A DNA stretch of 64,000 nt from Variovorax sp. 54 (GTDB lineage Bacteria > Pseudomonadota > Gammaproteobacteria > Burkholderiales > Burkholderiaceae_C), in the NCBI RefSeq assembly GCF_002754375.1, contig NZ_PEFF01000001.1:4543501-4607500 (forward strand). Direction: 5' to 3'. The notes beneath the pieces were generated by a model, which was given only the letters and a program-made list of their open reading frames with translations, searched no databases and had not been told where the DNA came from. A program made the translations under genes and the position numbers. Position 1 is the stretch's first letter. Each line of letters opens with the position of its first letter. Below are positions 1 through 64,000 of this stretch, in pieces.

Positions 1-1218
1 GCCGAACTCGTTGTCGTTGGCCACTGCCACGGCCTCTTCAACGCCGTTCACGCGCACGACCGCCTTCACCGGCCCGAACGACTCCTCGCGGTAGATGTCC
101 ATGGCAGGCGTGACGTGGTCGAGCACAGTGGCGGGCATCAGCGTGTTCTGCGCCTTGCCCCCGCACACGAGCACCGCGCCCTTGGCGAGCGCATCGTCGA
201 TCAGTGCATTGCAGCGCGTAACGGTGCTCATGTCGACCACCGAGCCCAGCACGACAGGGCCTTCACGCGGGTCACCCAGTGGCAGGGCCTTTGCGCGGGC
301 GGCGAACTTGGAAACGAACTCGTCGGCGACGGCGTTGTCGACGACGAGGCGCTCGGTCGACATGCAGATCTGCCCCGAGTTGGCGAAGGCGCCGAAGATC
401 GCGCCGTTCACGGCCGCGTCGATGTCGGCGTCGTCCAGCACCACGAAGGGCGCCTTGCCGCCGAGTTCGAGCACGGCGGGTTTCAGGTACGTGGCACAGG
501 TCTGCGCGATGAGGCGGCCCACGCGCGTGGAGCCGGTGAAGTTGACGCGCCGCACCGCCGGGTGCGCGACCATGACCTCGACCACGGCGCCGGCATCGGC
601 CGGCGCGTTGGTCACGAAGTTGACCGTGCCCTTGGGCAGGCCGGCCTCGGCCAGCGCTTCGATGATGAGCGCGTGCGTCTCGGGGCACAGCTCGGAGCCC
701 TTGAGCACGACGGTGTTGCCGCAGGCCAGCGGCGTGGCGATGGCGCGCGTGGCCAGGATCACGGGGGCGTTCCACGGCGCGATGCCCAGCACCACGCCGG
801 CGGCCTGCCGCACGCCCATGGCAAGGCTGCCGGGCACGTCGGACGGAATGACTTCGCCGGCGATCTGCGTGGTGAGCGACGCGGCCTCGGTGAGGATGCC
901 GGCCGCGAGGTGCACGTTGAAGCCCGCCCACAGCGCCGAGGCGCCGGTCTCGCGGGCCATGGCCTGCACGAAGGCGTCGGCGCGCGCTTCGAGCGCATGT
1001 GCGGCCTTCAGCAGCAGGGCACGGCGTTCGTTGGGGCCGGTCTGCGACCAGGTGGCGAAGGCGCGATGGGCGGCGTCGACTGCAGCGACTGCGTCCGCGG
1101 GCGTGGCCGCGGGGGCGCGTGTGGCGATGCCGCCGTCCAGCGGGTTGCGGCGCTCGAAGGTCTTGCCGCCGGTGGCGGCGCGGCGTTCGCCGTCGATGAA
1201 CATGGAGATGTCGGTCAT
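1..1218 (-). CDS. NAD(P)-dependent aldehyde dehydrogenase, salicylaldehyde/vanillin dehydrogenase type (3' end outside window)
   Basis: Oxidises an aldehyde, probably aromatic, to the acid in the cytoplasm. It starts at ATG 1218 (MTDISMFIDGERR) and runs off the window after 406 codons, so roughly 75-80 C-terminal residues are missing. Visible family residues are Asn150 in PWN, the NAD-fold FTGSTRVGR around 227-235, the general base Glu251 in ELGGK and the nucleophile Cys285 in SGQICMSTER. It is the last visible gene of the livKHMGF operon, 35 nt after livF, and the operon is divergent from an AraC regulator, so transport and oxidation of one substrate are probably linked. Overall style resembles the NahF/DoxF salicylaldehyde dehydrogenase group; the substrate is inference. 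Confidence 0.9.
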   Translation of the reverse strand, partial: MTDISMFIDGERRAATGGKTFERRNPLDGGIATRAPAATPADAVAAVDAAHRAFATWSQTGPNERRALLLKAAHALEARADAFVQAMARETGASALWAGFNVHLAAGILTEAASLTTQIAGEVIPSDVPGSLAMGVRQAAGVVLGIAPWNAPVILATRAIATPLACGNTVVLKGSELCPETHALIIEALAEAGLPKGTVNFVTNAPADAGAVVEVMVAHPAVRRVNFTGSTRVGRLIAQTCATYLKPAVLELGGKAPFVVLDDADIDAAVNGAIFGAFANSGQICMSTERLVVDNAVADEFVSKFAARAKALPLGDPREGPVVLGSVVDMSTVTRCNALIDDALAKGAVLVCGGKAQNTLMPATVLDHVTPAMDIYREESFGPVKAVVRVNGVEEAVAVANDNEFG

Positions 1219-1253
1219 GGGTGTCCTTTGCGAAAGAAGAGGAAGAGGGGTGT

Positions 1254-1964
1254 TCAGGCCACGCCCAGGTAGGCCTGGCGCACGGCGTCGGAATGCAGCA
1301 GCGCCTGCGCCTCGCCCGAGGCGACCACGCGCCCGCGTTCGAGCACGTAGCCGCGGTCGGCGGCCTGCAGCGCCTTGCGCACGTTCTGCTCGACCATCAG
1401 CACGGTCACGCCCTGGTCGGCGATGCGGCGCACGATGGCGAGCAGTTCGTCGACCATGCGCGGCGCGAGGCCGAGCGAGGGCTCGTCGAGCATCAGCAGG
1501 CGCGGCCCGCTCATCAGGGCGCGCGCCACGGCGACCATCTGCTGTTCGCCGCCGCTCATGGTGCCGGCGAGTTGCGTGGCGCGTTCTTTCAAGCGCGGAA
1601 AGTCGTCGAAGGCGCGCGCGAGGCGCTCGGCGCGCAGCCGCGCGGGAATCAGCCAGCCGCCGAGTTCGAGGTTCTCGGTGACGGTCATCTGCGGGAACAG
1701 CTGGCGGCCTTCGGCGACGAGTGCCAGGCCGCGCCGCACGCAGGCGGTGGCGTCGGCGGACGGCAGCGCCGCACCGTCGAGCATTGCTTCGCCCGTGCGC
1801 GGCAACAGACCTGCGAGCGCCTTGAGCAGCGTGGTCTTGCCCGCGCCGTTGGGCCCGAGCACGACGGTGACGCCGGGCGTCACGTCGAGGTCCAGGCCCT
1901 GGATGACCTCGAAGCCGTGGTAGCCGGCCGACAGGCCGCGCACGGTCATGAATGTGCCGCTCAT
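1254..1964 (-). CDS. livF: Branched-chain-type ABC importer ATPase, LivF family
   Basis: One of two ATPases powering a HAAT-family importer at the inner membrane. The 236-residue protein has a Walker A GPNGAGKTT near residues 37-45, an ABC signature MSGGEQQM, Walker B LLMLDEPS and the LivF-type C-terminus ending in a YLGVA motif. The start ATG at 1964 overlaps the livG stop in an ATGA, as at the livM/livG and livH/livM joins, so the operon is translationally coupled. An internal ATG five codons later (MTVRGLSAG) is an alternative start. The ligand cannot be read from the sequence; the aldehyde dehydrogenase behind it suggests an aromatic or acidic compound rather than leucine. Confidence 0.93.
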   Translation of the reverse strand: MSGTFMTVRGLSAGYHGFEVIQGLDLDVTPGVTVVLGPNGAGKTTLLKALAGLLPRTGEAMLDGAALPSADATACVRRGLALVAEGRQLFPQMTVTENLELGGWLIPARLRAERLARAFDDFPRLKERATQLAGTMSGGEQQMVAVARALMSGPRLLMLDEPSLGLAPRMVDELLAIVRRIADQGVTVLMVEQNVRKALQAADRGYVLERGRVVASGEAQALLHSDAVRQAYLGVA

Positions 1965-2710
1965 GCCGTGGCCTCCATCTCGTCGCCCAGGTAGGCCTCG
2001 ACCACCTCGGCATTGCGCACGACCTCGGCCGGCGTGCCGTCGGCGATCTTGCGGCCCTGGTGCAGCACCAGCACGCGTTCGACGTACTTCAGCAGCGTGG
2101 TCACGGCATGCTCGATCCACACGACAGTGAGGCCGTGGTCGTCGCGCAGGCGCCGGATGCGCCGTGCCATCGCATCGACCTCTGCCTCGGTGAGGCCGGC
2201 CGCCACTTCGTCGAGCAGCAGCACGCGCGGCCGGGTGCCGAGCGCCATGCCGATCTCGAGCAGGCGCTGCTGCGAGGGCGTGACGTCAGCCGCGATCTGC
2301 GTCGCGAGGCTGCCCAGGCCCAGCATGTCGAGAATCTCGCCGGTGCTGCCCAGGCCCGCGATGGGCGCGCGGCGGCGTCCGGCGAACTGCATGCCGAAGC
2401 GCACGTTGTCTTCGAGCGTCATGTCGGCCATCACGCGCGGCGTCTGGAAGGTGCGTGCGATGCCGTGCGCGGCGTACAGGTGCGGGCCGCGCTGCGTGAG
2501 GTCGACATCGCCTTCCACCAGCAGCCGTCCCGACGTTGGCATGACCACGCCCGAGATGGCGTTGAAGAAGGTCGTCTTGCCCGCGCCGTTCGGGCCGATG
2601 ATGCCGACCAGCTCGCCCGCGTGCAGCGTCGCGCTCACGGCATCGACCGCCGTGAGTCCGCCGAAGCGCACCGTGAGGTCGCGGGCTTCGAGAAGAGGCG
2701 TTGCCTTCAT
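1961..2710 (-). CDS. livG: Branched-chain-type ABC importer ATPase, LivG family
   Basis: Second ATPase of the importer, 249 residues. It has Walker A GPNGAGKTTFF, the LivG-typical RTFQTPRVM stretch, a Q-loop region, Walker B VLLLDEVAAGL and the H-loop segment VVWIEHAV. The signature region reads TPSQQRLLEIGMAL instead of the textbook LSGGQ, which is common in LivG-type subunits. Start ATG 2710 (MKATPLLEARDLTVRFGG) overlaps the livM stop by four bases. It acts with LivF, LivH, LivM and the periplasmic receptor encoded at 4519-5709. Confidence 0.93.
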   Translation of the reverse strand: MKATPLLEARDLTVRFGGLTAVDAVSATLHAGELVGIIGPNGAGKTTFFNAISGVVMPTSGRLLVEGDVDLTQRGPHLYAAHGIARTFQTPRVMADMTLEDNVRFGMQFAGRRRAPIAGLGSTGEILDMLGLGSLATQIAADVTPSQQRLLEIGMALGTRPRVLLLDEVAAGLTEAEVDAMARRIRRLRDDHGLTVVWIEHAVTTLLKYVERVLVLHQGRKIADGTPAEVVRNAEVVEAYLGDEMEATA

Positions 2711-3639
2711 GGCGCATGCCTCCGAAGGGCGGCGCGCTTGCGCTGCCACAGCGACGCGAGGCCGTTGGGCAGGTACATCACGCACAGGATCAGCAGCAAC
2801 CCCAGCACCATCATGTAGCCGTAGGGCAGCTGCAGCCGCAGCGTCTCCGACAGCAGGCTGAACACGATGGCCGCGGCCACCGGTCCGCCGATGCTGGCGG
2901 CCCCGCCGATCATCGCGATCAGCACGGTCTGGAAGCCGATGAAGGGGCTGAACACGGCCGCCGGTTCGATGTAGGTCCAGCGCACCGCCATGGCTGAGCC
3001 GACCGCGCCGGCGAAGGCGGCGGTGAGTGCGAAGCCGGCGATCTTCACGCGGCGCGTGTCGACGCCCAGCGTCTGCGCACGCTGCTCGTCGGCACCGATG
3101 CCGGCCAGTGCCAGGCCGAAGCGGCTGCGCTTCACGAGCAGCGCCGTCGCGATTGCAACTCCCGCAATGGCCAGCACCGTGAGGTACACCGTTTCGTTCG
3201 ACGGCACGACCGTGAGCACGCGGCCCACCGTGCCCGAGACCTGCTTCTCGACGAAGGTGACCGCATGGCGGATCAGCTCGGTCATGCCGAAGGTCAGCAC
3301 CGCGAAGTAGGTGCCGCGCAGGTGCAGCACCGCCGCGCCCATCAGCACCGCCACCGCGCTCGCGATGGCTGCGCCGCTCAGGATGACCAGTGGCCAGGGC
3401 AGCACCTCGAGCAGCGTCGCGCTCGCATATGCGCCCAGACCGAAGAAGGCCGAAGTGGCGAGCGACAGGTAGCGCGTGGCACCGCAGAACAGCGACCAGC
3501 TCGTGGCCAGCGCGATGTACATCAGGCAGCCGAGCGCGACCGACGCGATGAACTCGCTCGCGACCCACGGTATGGCGGCTGCCAGCGCGAGGCCGACGGC
3601 GAGCACCCACCAGGGCTTGTTTTGAAAGAGGGAAATCAT
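2707..3639 (-). CDS. livM: Branched-chain-type ABC importer permease, LivM family
   Basis: Inner-membrane permease subunit of 310 residues with about eight or nine hydrophobic segments. LivM hallmarks include the conserved RGTYFAVLTFGMTELIRH segment and the cytoplasmic EAA-like loop FGLALAGIGADEQRAQTLGVD, followed by the GGAASIGGPVAAAIVFS helix. Start ATG 3639 (MISLFQNKPWWVL) overlaps the livH stop by four bases. No fused ATPase domain is present here, unlike the paralogue in the phenylacetate cluster at 22858-24756. Confidence 0.93.
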   Translation of the reverse strand: MISLFQNKPWWVLAVGLALAAAIPWVASEFIASVALGCLMYIALATSWSLFCGATRYLSLATSAFFGLGAYASATLLEVLPWPLVILSGAAIASAVAVLMGAAVLHLRGTYFAVLTFGMTELIRHAVTFVEKQVSGTVGRVLTVVPSNETVYLTVLAIAGVAIATALLVKRSRFGLALAGIGADEQRAQTLGVDTRRVKIAGFALTAAFAGAVGSAMAVRWTYIEPAAVFSPFIGFQTVLIAMIGGAASIGGPVAAAIVFSLLSETLRLQLPYGYMMVLGLLLILCVMYLPNGLASLWQRKRAALRRHAP

Positions 3640-4514
3640 CTTCTGGAGAACAGTCCGTTGGGCCGCCAGATCAGCACGCCGATGAATACGGCATACGACA
3701 GCAGCATCTTGAGCGAGGGGCTCGTGTAGTACATGCCCAGCGCTTCGACCACGCCCAGCAGCAGGCCGCCGACGAGGCTGCCCGCGATGCTGCCGAAGCC
3801 GCCGAGGGTGATGACGATCAGCGCCGTCACGGTGTAGGGTTCGCCCATCGAGGGCGAGATCTCGTAGGTCATCGACAGCAGCGCACCGGCCACGCCCGAC
3901 AGGCCCAGGCCGATGCCGAACATCAGCGGGTGCAGCCGCTTGGTGTTGATGCCCACGAGCTGCGCGCCGGTGGGCGACTGCATCAGCGCGCGCACCGCCT
4001 TGCCCAGCAGCGTGAGCTTGAGCAGCGCGATGAGCACGAGGCTCAGCGCCAGCGCCACGCCGAACAGCACGAGCTTGTTGGCGGTGAAGCGCATCTCGCC
4101 CAGCTGCACCGGCTCGGCCAGGTAGTCGTAGCCGCGCAGGTCGCCGCCCCACACGAGCAGGGCGGTGTTCTGCACGAAGAACATCAGGCCGAAGCCGACC
4201 ATCAGGCTGCGCGCCTCGAACACGTCGACGTTCGGCGCGCGCGCCGCCACCTGCCGGAAGCACAGCCAGTGCACCGCCATGCCCAGCGCCATCAGCAGCG
4301 CGAAGGCCACCGGCATGAACAGCAGCGGCGAGATGCCCAGCGCCGTGTGCGCCCACCACGTGAGAAAGGCGCCGAGCATCAGGAACTCGCCGTGCGAGAT
4401 GTTCATGATGCGCATCAGCCCGTACTGCAGGTTCAGTCCGATGGCCACCAGCGCGTAGATGCCGCCCGTGATCAATCCGCCGGCCAGGAGCTCGGCCCAT
4501 CCAGAGAACGACAC
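3636..4514 (-). CDS. livH: Branched-chain-type ABC importer permease, LivH family
   Basis: Inner-membrane permease, 292 residues. The N-terminus GLITGGIYALVAIGLNLQYGLMRIMNISHGEFLMLG is the classic LivH opening, and the C-terminus carries IVITLGGFGSIAGSLVGGLLLG. The start is GTG at 4514; no ATG lies close enough upstream of the conserved N-terminus, and the GTG follows the receptor-gene stop by only four bases. The weak purine run GGAAATAA that would serve as ribosome site overlaps the stop codon of the preceding gene, so translation is probably re-initiated from it. Confidence 0.92.
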   Translation of the reverse strand: MSFSGWAELLAGGLITGGIYALVAIGLNLQYGLMRIMNISHGEFLMLGAFLTWWAHTALGISPLLFMPVAFALLMALGMAVHWLCFRQVAARAPNVDVFEARSLMVGFGLMFFVQNTALLVWGGDLRGYDYLAEPVQLGEMRFTANKLVLFGVALALSLVLIALLKLTLLGKAVRALMQSPTGAQLVGINTKRLHPLMFGIGLGLSGVAGALLSMTYEISPSMGEPYTVTALIVITLGGFGSIAGSLVGGLLLGVVEALGMYYTSPSLKMLLSYAVFIGVLIWRPNGLFSRR

Positions 4515-4518
4515 GCTG

Positions 4519-5709
4519 TTATTTCCAGGCCGGCTTGGGCATCAGTTGCGCGGTGGCGCGGTCTTTCGGCCACACCACTTCGAAGTCGCCGCCCTGCCAT
4601 TGCGACACGGTGCCGGGAATCGACGCGTTCTCGCTGCCCTCGAAGCGGATCGGCCCGAGGATGGTCTTGAACTCGTTCTTCGCGATCTGCTCGCGCAGCG
4701 CCTTGCGGTCGAGGCCCACTTTCTCCACCGCCTGCTGCAGGATCTGCAGGCCAGCCCACGCGTGGCCGCTGGCCCAGCGGTCGGGTTCCTTGCCGAACTT
4801 CTTGGTGTGCGCATCGAAGTAGGCCTTGGCCTCGGGGCTGGTCTTTCCGTTCCACGAGCCCATGCCGATCACGCCCTCGGTGTTGGCGGCCATCACGTTC
4901 TTGTAGAGCTGGAAGGCGGTGCCCACCGACGCGTAGAAGTACTTCGGGTTGAAGCCCACCTCGCGCGCCTGCCGGCTCGCAAGAATGGTGTCTGGCGGGT
5001 AGGTGATGCCGATGAAGGCGTCGGGGTTCAGGTCCTTCATGCTGCGCAGCACGGGCGCGAGGTCTTTCACGCCGAGCGGGTAGCTCTTGCGGTCGAGCAC
5101 CTGGATCTGCGTCTTCTTCAGTGCGTTGTTCAGCGCCGCGAAGTTCTCCAGCCCGAACAGGTCGTCCATGTAGACGATGGTGATCGTCTTCACGTTCTGC
5201 GCCACCAGCATGTCGACCAGTGCGCCCATCATCTTGTCGGGCTGCTGCAGCAGCGAGAAGAAGAAGGGCAGGCGCATGTCGATGAGCTTGCGCGACAGGG
5301 CGGTGGGCGCGAGCAGCGGGTAGCCGAAGCGGTTGGCCAGCGGCGCGACCGCGAAGTTGGCGCCCGATCCCCAGGGCGGCAGCACGAGGTCGACCTTGTC
5401 GCTGCCCATGAGCTTTTCGAACGTGCGCACGCAGGTCTCGGTCTCGCTGCGGTCGTCGTAGCCGATCAGCTCGATGGGCCGCTTGGCGCCCTTCACCGAC
5501 AGGCCGCCCGCGGCGTTGACCTGCTCGGCCCACAGCAGGTAGTTGGGTTCCTGGCTCACCTGCGCGCCCGCGGCCCAGGGGCCGGTGCGGGCGATGGCGT
5601 AGCCGATGCGAACGGGGGCGCTTTGCGCGAACAGCTGCGGCGCGACGGCGGCCGCGCCCAGCGCGGTGGCCGTGCCCTGAATCCAGTGGCGGCGGGTGGG
5701 GTGAAGCAT
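4519..5709 (-). CDS. Periplasmic substrate-binding receptor of branched-chain-type ABC importer (Leu/Ile/Val-binding fold)
   Basis: Type I periplasmic binding protein (Peripla_BP_6), 396 residues, first gene of the importer operon. Start ATG 5709 is preceded by AAGGAG six bases upstream. The N-terminus TRRHWIQGTATALGAAAVAPQLFA is a Tat-like signal (twin Arg, short hydrophobic core), then SAPVRIGYAIARTGPWAAG begins the mature receptor. It delivers ligand to LivHM. The motif YMDDLFGLENFAAL and TYPPDTILASRQAREVG region are typical of aromatic-acid receptors in beta-proteobacteria, but the ligand is not determinable. Transcription starts in the 212-bp gap shared with the divergent AraC gene. Confidence 0.9.
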   Translation of the reverse strand: MLHPTRRHWIQGTATALGAAAVAPQLFAQSAPVRIGYAIARTGPWAAGAQVSQEPNYLLWAEQVNAAGGLSVKGAKRPIELIGYDDRSETETCVRTFEKLMGSDKVDLVLPPWGSGANFAVAPLANRFGYPLLAPTALSRKLIDMRLPFFFSLLQQPDKMMGALVDMLVAQNVKTITIVYMDDLFGLENFAALNNALKKTQIQVLDRKSYPLGVKDLAPVLRSMKDLNPDAFIGITYPPDTILASRQAREVGFNPKYFYASVGTAFQLYKNVMAANTEGVIGMGSWNGKTSPEAKAYFDAHTKKFGKEPDRWASGHAWAGLQILQQAVEKVGLDRKALREQIAKNEFKTILGPIRFEGSENASIPGTVSQWQGGDFEVVWPKDRATAQLMPKPAWK

Positions 5710-5921
5710 GAGGGTCTCCTTCCGGGCGTCGGTATGCGCCCGCTGACCGGGATCGTAGAAACGCACGCCCTTCGCCGCTGTGCCCGCCGCGCACAAAGCA
5801 CTTGACGCAGCGTGCAGGCGCCTAGTGGTTAACCCGGAATTCCCTGGGCCGCGAAGGCGCTTCACGCTGTGCGGCACCCCGGCTTCGTGTTGAAATCTTT
5901 CGTCCTCACTGCTTTCACCCC

Positions 5922-6878
5922 ATGACCGCGTCCTTGCTCCTGTCCACCGACGAGATCCCGCCGAAGGAGCGCGGGCCGCTGTGGTGCGAGTGGGTGTGGC
6001 GCCACTTCGGCGGTCTGGGCTCCGACCTGTACGGCGACAGCGATTTCGACGGCCACCTCGCGTCGTCGCACGCGGGCGACGTGATCCTCACGCGGCTCGA
6101 GGCGAATCGCCACCGCGTGCTGCGCACGCCGCAGATGGCGCGCTTGAGCGATGCGCCCTACCTGAAGATCGTCGCGCCCTGGCAGGGCTCGGCCGAGGTC
6201 ACGCAGCGCGGGCGCGCGGCGGCGGTGCGCGCCGGTGGCTGGACGCTGTACGACACCACGCTCGACTACACCGTGGCCAACCCCGAGCGCAGCGACCACC
6301 TCATCGTGATGCTGCCGAAAGACCAGATCGCCTCGCCCGCGTTGCCGCTGGGCGACCTCGTGGCGCGGCGCATCGGCGGCGACAGCGGCATCTCGCGCGT
6401 GGCGCTGGAGACCATGCGCAACACCTACCTGGAGCTGCCCTACATGAGCGAAGCCGCCGCGCGCGGCGCGGGCGAGCTGCTGATCCAGCTGGTGCGCCTG
6501 TCGCTCATGGAGCTCGCAGGCCAGAGCACGACGCAGACCCAGCGCGAGGCGCTCAAAGACCGCATCCACCGCCACGTGGCGCAGAACCTGCGCGACCCCG
6601 CGCTGTCGATCGACGGCATGGCGCTGGCCCTGCGTTGCAGCAAGCGCCTGCTGCACCAGGCCTTCGCGGGCGACGACGACACGCTCACCGGCTACATCCA
6701 GCACCAGCGGCTGGCCGCCAGCATCCGCGACCTGATCGACCCCGCGAACGCTGCGCGCTCGATCACCGACATCGCGCTGGGCGCGGGCTTCGGCAACCTC
6801 TCGCACTTCAGCCGCGTGTTCCGCGCGCACACGGGCGGCAGCCCGAGCGAGTTCAGGCGGCAGGCGACGCCGCGTTAG
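5922..6878 (+). CDS. AraC family transcriptional regulator
   Basis: 318 residues: an N-terminal sensing domain of the AraC_binding_2 type (about 1-190, the FeaR/NphR-like layout) and a C-terminal double helix-turn-helix (about 215-315) with ALRCSKRLLHQAF and TDIALGAGFGNLSHFSRVFRAHTGGSPSEFRR. It is divergent from the livKHMGF-aldehyde dehydrogenase operon across 212 bp, which makes it the likely activator of that operon in response to the transported compound or its aldehyde. The last 26 bases overlap the 3' end of the convergent SulP gene. No symmetric operator stood out in the shared gap. Confidence 0.88.
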   Translation: MTASLLLSTDEIPPKERGPLWCEWVWRHFGGLGSDLYGDSDFDGHLASSHAGDVILTRLEANRHRVLRTPQMARLSDAPYLKIVAPWQGSAEVTQRGRAAAVRAGGWTLYDTTLDYTVANPERSDHLIVMLPKDQIASPALPLGDLVARRIGGDSGISRVALETMRNTYLELPYMSEAAARGAGELLIQLVRLSLMELAGQSTTQTQREALKDRIHRHVAQNLRDPALSIDGMALALRCSKRLLHQAFAGDDDTLTGYIQHQRLAASIRDLIDPANAARSITDIALGAGFGNLSHFSRVFRAHTGGSPSEFRRQATPR

Positions 6879-8511
6879 CCTGCTGTCGCGACGTGCCGGC
6901 CTCGACGGCGTCGTCCACGCTCCACGGCGCATACACCTCGGCGTGCAGGTCGGGCGAATCGACCTTGGCCAGCAGGTCGCGCACGCCGTCCTTCACGCGC
7001 GCCAGCGACAGGCGCGCGCCACGCACGCGCACATAGGCCGCGAAGTCGCACAGCGCCTCGATGCTGGTGGCGTCGAGGTCGGGCGATTCCTCCAGGCTCA
7101 GCACCATGCGCTGCAGGCCCGGCGTGGCGTCGATGCGCGCGCGGATCGACGCGAACACCGCGTCCGCATTGCCGAAGAACAGCGGCACCTCGGGCCGCGC
7201 GATCAGCACGCCCGGCGGCACCACCGCCTCGGGGTGGCGGCCGGTGTCGACGTAGTCGTGGCTCTGGCCCAACCGGCCGAGCCAGCTCACGGTGGTGCGC
7301 GAGAAGCCGCGCAGCAACAGCAGCAGGCTCACGCCGATGGCGGCCAACAGGCCGTCGAGCACGCCCAGCAACAGCACGGCGGCCACGGCCACCAGCGCCA
7401 CCAGCCGGTCGCGCCGCCAATGGAAGTACGGCCGCAGCGACGAGGGGTTCAGCGAATGGCTCACGGCATTGATCACGATGGCCGCCAGCAGCGGCTCGGG
7501 CGTGTGCGCGATCCACGGCAGCAGCGTGAGCACCGCCACCAGCACCACCGCCCCCGCCACGAGGCCCGCCGCGCGGCTGTGCGCGCCGGCCGATTCGTTG
7601 GCCGAGGTGGCCGAGTAGCCCGCGCCCACGGGCATGCCCTGGAACAGCGCCGACAGCAGGTTGGCGCCGCCCAGCGCCAGCAGGTCGCGGTTGGCCGACA
7701 CGTTGTCGCCGTGGCGCATCGCGAAGGTGCGGATCGAGCCGTAGGACTCGGCATAGAGGATCAGCGCCATCGCGAAGGCCAGTTCGCCCAGCCCCAGCCA
7801 TTGCGCGCGGTCGAGCGAAGGCACGCCGGGGTGCGAGAAGTCCAGCGAGATCGGCCCCACCGCCGCCACGCCCCAGGCCTGGCACAGGCCGCTCACGTCG
7901 AGCGCGATGCCGCCCACGATCACCAGCAGCGCCGCCGGCACCGCGCGCCAGCGCGCCAGGCCGCGCAGCAGCACCAGCGCCACGAGCGCCATCGCCGCGC
8001 CTGCCAGGTTCCAGTGCCGCCATTCGGTTGCGAGCCCTGCAACGAGCCGGAAGAAATCGCTGTGTGCCGGCTGCACCGCCAGCACCTTCGGCAACTGCTT
8101 GACCACGATGGTCAGCGCCAGCCCGAGCGCAAAGCCGCGCAGCACCGGCTTGGCGATCAGGCTCGACACCGCGCCGAGCCTGGCCAGGCCCGCCAGCACG
8201 AAGAACACCCCCGTCAGCAGCACGAGCCCGGCGCCCAGCGCCAGCCGCGTGGCGGCATCGACACCCGGCATCGCGGTGGTGGCCGCGAACAGCACGGCGG
8301 CCGATGACGACGTGGCCGAGACGATCGCGAAGCGGCTGCTGCCGAAGAGGCCGTAGACCAGCAGCCCGGCGAAGAGCGCGATCACGCCGGCTTGCGGCGG
8401 CAGCCCCGCAATGCCCGAATAGGCCACCGCCTCGGGCAGCAGCAGGCCTGCGATGGACACGCCCGCGACGAGGTCGGCGATGCCGGGGCGGCGGGCGGCG
8501 CCGTCGTTCAC
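6853..8511 (-). CDS. SulP family anion transporter with C-terminal STAS domain
   Basis: 552-residue inner-membrane transporter. It opens with the SulP signature region (GVSIAGLLLPEAVAYSGIAGLPPQAG), has 10-12 hydrophobic segments to about residue 400, and ends in a STAS domain (PGVLIARPEVPLFFGNADAVFASI, SPDLDATSIEALCDFA). SulP proteins carry sulfate, bicarbonate or dicarboxylates; the substrate here is unknown. Start is GTG 8511, overlapping the upstream ParB-like stop in GTGA, so the two are probably one translational unit. No sulfate assimilation or carbonic anhydrase gene is nearby. The 3' end overlaps the convergent AraC gene by 26 bp. Confidence 0.9.
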   Translation of the reverse strand: MNDGAARRPGIADLVAGVSIAGLLLPEAVAYSGIAGLPPQAGVIALFAGLLVYGLFGSSRFAIVSATSSSAAVLFAATTAMPGVDAATRLALGAGLVLLTGVFFVLAGLARLGAVSSLIAKPVLRGFALGLALTIVVKQLPKVLAVQPAHSDFFRLVAGLATEWRHWNLAGAAMALVALVLLRGLARWRAVPAALLVIVGGIALDVSGLCQAWGVAAVGPISLDFSHPGVPSLDRAQWLGLGELAFAMALILYAESYGSIRTFAMRHGDNVSANRDLLALGGANLLSALFQGMPVGAGYSATSANESAGAHSRAAGLVAGAVVLVAVLTLLPWIAHTPEPLLAAIVINAVSHSLNPSSLRPYFHWRRDRLVALVAVAAVLLLGVLDGLLAAIGVSLLLLLRGFSRTTVSWLGRLGQSHDYVDTGRHPEAVVPPGVLIARPEVPLFFGNADAVFASIRARIDATPGLQRMVLSLEESPDLDATSIEALCDFAAYVRVRGARLSLARVKDGVRDLLAKVDSPDLHAEVYAPWSVDDAVEAGTSRQQANAASPAA

Positions 8512-9149
8512 TTCGCGGGCGTGGCGTTCGTCACGCCGGTCCAGCCCGGCAGGTAGCGCGCGTTCGCGGTGCGTGCGAGCGCCACGGCCTTGTCGATGGT
8601 GGCCTGCGGCAGCGGCTCGGTGGCCGAGGGCTGCAGCTTCTTCGCCGGCACCAGCGGGCGGAAATGGTCGGCCCACAGGAACTCCGCGTACGGCGCCGCG
8701 TCCTTCGCGTAGCCGCCGGCCTTGCGTACGAAACCGGCCAGCGCGCGGTACGGGTCGTCGCGCAGCTTGGCGACGCTGGAGGGAATGGCGCTGAACGCCC
8801 GCCGCTTGCCTTTCTCGTCGAAGGGGTGCGCCCAGCGGTGGAACTCCATGAGCCGCCAGAACTGCTCGCCGCGGACCTCGGAGAGGTCGTCCAGTTGCAT
8901 CACCCACACCGTGCCGACCGACTCCTCATGCAGCGCGCGCCCCAGGTGGTGGTGATCGACGATGTAGTAGTGCCCGCCCGGCCCGCGCACGGCGGGAAAC
9001 CAGTGCGCGGCCAGCGTGTGCTCGCGCTCCTTGCGCTTGAGCTGCTTCCACTGCGCGCGTTTGGTGGCCACTTCGGCGCCGCCGACCGTGATCTGGGTCG
9101 GTCGCAGCGCATCGAGGGACACGGGGATGAGGTTCGGCTTGGCGGTCAT
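8508..9149 (-). CDS. ParB/Srx-fold protein (ParBc_2-like)
   Basis: 213 residues beginning MTAKPNLIPVSLDALRPTQITVGG, the start of a ParB/sulfiredoxin N-terminal fold. The nucleotide-binding or catalytic loop reads YYIVDHHHLGRALHEE (about residues 63-78), matching the variant with DHHH seen in the ParBc_2 family rather than the GHHR box of plasmid ParB. The C-terminal half is family-specific (LMEFHRWAHPFDEKGK). No helix-turn-helix or parS-like context is present, so a role in chromosome partition is unlikely. Its stop overlaps the GTG start of the SulP gene, the only functional clue. Function unknown. Confidence 0.75.
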   Translation of the reverse strand: MTAKPNLIPVSLDALRPTQITVGGAEVATKRAQWKQLKRKEREHTLAAHWFPAVRGPGGHYYIVDHHHLGRALHEESVGTVWVMQLDDLSEVRGEQFWRLMEFHRWAHPFDEKGKRRAFSAIPSSVAKLRDDPYRALAGFVRKAGGYAKDAAPYAEFLWADHFRPLVPAKKLQPSATEPLPQATIDKAVALARTANARYLPGWTGVTNATPAK

Positions 9150-9250
9150 GCGGGGACGCTCCGTGGTGACGAGGGAACCTTGCGGCGGCGGGCGCCGGCG
9201 ATCATCGCCACCCGCGCGCCACACCGCAAGTCGACCGCACGCTACCAGCG

Positions 9251-10195
9251 TCAGGCGGACCGGAAGCTGACGACGCGCGCGACGTGCGCGGCGCCGGCGG
9301 GCCGCAGGCCGTTGAGGCCCGCGGGGTCGTAGCGCGCCAGCGCCTGGTGGCCGTCGAGGTCTTCCTGGAGCGCGAAGCCCGTGTCCCGCAGCAGCGCACC
9401 CAGCGTCGCCGGATCGAAGCCCGACAGGAAGTCTTCGCCGACGGACGACACATCGCTGCGCAGCCGCTGGAACGCAGCGTTGCCTGCCGCATCGGGGCGC
9501 AGCGCGGCCTCGTCGATGTAGGTGAAGACCAGTTCGCTGCCGTCCGGCGCGCAGGTGGCAATGGCGCGCAGCGCCGCCAGGTTGGCCTCGCGCGTCAGGT
9601 ACACCGTCACGCCGAGCCACGAGAAGAAGGTCGGCCGCGCGGCGTCGAAAGGCGAACGCGCGAGCGCCGCGCCGAGGCTCTCGGTCGACAGGTCCGCTTC
9701 GATGAAATGCACCGACGCGGAAGGCGGCACGCCGCAGGCCGCAAGGCGCTGGCGTTTCAGCTGCTGCGTGGCGGGGTGGTCGACTTCGTAGATGTCCAGG
9801 CCCTGCGCCCAGGCGGGGGTGCGGCACACGAAGCTGTCGAAGCCCGCACCGATGAGCACGTACTGGGTGATGCCGCGCGCGACCGCGTCCTTCAGCGCGT
9901 CTTCCGTGTAGCGCGAGCGCAGGAGCACGTCGGGGTAGGCGGCGTTGGCGCGCATCGCGTCGTCGAGCGCGGCCTCGGGCGAGTCGGACGATGCAGGGTC
10001 ACGTCGTGCCAGCGCGCGTTCGCGAAAGGCGGTGCGCACAGAGTCCGGCACGAGGCGCTCGCCCCAGCTGTCGTCCAGCAGCGGCGCGGGCGCACTGCGC
10101 GAATGGATGGACCGCATGAGCGCGGTGGCGAGGGCGGTGCGGCTGGCTTGCGAAGAAGGATTCAAGGGCGGGGCTCCGGTGGTGCAAGGGGACAA
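9251..10195 (-). CDS. Class I SAM-dependent methyltransferase, leucine carboxyl methyltransferase-like (TIGR00027 type)
   Basis: 314 residues. The SAM-binding motif I region reads QYVLIGAGFDSFVCR, followed by LDIYEVDHPATQQLKRQRL and the FFSWLGVTVYLTREA motif typical of the LCM/PPM1-like family widespread in actinobacteria and some proteobacteria, whose substrates are mostly unknown. The start at 10195 (MSPCTTGAPP) gives a Ser-rich leader; a shorter start cannot be excluded. It is divergent from a LysR gene across 68 bp that contain a T-N11-A box, so it is the likely regulatory target of that LysR. Confidence 0.82.
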   Translation of the reverse strand: MSPCTTGAPPLNPSSQASRTALATALMRSIHSRSAPAPLLDDSWGERLVPDSVRTAFRERALARRDPASSDSPEAALDDAMRANAAYPDVLLRSRYTEDALKDAVARGITQYVLIGAGFDSFVCRTPAWAQGLDIYEVDHPATQQLKRQRLAACGVPPSASVHFIEADLSTESLGAALARSPFDAARPTFFSWLGVTVYLTREANLAALRAIATCAPDGSELVFTYIDEAALRPDAAGNAAFQRLRSDVSSVGEDFLSGFDPATLGALLRDTGFALQEDLDGHQALARYDPAGLNGLRPAGAAHVARVVSFRSA

Positions 10196-10236
10196 GGGCG
10201 CGAAGTTTCAACCCGCGCGAGGTGTCTGTACAGTGC

Positions 10237-10251
10237 ATTGTTCAAAGCAAT
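10237..10251. promoter_or_regulatory. Putative LysR-type T-N11-A operator between methyltransferase and lysR
   Basis: ATTGTTCAAAGCAAT is an interrupted dyad with ATTG/CAAT arms fitting the T-N11-A rule for LysR-type regulators. It lies 13 bp before the LysR start and 42 bp before the divergent methyltransferase start. A perfect 8-bp palindrome CTGTACAG lies just upstream at about 10226-10233. The assignment rests on position and symmetry only. Confidence 0.45.
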
Positions 10252-10263
10252 GACCTGCACCAA

Positions 10264-11250
10264 ATGAATTCCATGGACCTGAACCTGCTGGCCGCACTCG
10301 ATGCCCTGTTGAGCACTGGCAGCGTGAGCGCGGCGGCCGAGCGCATGCACCTGAGCGCGCCGGCCATGAGCCACACGCTCGCGCGCATCCGCGAGGCGCT
10401 GGGCGATCCGATCCTCGTGCGGGCCGGCCGCAAGCTGGTGCCGACGCCGCGTGCGGTGGCGCTGCGCGATCCGGTGCGTCGCCTGATCGCCGACGCGCGC
10501 CTGCTGATGCAGCCCGACGGCGGCGTGCCGCTGGCGCGTGTGACGCGCGAGTTCACGGTGCGCGCGCCCGAAGGCATGGGCATCGTCTACGGCGCCACCT
10601 TGCTGGCCGCGCTGCGGCGCGACATGCCGTTGGCGCGCCTGCGCTTCGTGCCCGAAAGCGACAGCGATGCGATGGCCCTGCGCGAAGGGCGCATCGATCT
10701 CGACGTGGGCACGCTGCCCGACAAGGGGCCGGAGATTCAGACCGCGCTGCTGTACGAGCAACGCATCGTCGGCGTGGTCGGGGCGGGGCACGAACTGCTG
10801 AAGGCGCGCGTCACGCCCAAGCGCCTGGCGGCCCAGCAGCATGTGGCGGTCACGCGGCGCGCCAGGTCGGTCGAACCCCTCGACAGCCTGCTCGCGGCAC
10901 AAGGTTGTGCGCGGCAGATCGCATTGACCGTGCCCAGCGCCTATGGCGCGCTGATGGCCGCCGCGCGCTCGTCACTGGTGGCCTGCGTGCCCGAGCCGCT
11001 GGCGCGCACCGTGGCCGCGAGCCTCGGCCTGGCGATGTTCAAGCTGCCGGTGGCCGTGCCGCCCGAGCAGGTGCTGCAGGCCTGGCATCCGCGCGACGAG
11101 GTGGACCCGGCGCACCGTTGTCTTCGCGAGGCGGTGGCGGCCGTGTCGAAAGATGCGCGCTTCGGCCCACTCACGGGCCGCGACGCGCAGGCCCCGATGC
11201 GCGGGCGCGCACTGGCGGCACACCGCGCGCTGCTTGCAGAGTTGCCATGA
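10264..11250 (+). CDS. LysR family transcriptional regulator (NodD/NahR-like subgroup)
   Basis: 328 residues from ATG 10264 (MNSMDLNLLAALDALLSTGSVSAAAERM); ATG 10273 (MDLNLL) is an equally plausible start. The winged helix-turn-helix covers about residues 5-65 with AERMHLSAPAMSHTLARIREALGDPILVRAGRKLVPT, the DPILVR form typical of the NodD/NahR/DntR branch. The rest is a type II periplasmic-binding-like effector domain. Most likely controls the divergent methyltransferase and itself through the 10237-10251 site. Effector unknown. Confidence 0.9.
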   Translation: MNSMDLNLLAALDALLSTGSVSAAAERMHLSAPAMSHTLARIREALGDPILVRAGRKLVPTPRAVALRDPVRRLIADARLLMQPDGGVPLARVTREFTVRAPEGMGIVYGATLLAALRRDMPLARLRFVPESDSDAMALREGRIDLDVGTLPDKGPEIQTALLYEQRIVGVVGAGHELLKARVTPKRLAAQQHVAVTRRARSVEPLDSLLAAQGCARQIALTVPSAYGALMAAARSSLVACVPEPLARTVAASLGLAMFKLPVAVPPEQVLQAWHPRDEVDPAHRCLREAVAAVSKDARFGPLTGRDAQAPMRGRALAAHRALLAELP

Positions 11251-11457
11251 ATGCTTAAGCAGCGGTTGTGTCGAAGCGGGCATCAAACTTAAATCTTCTC
11301 GGTTAATGGGCTTCGCGATGCGCGTTGTTTGTTCAAAAAAAAGATGCCTTAAGGCTCGCGCAGCCTCAAGAGCGACGCTTCCCGCTGGTATGGTCGTGCG
11401 CGCAATTCAGCTCCACGCCATCACGCCCGTTGTCGACGCATTGGGTATTTGCTTCAC

Positions 11458-12183
11458 ATGTCCCTTCGTCACGACCGCATCTTTCCGCGCTACGCGTTCT
11501 ACTGTGTGCTGGCCGGCCTGGCCGCGATCTATGTCTTCTGCGCCATGGTGCTGGTGCCGGCAAAGATCTACATCCTTCCGTACCTCATCACGCCGGACTT
11601 CGTGCGCTACAAGGGCGCGTTCTTCGTACTGGTGCTGGCGATTCCGGCTGCGATCTATTTGATCTGCTGGAAGGGCAGCGACTTCTTTGCGTGGCTGCGC
11701 AGCCCGCAGGTGCTGACGCTGAACGCGCAGGGCCTGCAGCTCGGCACGCAGACCGTCGCGTTTGCCGACGTGACACGGCTGCGCCATCGCCACAACCGCA
11801 ACCACCTGCTGCTCACCACCCGCGACGGAAAGACGCTGCGCCTGCGGCTCGACCTGTGGGACGACGCCTTCGAGTTGCTCGCCGAAGTGGAAGAAGCCGT
11901 CGGCGAGGTGCTGCGGCACGACGTCGAGCGGCGCCTGCATGCGGGCGACACCGTGCCCTTCGGCGCACTGGCGCTCAACGCGGAAGGGCTGGTGCACAAG
12001 GGTCAGCTCATCGCGTGGTCGAGCATCGACACGATCCGCACGCAGTCGGACGCCGAAGCGATGGATGTCGACGAGCACCTGCTCATCGTCGCCAACGGCA
12101 AGACCCGCAAGATCGATCGCTCGAAGATCGACAACGAGCCGGTGCTGATGGTGTGCCTCATGCAGCGCCTGCCGTCGGCCTGA
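11458..12183 (+). CDS. Membrane protein with two tandem PH-like repeats, unknown function
   Basis: 241 residues. Two hydrophobic segments near the N-terminus (about 14-38 and 58-78) are followed by a soluble part containing the same motif twice: VLTLNAQGLQLGTQTVAFADVTRLR at about 85-110 and FGALALNAEGLVHKGQLIAWSSIDTIR at about 164-190, each followed by a beta-strand pattern and an acidic or basic helix. This resembles bacterial PH-like (bPH/YdbT-style) modules duplicated in tandem. The next gene carries a third version of the motif, so the two probably work together at the membrane. A 207-bp AT-richer region precedes it and probably holds its promoter. No function is assigned. Confidence 0.75.
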   Translation: MSLRHDRIFPRYAFYCVLAGLAAIYVFCAMVLVPAKIYILPYLITPDFVRYKGAFFVLVLAIPAAIYLICWKGSDFFAWLRSPQVLTLNAQGLQLGTQTVAFADVTRLRHRHNRNHLLLTTRDGKTLRLRLDLWDDAFELLAEVEEAVGEVLRHDVERRLHAGDTVPFGALALNAEGLVHKGQLIAWSSIDTIRTQSDAEAMDVDEHLLIVANGKTRKIDRSKIDNEPVLMVCLMQRLPSA

Positions 12184-12234
12184 CCCTCCTTCTTTTTCTT
12201 TCTTTCAATCTCCAAAGTACAGCGACTCAAAAAA

Positions 12235-12711
12235 ATGGAAATCTACAGCTCCGCCAACCAACAGGAAAAAACCCGCCAGGACCGCCCCGTCTTCTACTCC
12301 CGCACGCGGCTGATCGCCGGCGCCACGCTCTGGGTGGTGGTCGCGGTCGTGCTGGCCGTGCTGTGCCTCCGCGCGCAGGACAAGAACATCGGCATCCTCA
12401 TTGCGGCGGGCTTCGGCCTGCTGGCCGCGTGGCTGGCGGTCAAGTGCATCCGCACGCTGGCCAACATCGGAACGCCCGCCTTCGTCATCGGCCGGCAGGG
12501 CCTGACCTTCGAGAACGGCCTGCTGCTGCCGTGGGGCAACATCGTCGAGAACACCTGGGTCAACCAGGACTACATGGGCATTCCCATCGGCAAGCAGATC
12601 CAGATCAAGACCGACCTGCCCAAGCCGAAGGCCCGCGTGCTGCGCCGCGCGACCGCGCTGGAGATTTCGGGCGACGAGTACCTCGCCCTGTGCGACGCCT
12701 ACGCGGCGTGA
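12235..12711 (+). CDS. Small membrane protein with one PH-like module (STM3941-like)
   Basis: 158 residues with MEIYSSANQQEKTRQDRPVFYSRTR as a soluble N-terminus, two transmembrane segments at about 27-47 and 52-70, and a C-terminal module FVIGRQGLTFENGLLLPWGNIVENTW resembling the repeat in the upstream neighbour. The overall layout matches proteins annotated as STM3941 family. The gap to the upstream gene is 51 bp and both point the same way, which suggests a two-gene unit. Function unknown. Confidence 0.75.
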   Translation: MEIYSSANQQEKTRQDRPVFYSRTRLIAGATLWVVVAVVLAVLCLRAQDKNIGILIAAGFGLLAAWLAVKCIRTLANIGTPAFVIGRQGLTFENGLLLPWGNIVENTWVNQDYMGIPIGKQIQIKTDLPKPKARVLRRATALEISGDEYLALCDAYAA

Positions 12712-12776
12712 CGGGCCACGGCACCTGCTGGTAGGCTGGCGGGCCTCCATCTTCCGGGCTCGCCTGCGCGGGCCCC

Positions 12777-13391
12777 ATGCGCATGAACGCCTCTCACCGC
12801 CGGCCGGTTCCGTTGAACAAGGCCTACCGTCTCCTGAACCACGGACCGACCGTCCTCGTGAGCGCCGCGCACGATGGCCGGCGCAACATCATGGCTGCGG
12901 CCTGGGCGATGCCGCTGGATTTCGATCCGCCCAAGGTGGCGGTCGTGCTCGACAAGAGCACCTGGACGCGCGTGCTGCTCGAAGGCGCGGGCACCTTCGC
13001 GCTGCAGGTGCCCACGCGCGCGCAGCTCGACCTGACCGAGGCGCTGGGCAACAGCTCGGGCCGCGAGATTGCCGGGCGCGACGGCAGCGACAAGTTCGCC
13101 GCCTACGGCCTCTCGACCTTCGCGGGCGAGGCCACCGGCGCGCCGCTGCTCGAAGGCTGCGCGGCCTGGCTCGAATGCCGGCTGCTGCCCGAGCCGCCGA
13201 TCCAGCAGCGCTACGACCTGTTCCTGGGCGAGGTGATCGCGGCGCAGGCCGATGCGCGCGTGTTCTCCGAAGGGCGCTGGCATTTCGAGGGGCATGACGA
13301 GTTGCGCACGCTGCACCATGTGGCGGGCGGGCACTTCATCGTCGACGGCGAGGCGGTCGATGCGAAGGCGCTGCCGCGCGTGACACCGTAA
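12777..13391 (+). CDS. Flavin reductase-like / FMN-binding split-barrel protein
   Basis: 204 residues. The segment RLLNHGPTVLVSAAHDGRRNIMAAAWAMPLDFDPPKVAVVLDKSTWTRVLLE is the flavin reductase-like domain, in which FMN is bound by the split barrel and the N-terminal strand. Later elements AWLECRLLPEPPIQQRYDLFLGEVIAA and HVAGGHFIVDGE match the family. Such proteins are either NAD(P)H:flavin reductases of two-component oxygenases or stand-alone oxidoreductases. No oxygenase partner is adjacent. A second in-frame ATG lies two codons downstream at 12783. Confidence 0.85.
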   Translation: MRMNASHRRPVPLNKAYRLLNHGPTVLVSAAHDGRRNIMAAAWAMPLDFDPPKVAVVLDKSTWTRVLLEGAGTFALQVPTRAQLDLTEALGNSSGREIAGRDGSDKFAAYGLSTFAGEATGAPLLEGCAAWLECRLLPEPPIQQRYDLFLGEVIAAQADARVFSEGRWHFEGHDELRTLHHVAGGHFIVDGEAVDAKALPRVTP

Positions 13392-13396
13392 CCTGC

Positions 13397-13801
13397 ATGC
13401 CGGCGTTGAGCCAGGTCATCACCGTCGTCGCCTACAGCCTCATGGGGTTGCTGGCGGCCATGATGGGCTCGCTGGGCCTGGCCGCGCTGTGGACCTGGCG
13501 TGACTGGCCCGGCGCGGACCGCCTGACCGGCCTGGCCGCGCGGCTCGCGATCCTGACGTGGATGGTGGGCGGCGTGATGCTGATCGTCGGCGGACTGGCG
13601 ATGGCCGGGCTGGCGACCTGGGTCATCTTCTGGGCGTCCAAGCCGCTGCCGGCCACGCTGCTCGGCATCGTGGGCTACGTGGCCTCGCGGGCCGTGCTCG
13701 TGGTCATGGCGGTGCTGCTGGTGCGCAAGGGCGGGCTGGTCCTTGCGGCCTGGTGGGGCGCGCGCGGCGAGGACGCCGGGACGACGCCAGACAAGCCGTA
13801 G
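13397..13801 (+). CDS. Hypothetical integral membrane protein
   Basis: 134 residues with three or four hydrophobic stretches (about 5-32, 47-80, 84-110) and a charged tail ending in TPDKP. Starts five bases after the flavin reductase-like stop, so the two are probably cotranscribed. I recognise no family motif. The C-terminus ends five bases before the convergent deacetylase gene. Confidence 0.65.
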   Translation: MPALSQVITVVAYSLMGLLAAMMGSLGLAALWTWRDWPGADRLTGLAARLAILTWMVGGVMLIVGGLAMAGLATWVIFWASKPLPATLLGIVGYVASRAVLVVMAVLLVRKGGLVLAAWWGARGEDAGTTPDKP

Positions 13802-13805
13802 CCGT

Positions 13806-14690
13806 TCAGGCCGCTGCGCGGTGCGGCACTTCGACCGGGGTCGTGCCGAGCCACCGCGACAGCGGCGCCGGCACCACCTCGCCGTCACCGTCGACACCCT
13901 GCATGGGAAACACCAGGTCGCGCAGCACCGCGTATTCGCGCAGCCGCGCGGGGCCGATCGGGTCGCCCGGCGTCAGGCCGGCGGAGGGGTGGCACATGAG
14001 CACGTCGCCCGTCTCGCTTGCTGCGATCCATGCGGTGAGGCGCTGCCGATGGTCTTCCATGTCGCCCGCGAAGTCGTACACGCCGAGCAGGCGACGGCTC
14101 GTGGGAATGCCGTGGCGGCGGGCCAGCGCCGACAGGCCTGCGGCGCCCAGCGCATGGATGAGGCCGGCCTTCAGCCGCTCGGCGCCCCGGCCCGGGCCCG
14201 GCGCCGTGTGGCGCAGCCAGGGCGGCGACGCGCCGTAGCGCCGCACGATTTCTTCCACCAGCAGCTCGCGCACCATCGGCAGCTGGTGCACGTGGCGGTG
14301 CCCGTCGACGAAGGCGGGCGCGCGGTGCATGGCGTCCTCGAAGCGGCTGAACTGGTCGCGGATGTCGGCGCGCAGGCCCGGGGCGAAAGCCGTGTGCGTC
14401 CAGGTGCGTGCCACCAGCCCGGTCAGGGCCGGCTCGGGGCCGCCGGAGACCTCGGGCCGCGTGAGGTCCAGGTGCAGGCCGGCGTCGAAGGCGCCGGCGT
14501 CGATGCGCAGCAGTGCCCGCGCACCGGCCAGCCAGGCGCGGCGGCGCACCATGCAGCTGGTGGCCGAGGCGATGCCTCGCTCCGCCAGGTCGATGACGGC
14601 CGCGTTCACGCCGGCGCTCAGGCCGAAGTCGTCGGCGCAGATGCACAGGCTGCGGGAGGGGGGCGTGGTGGTGGTGCGCATGTCAGTCAT
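13806..14690 (-). CDS. ChbG/HpnK (YdjC) family carbohydrate deacetylase, probable lipid-linked amino-sugar deacetylase
   Basis: 294 residues. The metal-binding pair is Asp20-Asp21 in CICADDFGLSAGVNAA, with the later histidine motif FVDGHRHVHQLPMVRELLV near 150-166. YdjC-family members remove N-acetyl groups from sugars; in Francisella and Bordetella a member (NaxD type) deacetylates polyprenyl-phosphate-linked GalNAc or GlcNAc before transfer to lipid A. Its start lies eight bases inside the end of the ArnT-like gene, placing it last in a four-gene overlapping operon with a polyprenyl-phosphate glycosyltransferase and a PAP2 phosphatase. That context favours the lipid A role over chitobiose or hopanoid metabolism; this is inference. 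Confidence 0.85.
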   Translation of the reverse strand: MTDMRTTTTPPSRSLCICADDFGLSAGVNAAVIDLAERGIASATSCMVRRRAWLAGARALLRIDAGAFDAGLHLDLTRPEVSGGPEPALTGLVARTWTHTAFAPGLRADIRDQFSRFEDAMHRAPAFVDGHRHVHQLPMVRELLVEEIVRRYGASPPWLRHTAPGPGRGAERLKAGLIHALGAAGLSALARRHGIPTSRRLLGVYDFAGDMEDHRQRLTAWIAASETGDVLMCHPSAGLTPGDPIGPARLREYAVLRDLVFPMQGVDGDGEVVPAPLSRWLGTTPVEVPHRAAA

Positions 14691-16272
14691 TGGCGCTGGC
14701 CGGGGTCGCCGGTGGCAGGTCGAGGCACTGCGCGTCGCCGGTCGCGCTGCCCGTGAAGCGCCAGGCCGCGACGGCCGGCGTGAAGGCGACCAGCTGCGCC
14801 CGCGCGAGCCACGGGTGGGCCAGCTGCGCGTTGCTCGGCCCCACCAGCCAGGTGGTGCGCGGCATGCACAGCGCGGCGGCGAGCTGCGTGCGGTCGAGCA
14901 GCAGCTCGGCGGCGCGCGCGGGGTCGAAACGCGCCGCGTCCGAGATCTCCTTGCGCCAGTTGTCGCGCGTGTCGGTGGCGGCGGCTTGCCAGTCGTCCAC
15001 GATCCGCACCGGCGTGCGCAGCTTCCAGTAGAACGGGATCTCGTAGAGGTAGCTGTCGAGCATCAGCACCTGGTCGCTGGCCGCCACGGCCTGGCCTTCG
15101 GACAGCCGCAGCAGCGTGCCCGGCGGCCGTGCGTAGAGCGCCAGGCCGGCCACGCAGGCGACGCACACGAGGGCCGACGCGACAGCCGTCACGCGGACCT
15201 TGGGCAGCAGCGTGTCGAGCACGCGGCCCGCGAGCACGCGCTGCGCGATCAGGCAGGCCAGCGGCGGCAGCGCGGGCAGCACGTAGCCGACCAGCTTGGA
15301 GCGCGGCAGCGAGAAGAAGCCCACGATCACCGCGAGCCAGATCCACATGAGCCAGTCGATGTCCGAGAAGCGCGTGCGCGGCGCCGCCGCGTCGCGGCCG
15401 CGCGGCACCAGGGCCCAGGCGAACCACGGCAGCGTGAGGGCCGCCAGCACCGGCAGGTAGAACCACATGCCGTGTTCGTTGTTGAAGCCCGAGGACGCAA
15501 AGCGGCGGAAGTGCTGGGTGATCACGAAGTAGTCGAAGAACTCGGGAAACTTCATCTGCATCGCGACGAACCACGGCCCGGCCACCGCCAGCAGGATCGC
15601 CCAGCCCGGCAGCCACACGGCCAGGCGCAGCACGACGGCCTTGCGCGTCACCGCGCACCAGGCCAGCAGCACCAGCGCGGGCAGCAGCAGGCCGATGAGG
15701 CCCTTGGCCAGCAGCCCTGCCGCCGCGAGCAGGTAGGCGCCCGCCAGCAGGGCGCGCCACGGTTCCTCGTGCTCGCGCGCCAGCACGGCGCCGGCCCCGA
15801 GCAGCACGGTGGCCGAGATGCAGCCGGCCACCAGCATGTCCAGGTTGGCGAACTGCGCACCCAGGAAGAAGAAGGGCGTGGTGAGCAGCACCACGGTGGA
15901 CAGCAGCGCCAGCCGCACCGTCGACCAGCGGCGCAGGAACAGGTACAGCGCCGCCGCCGCCACGCTCGCTCCCAGCACCGAGGGCAGCCGCGCGGCCCAT
16001 TCCACCGGCCCGGCCACCGCCATCGCGGCGGCGCCGATCCAGTAGAACAGCGGCGGCTTGTGGAAGAAGGGCAGGCCATCGAGCCGAGGCACCAGCCAGT
16101 CGCCGGAATGCAGCATGCCCAGCGCGACGCCGACGTAGCGACCTTCGTCGGGCGCCATCAGCGGCCGGGCCCAGGCCGTGACGAGCAGCCAGGCGACGAT
16201 GCCCGCGATGAGCCACACCGGCTGCGGCGCGGTCCACCAGGCGGGCGTGGTCGTGGTCGTGCGCGGTGTCAT
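14683..16272 (-). CDS. ArnT-like glycosyltransferase (GT83/PMT superfamily)
   Basis: 529-residue integral membrane transferase with about 11-13 hydrophobic segments. The first periplasmic loop carries the catalytic-type acidic motif in PLMAPDEGRYVGVALGMLHSGDWLVPRLDGLPFFHKPPLFYW, the signature of ArnT/PMT enzymes that take a sugar from undecaprenyl phosphate and place it on lipid A phosphate or protein. A second landmark is FFSLPRSKLVGYVLPALPPLACL. Start ATG 16272 overlaps the GT2 stop by four bases. With the neighbouring GT2, deacetylase and PAP2 genes it resembles the Bordetella Lgm and Francisella FlmK systems. Confidence 0.87.
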   Translation of the reverse strand: MTPRTTTTTPAWWTAPQPVWLIAGIVAWLLVTAWARPLMAPDEGRYVGVALGMLHSGDWLVPRLDGLPFFHKPPLFYWIGAAAMAVAGPVEWAARLPSVLGASVAAAALYLFLRRWSTVRLALLSTVVLLTTPFFFLGAQFANLDMLVAGCISATVLLGAGAVLAREHEEPWRALLAGAYLLAAAGLLAKGLIGLLLPALVLLAWCAVTRKAVVLRLAVWLPGWAILLAVAGPWFVAMQMKFPEFFDYFVITQHFRRFASSGFNNEHGMWFYLPVLAALTLPWFAWALVPRGRDAAAPRTRFSDIDWLMWIWLAVIVGFFSLPRSKLVGYVLPALPPLACLIAQRVLAGRVLDTLLPKVRVTAVASALVCVACVAGLALYARPPGTLLRLSEGQAVAASDQVLMLDSYLYEIPFYWKLRTPVRIVDDWQAAATDTRDNWRKEISDAARFDPARAAELLLDRTQLAAALCMPRTTWLVGPSNAQLAHPWLARAQLVAFTPAVAAWRFTGSATGDAQCLDLPPATPASAND

Positions 16273-17303
16273 GGCTGCCCGGCCCCGAGGCCGGTCCCGC
16301 GCTCTTGCCGCACCACGTACAGCGGCCGGCCCTTGGCTTCCTCGTAGATGCGCGCGATGTACTCGCCCACGATGCCGGTCGAGATCATCTGGATGCCGAT
16401 GAAGAACATCAGGCTCACGACGATGGTGGTCCAGCCGGAGACGGCGTTGCCGAACAGCAGGTGGTCGATGGCCACGAAGATGCCGTACGACAGCGCCGGC
16501 ACCGCGAACAACAGGCCGACCACGCTCACCATGCGCAGCGGCCAGGTGGTGAAGGCGGTGAGCCCGTCGATCGCCAGGCTCACGAGCCGCCGTGCGTTGA
16601 AGCTGCTGGCGCCCTGCGTGCGCGGGGCCGGCGTGTAGGGCAGCGCCACGGCGCGGAACCCGACCCATGCGTAGAGGCCCTTCATGAAGCGGCTGCGCTC
16701 GGGCAGGCTCTTCAGCGCGTCGACCACCTTGCGGTCCATCAGTCGGAAGTCGCCCGCGTCCTTCGGCACCGAGAAGCGGTCGGAGTCGTTCATGAGCCGG
16801 TAGAACAGGCGGCTGCCGAGCTGCTTGAAGCGGCTCTCGTCGTGGCGCGCCTCGCGCACCGCGTAGACCACCTCGGCGCCGGCCTGCCACTGCGCGAGCA
16901 TGGCGTGGATGAGTTCGGGCGAGTGCTGCAGGTCGCCGTCGAGCAGCACCACCGCATCGCCGCCGGCCGCCGCCAGGCCCGCGGTGAGCGCGGCCTCCTT
17001 GCCGAAGTTGCGCGACAGCGAGATGCAGCGAAAGCCCGACAGGTCGCACCAAGCCTCGGCCACGGCGGCGGTGTCGTCGGTGCTGCCGTCGTCGACCACG
17101 ATGATCTCCCAGTGCATCCGCGTGGCCCACAGCACGTCTTCGAGCAGAGGCAGCAGGTGGCGCAGGTTGGCGCCCTCGTTGAAGCAGGGAATCACGCACG
17201 AGAGGCTGCGCGCGCCGGGCGGCGGCGTGTCGGGGTCGACGCTGCGCGGCGAGGGGGCGGCCATGGCATCGGTGTCCGGGCGCAGGGTGGAGGTGGTGAT
17301 CAT
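16269..17303 (-). CDS. Polyprenyl-phosphate glycosyltransferase, GT2 family (DPMS/ArnC/FlmF-like)
   Basis: 344 residues. An N-terminal GT-A domain (about 30-255) shows SCVIPCFNEGANL, IIVVDDGSTDDT, the FGKEAALTAGL stretch and the DXD-like VLLDGDLQHSPELI; two C-terminal transmembrane helices follow (about 263-290 and 297-325), then GEYIARIYEEAKGRPLYVV. This architecture links a sugar to undecaprenyl phosphate on the cytoplasmic face. Start ATG 17303 has GGAG about eight bases upstream and overlaps the PAP2 stop by four bases. It is the presumed donor-forming step for the ArnT-like transferase encoded next. Confidence 0.9.
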   Translation of the reverse strand: MITTSTLRPDTDAMAAPSPRSVDPDTPPPGARSLSCVIPCFNEGANLRHLLPLLEDVLWATRMHWEIIVVDDGSTDDTAAVAEAWCDLSGFRCISLSRNFGKEAALTAGLAAAGGDAVVLLDGDLQHSPELIHAMLAQWQAGAEVVYAVREARHDESRFKQLGSRLFYRLMNDSDRFSVPKDAGDFRLMDRKVVDALKSLPERSRFMKGLYAWVGFRAVALPYTPAPRTQGASSFNARRLVSLAIDGLTAFTTWPLRMVSVVGLLFAVPALSYGIFVAIDHLLFGNAVSGWTTIVVSLMFFIGIQMISTGIVGEYIARIYEEAKGRPLYVVRQERGTGLGAGQP

Positions 17304-17869
17304 GAGGGTCTCCAGGCGGAAGCCGTGGCACGGGTGGCGGCACGCACGGCCGCGCGGTGGGTCAGCCATTGCGCGGTGCCCAGTGCACCGACGAGCGTGC
17401 CGGCCAGCAGCAGGCCGGCCGCGATGTCGAACGGAAAGTGAACCCCGGTGTAGACGCGGCCCCAGCCGGTCGCGGCGGCCAGCACGAGCAGCGGCACGCC
17501 GATGGCGCGCAGGCCGCTGCGCGCCAGGAAGGCCAGCGCGACGGTGAACATCACGCTGGCGTGCGTGCTCGGCAGCGAGCCGTTGACCGCGTGCGTGATG
17601 TAGGCCGGCACCAGCCCCTGCGCAAAGGGACGCGGCACGTTCAACCGCAGCGCAATGGCATGCGACAGCATCGAGGCCAGCCCGGCCAGCAGCGCGACTG
17701 CGACCAGGTAGGCGCGGTCGTCGGGCCGGCGCCATAGCGTGGCGAGGGCAACGGCGGCGCACAGCCAGCTGCCGCCCAGCGCCAGCGTCCGGGCGCACAT
17801 CAGCACCCACGGCGTGGGCTGCGCGCCGGCGGCGAGCCATTGAAGCAGGGCGAGGTTCAGCGCGTGCAT
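17300..17869 (-). CDS. PAP2 family phosphatase (membrane lipid/undecaprenyl phosphatase type)
   Basis: 189 residues from ATG 17869, preceded by GAGG; a GTG at 17905 would add 12 residues but lacks a ribosome site. The PAP2 catalytic signature is present in three parts: RLNVPRP, LPSTHAS (canonical PSGH) and GRVYTGVHFPFD, with five or six hydrophobic segments around them. The active face should lie at the periplasmic side. First gene of the tight operon with GT2, ArnT-like and YdjC genes; in that setting it could recycle undecaprenyl pyrophosphate or free a lipid A phosphate for modification. Which of these is not resolvable here. Confidence 0.87.
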   Translation of the reverse strand: MHALNLALLQWLAAGAQPTPWVLMCARTLALGGSWLCAAVALATLWRRPDDRAYLVAVALLAGLASMLSHAIALRLNVPRPFAQGLVPAYITHAVNGSLPSTHASVMFTVALAFLARSGLRAIGVPLLVLAAATGWGRVYTGVHFPFDIAAGLLLAGTLVGALGTAQWLTHRAAVRAATRATASAWRPS

Positions 17870-18010
17870 GGCGGCGCCTCGCGCAGTGCGAGTGTGAAGG
17901 GGCACGCGCAGAAGTGGAAAGCGGACATGGTCGGACCTTTCGAGGAAGACGAGGGAGAGCCGGCCGCGCGCAGGCGCAACACAGCCGCTCGGCGCGCAAG
18001 GCGCCGCTTC

Positions 18011-18460
18011 TCAGGTCGCGAAAGGGGGGGCGGCGGAGGGAGGCAGGCGCCGCCAGGGGGCGGACGGTGGGGGGGCGCCGGCGTGCAGCGGCACGGGCTC
18101 GGGTGCGCTGCGGCCGACGGGTTCGGTTCGCCGCATCAGCACCACGGCCAGCGGCAGCAGCGTGAGCAGCAGGGCCAGCAGCGTGTCCAGCCCCAGGTTC
18201 AATGTGTCGGGCAGATGAATGCCCGCAGGGCCTTGGGCGAACACCGTGGTCTCGCGGTCGGACGCGTGGTCCGCGCGGTCGTCGGCTTCGAACTGCGTCG
18301 TCTCGCCGATGCCGCGCAGCCGCAGCATCGGTTCGTCCTCGATCCCGTCGCAGTTGAAATGCACCGCGATGAAGGGCTGAAGCACGCTCAACAACAGGGC
18401 CGCGATCCACCACGCCCGGCGATGGGCGTGGGCAAGACGGCGGATGCGTGTGAGCAACAT
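18011..18460 (-). CDS. Hypothetical small membrane protein
   Basis: 149 residues. A basic N-terminus and one hydrophobic segment (about 17-35) suggest a membrane anchor or signal; a polar middle with the sequence HFNCDGIEDEPMLRLRGIG is followed by a second strong transmembrane stretch (about 88-108) and a proline-rich tail. Compact genes of this kind are common in Comamonadaceae, but I recognise no named family. No clear ribosome site precedes ATG 18460. It sits 141 bp upstream of the PAP2 gene on the same strand and may or may not belong to that operon. Confidence 0.5.
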   Translation of the reverse strand: MLLTRIRRLAHAHRRAWWIAALLLSVLQPFIAVHFNCDGIEDEPMLRLRGIGETTQFEADDRADHASDRETTVFAQGPAGIHLPDTLNLGLDTLLALLLTLLPLAVVLMRRTEPVGRSAPEPVPLHAGAPPPSAPWRRLPPSAAPPFAT

Positions 18461-18582
18461 GCGCGAATGCTAGGAGCCTCGCATGAACGGAACCTGATCG
18501 TGCAGGTCAGCGTCCCGCAAGGTTGCGGGCCGCGTGCAGGAGGGGAAAGGGGCGGGCCGGCGCTACCGGGCCGGCGCCGCGC

Positions 18583-19143
18583 TCACAGCAGGAACGGAAT
18601 GAAGCGCCGCGTGCCGCGCATGTACTCGCGGTAGGCGTCGCCGAAATGCGCGAGGCATTCCTTTTCGTCGCGCAGCGCCGTCAGGAACAGGAACAGCGTG
18701 GCCGCCAGCACCAGCGCCAGCGTGAGCCAGGTGAACTGCTTGAGGAACGCGCCCCAGGCCAGCAGCATCAGCGCCGTGTACATCGGGTGGCGGATGTAGC
18801 GGAAGGCGCCGGTCGTCACCAGTGCCGAGGTCTTTTCGAAACCGTACAGCGCCGGATCATCGCTGCGCGCTTCGCTCGGCTTGCCGTGTGCCTTGAGCAG
18901 CCGCACCGCATGGATGGGCAGCCAGATCGACAGCGCCAGCAGCACGCACGAGATCAGTTGCGTGGCCGAGAGCGGATCGACATGCCACACCGGCAGGTTC
19001 AGCACGATCAGCACCAGCATGCACTCCCACGCGAAGAAGCGGAAGAAGCCGTGGGAGCCGGGCTGGCTGAGCGGGCCGCGCGACACGTACAGCAGCGCGG
19101 CCGTGCCGGCGACAAAAAGAAAGAGCTGGAACCAGAAGAGCAT
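18583..19143 (-). CDS. Isoprenylcysteine carboxyl methyltransferase/PEMT-like membrane methyltransferase
   Basis: 186 residues with four or five transmembrane segments and the family motif ALVTTGAFRYIRHPMYTALMLLAWG followed near the C-terminus by RDEKECLAHFGDAYREYMRGTRRFIPFLL. The RHPxY and EE/E...Y..Y elements form the SAM-binding site in ICMT-like bacterial membrane methyltransferases (NnrU/PEMT group). Substrates in bacteria are mostly lipids or small molecules and cannot be assigned here. It lies 29 bp downstream of the SDR that ends the phenylacetate operon; read-through is possible but no functional link is evident. Confidence 0.8.
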   Translation of the reverse strand: MLFWFQLFLFVAGTAALLYVSRGPLSQPGSHGFFRFFAWECMLVLIVLNLPVWHVDPLSATQLISCVLLALSIWLPIHAVRLLKAHGKPSEARSDDPALYGFEKTSALVTTGAFRYIRHPMYTALMLLAWGAFLKQFTWLTLALVLAATLFLFLTALRDEKECLAHFGDAYREYMRGTRRFIPFLL

Positions 19144-19172
19144 GGCGGCCGAATTTACACGGCCCGCACGGC

Positions 19173-19931
19173 TCAACCGGAGATCGAAAACCCGCCGTCG
19201 ACGGGAATGGCGGTACCAGTCACGTAGTCGGACGCGGCGCTCGCCAGGAACACGGCTGTGCCCGCGATGTCCGAGGGCTGGCCCCAGCGGCCGGCGGCGG
19301 CGCGCGTCTTCACGCGTTCGTACAGGCCCGGAATCTGGTTGCGTGCGCCGTCGGTCAGCTCGGTCTCGAACCAGCCCGGAAGGATGGCGTTGACCTGGAT
19401 CTGGTCGGCCGCCCACGAGAGCGCGGTCGACTTGGTGAGCTGCACGATGCCGGCCTTGCTCGCGGCATAGGCCGGGGCGTAGGGCGCGCCGAAGATCGAC
19501 ATCATCGAGCCGATGTTGATGATCTTGCCGCCGCCCGCGGCCTTCAGGTGCGGGTGCGCGGCGCGGCTGCACAGGAAGGCGCTGGTGAGGTTGGTGTCCA
19601 TCACCTGGTGCCACTCGGCCAGCGCGAGCTGGTCGACCGGCTTGCGCACCGTGGTGCCGGCGTTGTTCACGAGGATGTCGAGGCGGCCGCAGCGCGCGAC
19701 GACCTCGTCGAAGGCCTTCTGCACCGAGGCTTCGTCGGTCACGTCGAGTGCGAGCGCGAAGCTGTCGCTGCCCAATGCCTTCAGCGATTCGACCGCGGCG
19801 GCCGACTTCTGTGCATTGCGCGCCGCGACGATGACGCGGGCGCCGGCCTTGGCTAGGCCCTGCGCCATGCCGAGGCCGATGCCGCCGTTGCCGCCGGTGA
19901 CGAGCGCGACTTTTCCTGTGAGATCGAACAT
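19173..19931 (-). CDS. Short-chain dehydrogenase/reductase at the end of the phenylacetate operon
   Basis: 252 residues of classical SDR: TGGNGGIGLGMA cofactor motif, VNNAG, catalytic Ser in NIGSMMS, and YAASKAG (YxxxK). The start ATG at 19931 shares one base with the paaZ stop (TGATG), so expression is coupled to paaZ. The canonical phenylacetate route needs a 3-hydroxyadipyl-CoA dehydrogenase (PaaH) and none is in this window; the SDR could serve that or a side reaction, but SDRs are too diverse to say. Its position directly behind paaZ is the main evidence for a role in the pathway. Confidence 0.88.
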   Translation of the reverse strand: MFDLTGKVALVTGGNGGIGLGMAQGLAKAGARVIVAARNAQKSAAAVESLKALGSDSFALALDVTDEASVQKAFDEVVARCGRLDILVNNAGTTVRKPVDQLALAEWHQVMDTNLTSAFLCSRAAHPHLKAAGGGKIINIGSMMSIFGAPYAPAYAASKAGIVQLTKSTALSWAADQIQVNAILPGWFETELTDGARNQIPGLYERVKTRAAAGRWGQPSDIAGTAVFLASAASDYVTGTAIPVDGGFSISG

Positions 19932-21982
19932 CAGGTGGTTTCTGGTTTCTTGGAGACGAGCGTCAGGATATCGTAGCTCGCGACCAGCTCGCCGAGCTGG
20001 TTGGTCACCTCCACGTCCCAGGCCACCACGCCCTGGCCCTGGCCGCTCGCGTCCTTCTTGTTGCGGTCGATCTTGCGCTTGCAGGTCAGGCGCGCCTGGA
20101 TGGTGTCGCCGATGCCCACGGGCTTGACGAAGCGCAGCGTGTCCAGGCCGTAGTTGGCCAGCACCGGGCCCGGCGAGGGCGAGACGAACAGGCCCGCGGC
20201 CGCCGACAGCACGAAGTAGCCGTGCGCAATGCGCTTGCCGAAGGGCGAAGCCTTGGCCGCCTCTTCGTCGAAGTGCATGTAGAAGTAGTCGCCCGAGATG
20301 CCGCCGAAGGCGACGATGTCGGCCTCGCCCACGGTGCGGCGATGCGTGAGCAGCGAGTCGCCGATGCGCAGCTCTTCGAAGTAGCGGCGGAAGGGATGCA
20401 CCTCGCTCTCGCGCAGCGCGGCGCCGCGCACGTGCTCGCCGGTGACGGCCGCGAGCATGGTGGGCGAGCCCTGCAGCGCGGCGCGCTGCAGGTAGTGCTT
20501 CACGGCGCGCAGGCCGCCGAGCTCTTCGCCGCCGCCCGCGCGGCCCGGGCCGCCGTGCTTGAGCTGCGGCAGCGGCGAGCCGTGGCCGGTCGATTCGGCG
20601 GCGGCCTCGCGGTCGAGCACCAGCAGGCGGCCGTGCCAGGCGGCAGCGACCGGAATGGCCTTGGCCGCGATGGCCGGGTCGCGTGTGACGAGCGTGCCCA
20701 CGAGGCTGCCCTTGCCGCGCGCGGCCAGCGCAAGTGCTTCGTCGATGCCGTCGTAGGGCATGAGCGTGCTGACGGGGCCGAAGGCCTCGATGTCGTGCGC
20801 CGCATCGTGTTCGAGCGGCTTGCGGCTCAAGAGCAGCGTGGGCGCAAAGAACGCGCCTTCGCTCACGCCGTCGCCCACGGGCGAGAAGCCGTCGCGTGCG
20901 CCGTACACCAGCTCCGCGCCCTGCAGCAGCGTGGCGACGCGTTCGGCCACGTCGGCCTGCTGGTCGCGCGAGGCGAGGGCGCCCATGCGCACGTCTTCGC
21001 GCGACGGGTCGCCGATGACGGTCTTGGCCAGGCGGGCGCGCAGCTTCTCGGCCACCGCGTCGAGGTGCTGGCGCGGCACGATCGCGCGGCGGATGGCCGT
21101 GCACTTCTGGCCGGCCTTGGTGGTCATCTCGCGCGCCACTTCTTTCACGAAGAGATCGAACTCTTCGTCGTCGGGCGTCACGTCGGGCGCGAGGATCGCG
21201 CAGTTGAGCGAGTCGGCCTCGGCGTTGAACGGGATCGACTGGCGCACCAGGTTCGCGTTCACGCGCAGCTTGGCGGCGGTGTCGGCCGAGCCGGTGAAGG
21301 TGACCACGTCGGGCCCTTCGAGGCGGTCGAGCAGGTCGCCCGTGCTGCCGATCACGAGCTGCAGGCTGCCCTCGGGCAGGATGCCCGACTGCACGATGAG
21401 CTTCATCAGCGCCTCGGTGAGGTAGCTGGTGGCCGTGGCCGGCTTGCCGATGCAGGGCATGCCCGCGAGGAAGCTGGGCGCGAACTTCTCGAGCAGGCCC
21501 CACACCGGGAAGTTGAAGGCGTTGATGTGCACCGCCACGCCGCCGCGCGGCACCAGGATGTGCGTGCCCGCGAAGCCGCCCTTCTTGCCGAGCGGGAAGG
21601 CCGGGCCTTCGTGCACGAGGTTGCCCGAGGGCAGCTCGTTGGTGCCGATGCTGGCGTAGGCGCTCAGCGTGCCGGCGCCGCCTTCGATGTCGATCCAGCC
21701 GTCGGCGCGCGTGGCGCCGGTGTGGGCCGACACGGCATACAGTGCTTCCTTGTTCGCGGCGAGGTACTTGGCCAGCGCCTTCAGTCGCTCGGCGCGCTGC
21801 TGGAAGTCGAGCTTCATGAGCGCGGGAATGCCGACGCGGCGTGCATGCGCCAGCGCCTCGGCGAAGTCGATGGCCTCGGCGTGCGTGCTCGCCACGGCCT
21901 GGCCGTTGACGGCGCTGCGCAGCGATTGCGCGGCTTCCTGGCCGATCCAGCGGCCGGCGATGTAGCTTTGAAGGGTGGTCAT
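19931..21982 (-). CDS. paaZ: Bifunctional oxepin-CoA hydrolase / 3-oxo-5,6-dehydrosuberyl-CoA semialdehyde dehydrogenase PaaZ
   Basis: 683 residues, the full two-domain length. The N-terminal aldehyde dehydrogenase domain (1-520) shows the general base Glu255 in NAEADSLN and nucleophile Cys294 in KAGQKCTAIRR. The C-terminal MaoC-like hydratase (about 535-683) shows the catalytic pair Asp565 and His570 in GGISGDYFYMHFDEE. It hydrolyses the oxepin ring of the rearranged epoxide and oxidises the resulting semialdehyde. It is separated from the ABC importer livF upstream by a 147-bp repeat-bearing gap and is coupled to the following SDR. Confidence 0.96.
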   Translation of the reverse strand: MTTLQSYIAGRWIGQEAAQSLRSAVNGQAVASTHAEAIDFAEALAHARRVGIPALMKLDFQQRAERLKALAKYLAANKEALYAVSAHTGATRADGWIDIEGGAGTLSAYASIGTNELPSGNLVHEGPAFPLGKKGGFAGTHILVPRGGVAVHINAFNFPVWGLLEKFAPSFLAGMPCIGKPATATSYLTEALMKLIVQSGILPEGSLQLVIGSTGDLLDRLEGPDVVTFTGSADTAAKLRVNANLVRQSIPFNAEADSLNCAILAPDVTPDDEEFDLFVKEVAREMTTKAGQKCTAIRRAIVPRQHLDAVAEKLRARLAKTVIGDPSREDVRMGALASRDQQADVAERVATLLQGAELVYGARDGFSPVGDGVSEGAFFAPTLLLSRKPLEHDAAHDIEAFGPVSTLMPYDGIDEALALAARGKGSLVGTLVTRDPAIAAKAIPVAAAWHGRLLVLDREAAAESTGHGSPLPQLKHGGPGRAGGGEELGGLRAVKHYLQRAALQGSPTMLAAVTGEHVRGAALRESEVHPFRRYFEELRIGDSLLTHRRTVGEADIVAFGGISGDYFYMHFDEEAAKASPFGKRIAHGYFVLSAAAGLFVSPSPGPVLANYGLDTLRFVKPVGIGDTIQARLTCKRKIDRNKKDASGQGQGVVAWDVEVTNQLGELVASYDILTLVSKKPETT

Positions 21983-22003
21983 GCGGATGTCCTTTCGAGG
22001 TGT

Positions 22004-22127
22004 TGCTCCTTCCCCCGCTGGGGGAAGGTTGGGATGGGGGCAAGCGGCTTTCGTTCGGCGCAGTGCGCTATCAAACGCCGCTTGCCCCCACCCCTACCCT
22101 CCCCCGGAAGGGGAGGGAGAAAAACAG
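22004..22127. repeat. Palindromic intergenic repeat, copy 1 (REP/BIME-like)
   Basis: Two opposed G/C-rich half-elements, TTCCCCCGCTGGGGGAAGG and CCCTCCCCCGGAAGGGGAGGG, flank an inner inverted pair GGGGCAAGCGGC / GCCGCTTGCCCC. The same layout recurs at 25873-25988 and 29629-29746 inside the same operon. It lies between livF and paaZ, the largest gap in this part of the operon. It could stabilise upstream mRNA segments or attenuate read-through. Confidence 0.7.
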
Positions 22128-22129
22128 GG

Positions 22130-22857
<728 letters not shown>

Positions 22858-22861
<4 letters not shown>

Positions 22862-24756
22862 CGGGCGTCTTCCAGCAGTTCGTCGTCGGCGCCGCCCAGG
22901 TAGGCCTCGAGCACGCGCGGGTTGGCCTGCACTTCGGCCGGCGTGCCGGTGGCGATCACGGTGCCGAACTCGAGCACGGTGATGCGATCGGCGAGGTTCA
23001 TCACGAACTCCATGTCGTGCTCCACCACGAGGATGCCCAGGCCTTCGGCGCGCAGCTGGCCCAGCAGTTCGGAGAGCGCACGCTTTTCGAGGTGGCGCAG
23101 GCCGGCGGCAGGTTCGTCGAGCAACAGCACCGACGGCTGGCCGGCGAGCGCGCGTGCGATCTCGACCACGCGCTGCTGTCCCAGCGAGAGCGACGCGGCC
23201 GGCGTGTCGGCGTGCGCGCCGAGGCCGCAGCGTTCGATCTGCTTGCGGGCTTCGGCCATCAGCGCGGCCTCTTCGGCGCGGTCCAGCCGCAGCATGGCCG
23301 CAAGCCAGCCGCGCCTGGCGCGCAGGTGCGCACCGAGCGCCACGTTCTCGACCACGCTGCGCTGGCCCAGCAGGCGCACGTGCTGGAAGGTGCGGCCCAG
23401 GCCGCGCGCCGCGAAGGCGCGCGAGGGGCGGCCCGACATGGCATCGCCTTCGAGCCGCACCTGGCCCGAACTGGGGTCGTCCACGCCCGAGATCATGTTG
23501 AAGAAGGTGCTCTTGCCCGCGCCGTTCGGACCGATCAGCGCGTGGATCTCGCCGGCCTTCAGCGTCATCGAGATGTCGTTGTTGGCGATGAGGCCGCCGA
23601 AGCGCTTGCTGACCGCGTCGGCCTGCAAGAGCATCGTGCCCGCCGCCGGCAGCACGCGCTGCGCGAGCTGCGCCGCCGGGGCCGTGGCCGAACCGGCCGC
23701 CGGGGCCTTGGCCACCGGCCGCACCCAGCGGCTCACCAGCCGCGCCAGCGTGGGCCACAGGCCGTCGGCGAAGCGCTGCAGGACGAACAGCATCAGCAGG
23801 CCGAACACCACCACCTCGAAGTTGCCGCTGGTGCCCAGCAGCGCGGGCAGGATGTCCTGCAGCTTCTCTTTCAGCAGGGTGATCAGCGTGGCGCCGAGCA
23901 CCGCGCCCCACAGGTGGCCTGCGCCGCCGACCACCGCCATGAACAGCATCTCGATGCCGATGTTCAGGTTGAAGGGCGTCGGGTTCACGAAGCGCTGCAT
24001 GTGCGCGTAGAGCCAGCCCGACACGGCCGCCAGCAGCGCGGCCAGCACGAACAGCTTGATGCGGTGGCGCGCCGTGTCGACGCCCATCGACTCGGCCATG
24101 AGCCGCCCGCCCTTGAGCGCGCGGATGGCGCGGCCTTCGCGCGAGTCGAGCAGGTTGTGCAGCGCCCACAGCGCCAGCAGCAGCACGGCCCAGATCACCA
24201 CGCCGAGTGCGCGCGGCGAGGCCAGCGAGATGCCCGCGATCACCAGCGGCGGCACGCCCGTGATGCCGGTCTGGCCGCCCAGGAACTCCATGTTGCCGAG
24301 CAGGAAGTACAGGCTCAGGCCCCAGGCGATGGTGCACAGCGGCAGGTAGTGGCCCGACAGCTTGAGCGTGACCGCGCCGAGCGCCCAGGCCAGTGCGAAG
24401 GTCAGCACCAGCCCGAGCAGCAGGCCGAGCCACGGCACCAGCGCCGAACCGGCGATGCCGCCGAGCCAGCCTGCGGCCGTGGGCGAGGTGCAGATCCATG
24501 CGGTGGCATAGGCACCCATGCCGACGAACGCGGCCTGGCCGAAGGAGGTCATGCCGCCCACGCCGGTCAGCATGACGAGCCCGGCGGCCACCAGCGCGTA
24601 CAGGCCGATGTTGCTGAGCACCGCGACCGTGAAGTCGGGCAGCCAGCCCCAGGCCAGCGCGAGCGCGACGATGCACGCCAGCGTGAGCGTGCGCGGCGTG
24701 ACCAGCGGACGGCCCGCGTGTGCCGTGGCGGAAGAGGTGCTGGGCGACGCGCTCAT
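22858..24756 (-). CDS. Fused LivM-type permease and LivG-type ATPase of ABC importer
   Basis: 632 residues in one uninterrupted frame. Residues about 1-345 are a LivM permease (SFGQAAFVGMGAYATAWI, KLSGHYLPLCTIAWGLSLYF, VGGAGHLWGAVLGATL). A linker rich in Ala/Pro/Thr (about 350-380) leads to a LivG ATPase with RFGGLIANNDISMTL, Walker A GPNGAGKSTFF, GRTFQHVRLL, SLSLGQQRVVEIARAL and VLLLDEPAAGL. Fused LivMG proteins occur in Burkholderiales. Start ATG 24756 overlaps the livH stop by four bases. With LivH, LivF and the receptor encoded upstream it makes a full transporter from four polypeptides. Confidence 0.92.
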
Positions 24757-25781
24757 TCCTCGTCCTCCACGTGGTGGCTGCGCAGCGAACGCCACCACAG
24801 CACTGGAATGATCAACGTGAACACCAGCACTTCCTTGTAGGCGCTGGCCCAGAACGAAGAGAAAGCTTCCAGCAGGCCGACCAGCAGCGCGCCCGCGAGC
24901 GCCAGCGGGTAGCTCGCGAGCCCGCCGACGATGGCGGCCACGAAGCCCTTGAGGCCGATGAGAAAACCGGTGTCGTAGTAGACCGTGGTGATCGGTGCGA
25001 TCAGCAGGCCCGACACCGCGCCGATGAGCGCCGCGAGCGCAAAGCTCAGGTCGCCCGACAGCTCGGTGGGAATGCCCGACAGCCGTGCGCCCACGCGGTT
25101 GATGGCGGTGGCGCGCAGCGCCTTGCCGACCATGGAGCGGCCGAAGAACCAGAACATCGCAATCACCAGCAGCAGCGTGACGCCCACCACCACGATCGAC
25201 TGGCCGCTCACGGGGATGCCGCCGATGTCGAAGCGCACGTCGGAGAACGGCGTGGTGCGCGACCCTTCGGCACCGAAGAAGAACAGGCCCAGGCCGACCA
25301 GCACGCCGTGCAGCGCGACCGAGACGATCAGCAGCATCAGCACCGTGGCGTCGGCCAGCGGACGGTACGCCAGGCGATAGAGCAGCGGGCCCAGCGGTGC
25401 GATCAGCACCAGCGTGGTGATGGCCTGCAGGGTCATCGACGTGGGCTTGACGCCCAGCACCAGCACCGCGGCGACGGCCGGGAAGGCGACGCACCACGTG
25501 AAGGCCGAGCGCCAGTCGATCGTCGCGCCGCGCTTCCAGCGCCACACCTCCACGACCAGTGCCATGGCGCCCAGCGCCACCAGCAGCCACAGCGTGGCCG
25601 GCGTGCGCCCGCCCTGCAGCGCGGCCATCGAGAGCGCACCGAAGGCGACGAACTCGCCCTGCGGAATGAAGATCACGCGCGTGACCGAAAACACCAGCAC
25701 CAGCGCGAGCGCCATCAGTCCGTAGACCGCGCCGTTCACGATGCCGTCCTGCCCCAGCAACAGGGCAATCTGCAAGTCCAT
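24753..25781 (-). CDS. livH: ABC importer permease, LivH family, in phenylacetate cluster
   Basis: 342 residues, longer than the 290-300 usual for LivH because of a hydrophilic insert near 75-95 (EVWRWKRGATIDWRSAF). LivH marks include GIVNGAVYGLMALALVLVFSVTRVIFIPQGEFVAFGA and GFVAAIVGGLASYPLALAGALLVGLLEAFSSFW. Start ATG 25781 (MDLQIALLLGQDG). It is separated from the receptor gene by 222 bp that hold a palindromic repeat, whereas it is tightly coupled to the fused LivMG gene. Confidence 0.92.
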   Translation of the reverse strand: MDLQIALLLGQDGIVNGAVYGLMALALVLVFSVTRVIFIPQGEFVAFGALSMAALQGGRTPATLWLLVALGAMALVVEVWRWKRGATIDWRSAFTWCVAFPAVAAVLVLGVKPTSMTLQAITTLVLIAPLGPLLYRLAYRPLADATVLMLLIVSVALHGVLVGLGLFFFGAEGSRTTPFSDVRFDIGGIPVSGQSIVVVGVTLLLVIAMFWFFGRSMVGKALRATAINRVGARLSGIPTELSGDLSFALAALIGAVSGLLIAPITTVYYDTGFLIGLKGFVAAIVGGLASYPLALAGALLVGLLEAFSSFWASAYKEVLVFTLIIPVLWWRSLRSHHVEDEE

Positions 25782-25872
25782 ATGAAAACCTTCGGGCGGG
25801 GCCCGTGTGTCGAAATCAGTGTCTGTTGCCAGCGCCGTCGGTCGCGCGCGCTGCTGTCTGTCTGCGTCTGTA

Positions 25873-25988
25873 TTGCTCCTTCCCCTCCCGGGGGAAGGTT
25901 GGGATGGGGGCTGCCCCCGCGTTCAAGGCCGCGCGGCATTCAACGCCGTCGTGCCCCCGCCCCCGCCCTCCCCCGGAAGGGGAGGGCG
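25873..25988. repeat. Palindromic intergenic repeat, copy 2 (REP/BIME-like)
   Basis: CTTCCCCTCCCGGGGGAAGG at one end and CCTCCCCCGGAAGGGGAGGG at the other, in opposite orientation, with a variable centre. Same family as copies at 22004-22127 and 29629-29746. Located between the receptor gene and livH. The rest of the 222-bp gap shows no other feature. Confidence 0.7.
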
Positions 25989-26003
25989 CAAGGCAGGAAG
26001 ACT

Positions 26004-27149
26004 TCAGGGCTGGTATTTCCAGGCGCCGTTTTCGATCTTCACCATCACGCGTGCGCGCTGGTCCAGGCCCAGGTGGTCGGCGGCCGTCATGTTGAACACG
26101 CCATGCGCGCCCGACACGTCCTTGGTCTGCTCGAGCGCATCGCGCAGCGCGGCGCGGAACTCGGGCGTGCCCGGCTGGGCCTTCTTCAGTGCGACCGGCA
26201 CGGCCGAGCTCATCAAGAGGCCCGCGTCCCAGGCGTGTGCGCCGAAGGTCGAGACCGTGCCCTTGCCGTAGGCGGCTTCATAGGCGGCGACGTAGGCGAG
26301 CGCAGACTTCTTCACCGGGTTGCTGGCCGGCAGCTGGTCGGCCACGAGCACCGGGCCGGCCGGCAGGAAGGTGCCGTCGACGTCCTTGCCACCCACGCGC
26401 AGGAAGTCGGCATTGGCCACGCCGTGCGTCTGGTACATCTTGCCGGTGTAGCCGCGCTCCTTGAGCGTCTTCTGCGGCAGCGCGGCCGGCGTGCCGGAGC
26501 CGGCGACCAGCACCGCGTCGGGCTTGGCCGACATGAGCTTCAGCGCCTGGCCGGTGACCGAGGTGTCGGAGCGCGCATAGCGTTCGTTGGCCACGATCTT
26601 GATCTTCTTCAGCTCGGCGGCTTTGGCGAACTCTTGCGACCAGCCTTCGCCGTACGCGTCGGAGAAGCCGATGAAGCCGACCGTCTTCACGCCGTTGGCG
26701 GCCATGTGCTCGGCGATGGCCAGCGACATCATGATGTCGTTCTGCGGCGTCTTGAAGACCCACTTCTTCTTGGCGTCCATCGGCTCGATGATGCGGGCCG
26801 AGGCGGCCACCGAGATCATCGGCGTCTGCGCTTCGCTGGCCACGTCGATCATCGCGAGCGAGGCCGGCGTGGTGGTCGAGCCCAGGATCACGTCGACCTT
26901 GTTCTCGGCGATCAGCTTGCGCGTGTTGTTCACGGCGGCCGTGGTGTCGGAGGCATCGTCCAGCACGATGTAGTTGATCTTCTGCCCGCCGATGGTCTTG
27001 GGCATCAGCGAGATGGTGTTCTTCTCGGGGATGCCGAGCGACGCCGCCGGCCCGGTGGCCGAGATGGTCACGCCGACGTTGACGTCGGCCCAGGCCGAGA
27101 GGGCCGTGGCGCACAGGGCAGCGATCAGCAGGGGCTTGAAGAAAGTCAT
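26004..27149 (-). CDS. Periplasmic substrate-binding receptor of phenylacetate-cluster ABC importer
   Basis: 381 residues with a Sec signal (MTFFKPLLIAALCATALSAWA, cleavage likely after AWA) and a type I periplasmic-binding fold. Diagnostic stretches are VNVGVTISATGPAASLGIPEKN, ILGSTTTPASLAMIDVA and GFSDAYGEGW. Located 52 bp after paaE and before livH on the same strand. Its position inside the paa operon makes phenylacetate or another aromatic acid the most economical ligand; that remains inference. Confidence 0.9.
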   Translation of the reverse strand: MTFFKPLLIAALCATALSAWADVNVGVTISATGPAASLGIPEKNTISLMPKTIGGQKINYIVLDDASDTTAAVNNTRKLIAENKVDVILGSTTTPASLAMIDVASEAQTPMISVAASARIIEPMDAKKKWVFKTPQNDIMMSLAIAEHMAANGVKTVGFIGFSDAYGEGWSQEFAKAAELKKIKIVANERYARSDTSVTGQALKLMSAKPDAVLVAGSGTPAALPQKTLKERGYTGKMYQTHGVANADFLRVGGKDVDGTFLPAGPVLVADQLPASNPVKKSALAYVAAYEAAYGKGTVSTFGAHAWDAGLLMSSAVPVALKKAQPGTPEFRAALRDALEQTKDVSGAHGVFNMTAADHLGLDQRARVMVKIENGAWKYQP

Positions 27150-27201
27150 GGTTGGTTTGTCTCCGGGTTGATATAGGAAAGGCCGAGGGAAAAGCGGGCG
27201 T

Positions 27202-28296
27202 TCAACGCTCGTCGAAAGACAGCGTGACGCGTTCGGTCAGGGGGTGGGCCTGGCAGGTGAGCACGAAGCCCGCGGCCACTTCATTCTTGTCGAGCGCAAA
27301 GTTTCTTTCCATGCGGACTTCCCCGTCCACGCACTTCGCGCGGCAGGTGCCGCACACGCCCGAGGTGCACGAGAACGGCACTTCGAGCCCGGCCGCCGAC
27401 GCCGCATCGAGGATGCTGGGCTGGCCCTCGGTGTAGGTGATCTCGCGCTGCAGGCCGTCGCGCACGATGGTCACGCGCGCCTGCTTGGCGTCGCCAGGCT
27501 GCGCCTCGTGCACCACGGCGCCGACCTGGTTGGCCGACGTGGCCGAGGGCAGCGCGACGCCGAAGCGCTCGATGTGGATGCGGTCTTCGGGCACGCCCGC
27601 GGCCAGCAGCGCGGCCTCGGCCTCGTCGTTCATCTGGAACGGGCCGCACACGTACACCTGGTCGATCTGCGCGGCGGGCACCACCGAGCTCAGGAACTCG
27701 CCGATCTTCTCGCGGTTCATCACGCCGAAGCCCAGCGGCGAATCGGTGTGCTCGTCGGAGAACACATGCTGCAGCACGAGGCGCGTCATGTAGCGGTTCT
27801 TCAGGTCCTCGATCTCTTCCTTGAACATCGTGGACTGCAGCTGGCGGTTGCCGTAGATCAGCGTGAAGCGGCTCATCGGCTCGCGCGCCAGCACGGTCTT
27901 CATGATCGACAGGATCGGCGTGATGCCGCTGCCGCCCGCAATGCCCACATGATGGCGCGCGGCCTCGGGCTCGATGGGCACGAAGAAGCGGCCTTGCGGC
28001 GCCATCACCTGCAGGCTGTCGCCGGGTTGCAGGTGGGCGTTGATCCAGTTGGAGAACACGCCGCCACGCACCTTGCGCACGCCGACGCGCAGCTCGCCGT
28101 CGTCGATGCCGGCGCAGATCGAATAGGAACGGCGCAGGTCCTGGCCGTCGATGTCATGGCGCAGCGTGAGGTACTGGCCCTGCGTGAAGCCGAAGACTTG
28201 CTGCAGGTCGGCCGGCACCTCGAACGAGACGATGACGGCCTCGTGCGTGTCGGGCTCGATGGCCTTCACGCGCAGGGGATGGAAGAGGGTGCTCAT
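27202..28296 (-). CDS. paaE: Phenylacetyl-CoA epoxidase reductase subunit PaaE
   Basis: 364 residues. An FAD-binding ferredoxin-NADP reductase module (about 1-235; RRSYSICAG flavin motif, GIAGGSGITPILSIMKT NADP motif) is followed by a plant-type 2Fe-2S ferredoxin domain with Cys310, Cys315, Cys318 and Cys348. It passes electrons from NADPH to the PaaA diiron centre. Ends the paaABCDE stretch; starts 12 bases after paaD. In Pseudomonas nomenclature the same protein is PaaK. Confidence 0.96.
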   Translation of the reverse strand: MSTLFHPLRVKAIEPDTHEAVIVSFEVPADLQQVFGFTQGQYLTLRHDIDGQDLRRSYSICAGIDDGELRVGVRKVRGGVFSNWINAHLQPGDSLQVMAPQGRFFVPIEPEAARHHVGIAGGSGITPILSIMKTVLAREPMSRFTLIYGNRQLQSTMFKEEIEDLKNRYMTRLVLQHVFSDEHTDSPLGFGVMNREKIGEFLSSVVPAAQIDQVYVCGPFQMNDEAEAALLAAGVPEDRIHIERFGVALPSATSANQVGAVVHEAQPGDAKQARVTIVRDGLQREITYTEGQPSILDAASAAGLEVPFSCTSGVCGTCRAKCVDGEVRMERNFALDKNEVAAGFVLTCQAHPLTERVTLSFDER

Positions 28297-28308
28297 CGTG
28301 GGCGTGCC

Positions 28309-28836
28309 TCAAATAGGCTTGAAGTGTTCGAAGGGTTCGCGGCAGGCCATGCAGCGGTACAGGGCCTTGCACGCCGTGGAGCCGAAGGCCGAGAGCCGCT
28401 CGGTGCGCTCGCTGGCGCAGCGCGGACAGGCGATGCGTTCGCCGGCCATGCGGCCGAAGAGCTTGATCGGCACGGCGGTGGTGGAGGCCTGCTCGGGCGT
28501 GAGGTGCGCGGGCGGCGCAATGCCGTAGGCCTTGAGCTTGTCGCGGCCTTCGTCGCTGATCCAGTCGCTGGTCCAGGCGGGTGCGCGGCGCAGCGTGGCG
28601 CGCGCGCGGCCCAGGCCGGCCTGTTCGATGGCGGCCAGCACGTCGTGTTCGATGGCTTCGGTGGCGGGGCAGCCGGAGTAGGTCGGCGTGAGCACGATCT
28701 CGAGGCCGTCGTCGTGCTCGATCACCTCGCGCACGATGCCCAGGTCGCAGACCGACACGGCCGGCACCTCGGGGTCGGACACGGTGTGCAGCACGGCCCA
28801 GGCGGCCTCGACACGCGATGCGACGTCGGTGGTCAC
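28309..28836 (-). CDS. paaD: Phenylacetyl-CoA epoxidase maturation subunit PaaD (MIP18/DUF59 family)
   Basis: 175 residues. The DUF59-like domain (about 5-100) contains VSDPEVPAVSVCDLGIVREV and PTYSGCPATEAIEHDVL; a C-terminal zinc-ribbon-like part has CPRC near 135 and a further CMAC motif before FEHFKPI. PaaD is thought to help assemble the iron-sulfur cluster of PaaE. Start is GTG 28836, overlapping the paaC TGA in GTGA; another GTG one codon upstream (28839) is possible. Confidence 0.92.
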   Translation of the reverse strand: MTTDVASRVEAAWAVLHTVSDPEVPAVSVCDLGIVREVIEHDDGLEIVLTPTYSGCPATEAIEHDVLAAIEQAGLGRARATLRRAPAWTSDWISDEGRDKLKAYGIAPPAHLTPEQASTTAVPIKLFGRMAGERIACPRCASERTERLSAFGSTACKALYRCMACREPFEHFKPI

Positions 28837-29612
28837 CACACGCCTCCGGGGAAGCTGCGCTGCAGATGCTGCATCTCGGCCAGGATGTAGCCCATGTGCT
28901 CGCTGTGCACGCCATGCTTGCCGGTGCTGCGGAAGGCGGTTTCCTTCGGCATGGCGAGGCCGGCCGCGTCGAGCACCTGCTGCATGTCGGCAAGCCAGGG
29001 CTCGCGCAGCTCGCTCCATGCGGGGCCGAGGCCACTGGCGCTGGCTTGCGCATCGACGTCGTCGCTCTCGAACAGCTCGGGCACATAGAGCCACAGCTGC
29101 TTGAGCGCCTTCTCGGTGCGGCGGCGCGATTCGTCGGTGCCGTCGCCCAGGCGCACGACCCAGTCGGCCGAGTGCTGCTGGTGGTAGCGCGCTTCCTTCA
29201 GCGCCTTGCCGGCGATGGCGGCCACCTCGGCGTCGCTCGATGCGGCCAGGCGCTGCCACAGCAGCTTGAGCAGCGTGGCGACCATGGTGTTGCGCAGCAC
29301 GGCAAACGCGAAGTCGCCGCGCGGCAGCTCGACCAGCGTGAGGTTGAAGTAGTCGCGCTCGTCGCGCAGGTAGGCGAGCTGGTCTTCGTCGTGCGCGCGG
29401 TCAGCCCCTTCGAGCTTGCCGGCGTGCGTGAGCACGGCGCGGGCCTGGCCGACGAGGTCGAGCGCGATGTTGGCCATCGCGATGTCTTCTTCGAGCACCG
29501 GTGCGTGGCCGCACCATTCGCCCAGGCGCTGCGCGAGCACCAGGCAGGTGTCGCCGATGCGCAGCAGGTAGTGCACGGCGGGCGTGCGGTTCAGTTCGAT
29601 CGAGGCTTGCAT
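28833..29612 (-). CDS. paaC: Phenylacetyl-CoA epoxidase structural subunit PaaC
   Basis: 259 residues, the ferritin-like non-catalytic partner of PaaA. Visible family stretches are LLRIGDTCLVLAQRLGEWCGHAPVLEEDIAMANIALDLVGQAR, LRDERDYFNLTLVELPRGDFA and ALKEARYHQQHSADWVVRLGDGTDESRRR. ATG 29612 (MQASIELNRTPAVHYLL) is chosen; the frame stays open 19 codons further upstream, but that extension is encoded by an intergenic repeat. A 167-bp gap with that repeat separates paaC from paaB. Confidence 0.95.
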   Translation of the reverse strand: MQASIELNRTPAVHYLLRIGDTCLVLAQRLGEWCGHAPVLEEDIAMANIALDLVGQARAVLTHAGKLEGADRAHDEDQLAYLRDERDYFNLTLVELPRGDFAFAVLRNTMVATLLKLLWQRLAASSDAEVAAIAGKALKEARYHQQHSADWVVRLGDGTDESRRRTEKALKQLWLYVPELFESDDVDAQASASGLGPAWSELREPWLADMQQVLDAAGLAMPKETAFRSTGKHGVHSEHMGYILAEMQHLQRSFPGGVW

Positions 29613-29628
29613 GTCAGTGGCTCTGTCT

Positions 29629-29746
29629 TGCTCCCTCTCCCCTTGGGGAGAGGGCTGGGGTGAGGGCATGGGCGGTGGATAAAGCCTGTCGGTGGTGAAG
29701 GCCGGCGGCCCTCACCCCAACCCTCTCCCAGAGGGAGAGGGAGCAA
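29629..29746. repeat. Palindromic intergenic repeat, copy 3 (REP/BIME-like)
   Basis: CTCCCTCTCCCCTTGGGGAG with GGGCTGGGGTGAGGGC at one end and the inverted CCCTCACCCCAACCCTCTCC with a GAGGGAGAGGGAG end at the other. The two halves form a long imperfect inverted repeat. Located between paaB and paaC, splitting the five epoxidase genes. When read through, it encodes a spurious PSPQPSPQGER-type peptide that has been annotated as an N-terminal extension in many genomes. Confidence 0.75.
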
Positions 29747-29779
29747 CACGGGGTCCGTTCGCAAGTGCGCATCGGGGCC

Positions 29780-30076
29780 TCACATGTGGTCCACGGACTT
29801 GGGCAGTGCGTAGAAGGTGGGGTGGCGGTAGACCTTGTCTTCGGCCGGGTCGAAGAACATGTCCTTGTCGCCCGGGTCGCTGGCCACGATCTGGTCGGAG
29901 CGCACCACCCAGATGCTGCTGCCTTCCTGGCGGCGCGTGTAGACGTCGCGCGCCATCTGGATCGCCATCTTCGGATCGACCGCGTGCAGGCTGCCGCAGT
30001 GCTTGTGGTCCAGGCCGGCCTTGCTGCGCACGAACACTTCCCACAGGGGCCACTCTTGTTTCACTTCGGTGCTCAT
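29780..30076 (-). CDS. paaB: Phenylacetyl-CoA epoxidase subunit PaaB
   Basis: 98 residues, usual size for Paa[46 protein letters not shown] is the conserved core, with [19 protein letters not shown] at the end. PaaB bridges PaaAC heterodimers in the epoxidase complex. Start ATG 30076 overlaps the paaA stop by four bases, so the two are translationally coupled. Confidence 0.96.
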
Positions 30077-31083
30077 GCTGCTTCCTTCAGAGGTTGTTTG
30101 TTGGCGTGGGCCATCGCGGCTTCGCGCACCCAGGCGCCGTCGTCCCAGGCGTCCACGCGGGCCTGCAGGCGTTCGCGGTTGCAGGGGCCGTCGCCGGCGA
30201 TCACGCGCCAGAATTCGCTCCAGTCGATGACGCCGAAGTCGTGCGACTGGCGTTCTTCGTTCCACTTGAGGTCGGGGTCGGGCAGCGTCACACCGAGGAT
30301 CGCGGCCTGTTCGACGGTGGCGTCGATGAACTTCTGGCGCAGCTCGTCGTTGCTGAAGCGCTTGATGCCCCAGCGCATCGACTGCGCCGAGTTGGGCGAC
30401 TGGTCGTCGGGCGGGCCGAACATCATGATCGAGGGCCACCACCAGCGGTTGACCGCGTCCTGCACCATGGCCTTCTGCGCGTCGGTGCCTTGCTTCATCA
30501 TGGTCAGCAGTGCTTCGTAGCCTTGGCGCTGGTGAAAGCTCTCTTCGCGGCAGATGCGGATCATGGCGCGTGCATACGGTGCGTACGAACAGCGGCAGAT
30601 CGGCACCTGGTTCATGATGGCCGCGCCGTCGACCAGCCAGCCGATGGTGCCCATGTCGGCCCAGCTCAGCGTGGGGTAGTTGAAGATCGAGCTGTACTTG
30701 GCCTTGCCCGTGTGCAGCGCGTCGAACATCTGGTCGCGCGAGGTGCCCAGCGTTTCGGCGGCGGCGTACAGGTAGAGGCCGTGGCCGCCTTCGTCCTGCA
30801 CCTTGGCCAGCAGGATGGCCTTGCGCTTGAGCGTGGGCGCGCGGCTGATCCAGTTGCCCTCGGGCAGCATGCCGACGATTTCGGAGTGCGCGTGCTGGCT
30901 GATCTGGCGCACCAGCGTCTTGCGGTAGTGCTCGGGCATCCAGTCTTTCGCCTCGATGAAGTCGCCGGCGTCGATGCGGGCGTCGAAGCGTTCCTCGAGA
31001 CGCAGCTCGTCGGCGGAGCGCACGGCCTTCTGCTTGCCGTCGCCTGCGTCCTTGCCCATCGTGTCCATGGCCTGGGTGTACAT
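30073..31083 (-). CDS. paaA: Phenylacetyl-CoA epoxidase catalytic subunit PaaA
   Basis: 336 residues. Catalytic diiron ligands fall in ferritin-like helices: the EGGH element in [13 protein letters not shown] and the EESFH element in [17 protein letters not shown]. The enzyme oxidises phenylacetyl-CoA to the ring-1,2-epoxide with PaaBC and electrons from PaaE. Starts 42 bp downstream of the PaaK ligase gene. Length and N-terminus ([17 protein letters not shown]) fit betaproteobacterial PaaA. Confidence 0.97.
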
Positions 31084-31125
31084 GTGCGTGTCCTTTCGGT
31101 GCGGTGTGTGGGGCGCGCGGGTGGC

Positions 31126-32436
31126 TCAGCGCGGGCGCGTGTCGATCACGCGGCGGGCCTTGCCGGTCTGCGTGCGTTCCATTTCGTCGGGGCCGTGCAC
31201 GACCACGCGGGTGGAGATGCCGATGAGCGTCTTCACGCGGTGCTGCACCCAGTCGGAGATGGCCGTGCGGTCGGCCGCGGCGGCCTCGTGCGGTGTGAGT
31301 TCGCAGTGCACCTCGACCTGGTCGAGCAGGCCTTCGCGGCTCACGCGCACCTGGTACAGGCCGGTGAGGGCGCTGTGTGCGAGCACGATCTCTTCCACCT
31401 GCGTGGGGAAGACGTTCACGCCGCGGATGATCATCATGTCGTCGCTGCGCCCGACGATCTTGCCCATGCGGCGGAACGCGCGCGAGGTGGGCGGCAACAG
31501 GCGCGTGAGGTCGCGCGTGCGGTAGCGCACGATCGGCATGGCCTCCTTGCTCAGCGAGGTGAAGACGAGTTCGCCTTCTTCGCCGTCGGCCTTCAGCGCG
31601 CCCGTTTCGGGGTCGATGATCTCGGGGTAGAAGTGGTCTTCCCAGATGACGGGGCCGTCCTTGCTCTCGACGCATTCGCTGGCCACGCCCGGGCCCATCA
31701 CTTCGGAGAGGCCGTAGATGTCGACGGCGTCGATGCCGGCCTTGGTCTCGATGTCGCGGCGCATGGCCTCGGTCCACGGCTCGGCGCCGAAGATGCCGAG
31801 CTTGAGTGAGCTGTCTTTGGCATCAAGGCCCTGGCGCTCGAACTGCTCGATGATCACCTGCATGTAGCTGGGCGTGACCATGATGATGTCCGGCTTGAAA
31901 TCTTGAATCAGCTGCACCTGCTTCTCGGTCTGGCCACCTGACATCGGGATGACGGTGCAGCCCGCGCGCTCGGCGCCGTAATGCGCACCGAGGCCGCCGG
32001 TGAAGAGGCCGTAGCCGTAGGCGACGTGGATCATGTCGCCCGGCCGTCCGCCTGCTGCGCGGATCGAGCGCGCAACGAGGTCGGCCCAGGTGTCGATGTC
32101 GTTCTTGGTGTAGCCCACCACGGTCGGCTTGCCGGTGGTGCCCGACGACGCGTGGATGCGCGCCACCTGCGTGCGCGGCACGGCGAACATGCCGAAGGGG
32201 TAGTTGTCGCGCAGGTCGGTCTTCACCGTGAACGGGAACTTCGACAGGTCGGCCAGCGACTTCAGGTCGTCGGGGTGTACGCCCTTCGCATCGAAGGCCT
32301 GGCGGTAGTGCGGCACGTTGTCATAGGCGTTGCGCAGCGTGGCGCGCAGGCGCGTGAGCTGCAGCGCGGCGATCTCGTCGCGGCTGGCGGTTTCGATCGG
32401 GTCGAGGTCGCCGGGGGCGGGGCGTTTCACGGTCAT
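31126..32436 (-). CDS. paaK: Phenylacetate-CoA ligase PaaK
   Basis: 436 residues of adenylate-forming enzyme. The P-loop reads IHASSGTTGKPTVVGYTKND near 93-112; further marks are YGLSEVMGPGVASEC and the C-terminal hinge RSDDMMIIRGVNVFPTQVEEI. Converts phenylacetate, ATP and CoA to phenylacetyl-CoA, the entry step of the pathway. Lies 14 bp after paaI. Confidence 0.97.
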   Translation of the reverse strand: MTVKRPAPGDLDPIETASRDEIAALQLTRLRATLRNAYDNVPHYRQAFDAKGVHPDDLKSLADLSKFPFTVKTDLRDNYPFGMFAVPRTQVARIHASSGTTGKPTVVGYTKNDIDTWADLVARSIRAAGGRPGDMIHVAYGYGLFTGGLGAHYGAERAGCTVIPMSGGQTEKQVQLIQDFKPDIIMVTPSYMQVIIEQFERQGLDAKDSSLKLGIFGAEPWTEAMRRDIETKAGIDAVDIYGLSEVMGPGVASECVESKDGPVIWEDHFYPEIIDPETGALKADGEEGELVFTSLSKEAMPIVRYRTRDLTRLLPPTSRAFRRMGKIVGRSDDMMIIRGVNVFPTQVEEIVLAHSALTGLYQVRVSREGLLDQVEVHCELTPHEAAAADRTAISDWVQHRVKTLIGISTRVVVHGPDEMERTQTGKARRVIDTRPR

Positions 32437-32450
32437 GGTGTCTTGTCTCC

Positions 32451-32900
32451 TCAGGCGGCGGGTACGGCGGGCCGGCCCTTGGCGGTGTACGAGCGGCCGC
32501 GGAACATCGCGATGCGCTCGCCGCGCTGGTTGGTGATTTCGGTGTCGTACACGCCGGTGCGGCCGGCCTTCGACACCTCGAAGCAGCGCGCGGTGAGCAC
32601 GTCGTCCTCGCGCGCCGGCGCGAGGAAGTCGATGGCGAAGCCCGAGGCCACGGTCAGCTCGTTGTACGAGTTGCAGGCGAAGGCGAAGGTGGAATCGGCC
32701 AGCGTGGCCATGAAGCCGCCGTGGCAGATGGCGTGGCCGTTGAGCATGTCGGGGCGCACGCGCATTTCGAGCGTGGCCTGGCCGGGGCCGACCTCGACGA
32801 TGCGCATGCCCAGGCCCTTGCTGGCGTTGTCGTTCGCGAACATGCCGTCGCGCACGTACTCGGCGGTCTGTTGCGGGGTGCGGGAGGAAGCGTCGGTCAT
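32451..32900 (-). CDS. paaI: Hydroxyphenylacetyl-CoA thioesterase PaaI (hot-dog fold)
   Basis: 149 residues from ATG 32900, one base after the paaG stop. The hot-dog motif LNGHAICHGGFMATLADSTFAFACNS contains the catalytic Asp of the PaaI group; SGFAIDFLAPAREDDVL is the typical next strand. It releases CoA from dead-end ring-hydroxylated or stalled thioesters. Part of the front of the paa operon. Confidence 0.94.
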   Translation of the reverse strand: MTDASSRTPQQTAEYVRDGMFANDNASKGLGMRIVEVGPGQATLEMRVRPDMLNGHAICHGGFMATLADSTFAFACNSYNELTVASGFAIDFLAPAREDDVLTARCFEVSKAGRTGVYDTEITNQRGERIAMFRGRSYTAKGRPAVPAA

Positions 32901-32901
32901 C

Positions 32902-33705
32902 TCAGCGGTCCTTGAACACCGGGGCGCGCTTGGCGCGGAAAGCCTCGACACCTTCGCGGTAGTCGTCGGCATTGCCCATCTCACGTTGGATGCGCGCTTC
33001 TTCGGCGAGTGCCGCGCCGAGGTCGAGGTTCTGCGCGGCGGCCATGGCCTCGCGGGTGGCGACCAGTGCGCGCGTCGGCATGCCGGCCAGGCGCGCCGCC
33101 AGCGCGGCGGCGGTGTCGGCCAGGGCTGCGTCGTCCACGCACTGCCAGATCAGGCCGATGCGCGCGGCTTCTTCGGCGGGCAGCTTGTCGCCCAGCATCG
33201 CGATGCCCAGCGCGCGGGCCGGGCCCACGAGGCGCGGCAGCAGCCAGGTGCCGCCGGTGTCGGGCACGAGGCCGATCTTGGTGAAGGCCTGGATGAAGCT
33301 GGCCGAGCGGCCGGCCACGACGAGGTCGCAGCACAGCGCGAGGTTGGCGCCCGCGCCGGCCGCCACGCCGTTGACGGCGGCAACCACCGGCACCGGCATC
33401 GAGCGCAGGCGTGCGACCAGCGGGCCGTAATAAGCAGAGATGACGTGGCCCAGGTCCTTGGGCGCGGCGCCCGGCGTGGGGTCGGGCGCGACCGACGGGT
33501 CGGCCAGGTCCTGCCCCGCGCAGAAGGCGCGGCCGGCGCCGGTGAGCACCACGCAGCGCACGCTGCTGTCGGCGGCCGCGGCTTCGAGCGCGGCCAGCAG
33601 CTCGGCGTGCAGCCCGGTCGTGAAGCTGTTGAGCGCCGCGGGGCGATTCAGGCTCAGCGTGCGGACGGCGCCGCTGTCGCTGATGAGTACCAAAGGCTCA
33701 GTCAT
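32902..33705 (-). CDS. paaG: Ring 1,2-epoxyphenylacetyl-CoA isomerase PaaG (enoyl-CoA hydratase family)
   Basis: 267 residues; crotonase fold with AFCAGQDLADPSVAPD and AVNGVAAGAGANLALCCDLVVAGRSASFIQAFTKIGLVPDTGGTWLLPRLVG, which match PaaG rather than PaaF. It converts the epoxide to the oxepin. ATG 33705 has AAAGAGA just upstream; an ATG five codons earlier (MKETR) is less likely because it would use that same purine run as coding sequence. It is the first gene of the minus-strand operon, downstream of the PaaR-like operator. Confidence 0.93.
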   Translation of the reverse strand: MTEPLVLISDSGAVRTLSLNRPAALNSFTTGLHAELLAALEAAAADSSVRCVVLTGAGRAFCAGQDLADPSVAPDPTPGAAPKDLGHVISAYYGPLVARLRSMPVPVVAAVNGVAAGAGANLALCCDLVVAGRSASFIQAFTKIGLVPDTGGTWLLPRLVGPARALGIAMLGDKLPAEEAARIGLIWQCVDDAALADTAAALAARLAGMPTRALVATREAMAAAQNLDLGAALAEEARIQREMGNADDYREGVEAFRAKRAPVFKDR

Positions 33706-33752
33706 GCGTGTCTCTTTCATCCTTTGTGGGGCCGTATCGGCAGGCAAACACT

Positions 33753-33774
33753 ATTGACCGACCGTTCGGTTGAT
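33753..33774. promoter_or_regulatory. Probable PaaR operator overlapping the paaY promoter
   Basis: An imperfect 22-bp palindrome (18 of 22 positions symmetric) centred on ACCGACCGTTCGGT, close to the ACCGACCGGTCGGT-type inverted repeats described for TetR-family PaaR repressors. It overlaps a good plus-strand sigma-70-like promoter: TTGACC at 33754, 17-bp spacer, TAGGAT at 33777. It sits between paaG (minus) and paaY (plus), 48 bp and 81 bp from the two starts, so one repressor could control both directions. PaaR is encoded at 34529-35164. Confidence 0.75.
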
Positions 33775-33854
33775 TTTAGGATCGACCTCGATTCCGGCAC
33801 AAGCGGGGTGCATTCAGGGCAAACCCTGAGACTCGCAAAAAACAAGGAGACCGA

Positions 33855-34457
33855 ATGCCCAGCTATTCCATCGACGGCGTGATTCCTGTCGTCGACCCGA
33901 GCGCCTACGTGCATCCCACGGCCGTGCTGATCGGCGACGTGGTCGTCGGCCCGCACTGTTATGTGGGCCCCTGCGCCAGCCTGCGCGGCGACTTCGGCCG
34001 CATCGTGCTGCAGGAGGGCTCCAACGTGCAGGACCATTGCTGCATCCACGGCTTTCCCGACAACGACACGGTGGTGGAGGTCAACGGCCACATCGGTCAC
34101 GGCGCGATCCTGCACAGCTGCATCGTGCGGCGCGACGCGCTGGTCGGCATGAACGCGGTGGTGATGGACGAGGCCGAGGTGGGCGAGCAAGCCATCGTCG
34201 CGGCTTGCGCCTTCGTGCCCGCCGGCATGAAGGTGCCCGCGCGCTCGCTCGCAGCGGGCATTCCGGCCAAGGTGCGGCGCGAGCTCAGCGACGAAGAGAT
34301 CGCCTGGAAGCTCGAAGGCACCCACACCTACCAGGCGCTGACCGTGCGCAGCCTCGCGAGCCTGCACGAGGTGACGCCGCTCGCCGAGGTCGAAAAAGAC
34401 CGGCCGCGCCTGCCCGCCACCGACGTGAAATCCCTGATCGCTACCCGCCGCGGGTAG
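33855..34457 (+). CDS. paaY: PaaY, gamma-carbonic-anhydrase-like hexapeptide-repeat thioesterase
   Basis: 200 residues with a left-handed beta-helix of hexapeptide repeats (about 15-140) and metal-site histidines in [13 protein letters not shown] and [11 protein letters not shown]. The C-terminal [30 protein letters not shown] tail is PaaY-like. It is thought to hydrolyse 2-hydroxycyclohepta-type thioesters formed when ring cleavage stalls. AAGGAGACCGA precedes ATG 33855. Divergent from the paaG operon and 71 bp upstream of the paaR-like gene. Confidence 0.93.
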
Positions 34458-34528
34458 CCCTGCGGCTTCATGCAAGATCGAGCCTGCTGCATGCCAGCAA
34501 CCGACAGATAACCCAGGAAGAAGACCCG

Positions 34529-35164
34529 ATGCCGCGTGGAAGATCCGCCACCTACGACGACCAGCGCGAACTGATCCTTGCGCAGGCCGCCCAGCTGTTC
34601 GCCCGCCGTGGCTACCCCGCGACCTCGATGAACCAGGTCGCCGAGGCCTGCAACCTGTCGAAGGCCACGCTCTACCACTACTACAAGGACAAGAGCAGCC
34701 TGCTCATCAGCATCGCCGAGACGCACGTCTCGAAGCTGGCGGCGCTGGTGGCCGAGGAAGAAGCCAACCCGCACACCGACGAGGAGCGGCTGCGCCGCTT
34801 CATCTACCGCATCGTCGAGGAGTACGCCGGCGCGCAGGACGCGCACCGCGTGCTCACCGACGACGTGCGTTTTCTCGCAGACGAAGACCGCGAGCGCGTG
34901 CTCGACCAGGAGCGCGCCGTGGTCGCGGGCTTTGCGCGTGCCGTGTCGGCGCTGCGCCCCGGCGCACCGAGCGACGAGCTCGCCAAGCCGCTGACCATGC
35001 TGCTGTTCGGCATGATCAACTGGATGTTCACCTGGATGAAGCCCGGCGGCCGGCTCGACCACGCGGCCATCGCGCCGATCGTGGCCGACCTGTTTTTGGG
35101 CGGGGTGGGGGCGGTGAAGCTGCCGCCCGCTGCCCCTTCGGAGAGCGCTAAAGAATCCGGTTGA
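34529..35164 (+). CDS. paaR: TetR family transcriptional regulator, PaaR-like
   Basis: 211 residues. The helix-turn-helix is in ATSMNQVAEACNLSKATLYHYYKDKSSLL (about 30-58); the C-terminal effector domain contains MLLFGMINWMFTWMKPGGRLDH, typical of regulators that respond to phenylacetyl-CoA. ATG 34529 is chosen over a long upstream-open frame because MPRGRSATYDDQRELIL is a natural TetR N-terminus and AGGAAGAAG precedes it. Likely repressor acting at 33753-33774. The last 17 bases overlap the convergent VWA gene. Confidence 0.9.
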   Translation: MPRGRSATYDDQRELILAQAAQLFARRGYPATSMNQVAEACNLSKATLYHYYKDKSSLLISIAETHVSKLAALVAEEEANPHTDEERLRRFIYRIVEEYAGAQDAHRVLTDDVRFLADEDRERVLDQERAVVAGFARAVSALRPGAPSDELAKPLTMLLFGMINWMFTWMKPGGRLDHAAIAPIVADLFLGGVGAVKLPPAAPSESAKESG

Positions 35165-36185
35165 ACCAGAGCAGCGACAGCCCCGCCGACAGCAGCGTGA
35201 GCACCGCAGCGCCCAGCGCGAACAGGGCCGAGATCTCGGTTTCTTTCTTCTCCACGGTGAGCTTGGAGCTCAGCGTTTCGTAGACCTTCTTCAGGTCGCT
35301 CGCGGTGCCGGCGTAGAAGTACTCGGCGCTGGTCTTGTTGGCGATGGCCTTGAGGGTTTCTTCGTCCAGCCGCACGCGCATCGACCAGCCTTCGAAGCCG
35401 ATGGTTTCGCCGTCGACCGTGCCCACGCCCACCGTGTAGATGCGCACGCCGCGGTCGGCCGCGGCCTTGGCGGCGTCGAGCGGGTCGACACCGGTGGTGC
35501 GCTGGCCGTCGGTCAGCATGATGATCGCGGCCGAGGTGAACGAGCCGGGTGCCACGGGCGTGAACTCTTTCAGCTGCTTCTCGTTCTGGTCGATCGGAAT
35601 GCCGCGCTGTCGGCTCGGTGCGCTGAACTGCGAGATGTCGATGCCCGCGTCGGGGAACAGCGTGGCCAGCGACACCACGATGGCGTTGCCCGTCGCCGTG
35701 GCGCGCTGCAGCTGGAAGCTGTCGATGGCCGTCACGAGGTCGTCGTGGTTGGTGGTGGGCAACTGCGCCACCTGCGCGCTGCCCGCGAAGGCGACGATGC
35801 CCACCTTCACGTGGCGCGGCAGGTCCTTGATGAAGCTCTTGGCCGCCTCCTGCGCCGCCACCAGGCGGTTGGGCAGCACGTCGGCCGCGCGCATGCTGCC
35901 CGACACGTCCATCGCCAGGATGATGGTCTGCTGGTTCGACGGCAGCACCACCACCGCCATCGGCCGCGCCGCCGCCACGAGCATGGCGGCCATGGCCACC
36001 AGGAACAGCAGCGGCGGAATGTGGCGCCGCAGGCTCTGGCCCGGGCCCATGGCCTCGCGCACGATCGACAGGCTGGCGTAGCGCACCGCCATCTTCTTCT
36101 TGCGGCGGATCAGCCAGACATAGAGCAGCACCAGCAGCGGCAAGGCCGCCAGCAGCCAGAGGAATTGAGGCCAGAGGAATGTCAT
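35148..36185 (-). CDS. VWA domain membrane protein, BatA-like
   Basis: 345 residues. Two N-terminal transmembrane segments (about 5-27 and 57-78), a von Willebrand A domain with a complete MIDAS start (Asp93, Ser95, Ser97 in DVSGS), the TDGQRT segment around 227, and a C-terminal transmembrane helix (about 320-342) flank a periplasmic domain. Encoded with DUF58 and MoxR partners in overlapping frames; such triads are thought to act in metal-enzyme maturation or envelope stress, but the target is unknown. No BatB/BatD-like genes follow. Three-prime end overlaps the convergent paaR-like gene by 17 bp. Confidence 0.9.
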   Translation of the reverse strand: MTFLWPQFLWLLAALPLLVLLYVWLIRRKKKMAVRYASLSIVREAMGPGQSLRRHIPPLLFLVAMAAMLVAAARPMAVVVLPSNQQTIILAMDVSGSMRAADVLPNRLVAAQEAAKSFIKDLPRHVKVGIVAFAGSAQVAQLPTTNHDDLVTAIDSFQLQRATATGNAIVVSLATLFPDAGIDISQFSAPSRQRGIPIDQNEKQLKEFTPVAPGSFTSAAIIMLTDGQRTTGVDPLDAAKAAADRGVRIYTVGVGTVDGETIGFEGWSMRVRLDEETLKAIANKTSAEYFYAGTASDLKKVYETLSSKLTVEKKETEISALFALGAAVLTLLSAGLSLLWFNRIL

Positions 36186-37157
36186 GCCGCCACCACCGCC
36201 TTCCCGCCACCCGCTGCGACGCCACGAACCCGGCGCTTGCGCAGGTCCGCGAATCGCACGATGGCTTCGACCAGGTCGTCATTGGTCGAGAGTTCGAGGG
36301 CGTCGACGCCGGCCCGGGCCAGCGTGGTGCGCAGGGTGGTTTCGCGCTCGGCGGCCAGCCGCGCAAAGCGTTTGCGGAACCCCGCGTCATGGGTGTCGAC
36401 CCACAGCTGCTCGCCGGTCTCGGCGTCGCGCAGCGGCACCAGGCCGAGGTCGGGCAGCTCGAGTTCGAGCGGATCGAACAGGCGCACGGCAATCACTTCA
36501 TGCCGCTGCACCAATTGGCCCAGCGGGCGCTCCCAGCCGGGCTCGCTGAGAAAGTCGGACACCACGAACACGGTCGAGCGGCGCGGCATGAGCGAGGCGG
36601 CCGAGGTCAGCAGGTCGGCCAGGCGCGTCATGCCTTTCTGCGTGGGCGCGGCCTCGGCCTGGTTCGCGCGCTTTTCCATCGCGTGCAGCAGGTGCAGCAC
36701 GTGGCGGCGGCCGGTGCGCGGCGGAATCACGGCCTCGAGGTCGCGGCCGTAGACCAGCGCGCCGACCCGGTTGCCGTGTCGCGTGAGCAGCCGCGCAAGC
36801 ACGCCGACGAAGCCGGCCGAGATTTCGCGCTTGGCCTTCAGGCCCGAGCCGAAATCGACCGAGCGGCTCAGGTCGAGCACGAACCACGCGGACATCTCGC
36901 GGTCTTCGGTGAACACGCGCACGTGCGGCGTCTGCAGGCGGGCGGTGACGTTCCAGTCGATGTGGCGCACGTCGTCGTGGTGCTGGTACTCGCGCAGGTC
37001 GGCCAGGTCGAGGCCGGTGCCGCGCATCAGCGTGCGGTAGTCGCCCTGCAGCAGGCCGTCGAGGCGGCGGATCACGGTCCATTCGAGCCGGCGCAGCGCG
37101 CGTTCGGCCCCGCCGGCTTCGATCGCGAGCCGGTCGTCGTTCGCGGCCTCGGGGGCC

Positions 37158-37177
<20 letters not shown>
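36182..37177 (-). CDS. DUF58 domain protein
   Basis: 331 residues. The DUF58 core is visible as GTGLDLADLREYQHHDDVRHIDWNVTARLQTPHVRVFTEDREMSAWFVLDLSRSVDFGSG near 55-112, followed by a VWA-like fold. It lacks the N-terminal transmembrane helices that many DUF58 proteins carry, so it should be cytoplasmic. Its start lies within the last 20 bases of moxR, and its stop overlaps the VWA start by four bases. Confidence 0.9.
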
Positions 37178-38183
<1,006 letters not shown>

Positions 38184-38207
38184 GCGAAGGGCTTTCTTTC
38201 GAAAAAA

Positions 38208-39200
38208 TCAGAAAGGCGGCGAGCCGGCCGCAGAGGCGGCGTTCTCGATCGGCACCGCGAAGGCGATGCCGATGAAGGTGCGCTGCTGCGTCGGGTTGAG
38301 GATGGCGGTGACGATGCCGAGCACCTCGCCGTCCATGTTGATGAGCGGCCCGCCGGAGTTGCCGGGATTGGCGGCGGCGTCGAACTGGATCAGGTTACCC
38401 AGCTCCTGCTTGCCCTCGGGCGAGCGAAAGGAGCGCTTCAGGCCCGACACCACGCCGGCCGACACCGAGGGCCCGATGCCGAACGGAAAGCCCACGGCGG
38501 CCACCTGGTCGCCGGGGCGCAGGTCGGCGGTGGAGCGCATCACGGCGGGAATCAGGTCGTCGGGAATCTTCTGCGCCTGCAGCACCGCGAGGTCGTTCTC
38601 GGGCTGCACGCCGGTGATGACGGCGATGGCTTCCAGGCCGTCGGCGAAGGTGACCTTGATCTTCTCGGCGCCGGCAACCACGTGCAGGTTGGTGAGGATC
38701 ACGCCCTTGTCGACGATCACCACGCCCGTGCCCACGCCGCGTTCGACCTCGCCCGGCGTGCCGCCATCGGCGGGCGCCTCGGGCGGCTTGCCCTTGGCCA
38801 TGTTGCGGCCACGCTTCTGGGTCTTGGCCTCGGGCGTGGCCTTCTCGGGGCCGTAGCCGACCACGCGCACGACCGAGGGCCGCACGATGTCGGCGGCCCT
38901 GGCAGCGGGTGAGGGGAGGGTGTTGGTCTGCAGCGTGCGCAGCACGGCGGCGTCGATGTCTTTTTGCGTGAGCGCCTTGCCGGCGTGGCGCGGTGCCCAG
39001 TAGGCGCCGCCCGCGGCGAGGGCCATGAAGGCGACGGTGAGCAGTGCGAAGGCGCGGCGTCCGGGCTGCCAGCGTGCGCGAGGGGGTGGGGCTTGCACGG
39101 CCTCGGCCACAGCCGCGGCATCCGCCGGCGACCCGGCCGCCGGTTCTGCGGCCGGCGGCAGCGTGCGGGGCGAGCGGCTGTAGAAAGCGGGCCTGCGCAT
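38208..39200 (-). CDS. Membrane-anchored S1C trypsin-like serine protease (DegP/HtrA-like, no PDZ)
   Basis: 330 residues: a proline-rich cytoplasmic N-terminus, one transmembrane helix (about 49-70) and a periplasmic protease domain with the triad His in LTNLHVV, Asp in ENDLAVL and Ser in NPGNSGGPL. No PDZ domain follows. A low-complexity Lys/Gly/Pro insert (about 120-150) precedes the protease core. Probably handles misfolded or regulated envelope proteins. It heads the gene run leading into moxR. Confidence 0.88.
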   Translation of the reverse strand: MRRPAFYSRSPRTLPPAAEPAAGSPADAAAVAEAVQAPPPRARWQPGRRAFALLTVAFMALAAGGAYWAPRHAGKALTQKDIDAAVLRTLQTNTLPSPAARAADIVRPSVVRVVGYGPEKATPEAKTQKRGRNMAKGKPPEAPADGGTPGEVERGVGTGVVIVDKGVILTNLHVVAGAEKIKVTFADGLEAIAVITGVQPENDLAVLQAQKIPDDLIPAVMRSTADLRPGDQVAAVGFPFGIGPSVSAGVVSGLKRSFRSPEGKQELGNLIQFDAAANPGNSGGPLINMDGEVLGIVTAILNPTQQRTFIGIAFAVPIENAASAAGSPPF

Positions 39201-39289
39201 CGGAGCACCTCCGGCAAAAAGGGACGCGTGAAGGAGTTCACAGTAGCACGCTTTCCGCGCCTGTGCATCCCTTCGGGCATCATCGCGCG

Positions 39290-40150
39290 ATGGCTGCGTT
39301 TGTCGATACCCACTGTCACCTCGATGCGCCCGAATTCGGGGCGGAGATGCCTGTCATCCGCGCCCGCGCCGCCGCGCAGGGCGTGGTGCTGTGCGTCATT
39401 CCGGCGGTGGCGGCCTTCAACTTCGCCACCGTGCGCGAACTGGCGCACAAGCAGGGCGACGCCTACGCGCTGGGCATCCACCCGCTGTGCACGGGCGAGG
39501 CGAGCGACGCCGACCTGCAGACGCTCGACGCCGAACTGCACGCACGCCGCGACGACCCGCGCCTGGTGGCGGTCGGCGAGATCGGGCTCGACTACTTCGT
39601 CGAAGGCCTGGACGCCGACAAACAGGAACGCTTCTTTCACACTCAGTTGCAACTGGCGCGCAAGCACGGGCTGCCCGTGCTCATCCATGTGCGGCGCTCG
39701 GTCGACAAGGTGCTCAAGCACCTGCGCCAGACCGCGGGCGGGCGGCCGTGGCAGGGCATCGCGCATGCATTCAACGGCAGCGAGCAGCAGGCGCAGGCCT
39801 GCATCGAGATCGGGCTCAAACTGGGTTTCGGCGGCGCCGTGACCTTCGAGCGCGCGCTGCAACTGCGCCGCCTCGCGGCCACGCTGCCGATGGACGCGTT
39901 GGTGATGGAAACCGACGCGCCCGACATCCAGCCGCATTGGCTCTACCGCACGCAGGCACAGCGCGAGGCCGGGCAGCCGCAGGGCCGCAACGAGCCCGGC
40001 GAGCTGCCGCGCATTGCGGAAGTGGTGGCGCAATTGCGGGGCATCGACATCGCGTCGCTGGCTGAAAACACGACGCGCAATGCGGTGGCGGCCCTGCCGA
40101 AGCTCCAAAGTCTGCTGAACGTGTCGGAGGGGCGTCCGCCTGCCGCGTAG
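39290..40150 (+). CDS. TatD family metal-dependent hydrolase (deoxyribonuclease-like)
   Basis: 286 residues from ATG 39290 (MAAFVDTHCHLDAPEF). The metal ligands of the TatD family are apparent: DTHCHLD near the start, GEIGLDYF with the metal Glu, HIRR-type VLIHVRRSVDKVL, HAFNGS and METDAPD. TatD proteins are 3'-5' exonucleases acting on DNA. No neighbours suggest a special role. Confidence 0.92.
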   Translation: MAAFVDTHCHLDAPEFGAEMPVIRARAAAQGVVLCVIPAVAAFNFATVRELAHKQGDAYALGIHPLCTGEASDADLQTLDAELHARRDDPRLVAVGEIGLDYFVEGLDADKQERFFHTQLQLARKHGLPVLIHVRRSVDKVLKHLRQTAGGRPWQGIAHAFNGSEQQAQACIEIGLKLGFGGAVTFERALQLRRLAATLPMDALVMETDAPDIQPHWLYRTQAQREAGQPQGRNEPGELPRIAEVVAQLRGIDIASLAENTTRNAVAALPKLQSLLNVSEGRPPAA

Positions 40151-40280
40151 GTCAAGTTCCCGACTTGCGCCAGCGCAGGCCATCGGGCCGTTTTTGCTGT
40201 CATCCTTGAAGTTCGAAGTGACGTTGGTTGTCCAGTGGCACTGTCGTCACTCCGCACTTCACTCAAAAAAGGAGTCTTTC

Positions 40281-40778
40281 ATGACCACATCTTTTGTTCG
40301 CACCCTGCCCGTCGCGCTCGCTTTGGCGCTGGCCTCCATCGGCGTGTCGGCCGTCGCGCAGACCACCGCGGCACCCGCCACGGCCGAGCCCTCCACGGTC
40401 GAGAAGGTGAAGGAAGCCGGCAAGGATGCCGTCGATGCGACCGCACGCGGCACCGAGAAGGCCTGGGACGCCACCAAGAGCACGACCAAGAAGGCCGTGA
40501 ACGCGACCGAGAACGGCGCCGAGAAGGCCTGGGATGCCACCAAGAGCGGCACCAAGAAGGCGGCCAACGCCACCGAGCGCGGCACCAAGAAGGCCTGGAA
40601 GGCCACCAAGCACACGACCAAGAAGGCCACCACCGCCACCAAGAACGTGGCCGTGAAGACCGGTGACGCGGTCGAGAACGCCGGCCACAAGACGGCCGAC
40701 GGCATGCGCAGCGCCGGCAAGGCGATCGGCGAGAAGGTGCCGGGCACGGCCGAGAACGAAGCGGCCAAGAAGCCGTAA
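40281..40778 (+). CDS. Secreted Lys/Ala/Thr-rich protein of four 22-residue amphipathic repeats (LEA-like)
   Basis: 165 residues. A Sec signal (MTTSFVRTLPVALALALASIGVSAVAQ, cleavage about residue 26) is followed by four tandem 22-residue repeats at residues 53-74, 75-96, 97-118 and 119-140, with the pattern ATxxGTEKAWDATKSTTKKAxN; the fourth is diverged. Each unit is two 11-residue blocks, the spacing of amphipathic helices in LEA and apolipoprotein-like proteins. Very basic overall. AAAAAAGGAG lies eight bases before ATG 40281, and a strong terminator follows, so the gene is monocistronic. Possible envelope or desiccation-stress protein; function not established. Confidence 0.82.
   Translation: MTTSFVRTLPVALALALASIGVSAVAQTTAAPATAEPSTVEKVKEAGKDAVDATARGTEKAWDATKSTTKKAVNATENGAEKAWDATKSGTKKAANATERGTKKAWKATKHTTKKATTATKNVAVKTGDAVENAGHKTADGMRSAGKAIGEKVPGTAENEAAKKP
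40437..40700 (+). repeat. Four tandem 66-bp coding repeats
   Basis: The repeated block of the secreted protein: four units of 66 bp, the first three highly similar in nucleotide and protein sequence (GAGAAGGCCTGGGA and ACCAAGAAGGC recur), the fourth drifted. Such repeats can change copy number by slippage without breaking the frame. Confidence 0.8.
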
Positions 40779-40815
40779 CTTCCCTCCCTCGGGGCTTCGG
40801 TCCCGTCCTCGAAAG

Positions 40816-40837
40816 AACCCGCTTCGGCGGGTTTTTT
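40816..40837 (+). terminator. Rho-independent terminator
   Basis: AACCCGC-TTCG-GCGGGTT stem-loop (7 bp, tetraloop) followed by six T. It lies 38 bp after the stop of the 22-residue-repeat protein and 46 bp before the next gene. Confidence 0.92.
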
Positions 40838-40882
40838 CATGGGCGTTCGTGCACACCGTGTGGCAATGCCAAGATACCGCCC

Positions 40883-41428
40883 ATGACACCGACCGCCGTC
40901 CCGTCCCCGACTGTTGCCGCCGCCACCGTCGGCACGGTGCTGACCGGCCTCGCGCCCCTCGTCTCTTCGAACACACGTGTGCTCATTCTCGGCAGCTTCC
41001 CGGGCGTCAAGTCGCTCGTGCAGCAGCAGTACTATGCGCATCCCCAAAATCAGTTCTGGAAGATCTTGCACGCCCTCTGGCCCGACCCCCCGCTTCCGAC
41101 GGGCGCAGACAGCTACCGCGCGCGCTGCGACTGGCTGCTCGATCGCGGCCTCGGCGTGTGGGACGTGTACGGCGCCTGCGAGCGCGAGGGCAGCCTCGAC
41201 ACAGCCATCCGCTCACCGGTCGTGAACGACATCGCCGGCCTGCAGTTGCCGAAGCTCGCAGCCATCGCCCACAACGGCGGCGAGAGCTTCAAGCACGCAC
41301 GCCACACGCGCGCCCTCGGCGTGCCGGTCTATTCATTGCCATCCACCAGCCCCGCCAACGCGTCATGGTCCTTCGAGCGCAAGCTCGCGGCCTGGCGCGA
41401 GGTCTTCGTTGCCCACCACCTTCTCTGA
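40883..41428 (+). CDS. DNA-deoxyinosine (hypoxanthine-DNA) glycosylase, UDG superfamily
   Basis: 181 residues. UDG-superfamily motif 1 is VLILGSFPGVKSLVQQQYYAHPQNQFWKIL and motif 2 is LPSTSPANASWSFERKLAAWREV, the pattern of family 6 (HDG) enzymes that excise hypoxanthine from deaminated DNA. The first 25 residues are a low-complexity leader. Its TGA shares one base with the next ATG (TGATG), so it is coupled to the spermidine synthase-like gene. Confidence 0.88.
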   Translation: MTPTAVPSPTVAAATVGTVLTGLAPLVSSNTRVLILGSFPGVKSLVQQQYYAHPQNQFWKILHALWPDPPLPTGADSYRARCDWLLDRGLGVWDVYGACEREGSLDTAIRSPVVNDIAGLQLPKLAAIAHNGGESFKHARHTRALGVPVYSLPSTSPANASWSFERKLAAWREVFVAHHLL

Positions 41429-42207
41429 TGGCTTCCACCGCACACAAGAAAACCCTCGTTCTCCCTGAAGTCAACTTTTCCGACTGGGGCGACATCCGCT
41501 ACCTGCACCTGGGCACCGAATGGGTCCAGGGCTCGATGAAGCTCGACGCACCCTTCGAGATCGAGCTCGAGTACGTGCAGCGCATGATGGCCTGGCTGCT
41601 GTTCGTCGACAGCAAGGGCGTGGGCAACCGCCACGCGATGCAGCTCGGCCTGGGCGCGGCCACGCTCACCAAGTTCAGCCGCAAGACGCTGCGCATGCGC
41701 ACCACCGCGGTCGAGCTGAACCCGCAGGTGGTGGCGGCCTGCCGCGGCTGGTTCAAGCTGCCGGCCGACGACCTGAAGCTGCGCGTGGTGATCGCCGATG
41801 CGGCCGAGGAAATCCGCAAGCCCGAATGGCAAGGCACGGTCGACGCGCTGCAGGTCGACCTGTACGACCACGAGGCCGCCGCGCCGGTGCTCGACAGCGA
41901 AGACTTCTATGCCGACTGCCGCGCGCTGCTCACCGAAGACGGCTGCATGACGGTCAACTTGTTCGGCCGCTCGTCGAGCTACGAGCGCAGCCTCGAGAAA
42001 ATCGCCGCCGCCTTCGGTGCCGATGCGGTGTGGGCCTTCAAGCCGACGCGCGAAGGCAACACGGTGGTGCTGGCCCAGCGCACACCGTCGCGCCCGAAGC
42101 GCGAGGTGCTTGCCGAGCGCGCCCAAACCATCCAGACTCGCTGGGGCCTGCCTGCGCCGAAATGGCTGCGGGTGTTCAAGCCGATGACGCTTTCCCTCAC
42201 CACCTGA
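41428..42207 (+). CDS. Spermidine synthase-like SAM-dependent protein
   Basis: 259 residues. Rossmann-type SAM/dcSAM-binding core with HAMQLGLGAATLTKFSRKTLRMRTTAVELNPQVVAACRGWF and DALQVDLYDHEAAAPVLDSEDFY. It lacks the N-terminal beta-sheet tetramerisation domain of classical SpeE and has LGLGAAT where SpeE usually has GGGDG, so aminopropyltransferase activity is uncertain. Coupled by TGATG to the glycosylase gene upstream and 18 bp from the GspE-like gene. Confidence 0.82.
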   Translation: MASTAHKKTLVLPEVNFSDWGDIRYLHLGTEWVQGSMKLDAPFEIELEYVQRMMAWLLFVDSKGVGNRHAMQLGLGAATLTKFSRKTLRMRTTAVELNPQVVAACRGWFKLPADDLKLRVVIADAAEEIRKPEWQGTVDALQVDLYDHEAAAPVLDSEDFYADCRALLTEDGCMTVNLFGRSSSYERSLEKIAAAFGADAVWAFKPTREGNTVVLAQRTPSRPKREVLAERAQTIQTRWGLPAPKWLRVFKPMTLSLTT

Positions 42208-42225
42208 TCACCTGACCTCTGGTTC

Positions 42226-44016
42226 ATGAGCGCTGTACCCGCCGCCGCTTCCGCCCCCGCCGCCCGCCACGAAGGTCCGCTCGACCTGCGTCGCCTGATC
42301 GAATGGCTCGCCACCGATGGCGTGATCTCGCCGATGGAGGCCAAGCGCACCATCGCGCGCTGCGCCCAGGCCGAGAGCCGGCAGGCACCGCTGGTGCGCC
42401 TGGCCAATGTCGCCATGACGCGCGAGGCCGACGGCAAGCCGCTCGACCTCGAAGCGCTCACGCAGTGGCTCGCCGGCCGTGCCGGCCTGACCTACCTGCG
42501 CATCGATCCGCTCAAGGTCGACGTGGGCAAGGTGGCCGACACCATGAGCGCCGGGTATGCCGAGCGCCACAAGGTGCTGCCCGTGCAAGTTTTGCCGAAC
42601 GAGGTGGTGGTGGCCACGGCCGAACCGTTTCTCACCGACTGGATCGCCGAGGTCGAGCGCCAGTCGAAGCGCACGGTGCGCCGCGTGGTGGCCAACCCGT
42701 CGGACATCCAGCGCTACACGGCTGAATTTTTCGCGCTCGCCAAGTCGGTGCGCGCCGCGCAGAAGGCCGGCGGCAACACCGGCGGCGCGAGCTTCGAGCA
42801 GCTGGTCGAGCTGGGCAAGAGCACCAAGCAGCTCGACGCCAACGACCAGAGCGTGGTGCAGGTGGTCGACTGGCTGTGGCAGTACGCCTTCGACCAGCGC
42901 GCCAGCGACATCCACCTGGAGCCGCGCCGCGAGCAGGGCGTGATCCGTTTCCGCATCGACGGCATCCTGCACCCCGCCTACCAGATGCCCATGGGCGTGA
43001 TGAACGCGATGGTCGCGCGCATCAAGCTGCTGGGCCGCATGGACGTGGTCGAAAAGCGCCGTCCGCTCGACGGCCGCATCAAGACCCGCAACATGCGCGG
43101 CGACGAAGTCGAGATGCGTCTGTCCACCTTGCCGACCGCCTTCGGCGAGAAGATGGTCATGCGGATCTTCGACCCCGACACCGCGGTGAAAGACCTCGAC
43201 GCGCTGGGCTTCGCGCAGCACGACGCGCAGCGCTGGGAACAGCTTGTCACGCGGCCGAACGGCATCATCCTGGTGACCGGGCCCACGGGTTCGGGCAAGA
43301 CCACCACGCTGTATTCCACGCTCAAGCGCGTGGCGACCGAAGAGGTCAACGTGAGCACGGTCGAAGACCCGATCGAAATGATCGAGCCCTCGTTCAACCA
43401 GACGCAGGTGCAGCCGCAGCTCGACTTCGGTTTCACCGAAGGCCTGCGTGCGCTGATGCGGCAGGACCCGGACATCATCATGGTCGGCGAAATTCGCGAC
43501 CTTGCCACCGCCGAGATGGCGGTGCAGGCCGCGCTCACCGGCCACCTCGTGTTCAGCACGCTGCACACCAACGACGCGCCGAGCGCCATCACGCGGATGA
43601 TGGAACTGGGCGTGCCCTCGTACCTCATCACCGCCGTGATGCTGGGCGTGCTCGCGCAGCGGCTGGTGCGCACGCTGTGCCCGCATTGCAAGCAGCCCGA
43701 CGACACGGTCACGCGCGAAAGCCTCGAGGCCATCGTCAAGCCGTGGCAGATCACCGGCCCCGTGCGAGCCTACAAGCCGGTGGGCTGCGTCGATTGCCGC
43801 ATGACGGGCTACATGGGCCGCATGGGCCTGTACGAACTGCTGAGCGTGACCGAGCCTTTCAAGGACCAGGTCACGAAGGAGCCCAACCTCACCGGGCTGC
43901 GGCGCCAGGCCGTGATCGACGGCATGCGGCCGCTGCGATTGGCCGGCGCACTGCGCGTGGCCGAAGGCGTGACGACCATCGAGGAAGTGCTCAGCGCGAC
44001 CCCTCCACTCGAGTAG
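42226..44016 (+). CDS. GspE/PulE/PilB-type secretion ATPase, orphan
   Basis: 596 residues. An N-terminal T2SSE-N-like region (about 20-170) precedes the AAA-like ATPase: Walker A GPTGSGKTT at 352-360, the Asp box, DIIMVGEIRD (Walker B), the His box TGHLVFSTLHTNDA, and the tetracysteine zinc site Cys485, Cys488, Cys521, Cys524. All catalytic elements look intact. Such ATPases drive type II secretion or type IV pili, yet no pilin, gspC-N or pilMNOPQ gene is in the window, so it either works in trans with a distant machine or has another role. Confidence 0.9.
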   Translation: MSAVPAAASAPAARHEGPLDLRRLIEWLATDGVISPMEAKRTIARCAQAESRQAPLVRLANVAMTREADGKPLDLEALTQWLAGRAGLTYLRIDPLKVDVGKVADTMSAGYAERHKVLPVQVLPNEVVVATAEPFLTDWIAEVERQSKRTVRRVVANPSDIQRYTAEFFALAKSVRAAQKAGGNTGGASFEQLVELGKSTKQLDANDQSVVQVVDWLWQYAFDQRASDIHLEPRREQGVIRFRIDGILHPAYQMPMGVMNAMVARIKLLGRMDVVEKRRPLDGRIKTRNMRGDEVEMRLSTLPTAFGEKMVMRIFDPDTAVKDLDALGFAQHDAQRWEQLVTRPNGIILVTGPTGSGKTTTLYSTLKRVATEEVNVSTVEDPIEMIEPSFNQTQVQPQLDFGFTEGLRALMRQDPDIIMVGEIRDLATAEMAVQAALTGHLVFSTLHTNDAPSAITRMMELGVPSYLITAVMLGVLAQRLVRTLCPHCKQPDDTVTRESLEAIVKPWQITGPVRAYKPVGCVDCRMTGYMGRMGLYELLSVTEPFKDQVTKEPNLTGLRRQAVIDGMRPLRLAGALRVAEGVTTIEEVLSATPPLE

Positions 44017-44150
44017 AAACAGGTGCCTCGGTCCGACGAGGCATGAGTCATTTCGGGTTATCCCTACCCCCTCGGTTAGTGGAATCCACATCAGCCTGAC
44101 CGGAGGCTGACTCGACAATCCCGCATCGAAATTGTTCGAGGAGACTGTTC

Positions 44151-44639
44151 GTGAAAATCAAAAGTCAGAAAGACTTTTTCTCGGGACTGATGTTCACCGT
44201 CGTGGGCGTGGCGTTCGCATGGGGCGCCACCACCTACAGCGTGGGCAGCGGCGCCCGCATGGGTCCGGGTTACTTCCCGTTGATGCTCGGCATCCTGATG
44301 GCCCTCATCGGTCTGGGCATCATGTTCAGCGGGCTCACCGTTGAAACGACCGACGGCGAAAAGATCGGCAAGTGGGCCTGGAAGCAAGTGGTGTTCATCC
44401 TGGGCGCCAACCTGGCCTTCGGCGTGCTGCTCGGCGGCCTGCCGAGCATCGGCGTGCCGGCCATGGGCATGATCATCGCGATCTACGCGCTCGTGATCAT
44501 CTCGAGCCTCGCCGGCCACGAGTTCAAGCTGCCTACCGTGCTGGTCCTGGCCACCATCCTGGCCATCGGCAGCTACGTCGCATTCATCTGGGCGCTCAAG
44601 CTGCAGATCCAGGTCTGGCCGACCTTCATCACCGGTTGA
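44151..44639 (+). CDS. tctB: Tripartite tricarboxylate transporter small membrane subunit TctB
   Basis: 162 residues with four transmembrane helices in the TctB pattern (SGLMFTVVGVAFAWGATTYSVGSGARMGPGYFP opening). Start is GTG 44151, with GAGGAG nine bases upstream; no closer ATG fits the conserved N-terminus. It partners TctA, encoded 22 bp downstream. The 134-bp gap before it holds two small hairpins (about 44030-44045 and 44093-44110) without T-runs. Confidence 0.92.
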   Translation: MKIKSQKDFFSGLMFTVVGVAFAWGATTYSVGSGARMGPGYFPLMLGILMALIGLGIMFSGLTVETTDGEKIGKWAWKQVVFILGANLAFGVLLGGLPSIGVPAMGMIIAIYALVIISSLAGHEFKLPTVLVLATILAIGSYVAFIWALKLQIQVWPTFITG

Positions 44640-44661
44640 GACGAAGAAAGCTGCTCACACC

Positions 44662-46173
44662 ATGGAACTGTTTGAACACCTCTCGATGGGTTTTGGCGTT
44701 GCCTTTACCTTCACGAACCTGCTGTACTGCCTGGTCGGCTGCATTCTGGGCACGCTGATCGGCGTGCTCCCGGGCATCGGCCCGGTCGCGACCATCGCGA
44801 TGCTGCTGCCCGCCACGTACGCGCTGCCGCCCGTGTCGGCGCTGATCATGCTGGCCGGTATCTATTACGGCGCGCAATACGGTGGCTCGACCACCGCGAT
44901 TCTGGTAAACCTGCCGGGCGAATCGTCGTCGGTGGTGACCGTGATCGACGGCTACCAGATGGCGCGCAAGGGCCGAGCAGGTCCGGCGCTCGCCGCGGCC
45001 GGCCTGGGCTCGTTCTTCGCAGGTTGCGTCGGCACGCTGATTCTTGCCGCCTTCGCTCCGCCGCTGACCGAGCTGGCCTTCAAGTTCGGCCCGGCCGAAT
45101 ACTTCTCGCTGATGATCCTGGGCCTGATCGGCGCCGTGGTGCTGGCATCGGGTTCGCTGCTCAAGGCGATCGCGATGATCGTGCTGGGCCTGCTGATGGG
45201 CCTGGTCGGTACCGACGTGAACTCGGGTGTCGCACGCTACAGCTTCGACATTCCTGAACTCACCGACGGCATCGGCTTCGTGGCCATCGCCATGGGCGTG
45301 TTCGGCTACGGCGAAATCATTGCCAACCTCTCGCGTCCGGACGACGAGCGCGAAGTGTTCACCGCCAAGGTCTCGGGCCTGTTCCCGACCAAGGAAGACT
45401 TCAAGCGCATGGTGCCTGCCGTGCTGCGCGGCACGGCGCTGGGTTCTGCCCTGGGCATCCTGCCCGGCGGCGGTGCACTGCTGGCGGCTTTCGCGGCCTA
45501 CACCATCGAGAAGAAGACCAAGCTGAAGCCGGGCGAAGTGCCGTTCGGCAAGGGCAACATCCGCGGCGTGGCAGCACCCGAGTCGGCCAACAACGCCGGC
45601 GCGCAGACCTCCTTCATTCCGCTGCTGACGCTGGGCATTCCGCCCAACGCCGTGATGGCGCTGATGGTGGGCGCAATGACCATCCACAACATCCAGCCGG
45701 GCCCGCAGGTGATGACCAGCAACCCCGAGCTGTTCTGGGGCCTGATCGCCTCGATGTGGCTGGGCAACGCGATGCTGATCATCCTGAACCTGCCGCTGAT
45801 CGGCATGTGGATCAAGCTGCTGTCGGTGCCTTACAAGTTCCTGTTCCCGGCGATCGTGCTGTTCTGCGCGATCGGCGTGTACTCGACCAACAACAACACC
45901 TTCGACATCTGGATGGTGGGCATCTTCGGTCTGGTGGGCTACACCTTCTTCAAGCTGGGTTGCGAACCTGCGCCGCTGCTGCTGGGCTTCATCCTGGGCC
46001 CGATGATGGAAGAGAACCTGCGCCGTTCGCTGCTGCTGTCGCGTGGCGACTGGAGCGTGTTCGTGACGCGTCCGATCTCGGCCAGCCTGCTGGCGGCCGC
46101 GGCCCTGCTGCTCATCATCGTGCTGTTGCCGGCCGTGAAGTCCAAACGCGAAGAGGCCTTCGTCGAAGAGTGA
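44662..46173 (+). CDS. tctA: Tripartite tricarboxylate transporter large permease TctA
   Basis: 503 residues, about 11-12 transmembrane segments, with both conserved TctA blocks: GVLPGIGPVATIAMLLPATYALPPVSALIMLAGIYYGAQYGGSTTAILVNLPGE near 33-86 and ESANNAGAQTSFIPLLTLGIPPNAVMALMVGAM near 310-343. Uses the proton or sodium gradient to import carboxylates delivered by a Bug-type receptor. A terminator follows before the tctC gene. Confidence 0.95.
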   Translation: MELFEHLSMGFGVAFTFTNLLYCLVGCILGTLIGVLPGIGPVATIAMLLPATYALPPVSALIMLAGIYYGAQYGGSTTAILVNLPGESSSVVTVIDGYQMARKGRAGPALAAAGLGSFFAGCVGTLILAAFAPPLTELAFKFGPAEYFSLMILGLIGAVVLASGSLLKAIAMIVLGLLMGLVGTDVNSGVARYSFDIPELTDGIGFVAIAMGVFGYGEIIANLSRPDDEREVFTAKVSGLFPTKEDFKRMVPAVLRGTALGSALGILPGGGALLAAFAAYTIEKKTKLKPGEVPFGKGNIRGVAAPESANNAGAQTSFIPLLTLGIPPNAVMALMVGAMTIHNIQPGPQVMTSNPELFWGLIASMWLGNAMLIILNLPLIGMWIKLLSVPYKFLFPAIVLFCAIGVYSTNNNTFDIWMVGIFGLVGYTFFKLGCEPAPLLLGFILGPMMEENLRRSLLLSRGDWSVFVTRPISASLLAAAALLLIIVLLPAVKSKREEAFVEE

Positions 46174-46197
46174 TCGACGGGCTTTCTCTGAACGCAC

Positions 46198-46223
46198 AAA
46201 CGGCGCCTTCGGGCGCCGTTTTT
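46198..46223 (+). terminator. Rho-independent terminator after tctA
   Basis: AACGGCGCC-TTCG-GGCGCCGTT stem-loop followed by a T-run. It separates tctBA from the tctC gene, whose own regulatory block starts about 40 bp later. Confidence 0.92.
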
Positions 46224-46261
46224 CGTTGGGGCTTCGCAGTGGCACGATTGATGCAATGGAT

Positions 46262-46300
46262 TCATATATCTATCCGATAAATCCATTTCCCTTTTCAATG
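46262..46300. promoter_or_regulatory. LysR-type operator, copy A, upstream of tctC
   Basis: An AT-rich island with two T-N11-A dyads: ATATATC-N5-GATAAAT (46264-46282) and CATT-N9-AATG (46284-46300), centres 19 bp apart, as in LysR recognition plus activation sites. 36 of 39 bases match copy B at 54376-54414, beside the LysR gene at 53440-54366. A TCCAAT at 46310 is conserved at the same spacing in copy B. It ends 66 bp before the first possible tctC start. Confidence 0.75.
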
Positions 46301-46366
46301 CCCGGCGTGTCCAATCCTGCGGCCACGTCGGACAAGGCGCGCCCTCGACACACCACCTCGGACACA

Positions 46367-47347
46367 ATGAATTCCATGAAACGAACCACCCGTATCGCGC
46401 TCGCCGCGGCCGCGCTGGTGCTGGCCGCGGTGCCTGCCCTGGCCCAGAATTATCCGAACCGTCCGATTCGCCTGATCGTGCCGTTCCCGGCGGCCGGTGC
46501 CACCGACCTCTTCGCCCGCACGCTGGGCCAGAAGATGAGCGAGAAGCTCGGCGCCCAGCTGGTCATCGACAACAAGCCCGGCGCGGGCGGTGCGATCGGT
46601 TCCGACCAGGCCGCCAAGGCGCCGCCCGACGGCTACACGCTGCTGCTCGCAACCACGAGCACGCACGCCATCGGCCCGGCCATCACGCCCAGGCTGCCCT
46701 ACGACACGGTGCGCGACTTCACGCCCATCGCCCACGTGGGCGATGCGCCGAGCATCATGCTGGTGCCGGTCAACACGCCCGCGAAGACGGTGCGCGAGTG
46801 GATCGACCACGCGAAGAAGAACCCCGGCAAGCTCAACTACGCATCGAGCGGCAACGGCACCATCGTGCAGCTCACGGCGGAGCTGTTCAAGGCACAGGCC
46901 GGCGTGTTCGTCACGCACATTCCCTACCGCGGCACGGCCCTCGCGGTGCCCGACCTCATCAGCGGCAAGGTCGACGTGCTGTTCGACTCGCTGCCCACCG
47001 GCATGCCGCACGTGCGCGACGGCCGGCTGCGCGCACTGGGCGTCACATCGCTCAAGCGCAGCCCGCTGGCGCCCGAGCTGCCGCCCATCGCCGACACGTT
47101 GCCCGGCTTCGAGTCGAACACCTGGTTCGGCTTCTACGGTCCGAAGGGGCTGCCGGCCGACATCGTGGCGCGCGTGAACAAGGCCGCCAACGAGGCGCTG
47201 GCCGACCCTGAAGTGAAAGACAAGCTCGCCCGCCTGGGCATCGAGCCGGCGAACGCGGGCACGCCCGAGCAGTTCGCAAAGATGGTGGCCGTTGACGCCG
47301 CCAAGTGGAAAAAGATCGTCGTCGATCGCAAGATCACCAACGACTAA
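46367..47347 (+). CDS. tctC: Bug-family periplasmic solute receptor (TctC)
   Basis: 326 residues from ATG 46367 (MNSMKRTTR), or 323 from ATG 46376. Sec signal MKRTTRIALAAAALVLAAVPALAQ, then YPNRPIRLIVPFPAAGATDLFARTL, the Bug-fold opening, and GTALAVPDLISGKVDVLFDSLPTGMPHVRDGRLRALGVT, the standard core. These receptors bind carboxylates such as citrate or aromatic acids. The gene has its own promoter region with the LysR-type operator, separate from tctBA. It could serve TctBA or an independent function. Confidence 0.92.
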   Translation: MNSMKRTTRIALAAAALVLAAVPALAQNYPNRPIRLIVPFPAAGATDLFARTLGQKMSEKLGAQLVIDNKPGAGGAIGSDQAAKAPPDGYTLLLATTSTHAIGPAITPRLPYDTVRDFTPIAHVGDAPSIMLVPVNTPAKTVREWIDHAKKNPGKLNYASSGNGTIVQLTAELFKAQAGVFVTHIPYRGTALAVPDLISGKVDVLFDSLPTGMPHVRDGRLRALGVTSLKRSPLAPELPPIADTLPGFESNTWFGFYGPKGLPADIVARVNKAANEALADPEVKDKLARLGIEPANAGTPEQFAKMVAVDAAKWKKIVVDRKITND

Positions 47348-47350
47348 CTA

Positions 47351-47445
47351 GGCTCGCCCCCAGGCTGCGCGCACTTCGTGTCGCTTCGCCAACCCCCTAC
47401 CGGGGGCAACACCTGCGGCCCGGCAAAGCCGGTTCCGCGGTGTTT
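47351..47445. repeat. Intergenic palindromic repeat after tctC
   Basis: Contains CCCCC-TACC-GGGGG and a larger nested hairpin at 47408-47444: AACACC/GGTGTT outer, GCGG/CCGC middle and CCGGC/GCCGG inner arms with an AAA loop. The CTTCGTGTCGCTTCGCC core is a motif I associate with recurrent intergenic elements in Comamonadaceae. It may also terminate tctC transcription, although only TTTC follows the hairpin. Confidence 0.55.
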
Positions 47446-47478
47446 CTGAATGGTTCATGTCGCCCTTGAAAGCACTGT

Positions 47479-49092
47479 ATGAAGTTTGATTACGCCAACC
47501 CCTACCTCTCGACCCGCCTCCCGGTCTTCGCACGCAACGTGGTCGCGACCTCGCATCCGCTGGCCGCGCAGGCGGGCCTGCGCATTCTTCAGCAGGGCGG
47601 CAACGCGGTCGACGCGGCCATTGCCACGGCCGCCGTGATGACGCTGGTCGAGCCCGTGAGCAACGGCCTGGGCAGCGACGCCTTCTGCATCCTGTGGGAC
47701 GGCAAGGAACTGCACGGCCTCAACGCCTCGGGTCCCGCGCCGAAGGCCTGGACGCCCGAGTACTTCAAGGCCAAGTACGGCGCCGACGCCGTCACGCCGC
47801 CGATGCGCGGCATCGACTCGGTCACGGTACCGGGCGCGGTGCGCGGCTGGGTCGCGATGAGCGACCGTTTCGGCAAGCTACCTTTCGCCGACCTGATGGC
47901 GCCCGCCATCGACATCGCCGAGCGCGGCTACCTCGTGCCGCCGGTGGTGCAGGGCAAGTGGGCGGCGGCCACGCCGATCCTGCAATCGCAGCCCGGCTTT
48001 GCGCAGGCCTTCCTGCCCTGGGGCCGCGCGCCCGAGATCGGCGAGCTGTTCCGCTTCACCGCGGCGGCACGCGCGCTCAAGGCCATCGCACGCACCAAGG
48101 GCGAGGCCTACTACAGCGGCGAGATCGCCGAAGCCATCGCCAAGTTTTCGAAGGAACACGGCGGCGCGCTCACCGTGGCCGACATGGCGGCCTACCAGCC
48201 CGAGTGGGTGGCGCCCATCTCGCGCGACTACCGCGGCCACACGCTGCACGAGATCCCGCCGAACGGCCAGGGCATCGCGGCGCTGATCGCGCTGGGCATC
48301 CTCGAGAAGTTCGACATCGCCTCGCTGCCGGTCGACTCGGTGCAGTCGCAGCACTTGCAGATCGAAGCGATGAAGCTGGCCTTCGCCGACGTGTACCGCT
48401 ACGTGTCGGAGCCATCGTCGATGACGGTGACCCCCGCGCAAATGCTCGATGACGCCTACCTGGCTTCGCGTGCGAGACTCATCGACGTGAACAAGGCGCA
48501 GGACTTCAAGGCCGGCAACCCGGTCAAGGGCGGCACCATCTACCTCACCGCGGCGGACGAGAGCGGCATGATGGTGAGCTTCATCCAGAGCAACTACATG
48601 GGCTTCGGCTCGGGTTGCGTCGAACCCGAGTTCGGCATCAGCCTGCAGAACCGCGGCCACGGCTTCAGCCTCAAGGCCGAGAGCCCGAACGTGGTGGCGC
48701 CGGGCAAGCGCCCGTTCCACACCATCATCCCGGCCTTCCTCACCAAGGACGGCCAGCCGGTGATGAGCTTCGGCGTGATGGGCGGCAACATGCAGCCGCA
48801 AGGCCACATGCAGACGCTGGTGCGCATGCTCGACTACGGCCAGAACCCGCAGGCCGCGTGCGACGCACCGCGCTGGCGCTTCAATGCGGGGCTCGAGATC
48901 AACGTCGAGGCCGCGATGAATGCCGACACGCTGCAGGGCCTGCGCGACCTGGGCCATCACCTGGACGTGATCAACGACTCCTACCAGGACTTCGGCGCCG
49001 GCCAGTTCATCTGGCGCGCGGGCGAGCCTTCGGTCGAAGGCTATGTCGCGGCAAGCGATCCGCGCCGCGACGGCCTCGCTGCAGGCTACTGA
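47479..49092 (+). CDS. Gamma-glutamyltransferase family protein (Ntn hydrolase)
   Basis: 537 residues, typical of the GGT family. The autocatalytic cleavage site and nucleophile is Thr353 in KGGTIYLTAAD; other landmarks are AAQAGLRILQQGGNAVDAAIATAAVMTLVEPVSNGLG and the C-terminal GYVAASDPRRDG. There is no recognisable N-terminal signal peptide, unlike the periplasmic E. coli enzyme, suggesting a cytoplasmic location. It could act on gamma-glutamyl compounds or on glutaryl-type amides. Follows tctC by 131 bp on the same strand; they may form one transcript. Confidence 0.9.
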   Translation: MKFDYANPYLSTRLPVFARNVVATSHPLAAQAGLRILQQGGNAVDAAIATAAVMTLVEPVSNGLGSDAFCILWDGKELHGLNASGPAPKAWTPEYFKAKYGADAVTPPMRGIDSVTVPGAVRGWVAMSDRFGKLPFADLMAPAIDIAERGYLVPPVVQGKWAAATPILQSQPGFAQAFLPWGRAPEIGELFRFTAAARALKAIARTKGEAYYSGEIAEAIAKFSKEHGGALTVADMAAYQPEWVAPISRDYRGHTLHEIPPNGQGIAALIALGILEKFDIASLPVDSVQSQHLQIEAMKLAFADVYRYVSEPSSMTVTPAQMLDDAYLASRARLIDVNKAQDFKAGNPVKGGTIYLTAADESGMMVSFIQSNYMGFGSGCVEPEFGISLQNRGHGFSLKAESPNVVAPGKRPFHTIIPAFLTKDGQPVMSFGVMGGNMQPQGHMQTLVRMLDYGQNPQAACDAPRWRFNAGLEINVEAAMNADTLQGLRDLGHHLDVINDSYQDFGAGQFIWRAGEPSVEGYVAASDPRRDGLAAGY

Positions 49093-49113
49093 GGATCAAG
49101 GGATGATCGGGGG

Positions 49114-50067
49114 ATGAACAAAGCAGCCGCATCGGCCGGCACTCCCCCGCACGCACACGAGGCCGCTCGCAAGGGCTACGCCACCGGCCTCGTCCTTGCC
49201 ACGCTGGGCGCCATCGCCTTCAGCGGCAAGGCCATCATCGTCAAGCTGGCGTACCGCTACGGCGTCGACGCCATCACGCTCATCATGCTGCGCATGCTTT
49301 TTGCGCTGCCGCTGTTCGCGCTGATGGCGTGGTGGGCCGGCCGCGGCAAGCCCGCACTCACGACGCGCGACTGGCTCGGCATTTTGGGGCTCGGCTTCTC
49401 GGGCTACTACCTCGCGAGCTTTCTCGACTTTGCCGGGCTGGCCTACATCTCGGCCAGCTTCGAGCGGCTGATCCTGTACCTCAACCCCACGCTGGTGCTG
49501 TTCTTCGGCTGGCTGCTGTACCGGCGCCGCCCGACGCGCCCGCAGGTGTTCGGCATGGTCGTGAGCTATGCCGGCGTGTTGCTGGTGTTCGGCCACGAAC
49601 TCTGGACCGGCGGCGACGGCAAGGGCGGCGGCGCTGCGGCATGGGGCGCGTTCCTCGTGTTCCTGAGCGCGGTGAGCTATGCGGGCTACCTCGTGTACAG
49701 CGGCGAGTTCGTCAAGCGGCTGGGCTCGCTGCGGCTCGTGGGGCTGGCGACCACTGTGGCCTGCCTGCTGTGCATCCTGCAGTTCGTGCTCACGCGGCCG
49801 ATGAGCGCGGCGATGGCGGTCGCGCCCGAGGTGATCTGGCTGTCGGTGCTCAACGCCACGCTCTGCACCGCTGTGCCTGTCCTCATGGTGATGATGGCCA
49901 TCGAGCGCATCGGGCCCGCCATTGCGGCGCAAACCGGCATGATCGGACCCCTGTCGACCATCCTCATGGGGGTGGTCATATTGGGTGAGCCGTTCACCGC
50001 GTGGATCGCGGCCGGCACGGTGCTCGTCATTGCGGGCATCTTCGTTTTCACACGCAAGGGGCGTTAG
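49114..50067 (+). CDS. DMT superfamily transporter, EamA type
   Basis: 317 residues with ten hydrophobic segments and two EamA repeats (GLVLATLGAIAFSGKAIIVKLAYR and AVSYAGYLVYSGEFVKRLG). Probably exports a small metabolite. A 20-residue polar N-terminus with His residues precedes the first helix. It starts 21 bp after the gamma-glutamyltransferase gene and could share its transcript. Confidence 0.88.
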   Translation: MNKAAASAGTPPHAHEAARKGYATGLVLATLGAIAFSGKAIIVKLAYRYGVDAITLIMLRMLFALPLFALMAWWAGRGKPALTTRDWLGILGLGFSGYYLASFLDFAGLAYISASFERLILYLNPTLVLFFGWLLYRRRPTRPQVFGMVVSYAGVLLVFGHELWTGGDGKGGGAAAWGAFLVFLSAVSYAGYLVYSGEFVKRLGSLRLVGLATTVACLLCILQFVLTRPMSAAMAVAPEVIWLSVLNATLCTAVPVLMVMMAIERIGPAIAAQTGMIGPLSTILMGVVILGEPFTAWIAAGTVLVIAGIFVFTRKGR

Positions 50068-50129
50068 CTAGCCGCGCAGCGGTTCGCCGCCCCTGCACGA
50101 TCAATCGATCGATCGACTGGAGCAAACAC

Positions 50130-50921
50130 ATGGATCTGGGCATTGCAGGCAAGACCGCGCTGGTGTGCGGCGCGAGCAAGGGGTTGGGCTACGGCTGTGC
50201 CGAGGCGCTGGTGCGCGAGGGCGTCAACGTGGTGATCGTGGCGCGCGGCGCCGAGGCGCTCGACGCTGCAGCCAAGCAGCTGGTGGCAGCGGCCGGCCCG
50301 TCGGGTCCGTTCGTCAAGCACGTGGCGGCCGACATCACCACCGAAGCCGGCCGCGCGGCCGTGTTCGCGCTGGGCCACGACTTCGACATCGTCGTCACCA
50401 ACGCCGGCGGCCCGCCGCCCGGCGATTTCCGCAACTGGGACCGCGAGGCGTGGATCAAGGCGGTCGACGCCAACATGCTCACGCCCATCGAGCTCATCAA
50501 GGCCACGGTGGACGGCATGGCCAAGCGCGGCTTCGGTCGCATCGTCAACATCACGTCGAGCTCGGTGAAGTCGCCGATCGACATCCTGGGCTTGTCGAAC
50601 GGCGCACGCAGCGGCCTCACGGGCTTCGTGGCCGGCGTGGCGCGCACGTCGGTGGCGGCGCAGGGCGTGACCATCAACAACCTGCTGCCGGGCTCCTTCG
50701 AGACCGACCGCCTCAAGGGCACGATGGCCGGTGCCGCGCAGAAGTCGGGCCAGGATTTCGACACCGTGTGGGAAGCGCGCAAGAAGAACATTCCGGCCAA
50801 GCGCTTCGGCAACCCGGCGGAGTTCGGCGCGATCTGCGCGTTCCTGTGCAGCATGCAGGCCGGCTACATGACCGGCCAGAACGTCCTGGCCGACGGCGGC
50901 GCGTACCCCGGAACGTACTGA
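50130..50921 (+). CDS. SDR family protein lacking the usual YxxxK catalytic pair
   Basis: 263 residues from ATG 50130. The NADP motif CGASKGLGYGCA and NAGGPPPGDF are intact and the catalytic Ser is in NITSSSVKSP, but the following region reads ILGLSNGARSGLTGF where classical SDRs have YxxxK. This matches a divergent BKR-like SDR subgroup in which Tyr and Lys are replaced. It retains the C-terminal GQNVLADGGAYPGTY. Its activity may differ from standard oxidoreduction. It starts 62 bp after the EamA gene, next to a TCGATCGATCGA palindrome at about 50106. Confidence 0.9.
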   Translation: MDLGIAGKTALVCGASKGLGYGCAEALVREGVNVVIVARGAEALDAAAKQLVAAAGPSGPFVKHVAADITTEAGRAAVFALGHDFDIVVTNAGGPPPGDFRNWDREAWIKAVDANMLTPIELIKATVDGMAKRGFGRIVNITSSSVKSPIDILGLSNGARSGLTGFVAGVARTSVAAQGVTINNLLPGSFETDRLKGTMAGAAQKSGQDFDTVWEARKKNIPAKRFGNPAEFGAICAFLCSMQAGYMTGQNVLADGGAYPGTY

Positions 50922-50940
50922 CCCGCGCCGCGGCGCGCGT

Positions 50941-51852
50941 TCAGCGCCGCGAGGACACCACGATCCCACCAACGATCAGCACGAAGGCGGCGCCGTGGTA
51001 CCAGTGCGGCGCCTCACCGAGGAAGGCCGCCGACAGCACGGCCGCGAACAGCGGCGTGAGGTTCATGAAGATGCTCGCCGCCTGCGGCCCCGCGCGTTGC
51101 ACGCCGGTGCCCCAGCAGCGGTAGGCCAGCACGGCGGGGCCGATGCCGATGAACAGCATCGCTGCAATGAGCGGCCAGCCGAGGTCGATGTGGGCGTCGG
51201 TCAGCGTCCATTCGCCGGCGGCCAGTGCGCCCGACCACGCGAGGCCGAACACCAGTTGCGCCATGAGGAAGGCGGCCCAGTCTGCGCGCACATTGGCAGG
51301 CTCGTTCGTGCGAGCCAGCAGCCAGCTGTAGAAGGCCCAGGTGATGGTGCCCACGATCATGTACAGGTCGCCCGGCACCAACCGCAGCGCGAGCAGTTGC
51401 TGCCATTCGCCGCGGCTGAGCACCAGCAGCACGCCGAGCATCGACAGCAGCGCGCCGCCCACCGTGCGCCGGCTGGCGCGCGCGCCGAAGCACAGCGTGC
51501 CCACGGCCAGCATCCACAGCGGCAGGCTCGAGCCCACCAGCGTGACGTTGATCGGCGTGGAGGTCTGCAGCGCCAGGTATTGAAACGCGTTGTACAGGCC
51601 GATGCCCAGCAGGCCCAGCAGCGCGTAGCGCTTCCAGTGCGCCCACAGCGGGCTGTCCTGCCGCAGCACCCAGGCCGCCAGCGGCAGCAGCAGCACGAAC
51701 GCGATCACCCAGCGCACGAAGTTCAGCGTCAGCGGTGACACCAGCGCGCGCACCAGCCGGCCGACCACGGCATTGCCGGCCCACAGCAGCGGTGGCACGG
51801 TGAGGAGCAGGGCGGTGAGGGGCGTGAGACGGTGGTGCGATGCGGAAGACAT
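50941..51852 (-). CDS. DMT superfamily transporter, EamA type
   Basis: 303 residues, ten transmembrane segments, RhaT/EamA-type halves (LLLTVPPLLWAGNAVVGRLVRALVSPLTLNFVRWVIAF and LYMIVGTITWAFYSWLLAR). ATG 51852 (MSSASHHRLTPL) is the natural start; the frame remains open upstream only through the antisense of the next gene. Convergent with the SDR (19 bp) and divergent from the quinone reductase gene. Confidence 0.88.
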   Translation of the reverse strand: MSSASHHRLTPLTALLLTVPPLLWAGNAVVGRLVRALVSPLTLNFVRWVIAFVLLLPLAAWVLRQDSPLWAHWKRYALLGLLGIGLYNAFQYLALQTSTPINVTLVGSSLPLWMLAVGTLCFGARASRRTVGGALLSMLGVLLVLSRGEWQQLLALRLVPGDLYMIVGTITWAFYSWLLARTNEPANVRADWAAFLMAQLVFGLAWSGALAAGEWTLTDAHIDLGWPLIAAMLFIGIGPAVLAYRCWGTGVQRAGPQAASIFMNLTPLFAAVLSAAFLGEAPHWYHGAAFVLIVGGIVVSSRR

Positions 51853-51960
51853 GGCCGCCGACTCTACCGGGCCCGCGCAGTGCCCGTGGCTCCTCGCGAA
51901 AAGGCCAAACGTGGCACGATGCCCGTCCCATTCTTTTTTCCCTGCGTGGAGACAGCAACG

Positions 51961-52947
51961 ATGTTGAGCAAAGCCGTCCGTATCGACCGCCATGGCGGTC
52001 CCGAGGAACTGAAGGTCGTCGAGGTCGAGGTGGGCGAGCCCGGCCCCGGCGAGATCCGCATCCGCCACAAGGCCGTGGGCCTGAACTTCATCGACACCTA
52101 CCAGCGCACGGGCCTGTACCCGTTCCAGATGCCGCTGCAGCTGGGCATGGAGGCATCCGGCATCGTCGAGGCGGTGGGCGAGGGCGTGACGCACCTGAAG
52201 GCCGGCGATCGTGCCGCCTACGCGAGCCAGCCGCCCGGCGCGTATTGCGAGCTGCGCGTGATGCCCGCCAAGTGCGTGTGCAAGCTGCCCGACGACATCT
52301 CCTTCGAGACCGGCGCGGCCATGATGCTCAAGGGCCTCACCGCGCAGTACCTGCTGAAGAAGACGCTGCCCGCCGAAGGCCTGCAGCCCGGCGACTTCGT
52401 GCTGTTCCATGCGGCGGCCGGCGGCGTCGGCCTCATTGCCTGCCAGTGGGCCAAGGCGCTCGGCCTGCAGCTCATCGGCACGGCCGGCAGCGATGCCAAG
52501 TGCAAGCTCGCGCTGGCGCACGGCGCGGCGCATGCCATCAACTACAGCACCGAGAACTTCGCGGCGCGCGTGAAGGAGATCACCGGCGGCAAGGGCGTGA
52601 AGGTGGTGTACGACTCGGTGGGTAAGGACACCTTCGAAGGCTCCGTCGACAGCCTGCGCCCCTTCGGCCTGCTGGCGATCTTCGGCAACGGCTCGGGCCC
52701 GGTGCCGCCGATCAACCTCGGCCTGCTGGCCTCGAAGGGCTCGCTCTACGTGACGCGCCCGACGCTGTTCACGCACATCGCCACGCGCGAGAGCACGCAG
52801 GCGATGGCCGGCGACCTGTTCGCCGTGGTGCAAAGCGGCGCGGTGAAGATCCCCATCGACCAGCGCTACGCCCTGGCCGACGTGCAGCAGGCGCACCGCG
52901 ACCTCGAGGCGCGCAAGACCACGGGCTGCACCATCCTCACGCTCTGA
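51961..52947 (+). CDS. NADPH:quinone oxidoreductase, QorA-type zinc-independent MDR
   Basis: 328 residues. N-terminal GroES-like domain (GEIRIRHKAVGLNFIDTYQRTGLYPFQMPLQLGMEASG, the quinone oxidoreductase signature) and a Rossmann domain with AAAGGVGLIACQWAKALG. The structural and catalytic zinc cysteines of alcohol dehydrogenases are absent, as expected for QorA. GGAG precedes ATG 51961 at suitable spacing. Reduces quinones using NADPH, mainly detoxifying. Confidence 0.93.
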   Translation: MLSKAVRIDRHGGPEELKVVEVEVGEPGPGEIRIRHKAVGLNFIDTYQRTGLYPFQMPLQLGMEASGIVEAVGEGVTHLKAGDRAAYASQPPGAYCELRVMPAKCVCKLPDDISFETGAAMMLKGLTAQYLLKKTLPAEGLQPGDFVLFHAAAGGVGLIACQWAKALGLQLIGTAGSDAKCKLALAHGAAHAINYSTENFAARVKEITGGKGVKVVYDSVGKDTFEGSVDSLRPFGLLAIFGNGSGPVPPINLGLLASKGSLYVTRPTLFTHIATRESTQAMAGDLFAVVQSGAVKIPIDQRYALADVQQAHRDLEARKTTGCTILTL

Positions 52948-53057
52948 GGCGAAGCGGCGGGCCGGCGGGTGATGTCCTACGCGCGGTGGGGTGTCACACC
53001 TTCGACTTGTGGCGGGCGCAATTTGTAGCCTCACTTGTCCCCCCGCAAAAGCCCGCC

Positions 53058-53480
53058 ATGACCACCGTCCGCGCCTTCATCGTCGAAGACAACCCCGCCC
53101 AGCGCGCGAGCCTGGTGGGCACGCTGCGCGAAATGGCGCGCATCGATCCGGTCGGCCAGGCCGAGTCACAGGCCGAGGGCACGCGCTGGCTCACGCACAA
53201 CCCGGCGCTGTGGGACCTGGCCATCGTCGACCTGTTTCTGGGTGACGGCACGGGCTACAGCGTGCTTGAGGCCTGCCGCAACCGCGATCCGAAACAGAAG
53301 ATGGTGGTGCTGAGCAACCACGCCACGCCCGAGACGCGCCGCAAGTGCGCGCAGCTCGGTGCCGACGCCGTGTTCGACAAGGCCACCGAGGTCGAGGACC
53401 TGATCGACTTCTGCGTGCGCCAGCGGCAGGAGCGTTTCTTCAGCGCGCCTTTGTCGCCGACGCGGCCGGCGCCTCACTGA
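53058..53480 (+). CDS. Single-domain response regulator
   Basis: 140 residues consisting of one receiver domain and a short tail. Acidic pair Glu10-Asp11, phospho-acceptor Asp58 in LAIVDLFLG, Ser86 and Lys108 complete the active site, so it should be phosphorylatable. No output domain and no adjacent histidine kinase exist, so it must receive signals from an orphan or distant kinase. ATG 53058 (MTTVRAFIVEDN) is the start; its 3' 41 bases overlap the convergent LysR gene. Confidence 0.88.
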   Translation: MTTVRAFIVEDNPAQRASLVGTLREMARIDPVGQAESQAEGTRWLTHNPALWDLAIVDLFLGDGTGYSVLEACRNRDPKQKMVVLSNHATPETRRKCAQLGADAVFDKATEVEDLIDFCVRQRQERFFSAPLSPTRPAPH

Positions 53481-54366
53481 GCGCGGCCGTCTCGCGCACC
53501 ATGCGCCAGACCCGCTGGGCGAGCGGCGACAGTTCGCGGTTGCGGCGCCGGATCAGCATGATCGCGCGCTGCACATTCGGCACCAGCGGGCGCACCACCA
53601 ACCGCGCCAGTCCCTCGGGCGGCAACGACAGCCCCGGCATCACGCTGATGCCGATGCCGGCCTCGACCATGCGGAACACGGTGGTCGCATGGCCCAGCTG
53701 CTGCTTCACGTCGCAGCGCGCGCCGTGCCGCTCCAGCGCCTGGTCGATGAGACGCCGGCTGCCCGAGGCGTGATCGAGCAGCACCAGCGGCTGGCCGTCG
53801 AGCGCCGACCAGTTCACCGAGGCCTTTTTTTGCGTCAGCCGATGGCCGGGCAGCGTGACCACCATGAAGGGGTCGGCGAGGATCGATTCGCAGTGCAGGT
53901 CGTCGGCTTCCGAGGGCTCGATCACCACGCCGAAATCGACCTCGCCGCTGCGCACGCTGTCGAGCACGTCCTGCTGGATGCGGTCGAGCAGCAGAAACTG
54001 GATGCCCGGCGCCTGCACCGCACAGGCCGCAATGCAGTCGGGCATGAGGTTGGCCGACAGTGTGGGGCTGCTTGCCACGCGCACCTTGCCGCCACGCGCG
54101 CTGGCCAGGCCCGCCACGTCCTGCAGGGTCTGGTCGAGTTCGTCGAGCACGCGGTCGAGCCGGGCCGCGAACGAGTGGCCGGCTTCGGTCAGCACCACCT
54201 CGCGCGTGGTGCGGTCCAGCAGCTTGAGGCCGAGCTGGGCCTCGAGTTCCGAGATCGACCGGCTCACCGCCGGCTGGCTCAGGCCCACCTGGTCGCCGGC
54301 GCGGCTGAAGTTGCGGCCCTCGGCCACCGAGCGGAAGACGCGGAGTTGGCGCAGCGTGACGTTCAT
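53440..54366 (-). CDS. LysR family transcriptional regulator, CbbR/CysB-like branch
   Basis: 308 residues with an N-terminal winged HTH (LRQLRVFRSVAEGRNFSRAGDQVGLSQPAVSRSISELEAQLGLKLLDRTTREVVLTEAG) and an effector domain (VRVASSPTLSANLMPDCI onward). It is divergent from a BASS transporter across only 61 bp containing operator copy B, and a near-identical operator lies before tctC. The best reading is a regulator of organic-acid uptake that senses one of the carried compounds. Its 3' end overlaps the response regulator gene by 41 bp. Confidence 0.92.
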   Translation of the reverse strand: MNVTLRQLRVFRSVAEGRNFSRAGDQVGLSQPAVSRSISELEAQLGLKLLDRTTREVVLTEAGHSFAARLDRVLDELDQTLQDVAGLASARGGKVRVASSPTLSANLMPDCIAACAVQAPGIQFLLLDRIQQDVLDSVRSGEVDFGVVIEPSEADDLHCESILADPFMVVTLPGHRLTQKKASVNWSALDGQPLVLLDHASGSRRLIDQALERHGARCDVKQQLGHATTVFRMVEAGIGISVMPGLSLPPEGLARLVVRPLVPNVQRAIMLIRRRNRELSPLAQRVWRMVRETAALSEAPAASATKAR

Positions 54367-54375
54367 GCGCTCAAA

Positions 54376-54414
54376 TCATATATCCATCCGATAAATCCAT
54401 TTCTCTTTTGAATG
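54376..54414. promoter_or_regulatory. LysR-type operator, copy B, between lysR and BASS transporter gene
   Basis: Same 39-bp block as copy A (36 of 39 identical): ATATATC-N5-GATAAAT dyad at 54378-54396 and CATT-N9-AATG at 54398-54414. It fills most of the 61-bp gap, so it must also hold the core promoters of one or both genes. The LysR start lies 9 bp away on one side and the BASS start 13 bp on the other. Confidence 0.8.
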
Positions 54415-54427
54415 GGCGAAAGGTCCA

Positions 54428-55444
54428 ATGCAGGCCATGGCACGTTCACGCTTTCTCCCCGACAACTTCACGCTCACGCTCGTCGCGGTCGTCACCCTGG
54501 CCAGCCTGCTGCCCGCAAGTGGCCGCGTGGCGCATTTCTTCGAGGGCCTGACCACGGTCGCGATCGGGCTGCTGTTCTTTTTGCACGGCGCCAAGCTGTC
54601 GCGCGAGGCGATCCTTGCGGGCATCACGCATTGGCGGCTGCACCTGCTGGTGTTCGCCTGCACCTTCGTCCTGTTTCCGCTGCTGGGGCTCGCGCTGCGG
54701 CCCGTGCTGGGGCCGCTGGTGACGCCGCAGCTGTACACGGGCGTGCTGTTCCTGTGCGTGCTGCCGGCGACGGTGCAGTCGGCGATTGCGTTCACGGCGA
54801 TGGCGCGGGGGAACATGCCGGCTGCGATCTGCAGCGCTTCGGCCTCGACGCTGCTGGGCGTGTTCATCACGCCGGTGCTGGTGAGCCTGGTGGTGTTGCC
54901 TGAAGGCGGCGCGGTGGCGTCGTCTTCGTCGCTCGATGCGATCGGGCGGATTCTGTTGCAGCTGTTGGTGCCGTTCGTGATCGGGCACCTGTCGCGTCCG
55001 TTGATCGGCAAGTGGATTCAGAAGCGAGCTGCGGTGCTGAAGTTTGTGGACCAGGGGTCGATTCTTTTGGTGGTCTATACGGCGTTCAGCGCGGCTGTGA
55101 TCGAAGGGCTTTGGAAGCAGATTCCTGTGAGTGCGTTGTTGGGGCTGCTGTTGGTTTGTGGGGTGTTGCTGGCGTTGGCGCTGGGGCTCACGACGGTCAT
55201 GGCGCGGCGCTTTGGGTTCAACATTGAGGACGAGATCACCATCGTCTTTTGCGGCTCGAAGAAGAGCTTGGCGAGCGGGATTCCGATGGCGAAGGTGCTG
55301 TTTGCATCGCACGCCGTTGGTGCGATCGTGCTGCCGCTGATGCTGTTTCATCAGATGCAGTTGATGGTTTGTGCGGTGCTTGCTCAGCGGTATGCGCGTC
55401 GGGCTGCTGCCTCCGCTGCGCATGGGTTGAGAACTGCTGAGTAG
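54428..55444 (+). CDS. BASS family transporter (bile acid:sodium symporter-like, SBF_like)
   Basis: 338 residues with ten hydrophobic segments and the SBF_like marks HGAKLSREAILAGITHWRLHLLVFACTFVLFPLLG, CVLPATVQSAIAFTAMARGN and FCGSKKSLASGIPMAKVLF. Members carry organic anions with sodium. ATG 54428 follows GAAAGG by five bases; ATG 54437 is an alternative. Codon usage changes within the gene: after about 55000 many codons end in T (TTG, GTT, GGT) unlike the G/C-ending first half, up to the repeat block that follows. Confidence 0.9.
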   Translation: MQAMARSRFLPDNFTLTLVAVVTLASLLPASGRVAHFFEGLTTVAIGLLFFLHGAKLSREAILAGITHWRLHLLVFACTFVLFPLLGLALRPVLGPLVTPQLYTGVLFLCVLPATVQSAIAFTAMARGNMPAAICSASASTLLGVFITPVLVSLVVLPEGGAVASSSSLDAIGRILLQLLVPFVIGHLSRPLIGKWIQKRAAVLKFVDQGSILLVVYTAFSAAVIEGLWKQIPVSALLGLLLVCGVLLALALGLTTVMARRFGFNIEDEITIVFCGSKKSLASGIPMAKVLFASHAVGAIVLPLMLFHQMQLMVCAVLAQRYARRAAASAAHGLRTAE

Positions 55445-55452
55445 TTTTTTCC

Positions 55453-55680
55453 CGAGGCCGGGACTCGCCCCGGCGGGCGACTCACTTTCTTTTGCTTCGC
55501 CAAAAGAAAGTAAGCAAAGAAAAGGCGACCCCACTGTCTGCGACCCTCCGCTTCGCTGCGGGCAACCTGCGGTGCTCACGTTTCGCGGGGTCTCGCAGAA
55601 CTCGCCTTCGGCTCAAACAGCTGCGAGCCCTGATCCGCGAAACGCTGCGCTCCTCGGCGCATACAGAGGGGATTGGGTGC
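55453..55680. repeat. Structured repeat, left arm
   Basis: About 220 bp. Contains hairpin 1, ACTTTCTTTTG-CTTCGC-CAAAAGAAAGT (55484-55511, 11-bp perfect stem), and a larger fold: outer stem CGTTTCGCGG/CCGCGAAACG (55579-55588 with 55635-55644) enclosing CTCGCAG/CTGCGAG (55592-55598 with 55621-55627). Starts with GAGGCCGGGACTCGCCCCGG. The inverted copy at 55911-56136 keeps every stem with different paired bases. Confidence 0.8.
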
Positions 55681-55738
55681 CGGGCGGGCCGTCGCTTCGC
55701 TCGGCCCGGGAACTTCCAACAGCCGGATGCCACGGCTT

Positions 55739-55800
<62 letters not shown>

Positions 55801-55844
55801 ACAGCGATAACGCCCATGTCGAGGCCATCGCCCCTACAAACCCC

Positions 55845-55875
55845 GCCGCCGCAGGCGCGAAGCGCCTGCGGCGGC
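55845..55875. repeat. Perfect 14-bp hairpin with GAA loop
   Basis: Arms at 55845-55858 and 55862-55875 are exact complements (core CCGCCGCAGGCGC), with a 3-base loop. No T-run follows on either strand, so it is not a standard terminator. It lies in the spacer between the two structured repeat arms. Confidence 0.85.
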
Positions 55876-55910
55876 CCACTGGCCGAGCGCAGCGATGGCC
55901 CGTGAGGTAT

Positions 55911-56136
55911 CCAAAACCCTTCTGTATGCGCCGAGGAGCGCAGCGTTTCGCGGATCAGGGCTCGCCCTTGTTTGAGCGAAGCGAGTTTGGGCGAGACCCC
56001 GCGAAACGTGAGCACCGCAGGTTGCCCGTAGCGAAGCGGAGGGACGCAGACAGCAGGGTCGCCTTTCTTTTGCCTACGTTTCTTTGGCGAAGCAAAGAAA
56101 CGTAGGTCGCCTGCCGGGGCGAGTCCCGGCCTCAGG
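55911..56136. repeat. Structured repeat, right arm (inverted copy)
   Basis: Inverted copy of the left arm. Hairpin 1 here is CCTACGTTTCTTTG-GCGAAG-CAAAGAAACGTAGG (56073-56106, 14 bp). The outer stem CGTTTCGCGG/CCGCGAAACG (55944-55953 with 55999-56008) is unchanged, while the enclosed stem is CTCGCCC/GGGCGAG (55961-55967 with 55989-55995). Ends with CCGGGGCGAGTCCCGGCCTC. Confidence 0.8.
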
Positions 56137-56147
56137 CAAACAAACGA

Positions 56148-57809
56148 TCAGCCCTCGATCTTCCCGAGCCGAGACTCCCGCAGCCGGCTAGGCGCCAAAG
56201 CCCCCGCAGTCTCAAGAATCGGATAAGCAATAGAACAGATATGCGAATTGATCCGCTTCAAATCACTGATCAAGTCGATGTGCAGCGAACTCGTCTCGAT
56301 GCTCAGAGTCGTCTGGTCCGACAGCCGATCCAAATGGGTCGTGGCATAAGCCCGCTCCAAATCCCGAAACCGCGCCTTCTCTTCAAGCAGCTTCTGCGCA
56401 TCCCGCACATTGCCATTCAAGAACACGCTCATGCTCAACCGCAGATTGGCAATCAACCGCCCATGCAGCTCCACAATCTCAGCCATCCCCGCAGCTGAAA
56501 AGTTGCGCTGCGGCTTGATCTTCTTGTCCTCGATATCGATGATCACCCGCTCGATGATGTCCCCGATCTGCTCCATGTTGATCGTGAAGCTGATGATGTC
56601 CGTCCAGCGCCGGCTTTCCTCTTCGCCCAGCGCCTCGCGCGAGATGCGCGTCATGTAGTACTTGATCGCCGAGTACAGCTCGTCCACCGTGTCGTCGAGC
56701 TGCCGCAGCTCCTGCGCCAGCCGCAGGTCGTTGTTGCGGATCACGTCGAGCGTGCCGATGAGCATGGTCTCCACGATGTCGGCCTGGTGCAGCGCCTCGC
56801 GCGCGGCGTTCGAAATGGCGAGCGAAGGCGTCGACAACGCCGAGGGGTCGAGGTGGTGCGGTCGGCTGGTGCCCACGGGCTGCGGCGGCACGGGCAGCAT
56901 GCGCGTCACCAGCTTGGCGACCCATTGCGTGAGGCCGATGAAACCGATGCTGATCACGACATTGAACGCCAGGTGGAACAGCACCACGCCGTGCGTCTGG
57001 TTCGGCAGCTCGGGCTGCACATAGCGCACCCACAAGCCGACGAACGGCGTGACCAGTGCCACGCCGAGCGCCTTGAACAGCAGGTTGCCGACGGTCACCT
57101 GCCGCACCGACACCGCCGAGCGCGCGGTGGTCAGCACCGCCAGCAGGCCGCTGCCGAGGTTGGCGCCGAGCACCAGACCGAGCGCCACGTCGAGCGGCAC
57201 CACGTTCGAACTCGCCATGGCCGCCACCAGCAGCACCACCGCCAGGCTTGAATACGCCACGATGGCCAGCGCGGCGCCGAGGGTGATCTCCAACAGCACG
57301 TCGCTGGTGATGGACGTGAGCAGCGCGCGCACGGCCGGCGACGAAAACAGCGGCTCGGTGGCCGCGACCACCAGCTGCAGCGCCAGCAGCATCAGCCCCA
57401 ACCCGATCAGCACCCGCCCCACGCGGCCCGCCACGGTGGCCGAGCGCGTGATGAACAGCACCACGCCCACGAAGATGAACATCGGCGAGAGCCACGAGAG
57501 GTCGGCCGAGAAGAGCACCGAGATCAGCGCCGTGCCCACGTCGGCGCCCCGCATCACCGCCAGCGCAGCCGGCAGCGTGACCAGGCCCTGCCCGACGAAG
57601 GACGAGGTCATGAGCGACGTGGCCGTGCTCGACTGCACGAGCGCCGTGACGCCGATGCCCGAGAGCGCGGCCGTGAAGCGGTTGCGCATGCTCTGCACGA
57701 GGATCTTGCGCAGGTTGGCGCCGAAGACGCGCAGCACGCCGGTGCGCACGAGGTGCGTGCCCCACACCAGCAGGGCGACGGCCGCAAGCAGATTCAGAAG
57801 GTGCTTCAT
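56148..57809 (-). CDS. Na/Pi cotransporter family protein (NptA/YjbB-like) with C-terminal PhoU-like domain
   Basis: 553 residues. The membrane part has the two Na_Pi_cotrans repeats with QSS motif (GIGVTALVQSSTATSLMTSSFVGQGLVTL and VVLLVAAMASSNVVPLDVALGLVLGANLGSG; the second has ASS in place of QSS), followed by a PhoU-like helical domain (about 330-530). Likely handles phosphate efflux or uptake coupled to sodium. The first part is typical high-GC3 sequence, but the last 350-400 bp toward the repeat block has noticeably more A/T-ending codons. Starts with ATG 57809. Confidence 0.92.
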   Translation of the reverse strand: MKHLLNLLAAVALLVWGTHLVRTGVLRVFGANLRKILVQSMRNRFTAALSGIGVTALVQSSTATSLMTSSFVGQGLVTLPAALAVMRGADVGTALISVLFSADLSWLSPMFIFVGVVLFITRSATVAGRVGRVLIGLGLMLLALQLVVAATEPLFSSPAVRALLTSITSDVLLEITLGAALAIVAYSSLAVVLLVAAMASSNVVPLDVALGLVLGANLGSGLLAVLTTARSAVSVRQVTVGNLLFKALGVALVTPFVGLWVRYVQPELPNQTHGVVLFHLAFNVVISIGFIGLTQWVAKLVTRMLPVPPQPVGTSRPHHLDPSALSTPSLAISNAAREALHQADIVETMLIGTLDVIRNNDLRLAQELRQLDDTVDELYSAIKYYMTRISREALGEEESRRWTDIISFTINMEQIGDIIERVIIDIEDKKIKPQRNFSAAGMAEIVELHGRLIANLRLSMSVFLNGNVRDAQKLLEEKARFRDLERAYATTHLDRLSDQTTLSIETSSLHIDLISDLKRINSHICSIAYPILETAGALAPSRLRESRLGKIEG

Positions 57810-57882
57810 GGAGGGCGGGGGCTGACCTTTCTCTTGTTTTCGTTTTGGTTCGTTTCAGCCCCATTTTCCACAAGTGGACGCT

Positions 57883-58743
57883 TCAGTCGATCAGGGCTCC
57901 GTTGTCGTGGAAAGGATAAGGGCCTTCGAAGCTGCCGGAGGCCGCCAGGTGGGTGACGAGCCGGCCCCCGGCCGGCGACCAGGCATGCACGCGGAACGAG
58001 GGCGGCTCCAGCGTCCAGGCCGAGGCGGCGTCGGGCGCGAGGTCGAGGCAGACCTGGTGGGCCTGCGCCGGCGAGGTCGAGGCGATGGTGCCGCCGAAGC
58101 GCACGTCGATGGCGCGGTGCAGGTGGCCGCAGATCACGCGCTCGACGTTGGTGTAGCGGCGCAGCAGGGCCTCGAGTGCGTCGGCGCCCTCGAGCAGGCC
58201 GATCTCGTCCATGTGGCCGATCAGCGTCTCGAAGGGCGGGTGGTGCATGGCGACCACCACGGGCTCGTGGCGGCAGGCGTCGAGCTGGGCTTCGAGCCAG
58301 GCCAGGCGTTTGTCGCACAGCGTGCCGTGGCTGGCGCCGGGCACGCAGGTGTCGAGCGTGAGCAGCCGCAGGTCGCCGACGCGCACCGAATACTGGACGA
58401 AGCCGTGCGTGTCGGCGCCGGTGCCCAGGTAGGCGTGGTCGGGGAAGCTGCGGCGCAGCTGGTCGCGGTCGTCGTGGTTGCCGGGCAGCAGGTAGACGGG
58501 CATCGCGAGCGGCGCGAGCAGGGCGGCCAGATGCTCGTACTCGGCGGCGCGGCCGAAGTCGGTCAGGTCGCCGGTGATCACCACGGCGTCGGGCGGCTGG
58601 CGCAGCGCGAGCACCGACTGCACGGCACGCGCGAGGTACGGTGCGGTGTCGATGCGGCCATAGGCGAGCCGGCCGGGCTCGCGGATGTGCAGGTCGGTCA
58701 GCTGGACCAGGAAGGTGTTGGGGTTCGCGGTTGTCGTGGTCAT
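57883..58743 (-). CDS. Metallophosphoesterase, cyclic-nucleotide or phosphodiester phosphodiesterase (CpdA/GpdQ-like)
   Basis: 286 residues with the full class III/metallophosphoesterase set: QLTDLHI, ITGDLTDFG, LLPGNHDD, MHHPPF and CGHLHRAI. CpdA cleaves 3',5'-cAMP and GpdQ cleaves glycerophosphodiesters; both share this size and motif order. It ends the LacI-led ABC importer operon, with its start overlapping the ATPase stop by four bases, so a role in processing an imported phosphodiester is more likely than general cAMP control. Inference. Confidence 0.9.
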   Translation of the reverse strand: MTTTTANPNTFLVQLTDLHIREPGRLAYGRIDTAPYLARAVQSVLALRQPPDAVVITGDLTDFGRAAEYEHLAALLAPLAMPVYLLPGNHDDRDQLRRSFPDHAYLGTGADTHGFVQYSVRVGDLRLLTLDTCVPGASHGTLCDKRLAWLEAQLDACRHEPVVVAMHHPPFETLIGHMDEIGLLEGADALEALLRRYTNVERVICGHLHRAIDVRFGGTIASTSPAQAHQVCLDLAPDAASAWTLEPPSFRVHAWSPAGGRLVTHLAASGSFEGPYPFHDNGALID

Positions 58744-59813
58744 GCGCTGGCTTCCTGCGAGGTCATCAGGCGCTCGGCGGGGATGCGCAGGCCCACCGCG
58801 TCGCCCGGCCCGAAGGGGTTGTCGCGCCCCACGTCGGCCACCAGCACGGGCTGGTCCTGCACGCGCAGGTGCAACTGCACGCGGTCGCCGAGGAAGGTGC
58901 GGCGTTCGACCGTGGCGCGGCCCCAGCCGGGCGTGTCGTCGGGCGGGGGCGCGCCGATCTCGATGTCTTCGGGCCGCACCAGCAGCGTCGCATGCTGCTG
59001 CCAGGGTGCGGGGCAGGGCAGGTACGACCCTCCGAGTCGGACAACGCCCTGCGCGATGGCGTCGGCGGCGCGTTCCAGCCGGTTGACCCGGCCCAGGAAC
59101 TCGGCCACGAAGGGGTGCGCGGGTGCGCGGTACAGGTCTTCGCCGCGGCCGACCTGCACGATGCGCCCGGCGCGCATCACCGCGAGGCGGTCGGCGATGG
59201 CCAGCGCTTCCTGCTGGTCGTGCGTGACGTGGATGGCTGTGATGTGCAGGCGGCGCAGCAGCTCGGCGAGTTCGTCGCGCAGCGATTCCTTGAGCTTGGC
59301 GTCGAGCGCGGCCAGCGGTTCGTCGAGCAGCAGCACGCGCGGGCGCACGGCCACGGCGCGCGCCAGGGCCACGCGCTGGCGCTGGCCGCCCGAGAGTTCG
59401 GCGGGGCGCTTGTTCTCCAGGCCGCCCAGGCGCACGAGGTCGACCAGCTCGCCGACGGCGCGTTTCTCTTCTGCGGGCGACATGCCGCGGATGCGCAGGC
59501 CATAGCCGATGTTGGCCGCCACCGTCATCTGCGGAAAGAGCGCGTAGCTCTGGAACACCATGCCCACGCCGCGGTGTTCGACCGGGCGCTGCGTGACGTC
59601 CTGGTCGCCGAAGACGATGCGGCTGCCGTCGTCGGGCGCTTCCAACCCGGCGATGAGGCGCAGCAGGGTGGTCTTGCCGCAGCCCGAGGGGCCGAGCAGT
59701 GCGAGCACCTCACCCGCTTCCACCTTGAGGTGGGTGGGCTGCAGGCCGCGCGTGCCGTCGGCGTACGTCTTCGCGCAGTTCGAGATGTCGACGGGGATGC
59801 GTTCAAGTTCCAT
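58740..59813 (-). CDS. ABC importer ATPase of PotA/FbpC/PhnT type
   Basis: 357 residues: ATPase domain (about 1-240) with GPSGCGKTTLLRLIAGLE, LSGGQRQRVALARAV, VLLLDEPLAALDAKLKESLRDEL, and a C-terminal TOBE/MOI-like regulatory domain (about 270-350). Belongs to the family serving polyamines, ferric iron, thiamine, or phosphonates. Overlaps the permease end by 11 bases. Confidence 0.93.
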   Translation of the reverse strand: MELERIPVDISNCAKTYADGTRGLQPTHLKVEAGEVLALLGPSGCGKTTLLRLIAGLEAPDDGSRIVFGDQDVTQRPVEHRGVGMVFQSYALFPQMTVAANIGYGLRIRGMSPAEEKRAVGELVDLVRLGGLENKRPAELSGGQRQRVALARAVAVRPRVLLLDEPLAALDAKLKESLRDELAELLRRLHITAIHVTHDQQEALAIADRLAVMRAGRIVQVGRGEDLYRAPAHPFVAEFLGRVNRLERAADAIAQGVVRLGGSYLPCPAPWQQHATLLVRPEDIEIGAPPPDDTPGWGRATVERRTFLGDRVQLHLRVQDQPVLVADVGRDNPFGPGDAVGLRIPAERLMTSQEASA

Positions 59814-60609
59814 GGCGTTTCTGCATCAGGTTGGCGAGATATTGAAGGCCCCACAGCACGGGAAGGATCACGGCGAAGAAGACCAGCGTGTAGGCCGACC
59901 CGATCTCGATGCGCATCGAGGCATAGCTGTCGGCCAGGCCGACGGGCAGCGTGCGCGTGAGCGGCGTGTGCAGCATCCAGGTGAGGTTGAACTCGCCCAC
60001 CGACAGCGTGAACACCATCAGGCTGCCGGCCACGATGGCGGGGAACACAGCAGGCACCAGGATGCCCATGAAGCGCTGGCGGAAGTTCGCGCCCAGCGAG
60101 CGCGCCGCTTCTTCGAGTGCGAGCAGATCGTCTCGCTGGAAGGCCGAACTCACGGTGCGCACCATGAAGGGCAGCGTGAACACGATGTGGCCCACGAGGA
60201 TGAAGGCGAAGCTGGTGCGAAAGGCCGTGAGCTGGCCGTAGGCGAGGATGAGCGCGAGTGCCGTTGCCAGGCCCGGAACCGCGACCGGAAGCGTCAGCAG
60301 CTCTTCGAAGATGCGCGCCGCACGCGAGCGGCTGCGCGCCAGCGCATAGGCGCAGGGCACGCCGAGCAGCACGGTGCACACGACGCAAGCCACGGCCAGC
60401 GCGAGCGACCAGCCGACGGTGCCGCCGTAGTTCTCCCACACCTCGCCGAGCCAGCGCAGCGTGAGGCCGCTTTTGAGCCCCACGCTGTAGTTGTTGACGA
60501 GGCCCGCCATCACCGACAGCAGCATCGGCGCGATCATGAAGAGGCTCACGATCACCGTGATGGCGAGCAGGAAAGGCGCGCGGGGTTGTGACGGTGTCTT
60601 CATCATCAT
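59803..60609 (-). CDS. ABC importer permease (PotC/PhnV-like)
   Basis: 268 residues, six transmembrane segments, binding-protein-dependent permease loop ALEEAARSLGANFRQRFMGILVPAVFPAI. ATG 60609 is chosen among three consecutive ATGs because it gives the ATGA overlap with the upstream permease stop. Starts MMMKTPSQPRAPF. Confidence 0.92.
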   Translation of the reverse strand: MMMKTPSQPRAPFLLAITVIVSLFMIAPMLLSVMAGLVNNYSVGLKSGLTLRWLGEVWENYGGTVGWSLALAVACVVCTVLLGVPCAYALARSRSRAARIFEELLTLPVAVPGLATALALILAYGQLTAFRTSFAFILVGHIVFTLPFMVRTVSSAFQRDDLLALEEAARSLGANFRQRFMGILVPAVFPAIVAGSLMVFTLSVGEFNLTWMLHTPLTRTLPVGLADSYASMRIEIGSAYTLVFFAVILPVLWGLQYLANLMQKRHGT

Positions 60610-61439
60610 CGGGCGACCGGGTTGGCGCCGAAGCGGCGCGCCACGAAGAGCACCAGCCAGGTCACGACACCCAGCGAGATCGACAGCGACGCGGCGAGCG
60701 CGAAGTTGGCGTAGTTGGTGAACTCGTTGTAGATGGTGATCGGGATCACCTCGAACTTGCTGGCCAGCGTGAAGGCCGTGCCGAAGGCGCCCATCGAGGT
60801 GGCGAACAAAATGGCGGCGCAGGCCAGCGTGGTGGGCGCGAGCTCGGGCATCCACACGTCGCGCGCCACGCGCAGCTTCGAGGCGCCGAGCGAGCGTGCC
60901 GCTTCCTCGAGCTGCGTGTTCATCGACTCGGCCGCGGCGGCATAGGTGGCAATGGCGCGCGGCAGCGAGAAATACAGGTACGCCAGGAACAGGCCGAGCA
61001 GGCCGTAGGCGAAGGTGATGCGCTCGCCGATCAGCGTGTCGCTCAGGTCGGCCACCACGCCCTGGCGCCCGCCGAGCAGGATCACGAAGAAACCGATGAT
61101 CACGCCCGGGAACGACAGCGGCAGCGTGAGCAGCGACAGCAGCATGCGCTTGCCGGGGAATGCATGGCGCGCGAGGTAGATGCCCACCGCCGCGCCCAGC
61201 ACCAGCGTGGCCAGCGTCACCGCCACCGACAGCGCGACGGTGTTGGCCATGCTTTGCAGGTAGCGCGCGTCGGTCAGCACCGCGAAGTAGGTGGCGGCGC
61301 CCTTGTCGGCCGGCAGCGCCAGCAGGCGCACCACCGGCAGCAGCCAGAAGGCCGCGAAGAAGACGGCCGCCGGCGCGACGCAGGCCAGCAATCGCCAGCG
61401 CGGGTTCCAGGCGTTGGAAGTGGTGGTGCTGCGTGTCAT
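60606..61439 (-). CDS. ABC importer permease (PotB/PhnU-like)
   Basis: 277 residues, six transmembrane segments, EAA-like loop QLEEAARSLGASKLRVARDVWMPELAP. Partner of the permease encoded next. It begins 16 bp after the receptor gene stop. Confidence 0.92.
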   Translation of the reverse strand: MTRSTTTSNAWNPRWRLLACVAPAAVFFAAFWLLPVVRLLALPADKGAATYFAVLTDARYLQSMANTVALSVAVTLATLVLGAAVGIYLARHAFPGKRMLLSLLTLPLSFPGVIIGFFVILLGGRQGVVADLSDTLIGERITFAYGLLGLFLAYLYFSLPRAIATYAAAAESMNTQLEEAARSLGASKLRVARDVWMPELAPTTLACAAILFATSMGAFGTAFTLASKFEVIPITIYNEFTNYANFALAASLSISLGVVTWLVLFVARRFGANPVAR

Positions 61440-61455
61440 CGCGCGCGGCGCCGGG

Positions 61456-62469
61456 TCAGCGCACTTCCTTCAGGTACTGGTCGGAGAAGGCGCGTTGTGC
61501 CTCGGCCATGCGGGCGTAGTCGACGGTCTTGGCGCGCGCGTAGTCGCTCGCGGGCAGGAACTGCGCCTCGATCTCCTTGGGCAAGGCGCTGGCGCGCACC
61601 GGGCGCAGGTAGGCCTTGGCCCAGATCGCCTGGCCTTCGTCGGACAGCGTGAAGTCGAGCACCTTCTTCGCGTCGGCCGCGTGCGGCGCCTTGGCGACCA
61701 GGCTCATCACGTAGGGCACGGCCAGCGTGCCTTCGCTGGGAATGACGAAGGCGACGTTGGCCTTGTCCTTGTACTTGGCGCGGTAGGCGTTGAAGTCGTA
61801 GTCGAGCAGGATCGCGATCTCGCCCGACAGCACGCGCGCGTACGAGGTCTGCTTGGGCACGATGGGCTCGTTCTTCTGCAGCGCCTTGAAGTAGTCGATG
61901 CCCGGCTTGAAGTTGTCGAGCGTGCCGCCGCGTGCCTGGTTCACGGCCACGGCGCCCACGTAGCCCACGAAGGCCGAGGCGGGGTCGAGATAACCGATGA
62001 GGCCCTTGTATTCGGGCTTGAGCAGGTCGGCCCACGACTTGGGCACCGGCTTGCCCTTGAGCGCGTCGACGTTGACCATGAAGCCGAGCGTGCCCGAGTG
62101 GATGGTGAACCAGTGGCCGGCCGGGTCCTTCAGGCCGTCGGGGATGTCTTTCCAGGCGGCCGGCTTGTAGGGCTCGACCACGCCGTCTTTCGCGGCTTGC
62201 ACCGCGAAGGTCACGCCGAGGTAGGTCACGTCGGCCACGGGGCTGGCCTTTTCGGCGACCAGCTGTGCGAGCGACTGGCCCGAGTTCTTGTTGTCGGCCG
62301 GCACGGTGATGCCGGTCTTCGCCTTGATGGCTTTGAGCTGGGTGCCCCAGTCGGCCCATTCGGTTGGGCAGTTGTAGCAAATGGCGGTCTGGGCCATGGC
62401 GCCGCCGGCGGCGACGAGGGCGGCGGCCAGCACGCCGAGGCGGGCGAGTCGGTGAAAGCGTAGGGACAT
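61456..62469 (-). CDS. ABC importer periplasmic receptor (type II, iron/polyamine/phosphonate class)
   Basis: 337 residues. Sec signal MSLRFHRLARLGVLAAALVAAGGAMAQ, then TAICYNCPTEWADWGTQLKAIKAKTGITV, a type II periplasmic-binding fold. Two cysteines lie close together near the mature N-terminus (CYNC). AGGAG precedes ATG 62469. Located 28 bp after lacI. Ligand unknown; the phosphodiesterase at the operon end hints at an organophosphate. Confidence 0.9.
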   Translation of the reverse strand: MSLRFHRLARLGVLAAALVAAGGAMAQTAICYNCPTEWADWGTQLKAIKAKTGITVPADNKNSGQSLAQLVAEKASPVADVTYLGVTFAVQAAKDGVVEPYKPAAWKDIPDGLKDPAGHWFTIHSGTLGFMVNVDALKGKPVPKSWADLLKPEYKGLIGYLDPASAFVGYVGAVAVNQARGGTLDNFKPGIDYFKALQKNEPIVPKQTSYARVLSGEIAILLDYDFNAYRAKYKDKANVAFVIPSEGTLAVPYVMSLVAKAPHAADAKKVLDFTLSDEGQAIWAKAYLRPVRASALPKEIEAQFLPASDYARAKTVDYARMAEAQRAFSDQYLKEVR

Positions 62470-62497
62470 GGAAGAACTCCTGGGAGGGGTGGTGAGG

Positions 62498-63517
62498 TCA
62501 GGACACTGCGGCGTCGTTGTCTTCGCGCGCACTTGCGCACGACTCGCCGTCTCGGAAGGCATGGGGGAGCAGCAGGCTCGCGTCGGCCTGCAGCGCGCGG
62601 CCGCCGGCGATCGCCTGCACCAGCAGTTCGACGCTGTGGCGGCCGATGTCGCTGTTGGGCTGCGCGATGGTGGTGAGTGCGGGCGTGAGGTCTTCGCCGA
62701 GCGCGATGCCGTCGAAGCCGACCACGCTGAGGTCGTCGGGCACCGCCAGGCCGCTCAGGTGCGCGGCGCGGATGCTGCGGATGGCGAGCAGGTCGTTCGA
62801 GCAGACCAGCGCGGTGGGGCGACTGTGCGGGCGCAGCTCGGCGCACAGCGCATCGACGGCGGTCTCGACGAAGGGCACTTCGATCAGCGGCGGCGGCACG
62901 AGGCCGGCCTCGGCCATGCCGCGCTGGTAGCCGCGGTAGCGCTGCTGCGCGCGGTCCGACGCGGCCAGCGTGCCGCTGACCATCGCGATGCGCCGGTGGC
63001 CCAGCAGCACGAGGCGCGTGACCGCATCGGCCACCGCGCCTTCGCTGTCGACCGACACGCAGGGGTGGTCGGCGTGCCGGTTGTAGGCCAGCACGTAAGG
63101 CACGGCGGCGGCCTGCAGGCGCTGCAGCGCGGCCGACGTGGACGGGTTCGACACCACGAGGATCAGCCCGTCGACGTTGCCCGCCAGCAGCAGCTGGACG
63201 GCGCGCTCTTCCTCGTCGAGCCGGTAGCCCGTGGTGACCGGCAGGATCGCGTAGCCGCCCGCGACGGCCGCGCGCGCAATGCCCTGCAGGCATTCGGCAA
63301 AAGTCGGGTTCAGCAGCGTGGGCAGCACCACGCCGAGCGTGCGGCTGCGCTGGGTGCGCAAGGTGCGGGCGCTGGCGTTGGGCAGGTAGTTGAGCTCGCG
63401 CGCCACGCGCTCGACCAGTTCACGCGTGGCCGGCGTCACCTTGTCGGGGAAATTGAAGGCGCGCGAGACCGTGGCCACGGAGACCCCGGCTTGGGCGGCT
63501 ACGGCTTGAATGCTCAT
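62498..63517 (-). CDS. LacI family transcriptional regulator
   Basis: 339 residues from ATG 63517 (MSIQAVAAQAGVSVATVSRAFNFPDKV). HTH about 2-24 with the minor-groove hinge YLPNASARTLRTQRSRTLG, then a periplasmic-binding-like effector domain (VGFDGIALGEDL, TTIAQPNSDIG). It is the first gene of the importer operon, on the same strand, and a perfect palindrome 25 bp upstream of its start is its probable operator, so the operon is likely autoregulated. Confidence 0.93.
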   Translation of the reverse strand: MSIQAVAAQAGVSVATVSRAFNFPDKVTPATRELVERVARELNYLPNASARTLRTQRSRTLGVVLPTLLNPTFAECLQGIARAAVAGGYAILPVTTGYRLDEEERAVQLLLAGNVDGLILVVSNPSTSAALQRLQAAAVPYVLAYNRHADHPCVSVDSEGAVADAVTRLVLLGHRRIAMVSGTLAASDRAQQRYRGYQRGMAEAGLVPPPLIEVPFVETAVDALCAELRPHSRPTALVCSNDLLAIRSIRAAHLSGLAVPDDLSVVGFDGIALGEDLTPALTTIAQPNSDIGRHSVELLVQAIAGGRALQADASLLLPHAFRDGESCASAREDNDAAVS

Positions 63518-63541
63518 CGTGCGGGGTCTGTGGCGTGTTTC

Positions 63542-63557
63542 ATGTAATCGATTACAT
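63542..63557. promoter_or_regulatory. Probable LacI-family operator
   Basis: ATGTAATCGATTACAT, a perfect 16-bp palindrome centred on CG, the usual symmetry of LacI/GalR operators. It is 25 bp upstream of the lacI start in the only non-coding stretch before the operon. Confidence 0.8.
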
Positions 63558-63639
63558 TGGACCGGCGCAGTATGACTTCGCGATGACAGGGTGGGGAAGT
63601 GGGGAGAACCCCGGGGCCGCCGGCGCAGCGTGCGGCCCA

Positions 63640-63665
63640 AAGAGAAAGGGGCCCGAAGGCCCCTT
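63640..63665 (-). terminator. Rho-independent terminator after lspA
   Basis: Stem AAGGGGCC/GGCCCCTT with a CGAA loop (63646-63665); on the minus strand it is followed by TCTCTTT. Sits 11 bp beyond the lspA stop, separating it from the LacI operon. Confidence 0.75.
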
Positions 63666-63676
63666 GAGAAACTGAC

Positions 63677-64000
63677 TTACTTGCCGCGCCGGACCCGCCG
63701 GATCTCGTCGACGATCAGGCAGATGGCCCCGAGCGTGATGGCGCTGTCCGCCGCGTTGAACGCCGGGAAGTACCAGTTGCCCCAGTGGAAGCTCAGGAAG
63801 TCGACGACGTAGCCGTGCATCATGCGGTCGACCACGTTGCCGATCGCGCCGCCCAGAATGCAGGCCATCGCGAACGAGAAGAGCTTCTGGCCCGCGTGCG
63901 ACCGCAGCATCCAGACGATGAAGATCGCCGCCGCCACGCCGATGGCCGTGAAGAACCAGCGCTGCCAGCCCGAGTGGTCGGCCAGGAACGAGAAGGCGGC
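63677..64000 (-). CDS. lspA: Lipoprotein signal peptidase LspA (N-terminal part outside window)
   Basis: The last 107 residues of signal peptidase II. The frame is open to the window edge; the family stretch [17 protein letters not shown] is at the edge, then [39 protein letters not shown] with the two catalytic Asp residues (in VVDR and NAADS). It cleaves prolipoprotein signal peptides in the inner membrane. About 50-60 N-terminal residues are missing. No downstream ispH is seen; the terminator follows directly. Confidence 0.96.

What the first reader, a model, noticed from the sequence alone, without database searches (positions are those of the whole stretch)
46262..54414. A 39-bp LysR-type operator shared by the tctC and BASS promoters 8 kb apart
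Positions 46262-46300 and 54376-54414 match at 36 of 39 bases, although they are in unrelated intergenic regions of a GC-rich genome and are themselves AT-rich. Each holds two T-N11-A dyads (ATATATC-N5-GATAAAT and CATT-N9-AATG) with centres 19 bp apart, and a TCCAAT at the same offset beyond. Copy B is in the 61-bp gap between a LysR gene and a BASS transporter gene; copy A precedes tctC and the gamma-glutamyltransferase gene. This defines a probable regulon: one LysR protein, two unrelated uptake systems and a gamma-glutamyl enzyme.
Basis: partly seen in the sequence, partly recalled or inferred. Interest (0 to 1): 0.72.

Follow-up and report, generated by a model that had tools for sequence, protein, structure and literature searches.

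The report
One regulator's operator at two promoters
A soil bacterium carries the same rare DNA control site in front of two different transporter genes, and comparison with several hundred relatives shows the full site only where one particular regulator gene is present, so one protein very probably controls both.

Summary
Sites A (46262-46300) and B (54376-54414) match at 36 of 39 bases and are the only two copies found in the 6.64-Mb Variovorax genome. Of 299 family genomes, 40 match an operator profile and 40 hold this LysR; they are the same 40. In Variovorax, 41 of 44 LysR-positive and 0 of 57 LysR-negative genomes have the site, although 55 of the 57 keep GGT and 21 keep BASS. B is the family-wide lysR-BASS operator; A is a lineage-specific addition at tctC. 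In three relatives the LysR gene sits beside tctC and BASS keeps an operator without it. Site A occurs only at tctC promoters lacking another LysR ('LysR2'): LysR2 in 0 of 10 with A, 22 of 29 without. At 14 of 14 sites without adjacent lysR the ATCATA hexamer (likely lysR -10) is broken while the operator core persists; it is intact in 60 of 66 beside lysR. Best reading: one autoregulated LysR controls BASS and tctC-(GGT-EamA). Ligand, sign of control and GGT's inclusion are inferred. Ordinary mechanism, unusually clear evolutionary record.

The parts
46262..46300 (+). Operator copy A, in the tctC promoter, with no lysR beside it ('orphan' operator)
46247..46254 (+). ATTGATGC upstream of copy A; the same 8-mer (once ATTAATGC) precedes all 14 operators without an adjacent lysR that were collected
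   Evidence: function unexplained
46310..46315 (+). TCCAAT at fixed offset from the operator, probable -10 element of the tctC promoter
   Evidence: TCCAAT in 14 of 14 orphan sites; function is inference
46376..47347 (+). tctC, TctC-family periplasmic receptor (an in-frame ATG also at 46367)
   Evidence: PF03401
47479..49092 (+). gamma-glutamyltransferase gene, inferred to be co-transcribed with tctC
   Evidence: PF01019; gene order
49114..50067 (+). EamA-family transporter gene, end of the inferred tctC-GGT-EamA unit
   Evidence: PF00892
53440..54366 (-). LysR-type regulator (LysR1), inferred to bind A and B
   Evidence: PF00126 + PF03466; co-occurrence
54375..54380 (-). TATGAT on the lysR strand (ATCATA on +), probable lysR -10; only 8 nt separate it from the lysR ATG, so the mRNA is probably leaderless or nearly so; overlaps the left edge of the operator
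   Evidence: function is inference
54376..54414 (+). Operator copy B between lysR and the BASS gene, the family-wide operator
54424..54429 (+). TCCAAT at fixed offset, probable -10 element of the BASS promoter
   Evidence: function is inference
54437..55444 (+). BASS-type transporter gene (SBF_like, PF13593); probable start is the second ATG (MARSRFLPDNF), 7 nt after TCCAAT; listed start 54428
44662..46173 (+). tctA (context); in 25 of 39 Variovorax genomes read, a lysR (LysR2 in 22, LysR1 in 3) lies between tctA and tctC
   Evidence: PF01970

Best explanation
Both sites are operators of the LysR-type protein encoded at 53440-54366 (LysR1). Shown by comparison: B is the operator of the divergent lysR1-BASS pair across the family; the full operator was found only with LysR1; A is a second operator at tctC in some Variovorax and the Xenophilus group. 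Inferred mechanism: a LysR1 tetramer grips the ATATATC-N5-GATAAAT dyad (recognition site) and reaches over the CATTTC...AATG stretch (activation site). At B it covers the lysR1 -10 (autorepression) and, with its unknown ligand, drives BASS from the TCCAAT -10. At A it drives tctC and probably GGT-EamA from an identically spaced TCCAAT. Inferred history: a lysR1-operator cassette came to stand at tctC, where a different regulator (LysR2) stands in many relatives. One of the two lysR1 copies was then lost, at tctC in the window's lineage and at BASS in three others, leaving one regulator for two operators.
For: The same 40 of 299 family genomes hold LysR1 and the operator (set equality checked). 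In each of those 40 a match lies between LysR and BASS, and 4 (G000, G122, G071, G255) have a second match at tctC. In the genus, 41 of 44 against 0 of 57, with BASS in 64 and GGT in 99 of 101. Three genomes (L016, L018, L023) have their only LysR1 orthologue beside tctC (next LysR 36-37% identical) and a lysR-less operator at BASS. ATCATA is intact in 60 of 66 lysR-adjacent and 0 of 14 orphan sites, while TCCAAT and the 13 bases ATAAATCCATTTC are identical in 14 of 14 orphans. Site A and LysR2 exclude each other: LysR2 in 0 of 10 against 22 of 29. LysR2 gave no match at E<=1e-60 in the 10 site-A Variovorax and 2 site-A Xenophilus-group genomes searched, and matched in both positive controls (in the larger genomes 126 candidates were scored). 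The tctC-side LysR1 proteins form one supported group (98/83); joining them to the window lineage's LysR1 is rejected (p-AU 2e-53). The state of the tctC promoter needs 5-7 changes on four gene trees.
Against: No binding, expression or phenotype data. Site A is missing from 24 of 34 LysR1-positive Variovorax genomes with a tctC promoter read; 7 of these have no LysR2 either. Four of those 7 were searched genome-wide for LysR2 and lack it, so absence of LysR2 alone does not predict site A. The AATG half of the second dyad is only 54-83% conserved. Neither promoter matches a sigma-70 consensus scan, so the -10 assignments rest on conservation alone. No genome holding both lysR1 copies was seen, so duplication followed by reciprocal loss is inferred; transfer or gene movement would also fit. 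Genomes are related, so the counts are not independent, and the groups of the AU tests were chosen after seeing trees.
Confidence: 0.86

Rival explanations
1. Site A is a relic: LysR1 once stood beside tctC and left its operator, which is bound weakly or not at all and no longer matters.
For: In the window's lineage there is no lysR at tctC, and the likely lysR -10 element of site A has decayed.
Against: Selective decay: the lysR -10 is broken in 14 of 14 orphan sites and the neighbouring spacer varies, yet ATAAATCCATTTC and TCCAAT are identical in 14 of 14 (sites were collected by similarity to the core, which inflates core conservation somewhat). A and B score the same, 64.6 bits.
Confidence: 0.07
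2. Both sites are bound by another protein of the genome (a different LTTR or other factor), and the LysR gene beside B is coincidental.
For: The genome is rich in LysR-like stretches (159 loose first-look candidates), and LTTR sites resemble each other.
Against: Profile matches and LysR1 occur in the same 40 of 299 genomes, and the 27-mer is absent from 57 of 57 LysR1-negative Variovorax. The site sits 10 bp from the lysR1 start in 55 of 66 lysR-adjacent cases, and in three genomes it stands beside lysR1 at tctC.
Confidence: 0.05
3. A and B are copies of a dispersed repeat or mobile-element end that happen to lie in promoters.
For: Two near-identical AT-rich stretches in a GC-rich genome.
Against: Only two copies in 6.64 Mb. 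All 44 profile matches lie at LysR-BASS or tctC promoters. Of the 17 genomes outside Variovorax hit by the shorter 24-mer pattern, 15 are at LysR-BASS and 2 (L039, L044, at 2 mismatches) are not.
Confidence: 0.01

Closest known systems
Divergent LysR-target pairs with one shared, autoregulated operator (LTTR recognition and activation sites), e.g. LysG-lysE
   Same: Short intergenic region, overlapping divergent promoters, inverted-repeat recognition site, regulator beside its target; a leaderless target transcript and autorepression are described for LysG-lysE (PMC5648196, passages read)
   Different: Here the operator also stands alone at a second promoter 8 kb away; ligand and sign of control are unknown
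YfeR-YfeH of enterobacteria (LysR beside an SBF_like/BASS-type transporter)
   Same: Pairing of an LTTR with a BASS-type transporter (recalled from memory; one search shows only that YfeR is predicted to be a LysR-type factor)
   Different: Orthology, operator sequence and function not compared here; I recall no tctC arm
Non-orthologous regulator replacement and regulon expansion in Proteobacteria (comparative genomics, PMC5343134)
   Same: Different local regulators control the same genes in different lineages; duplication and loss of factors and sites reshape regulons (passages read)
   Different: Here several states (LysR2 in place; LysR1 in place; orphan operator served from a distance; neither) coexist within one genus, with decay of the regulator's own likely promoter hexamer at orphan sites

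Membership tests
LysR-type regulator operator (recognition + activation site) | LysR-family protein with HTH_1 and LysR_substrate domains | tested here: met
   PF00126 9.8e-23, PF03466 5.5e-45
LysR-type regulator operator (recognition + activation site) | T-N11-A in an inverted repeat as recognition site | tested here: met
   ATATATC-N5-GATAAAT; a T-N11-A pair is 100% and 98% conserved in 63 LysR-BASS sites
LysR-type regulator operator (recognition + activation site) | Second, weaker activation site next to the promoter | tested here: inconclusive
   CATT 94-100%, AATG 54-83% conserved
LysR-type regulator operator (recognition + activation site) | Operator between divergent regulator and target genes | tested here: met
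   B; 63 distinct LysR-BASS site sequences, in one of which (L020) lysR is 1.25 kb away
LysR-type regulator operator (recognition + activation site) | Protein binds the site; ligand-dependent activation; autorepression | not testable with these tools
   needs EMSA/footprinting and reporter assays
Regulon of one factor | Sites occur only in genomes with the factor | tested here: met
   same 40 of 299 genomes by profile; 41 of 44 v 0 of 57; a shorter, looser pattern had 2 hits in genomes without the factor (L039, L044)
Regulon of one factor | Only one candidate orthologue in the genome serves all sites | tested here: met
   one LysR1 in the own genome (E<=1e-40; 150 of 162 candidates scored)
Regulon of one factor | Both targets kept under the factor in relatives | tested here: inconclusive
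   BASS arm kept in every LysR1 genome assessable; tctC arm in 10 of 34 LysR1-positive Variovorax genomes read
YfeR-YfeH pair | Regulator and transporter orthologous to YfeR and YfeH | not tested
   no E. coli comparison made; resemblance recalled

The most novel reading that the evidence does not exclude
A regulator take-over caught at several stages within one genus: the LysR2 of tctC is replaced by a lysR1-operator cassette from the BASS locus; one lysR1 copy is then lost, from either end, while both operators stay under selection and only the lost gene's own promoter hexamer decays. Two unrelated uptake systems thus become one two-promoter regulon of an undescribed ligand. The ATTGATGC shared by the orphan sites would be a further operator element that appears when the place is freed from coding the regulator's start.
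Probability: 0.5. Interest if true: 0.55.

Novelty: new member of a known kind. Interest (0 to 1): 0.45.

Why it matters
It gives an uncharacterised LysR family a defined operator, a two-promoter regulon and a route to its ligand: perhaps something handled by both this TctC receptor and this BASS-type carrier. It also offers a natural series for how a regulon grows: operator and regulator gene are separable in evolution, and within one genus the regulator is found beside either target. The selective decay of ATCATA tells operator bases from regulator-promoter bases without an experiment.

Tried and rejected
Dispersed repeat: rejected by whole-genome scans. Further regulon members in the own genome: none at E<=10 (150 of 459 first-look candidates scored). 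In the seven relatives searched with the same profile the only extra hits were weak partial ones (E 0.07 or worse; L120-L123, none of the window's genes beside them). A second LysR1 paralogue in the three genomes with the tctC arrangement: none. Sigma-70 consensus promoters: none found. A dyad around ATTGATGC, an IHF site (consensus recalled) or a mini-ORF as its explanation: looked at by eye, none convincing. Order of events at tctC (LysR2 first or later): not resolved; four quick gene trees of 26-27 rows need 5-7 changes. G400, counted as 'neither' at tctC, has a 217-aa non-LysR-like open frame between tctA and tctC (judged by eye).

Paper searches: for this pair or regulon, (5 of 5 papers listed; 10 of 41; 1 of 1; 9 of 9; 4 of 4), and for YfeR/YfeH (5 of 5). 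No listed paper describes this pair or its operator by title or the start of its abstract; one that names yfeR and yfeH (PMC3946193) was not opened. Only open-licence papers are held. Searches were for background (10 of 18, 8 of 31 and 8 of 10 listed).

Limits of the counts: profile R1 was built from 41 sites, of which nine rows come from eight genomes among the 299, so one search is partly trained on its own positives. P values ignore kinship. One search covered 9 of 10 genomes asked (L006 is not held). Nine LysR1-positive Variovorax genomes (G319, G322, G325, G358, G361, G370, G378, G381, G391) were not read at tctC, and G401 has no tctC hit in the stretch read. LysR2 was counted at 50% identity or more. 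The 80 sites are distinct sequences from the loci held, not one per genome, and were collected by similarity to the core (7 mismatches or fewer in 25 fixed positions) with a LysR, BASS or TctC hit nearby. Rows under 250 aa, listed duplicates and hits at 50% identity or less were dropped before the trees; rows of 200 aa or less before those.
Full report
What is there. The window is from a Variovorax close to V. boronicumulans (LysR 99% identical), in a one-contig 6.64-Mb genome. Gene order: tctB 44151, tctA 44662-46173, site A, tctC 46376-47347, gamma-glutamyltransferase 47479-49092, EamA transporter 49114-50067, a second EamA gene on the other strand, a zinc-type dehydrogenase, a response-regulator gene 53058-53480, lysR 53440-54366 (minus), site B, the BASS-type gene to 55444 (PF13593), then a Na/Pi-PhoU gene. 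Sites A and B match at 36 of 39 bases. They are the only copies found in the genome at up to 3 mismatches and with a 64-position profile at E<=10, both at 64.6 bits (150 of 459 first-look candidates scored).

Does the site follow the regulator? A profile made from 41 sites was run over 299 genomes of the family: 40 match at E<=1e-4. The LysR protein was run over the same 299: 40 match at E<=1e-90. The two lists are the same 40 genomes, from 21 of 141 genera. In each of the 40 a match lies between this LysR and BASS; four genomes (G000, G122, G071, G255) have a second match at tctC. In 101 Variovorax genomes the 27-base pattern is present in 41 and the LysR in 44, and all 41 are among the 44. 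The three without it are one LysR cut by a contig end (G378) and two with weaker sites (G381 at 4 and G400 at 5 mismatches, loci L095 and L096). None of the 57 LysR-less genomes has the site, although 21 of them have BASS and 55 have GGT. The site therefore tracks the regulator and not its targets. One result goes the other way: a shorter 24-base pattern at 2 mismatches matched 17 genomes outside Variovorax, 15 of them between this LysR and BASS, but two (L039, L044) elsewhere, in genomes without LysR1.

Core arm and added arm. The LysR-BASS operator is found in every assessable LysR1-positive genome except the three in which lysR1 sits at tctC, and there BASS has the operator without the gene. 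The tctC operator is found only in some Variovorax and in the Xenophilus group. At tctC promoters read in 39 Variovorax genomes, 10 have site A: 7 with lysR1 at BASS and 3 with lysR1 beside tctC. Another 22 carry a different LysR gene (LysR2) between tctA and tctC and lack site A; five of these 22 lack LysR1. Seven have neither. Site A and LysR2 never coincide (LysR2 in 0 of 10 against 22 of 29). LysR2 gave no match at E<=1e-60 in the genomes of all 10 site-A Variovorax, of two site-A Xenophilus-group genomes (G071, G255) and of four with neither, and matched in both positive controls.

The three reversed genomes. In G320 (L016/L082), G357 (L018/L085/L099) and G371 (L023/L087) the only LysR1 orthologue sits divergently beside tctC with the operator between them, and BASS has an operator with no lysR beside it. 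There the response-regulator reading frame ends directly at the BASS operator. Their LysR1 proteins form one group (98/83; the tree is rooted at the midpoint for drawing only). Forcing them with the window lineage's LysR1 proteins, or two of them with G348 (L098) as in the BASS tree, is rejected (p-AU 2e-53 and 3e-76; groups chosen after seeing the trees). This fits an old duplication with loss of one copy in each lineage, but no genome with both copies was seen, and transfer is not excluded.

Operator bases against regulator-promoter bases. Eighty distinct site sequences were compared. Beside a lysR (66 sites), ATCATA at the left edge is intact in 60 and reads ATTATA in 3 more; on the lysR strand this is TATGAT or TATAAT. 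The lysR match starts 10 bp from the T of TCATATATC in 55 of 66, which leaves 8 nt between that hexamer and the ATG. This looks like the lysR -10 of a leaderless or nearly leaderless mRNA, lying inside the operator, which would make LysR1 repress itself. At the 14 sites without adjacent lysR (11 at tctC, 3 at BASS) ATCATA is broken in 14 of 14, into seven different hexamers, while the 13 bases ATAAATCCATTTC and the downstream TCCAAT are identical in all 14. At lysR-adjacent sites the downstream hexamer is TCCAAT in 48 of 66 and CCCAAT in 11. In 49 of the 63 LysR-BASS sites an ATG follows 6-8 nt after it, so BASS too may be leaderless. These promoter assignments are inference; consensus scans found no sigma-70 promoter.

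Mechanism proposed. LysR1 binds the ATATATC-N5-GATAAAT dyad, contacts the adjacent CATTTC...AATG stretch about two helical turns further on, and activates the promoter whose -10 is TCCAAT. At B it also covers the lysR -10. Shown: anatomy, uniqueness, co-occurrence, exclusivity with LysR2, selective decay. Inferred: binding, activation rather than repression, leaderless mRNAs, operon extent through GGT and EamA (gap tctC-GGT 131 bp here; no terminator-like site on the + strand was found in that gap). Unknown: ligand.

Against the reading. Site A is absent from 24 of 34 LysR1-positive Variovorax genomes whose tctC promoter was read (17 with LysR2, 7 with neither), so control of tctC by LysR1 is not a fixed trait. 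The AATG half is weakly conserved. On QOR, GGT, EamA and TctC trees the promoter state needs 7, 7, 7 and 5 changes, so it switched often, and which state came first is open. All statistics ignore kinship.

What is known. Divergent LysR-target pairs with a shared operator and autorepression are standard; LysG-lysE is one with a leaderless target transcript (PMC5648196, passages read), and a YhaJ paper describes the recognition/activation-site model (PMC11739112, passages read). Replacement of local regulators by unrelated ones and regulon expansion are described for Proteobacteria (PMC5343134, passages read). YfeR-YfeH is a LysR/BASS-type pair that I recall. Among the papers listed by the searches for this pair and regulon (one search showed 10 of 41) none matches by title and abstract start. 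I therefore file it as a new member of a known kind, with an unusually clear evolutionary record.

Noticed in passing
46247-46254; all 14 orphan sites: ATTGATGC (once ATTAATGC) precedes 14 of 14 operators that lack an adjacent lysR, at two loci, with variable bases on both sides; at lysR-adjacent sites the same place reads mostly ATTCATGC or GTTCATGC and holds the lysR start codon. Unexplained.
   Followed up: partly
L009:17959-18900 and the tctC loci of 22 genomes: A different LysR (LysR2) sits between tctA and tctC in 22 of 39 Variovorax genomes read, with a recurring promoter stretch (ATAGTTGAATAAGC..GAATTATCTGGCTTGATGC) of its own.
   Followed up: partly
L012, L013, L014, L017 upstream of lysR: In the Xenophilus group the lysR match starts 27 bp from the operator and is preceded by a six-codon open frame, at the place where lysR starts elsewhere, whose stop codon overlaps the lysR start (read by eye).
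   Followed up: no
L020 / L097 (G358): The lysR gene is about 1.25 kb away from its operator-BASS unit, so something lies between; the operator is intact.
   Followed up: no
window 53440-53480: The response-regulator gene and lysR overlap tail to tail by 41 bp.
   Followed up: no
L101-L105 and the other LysR1-less Variovorax genomes with BASS (21 of 57): BASS genes without LysR1 have no operator at 3 mismatches or fewer; what controls them there is unknown.
   Followed up: no
L039 and L044: Two 2-mismatch hits of the 24-mer core pattern in genomes without LysR1; L044 lies near a distant LysR (26% identical), L039 near none of the window's genes.
   Followed up: no
G333:C1 near both contig ends: LysR, BASS, GGT and both operators appear twice, near each end of one contig, probably an assembly overlap.
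   Followed up: no
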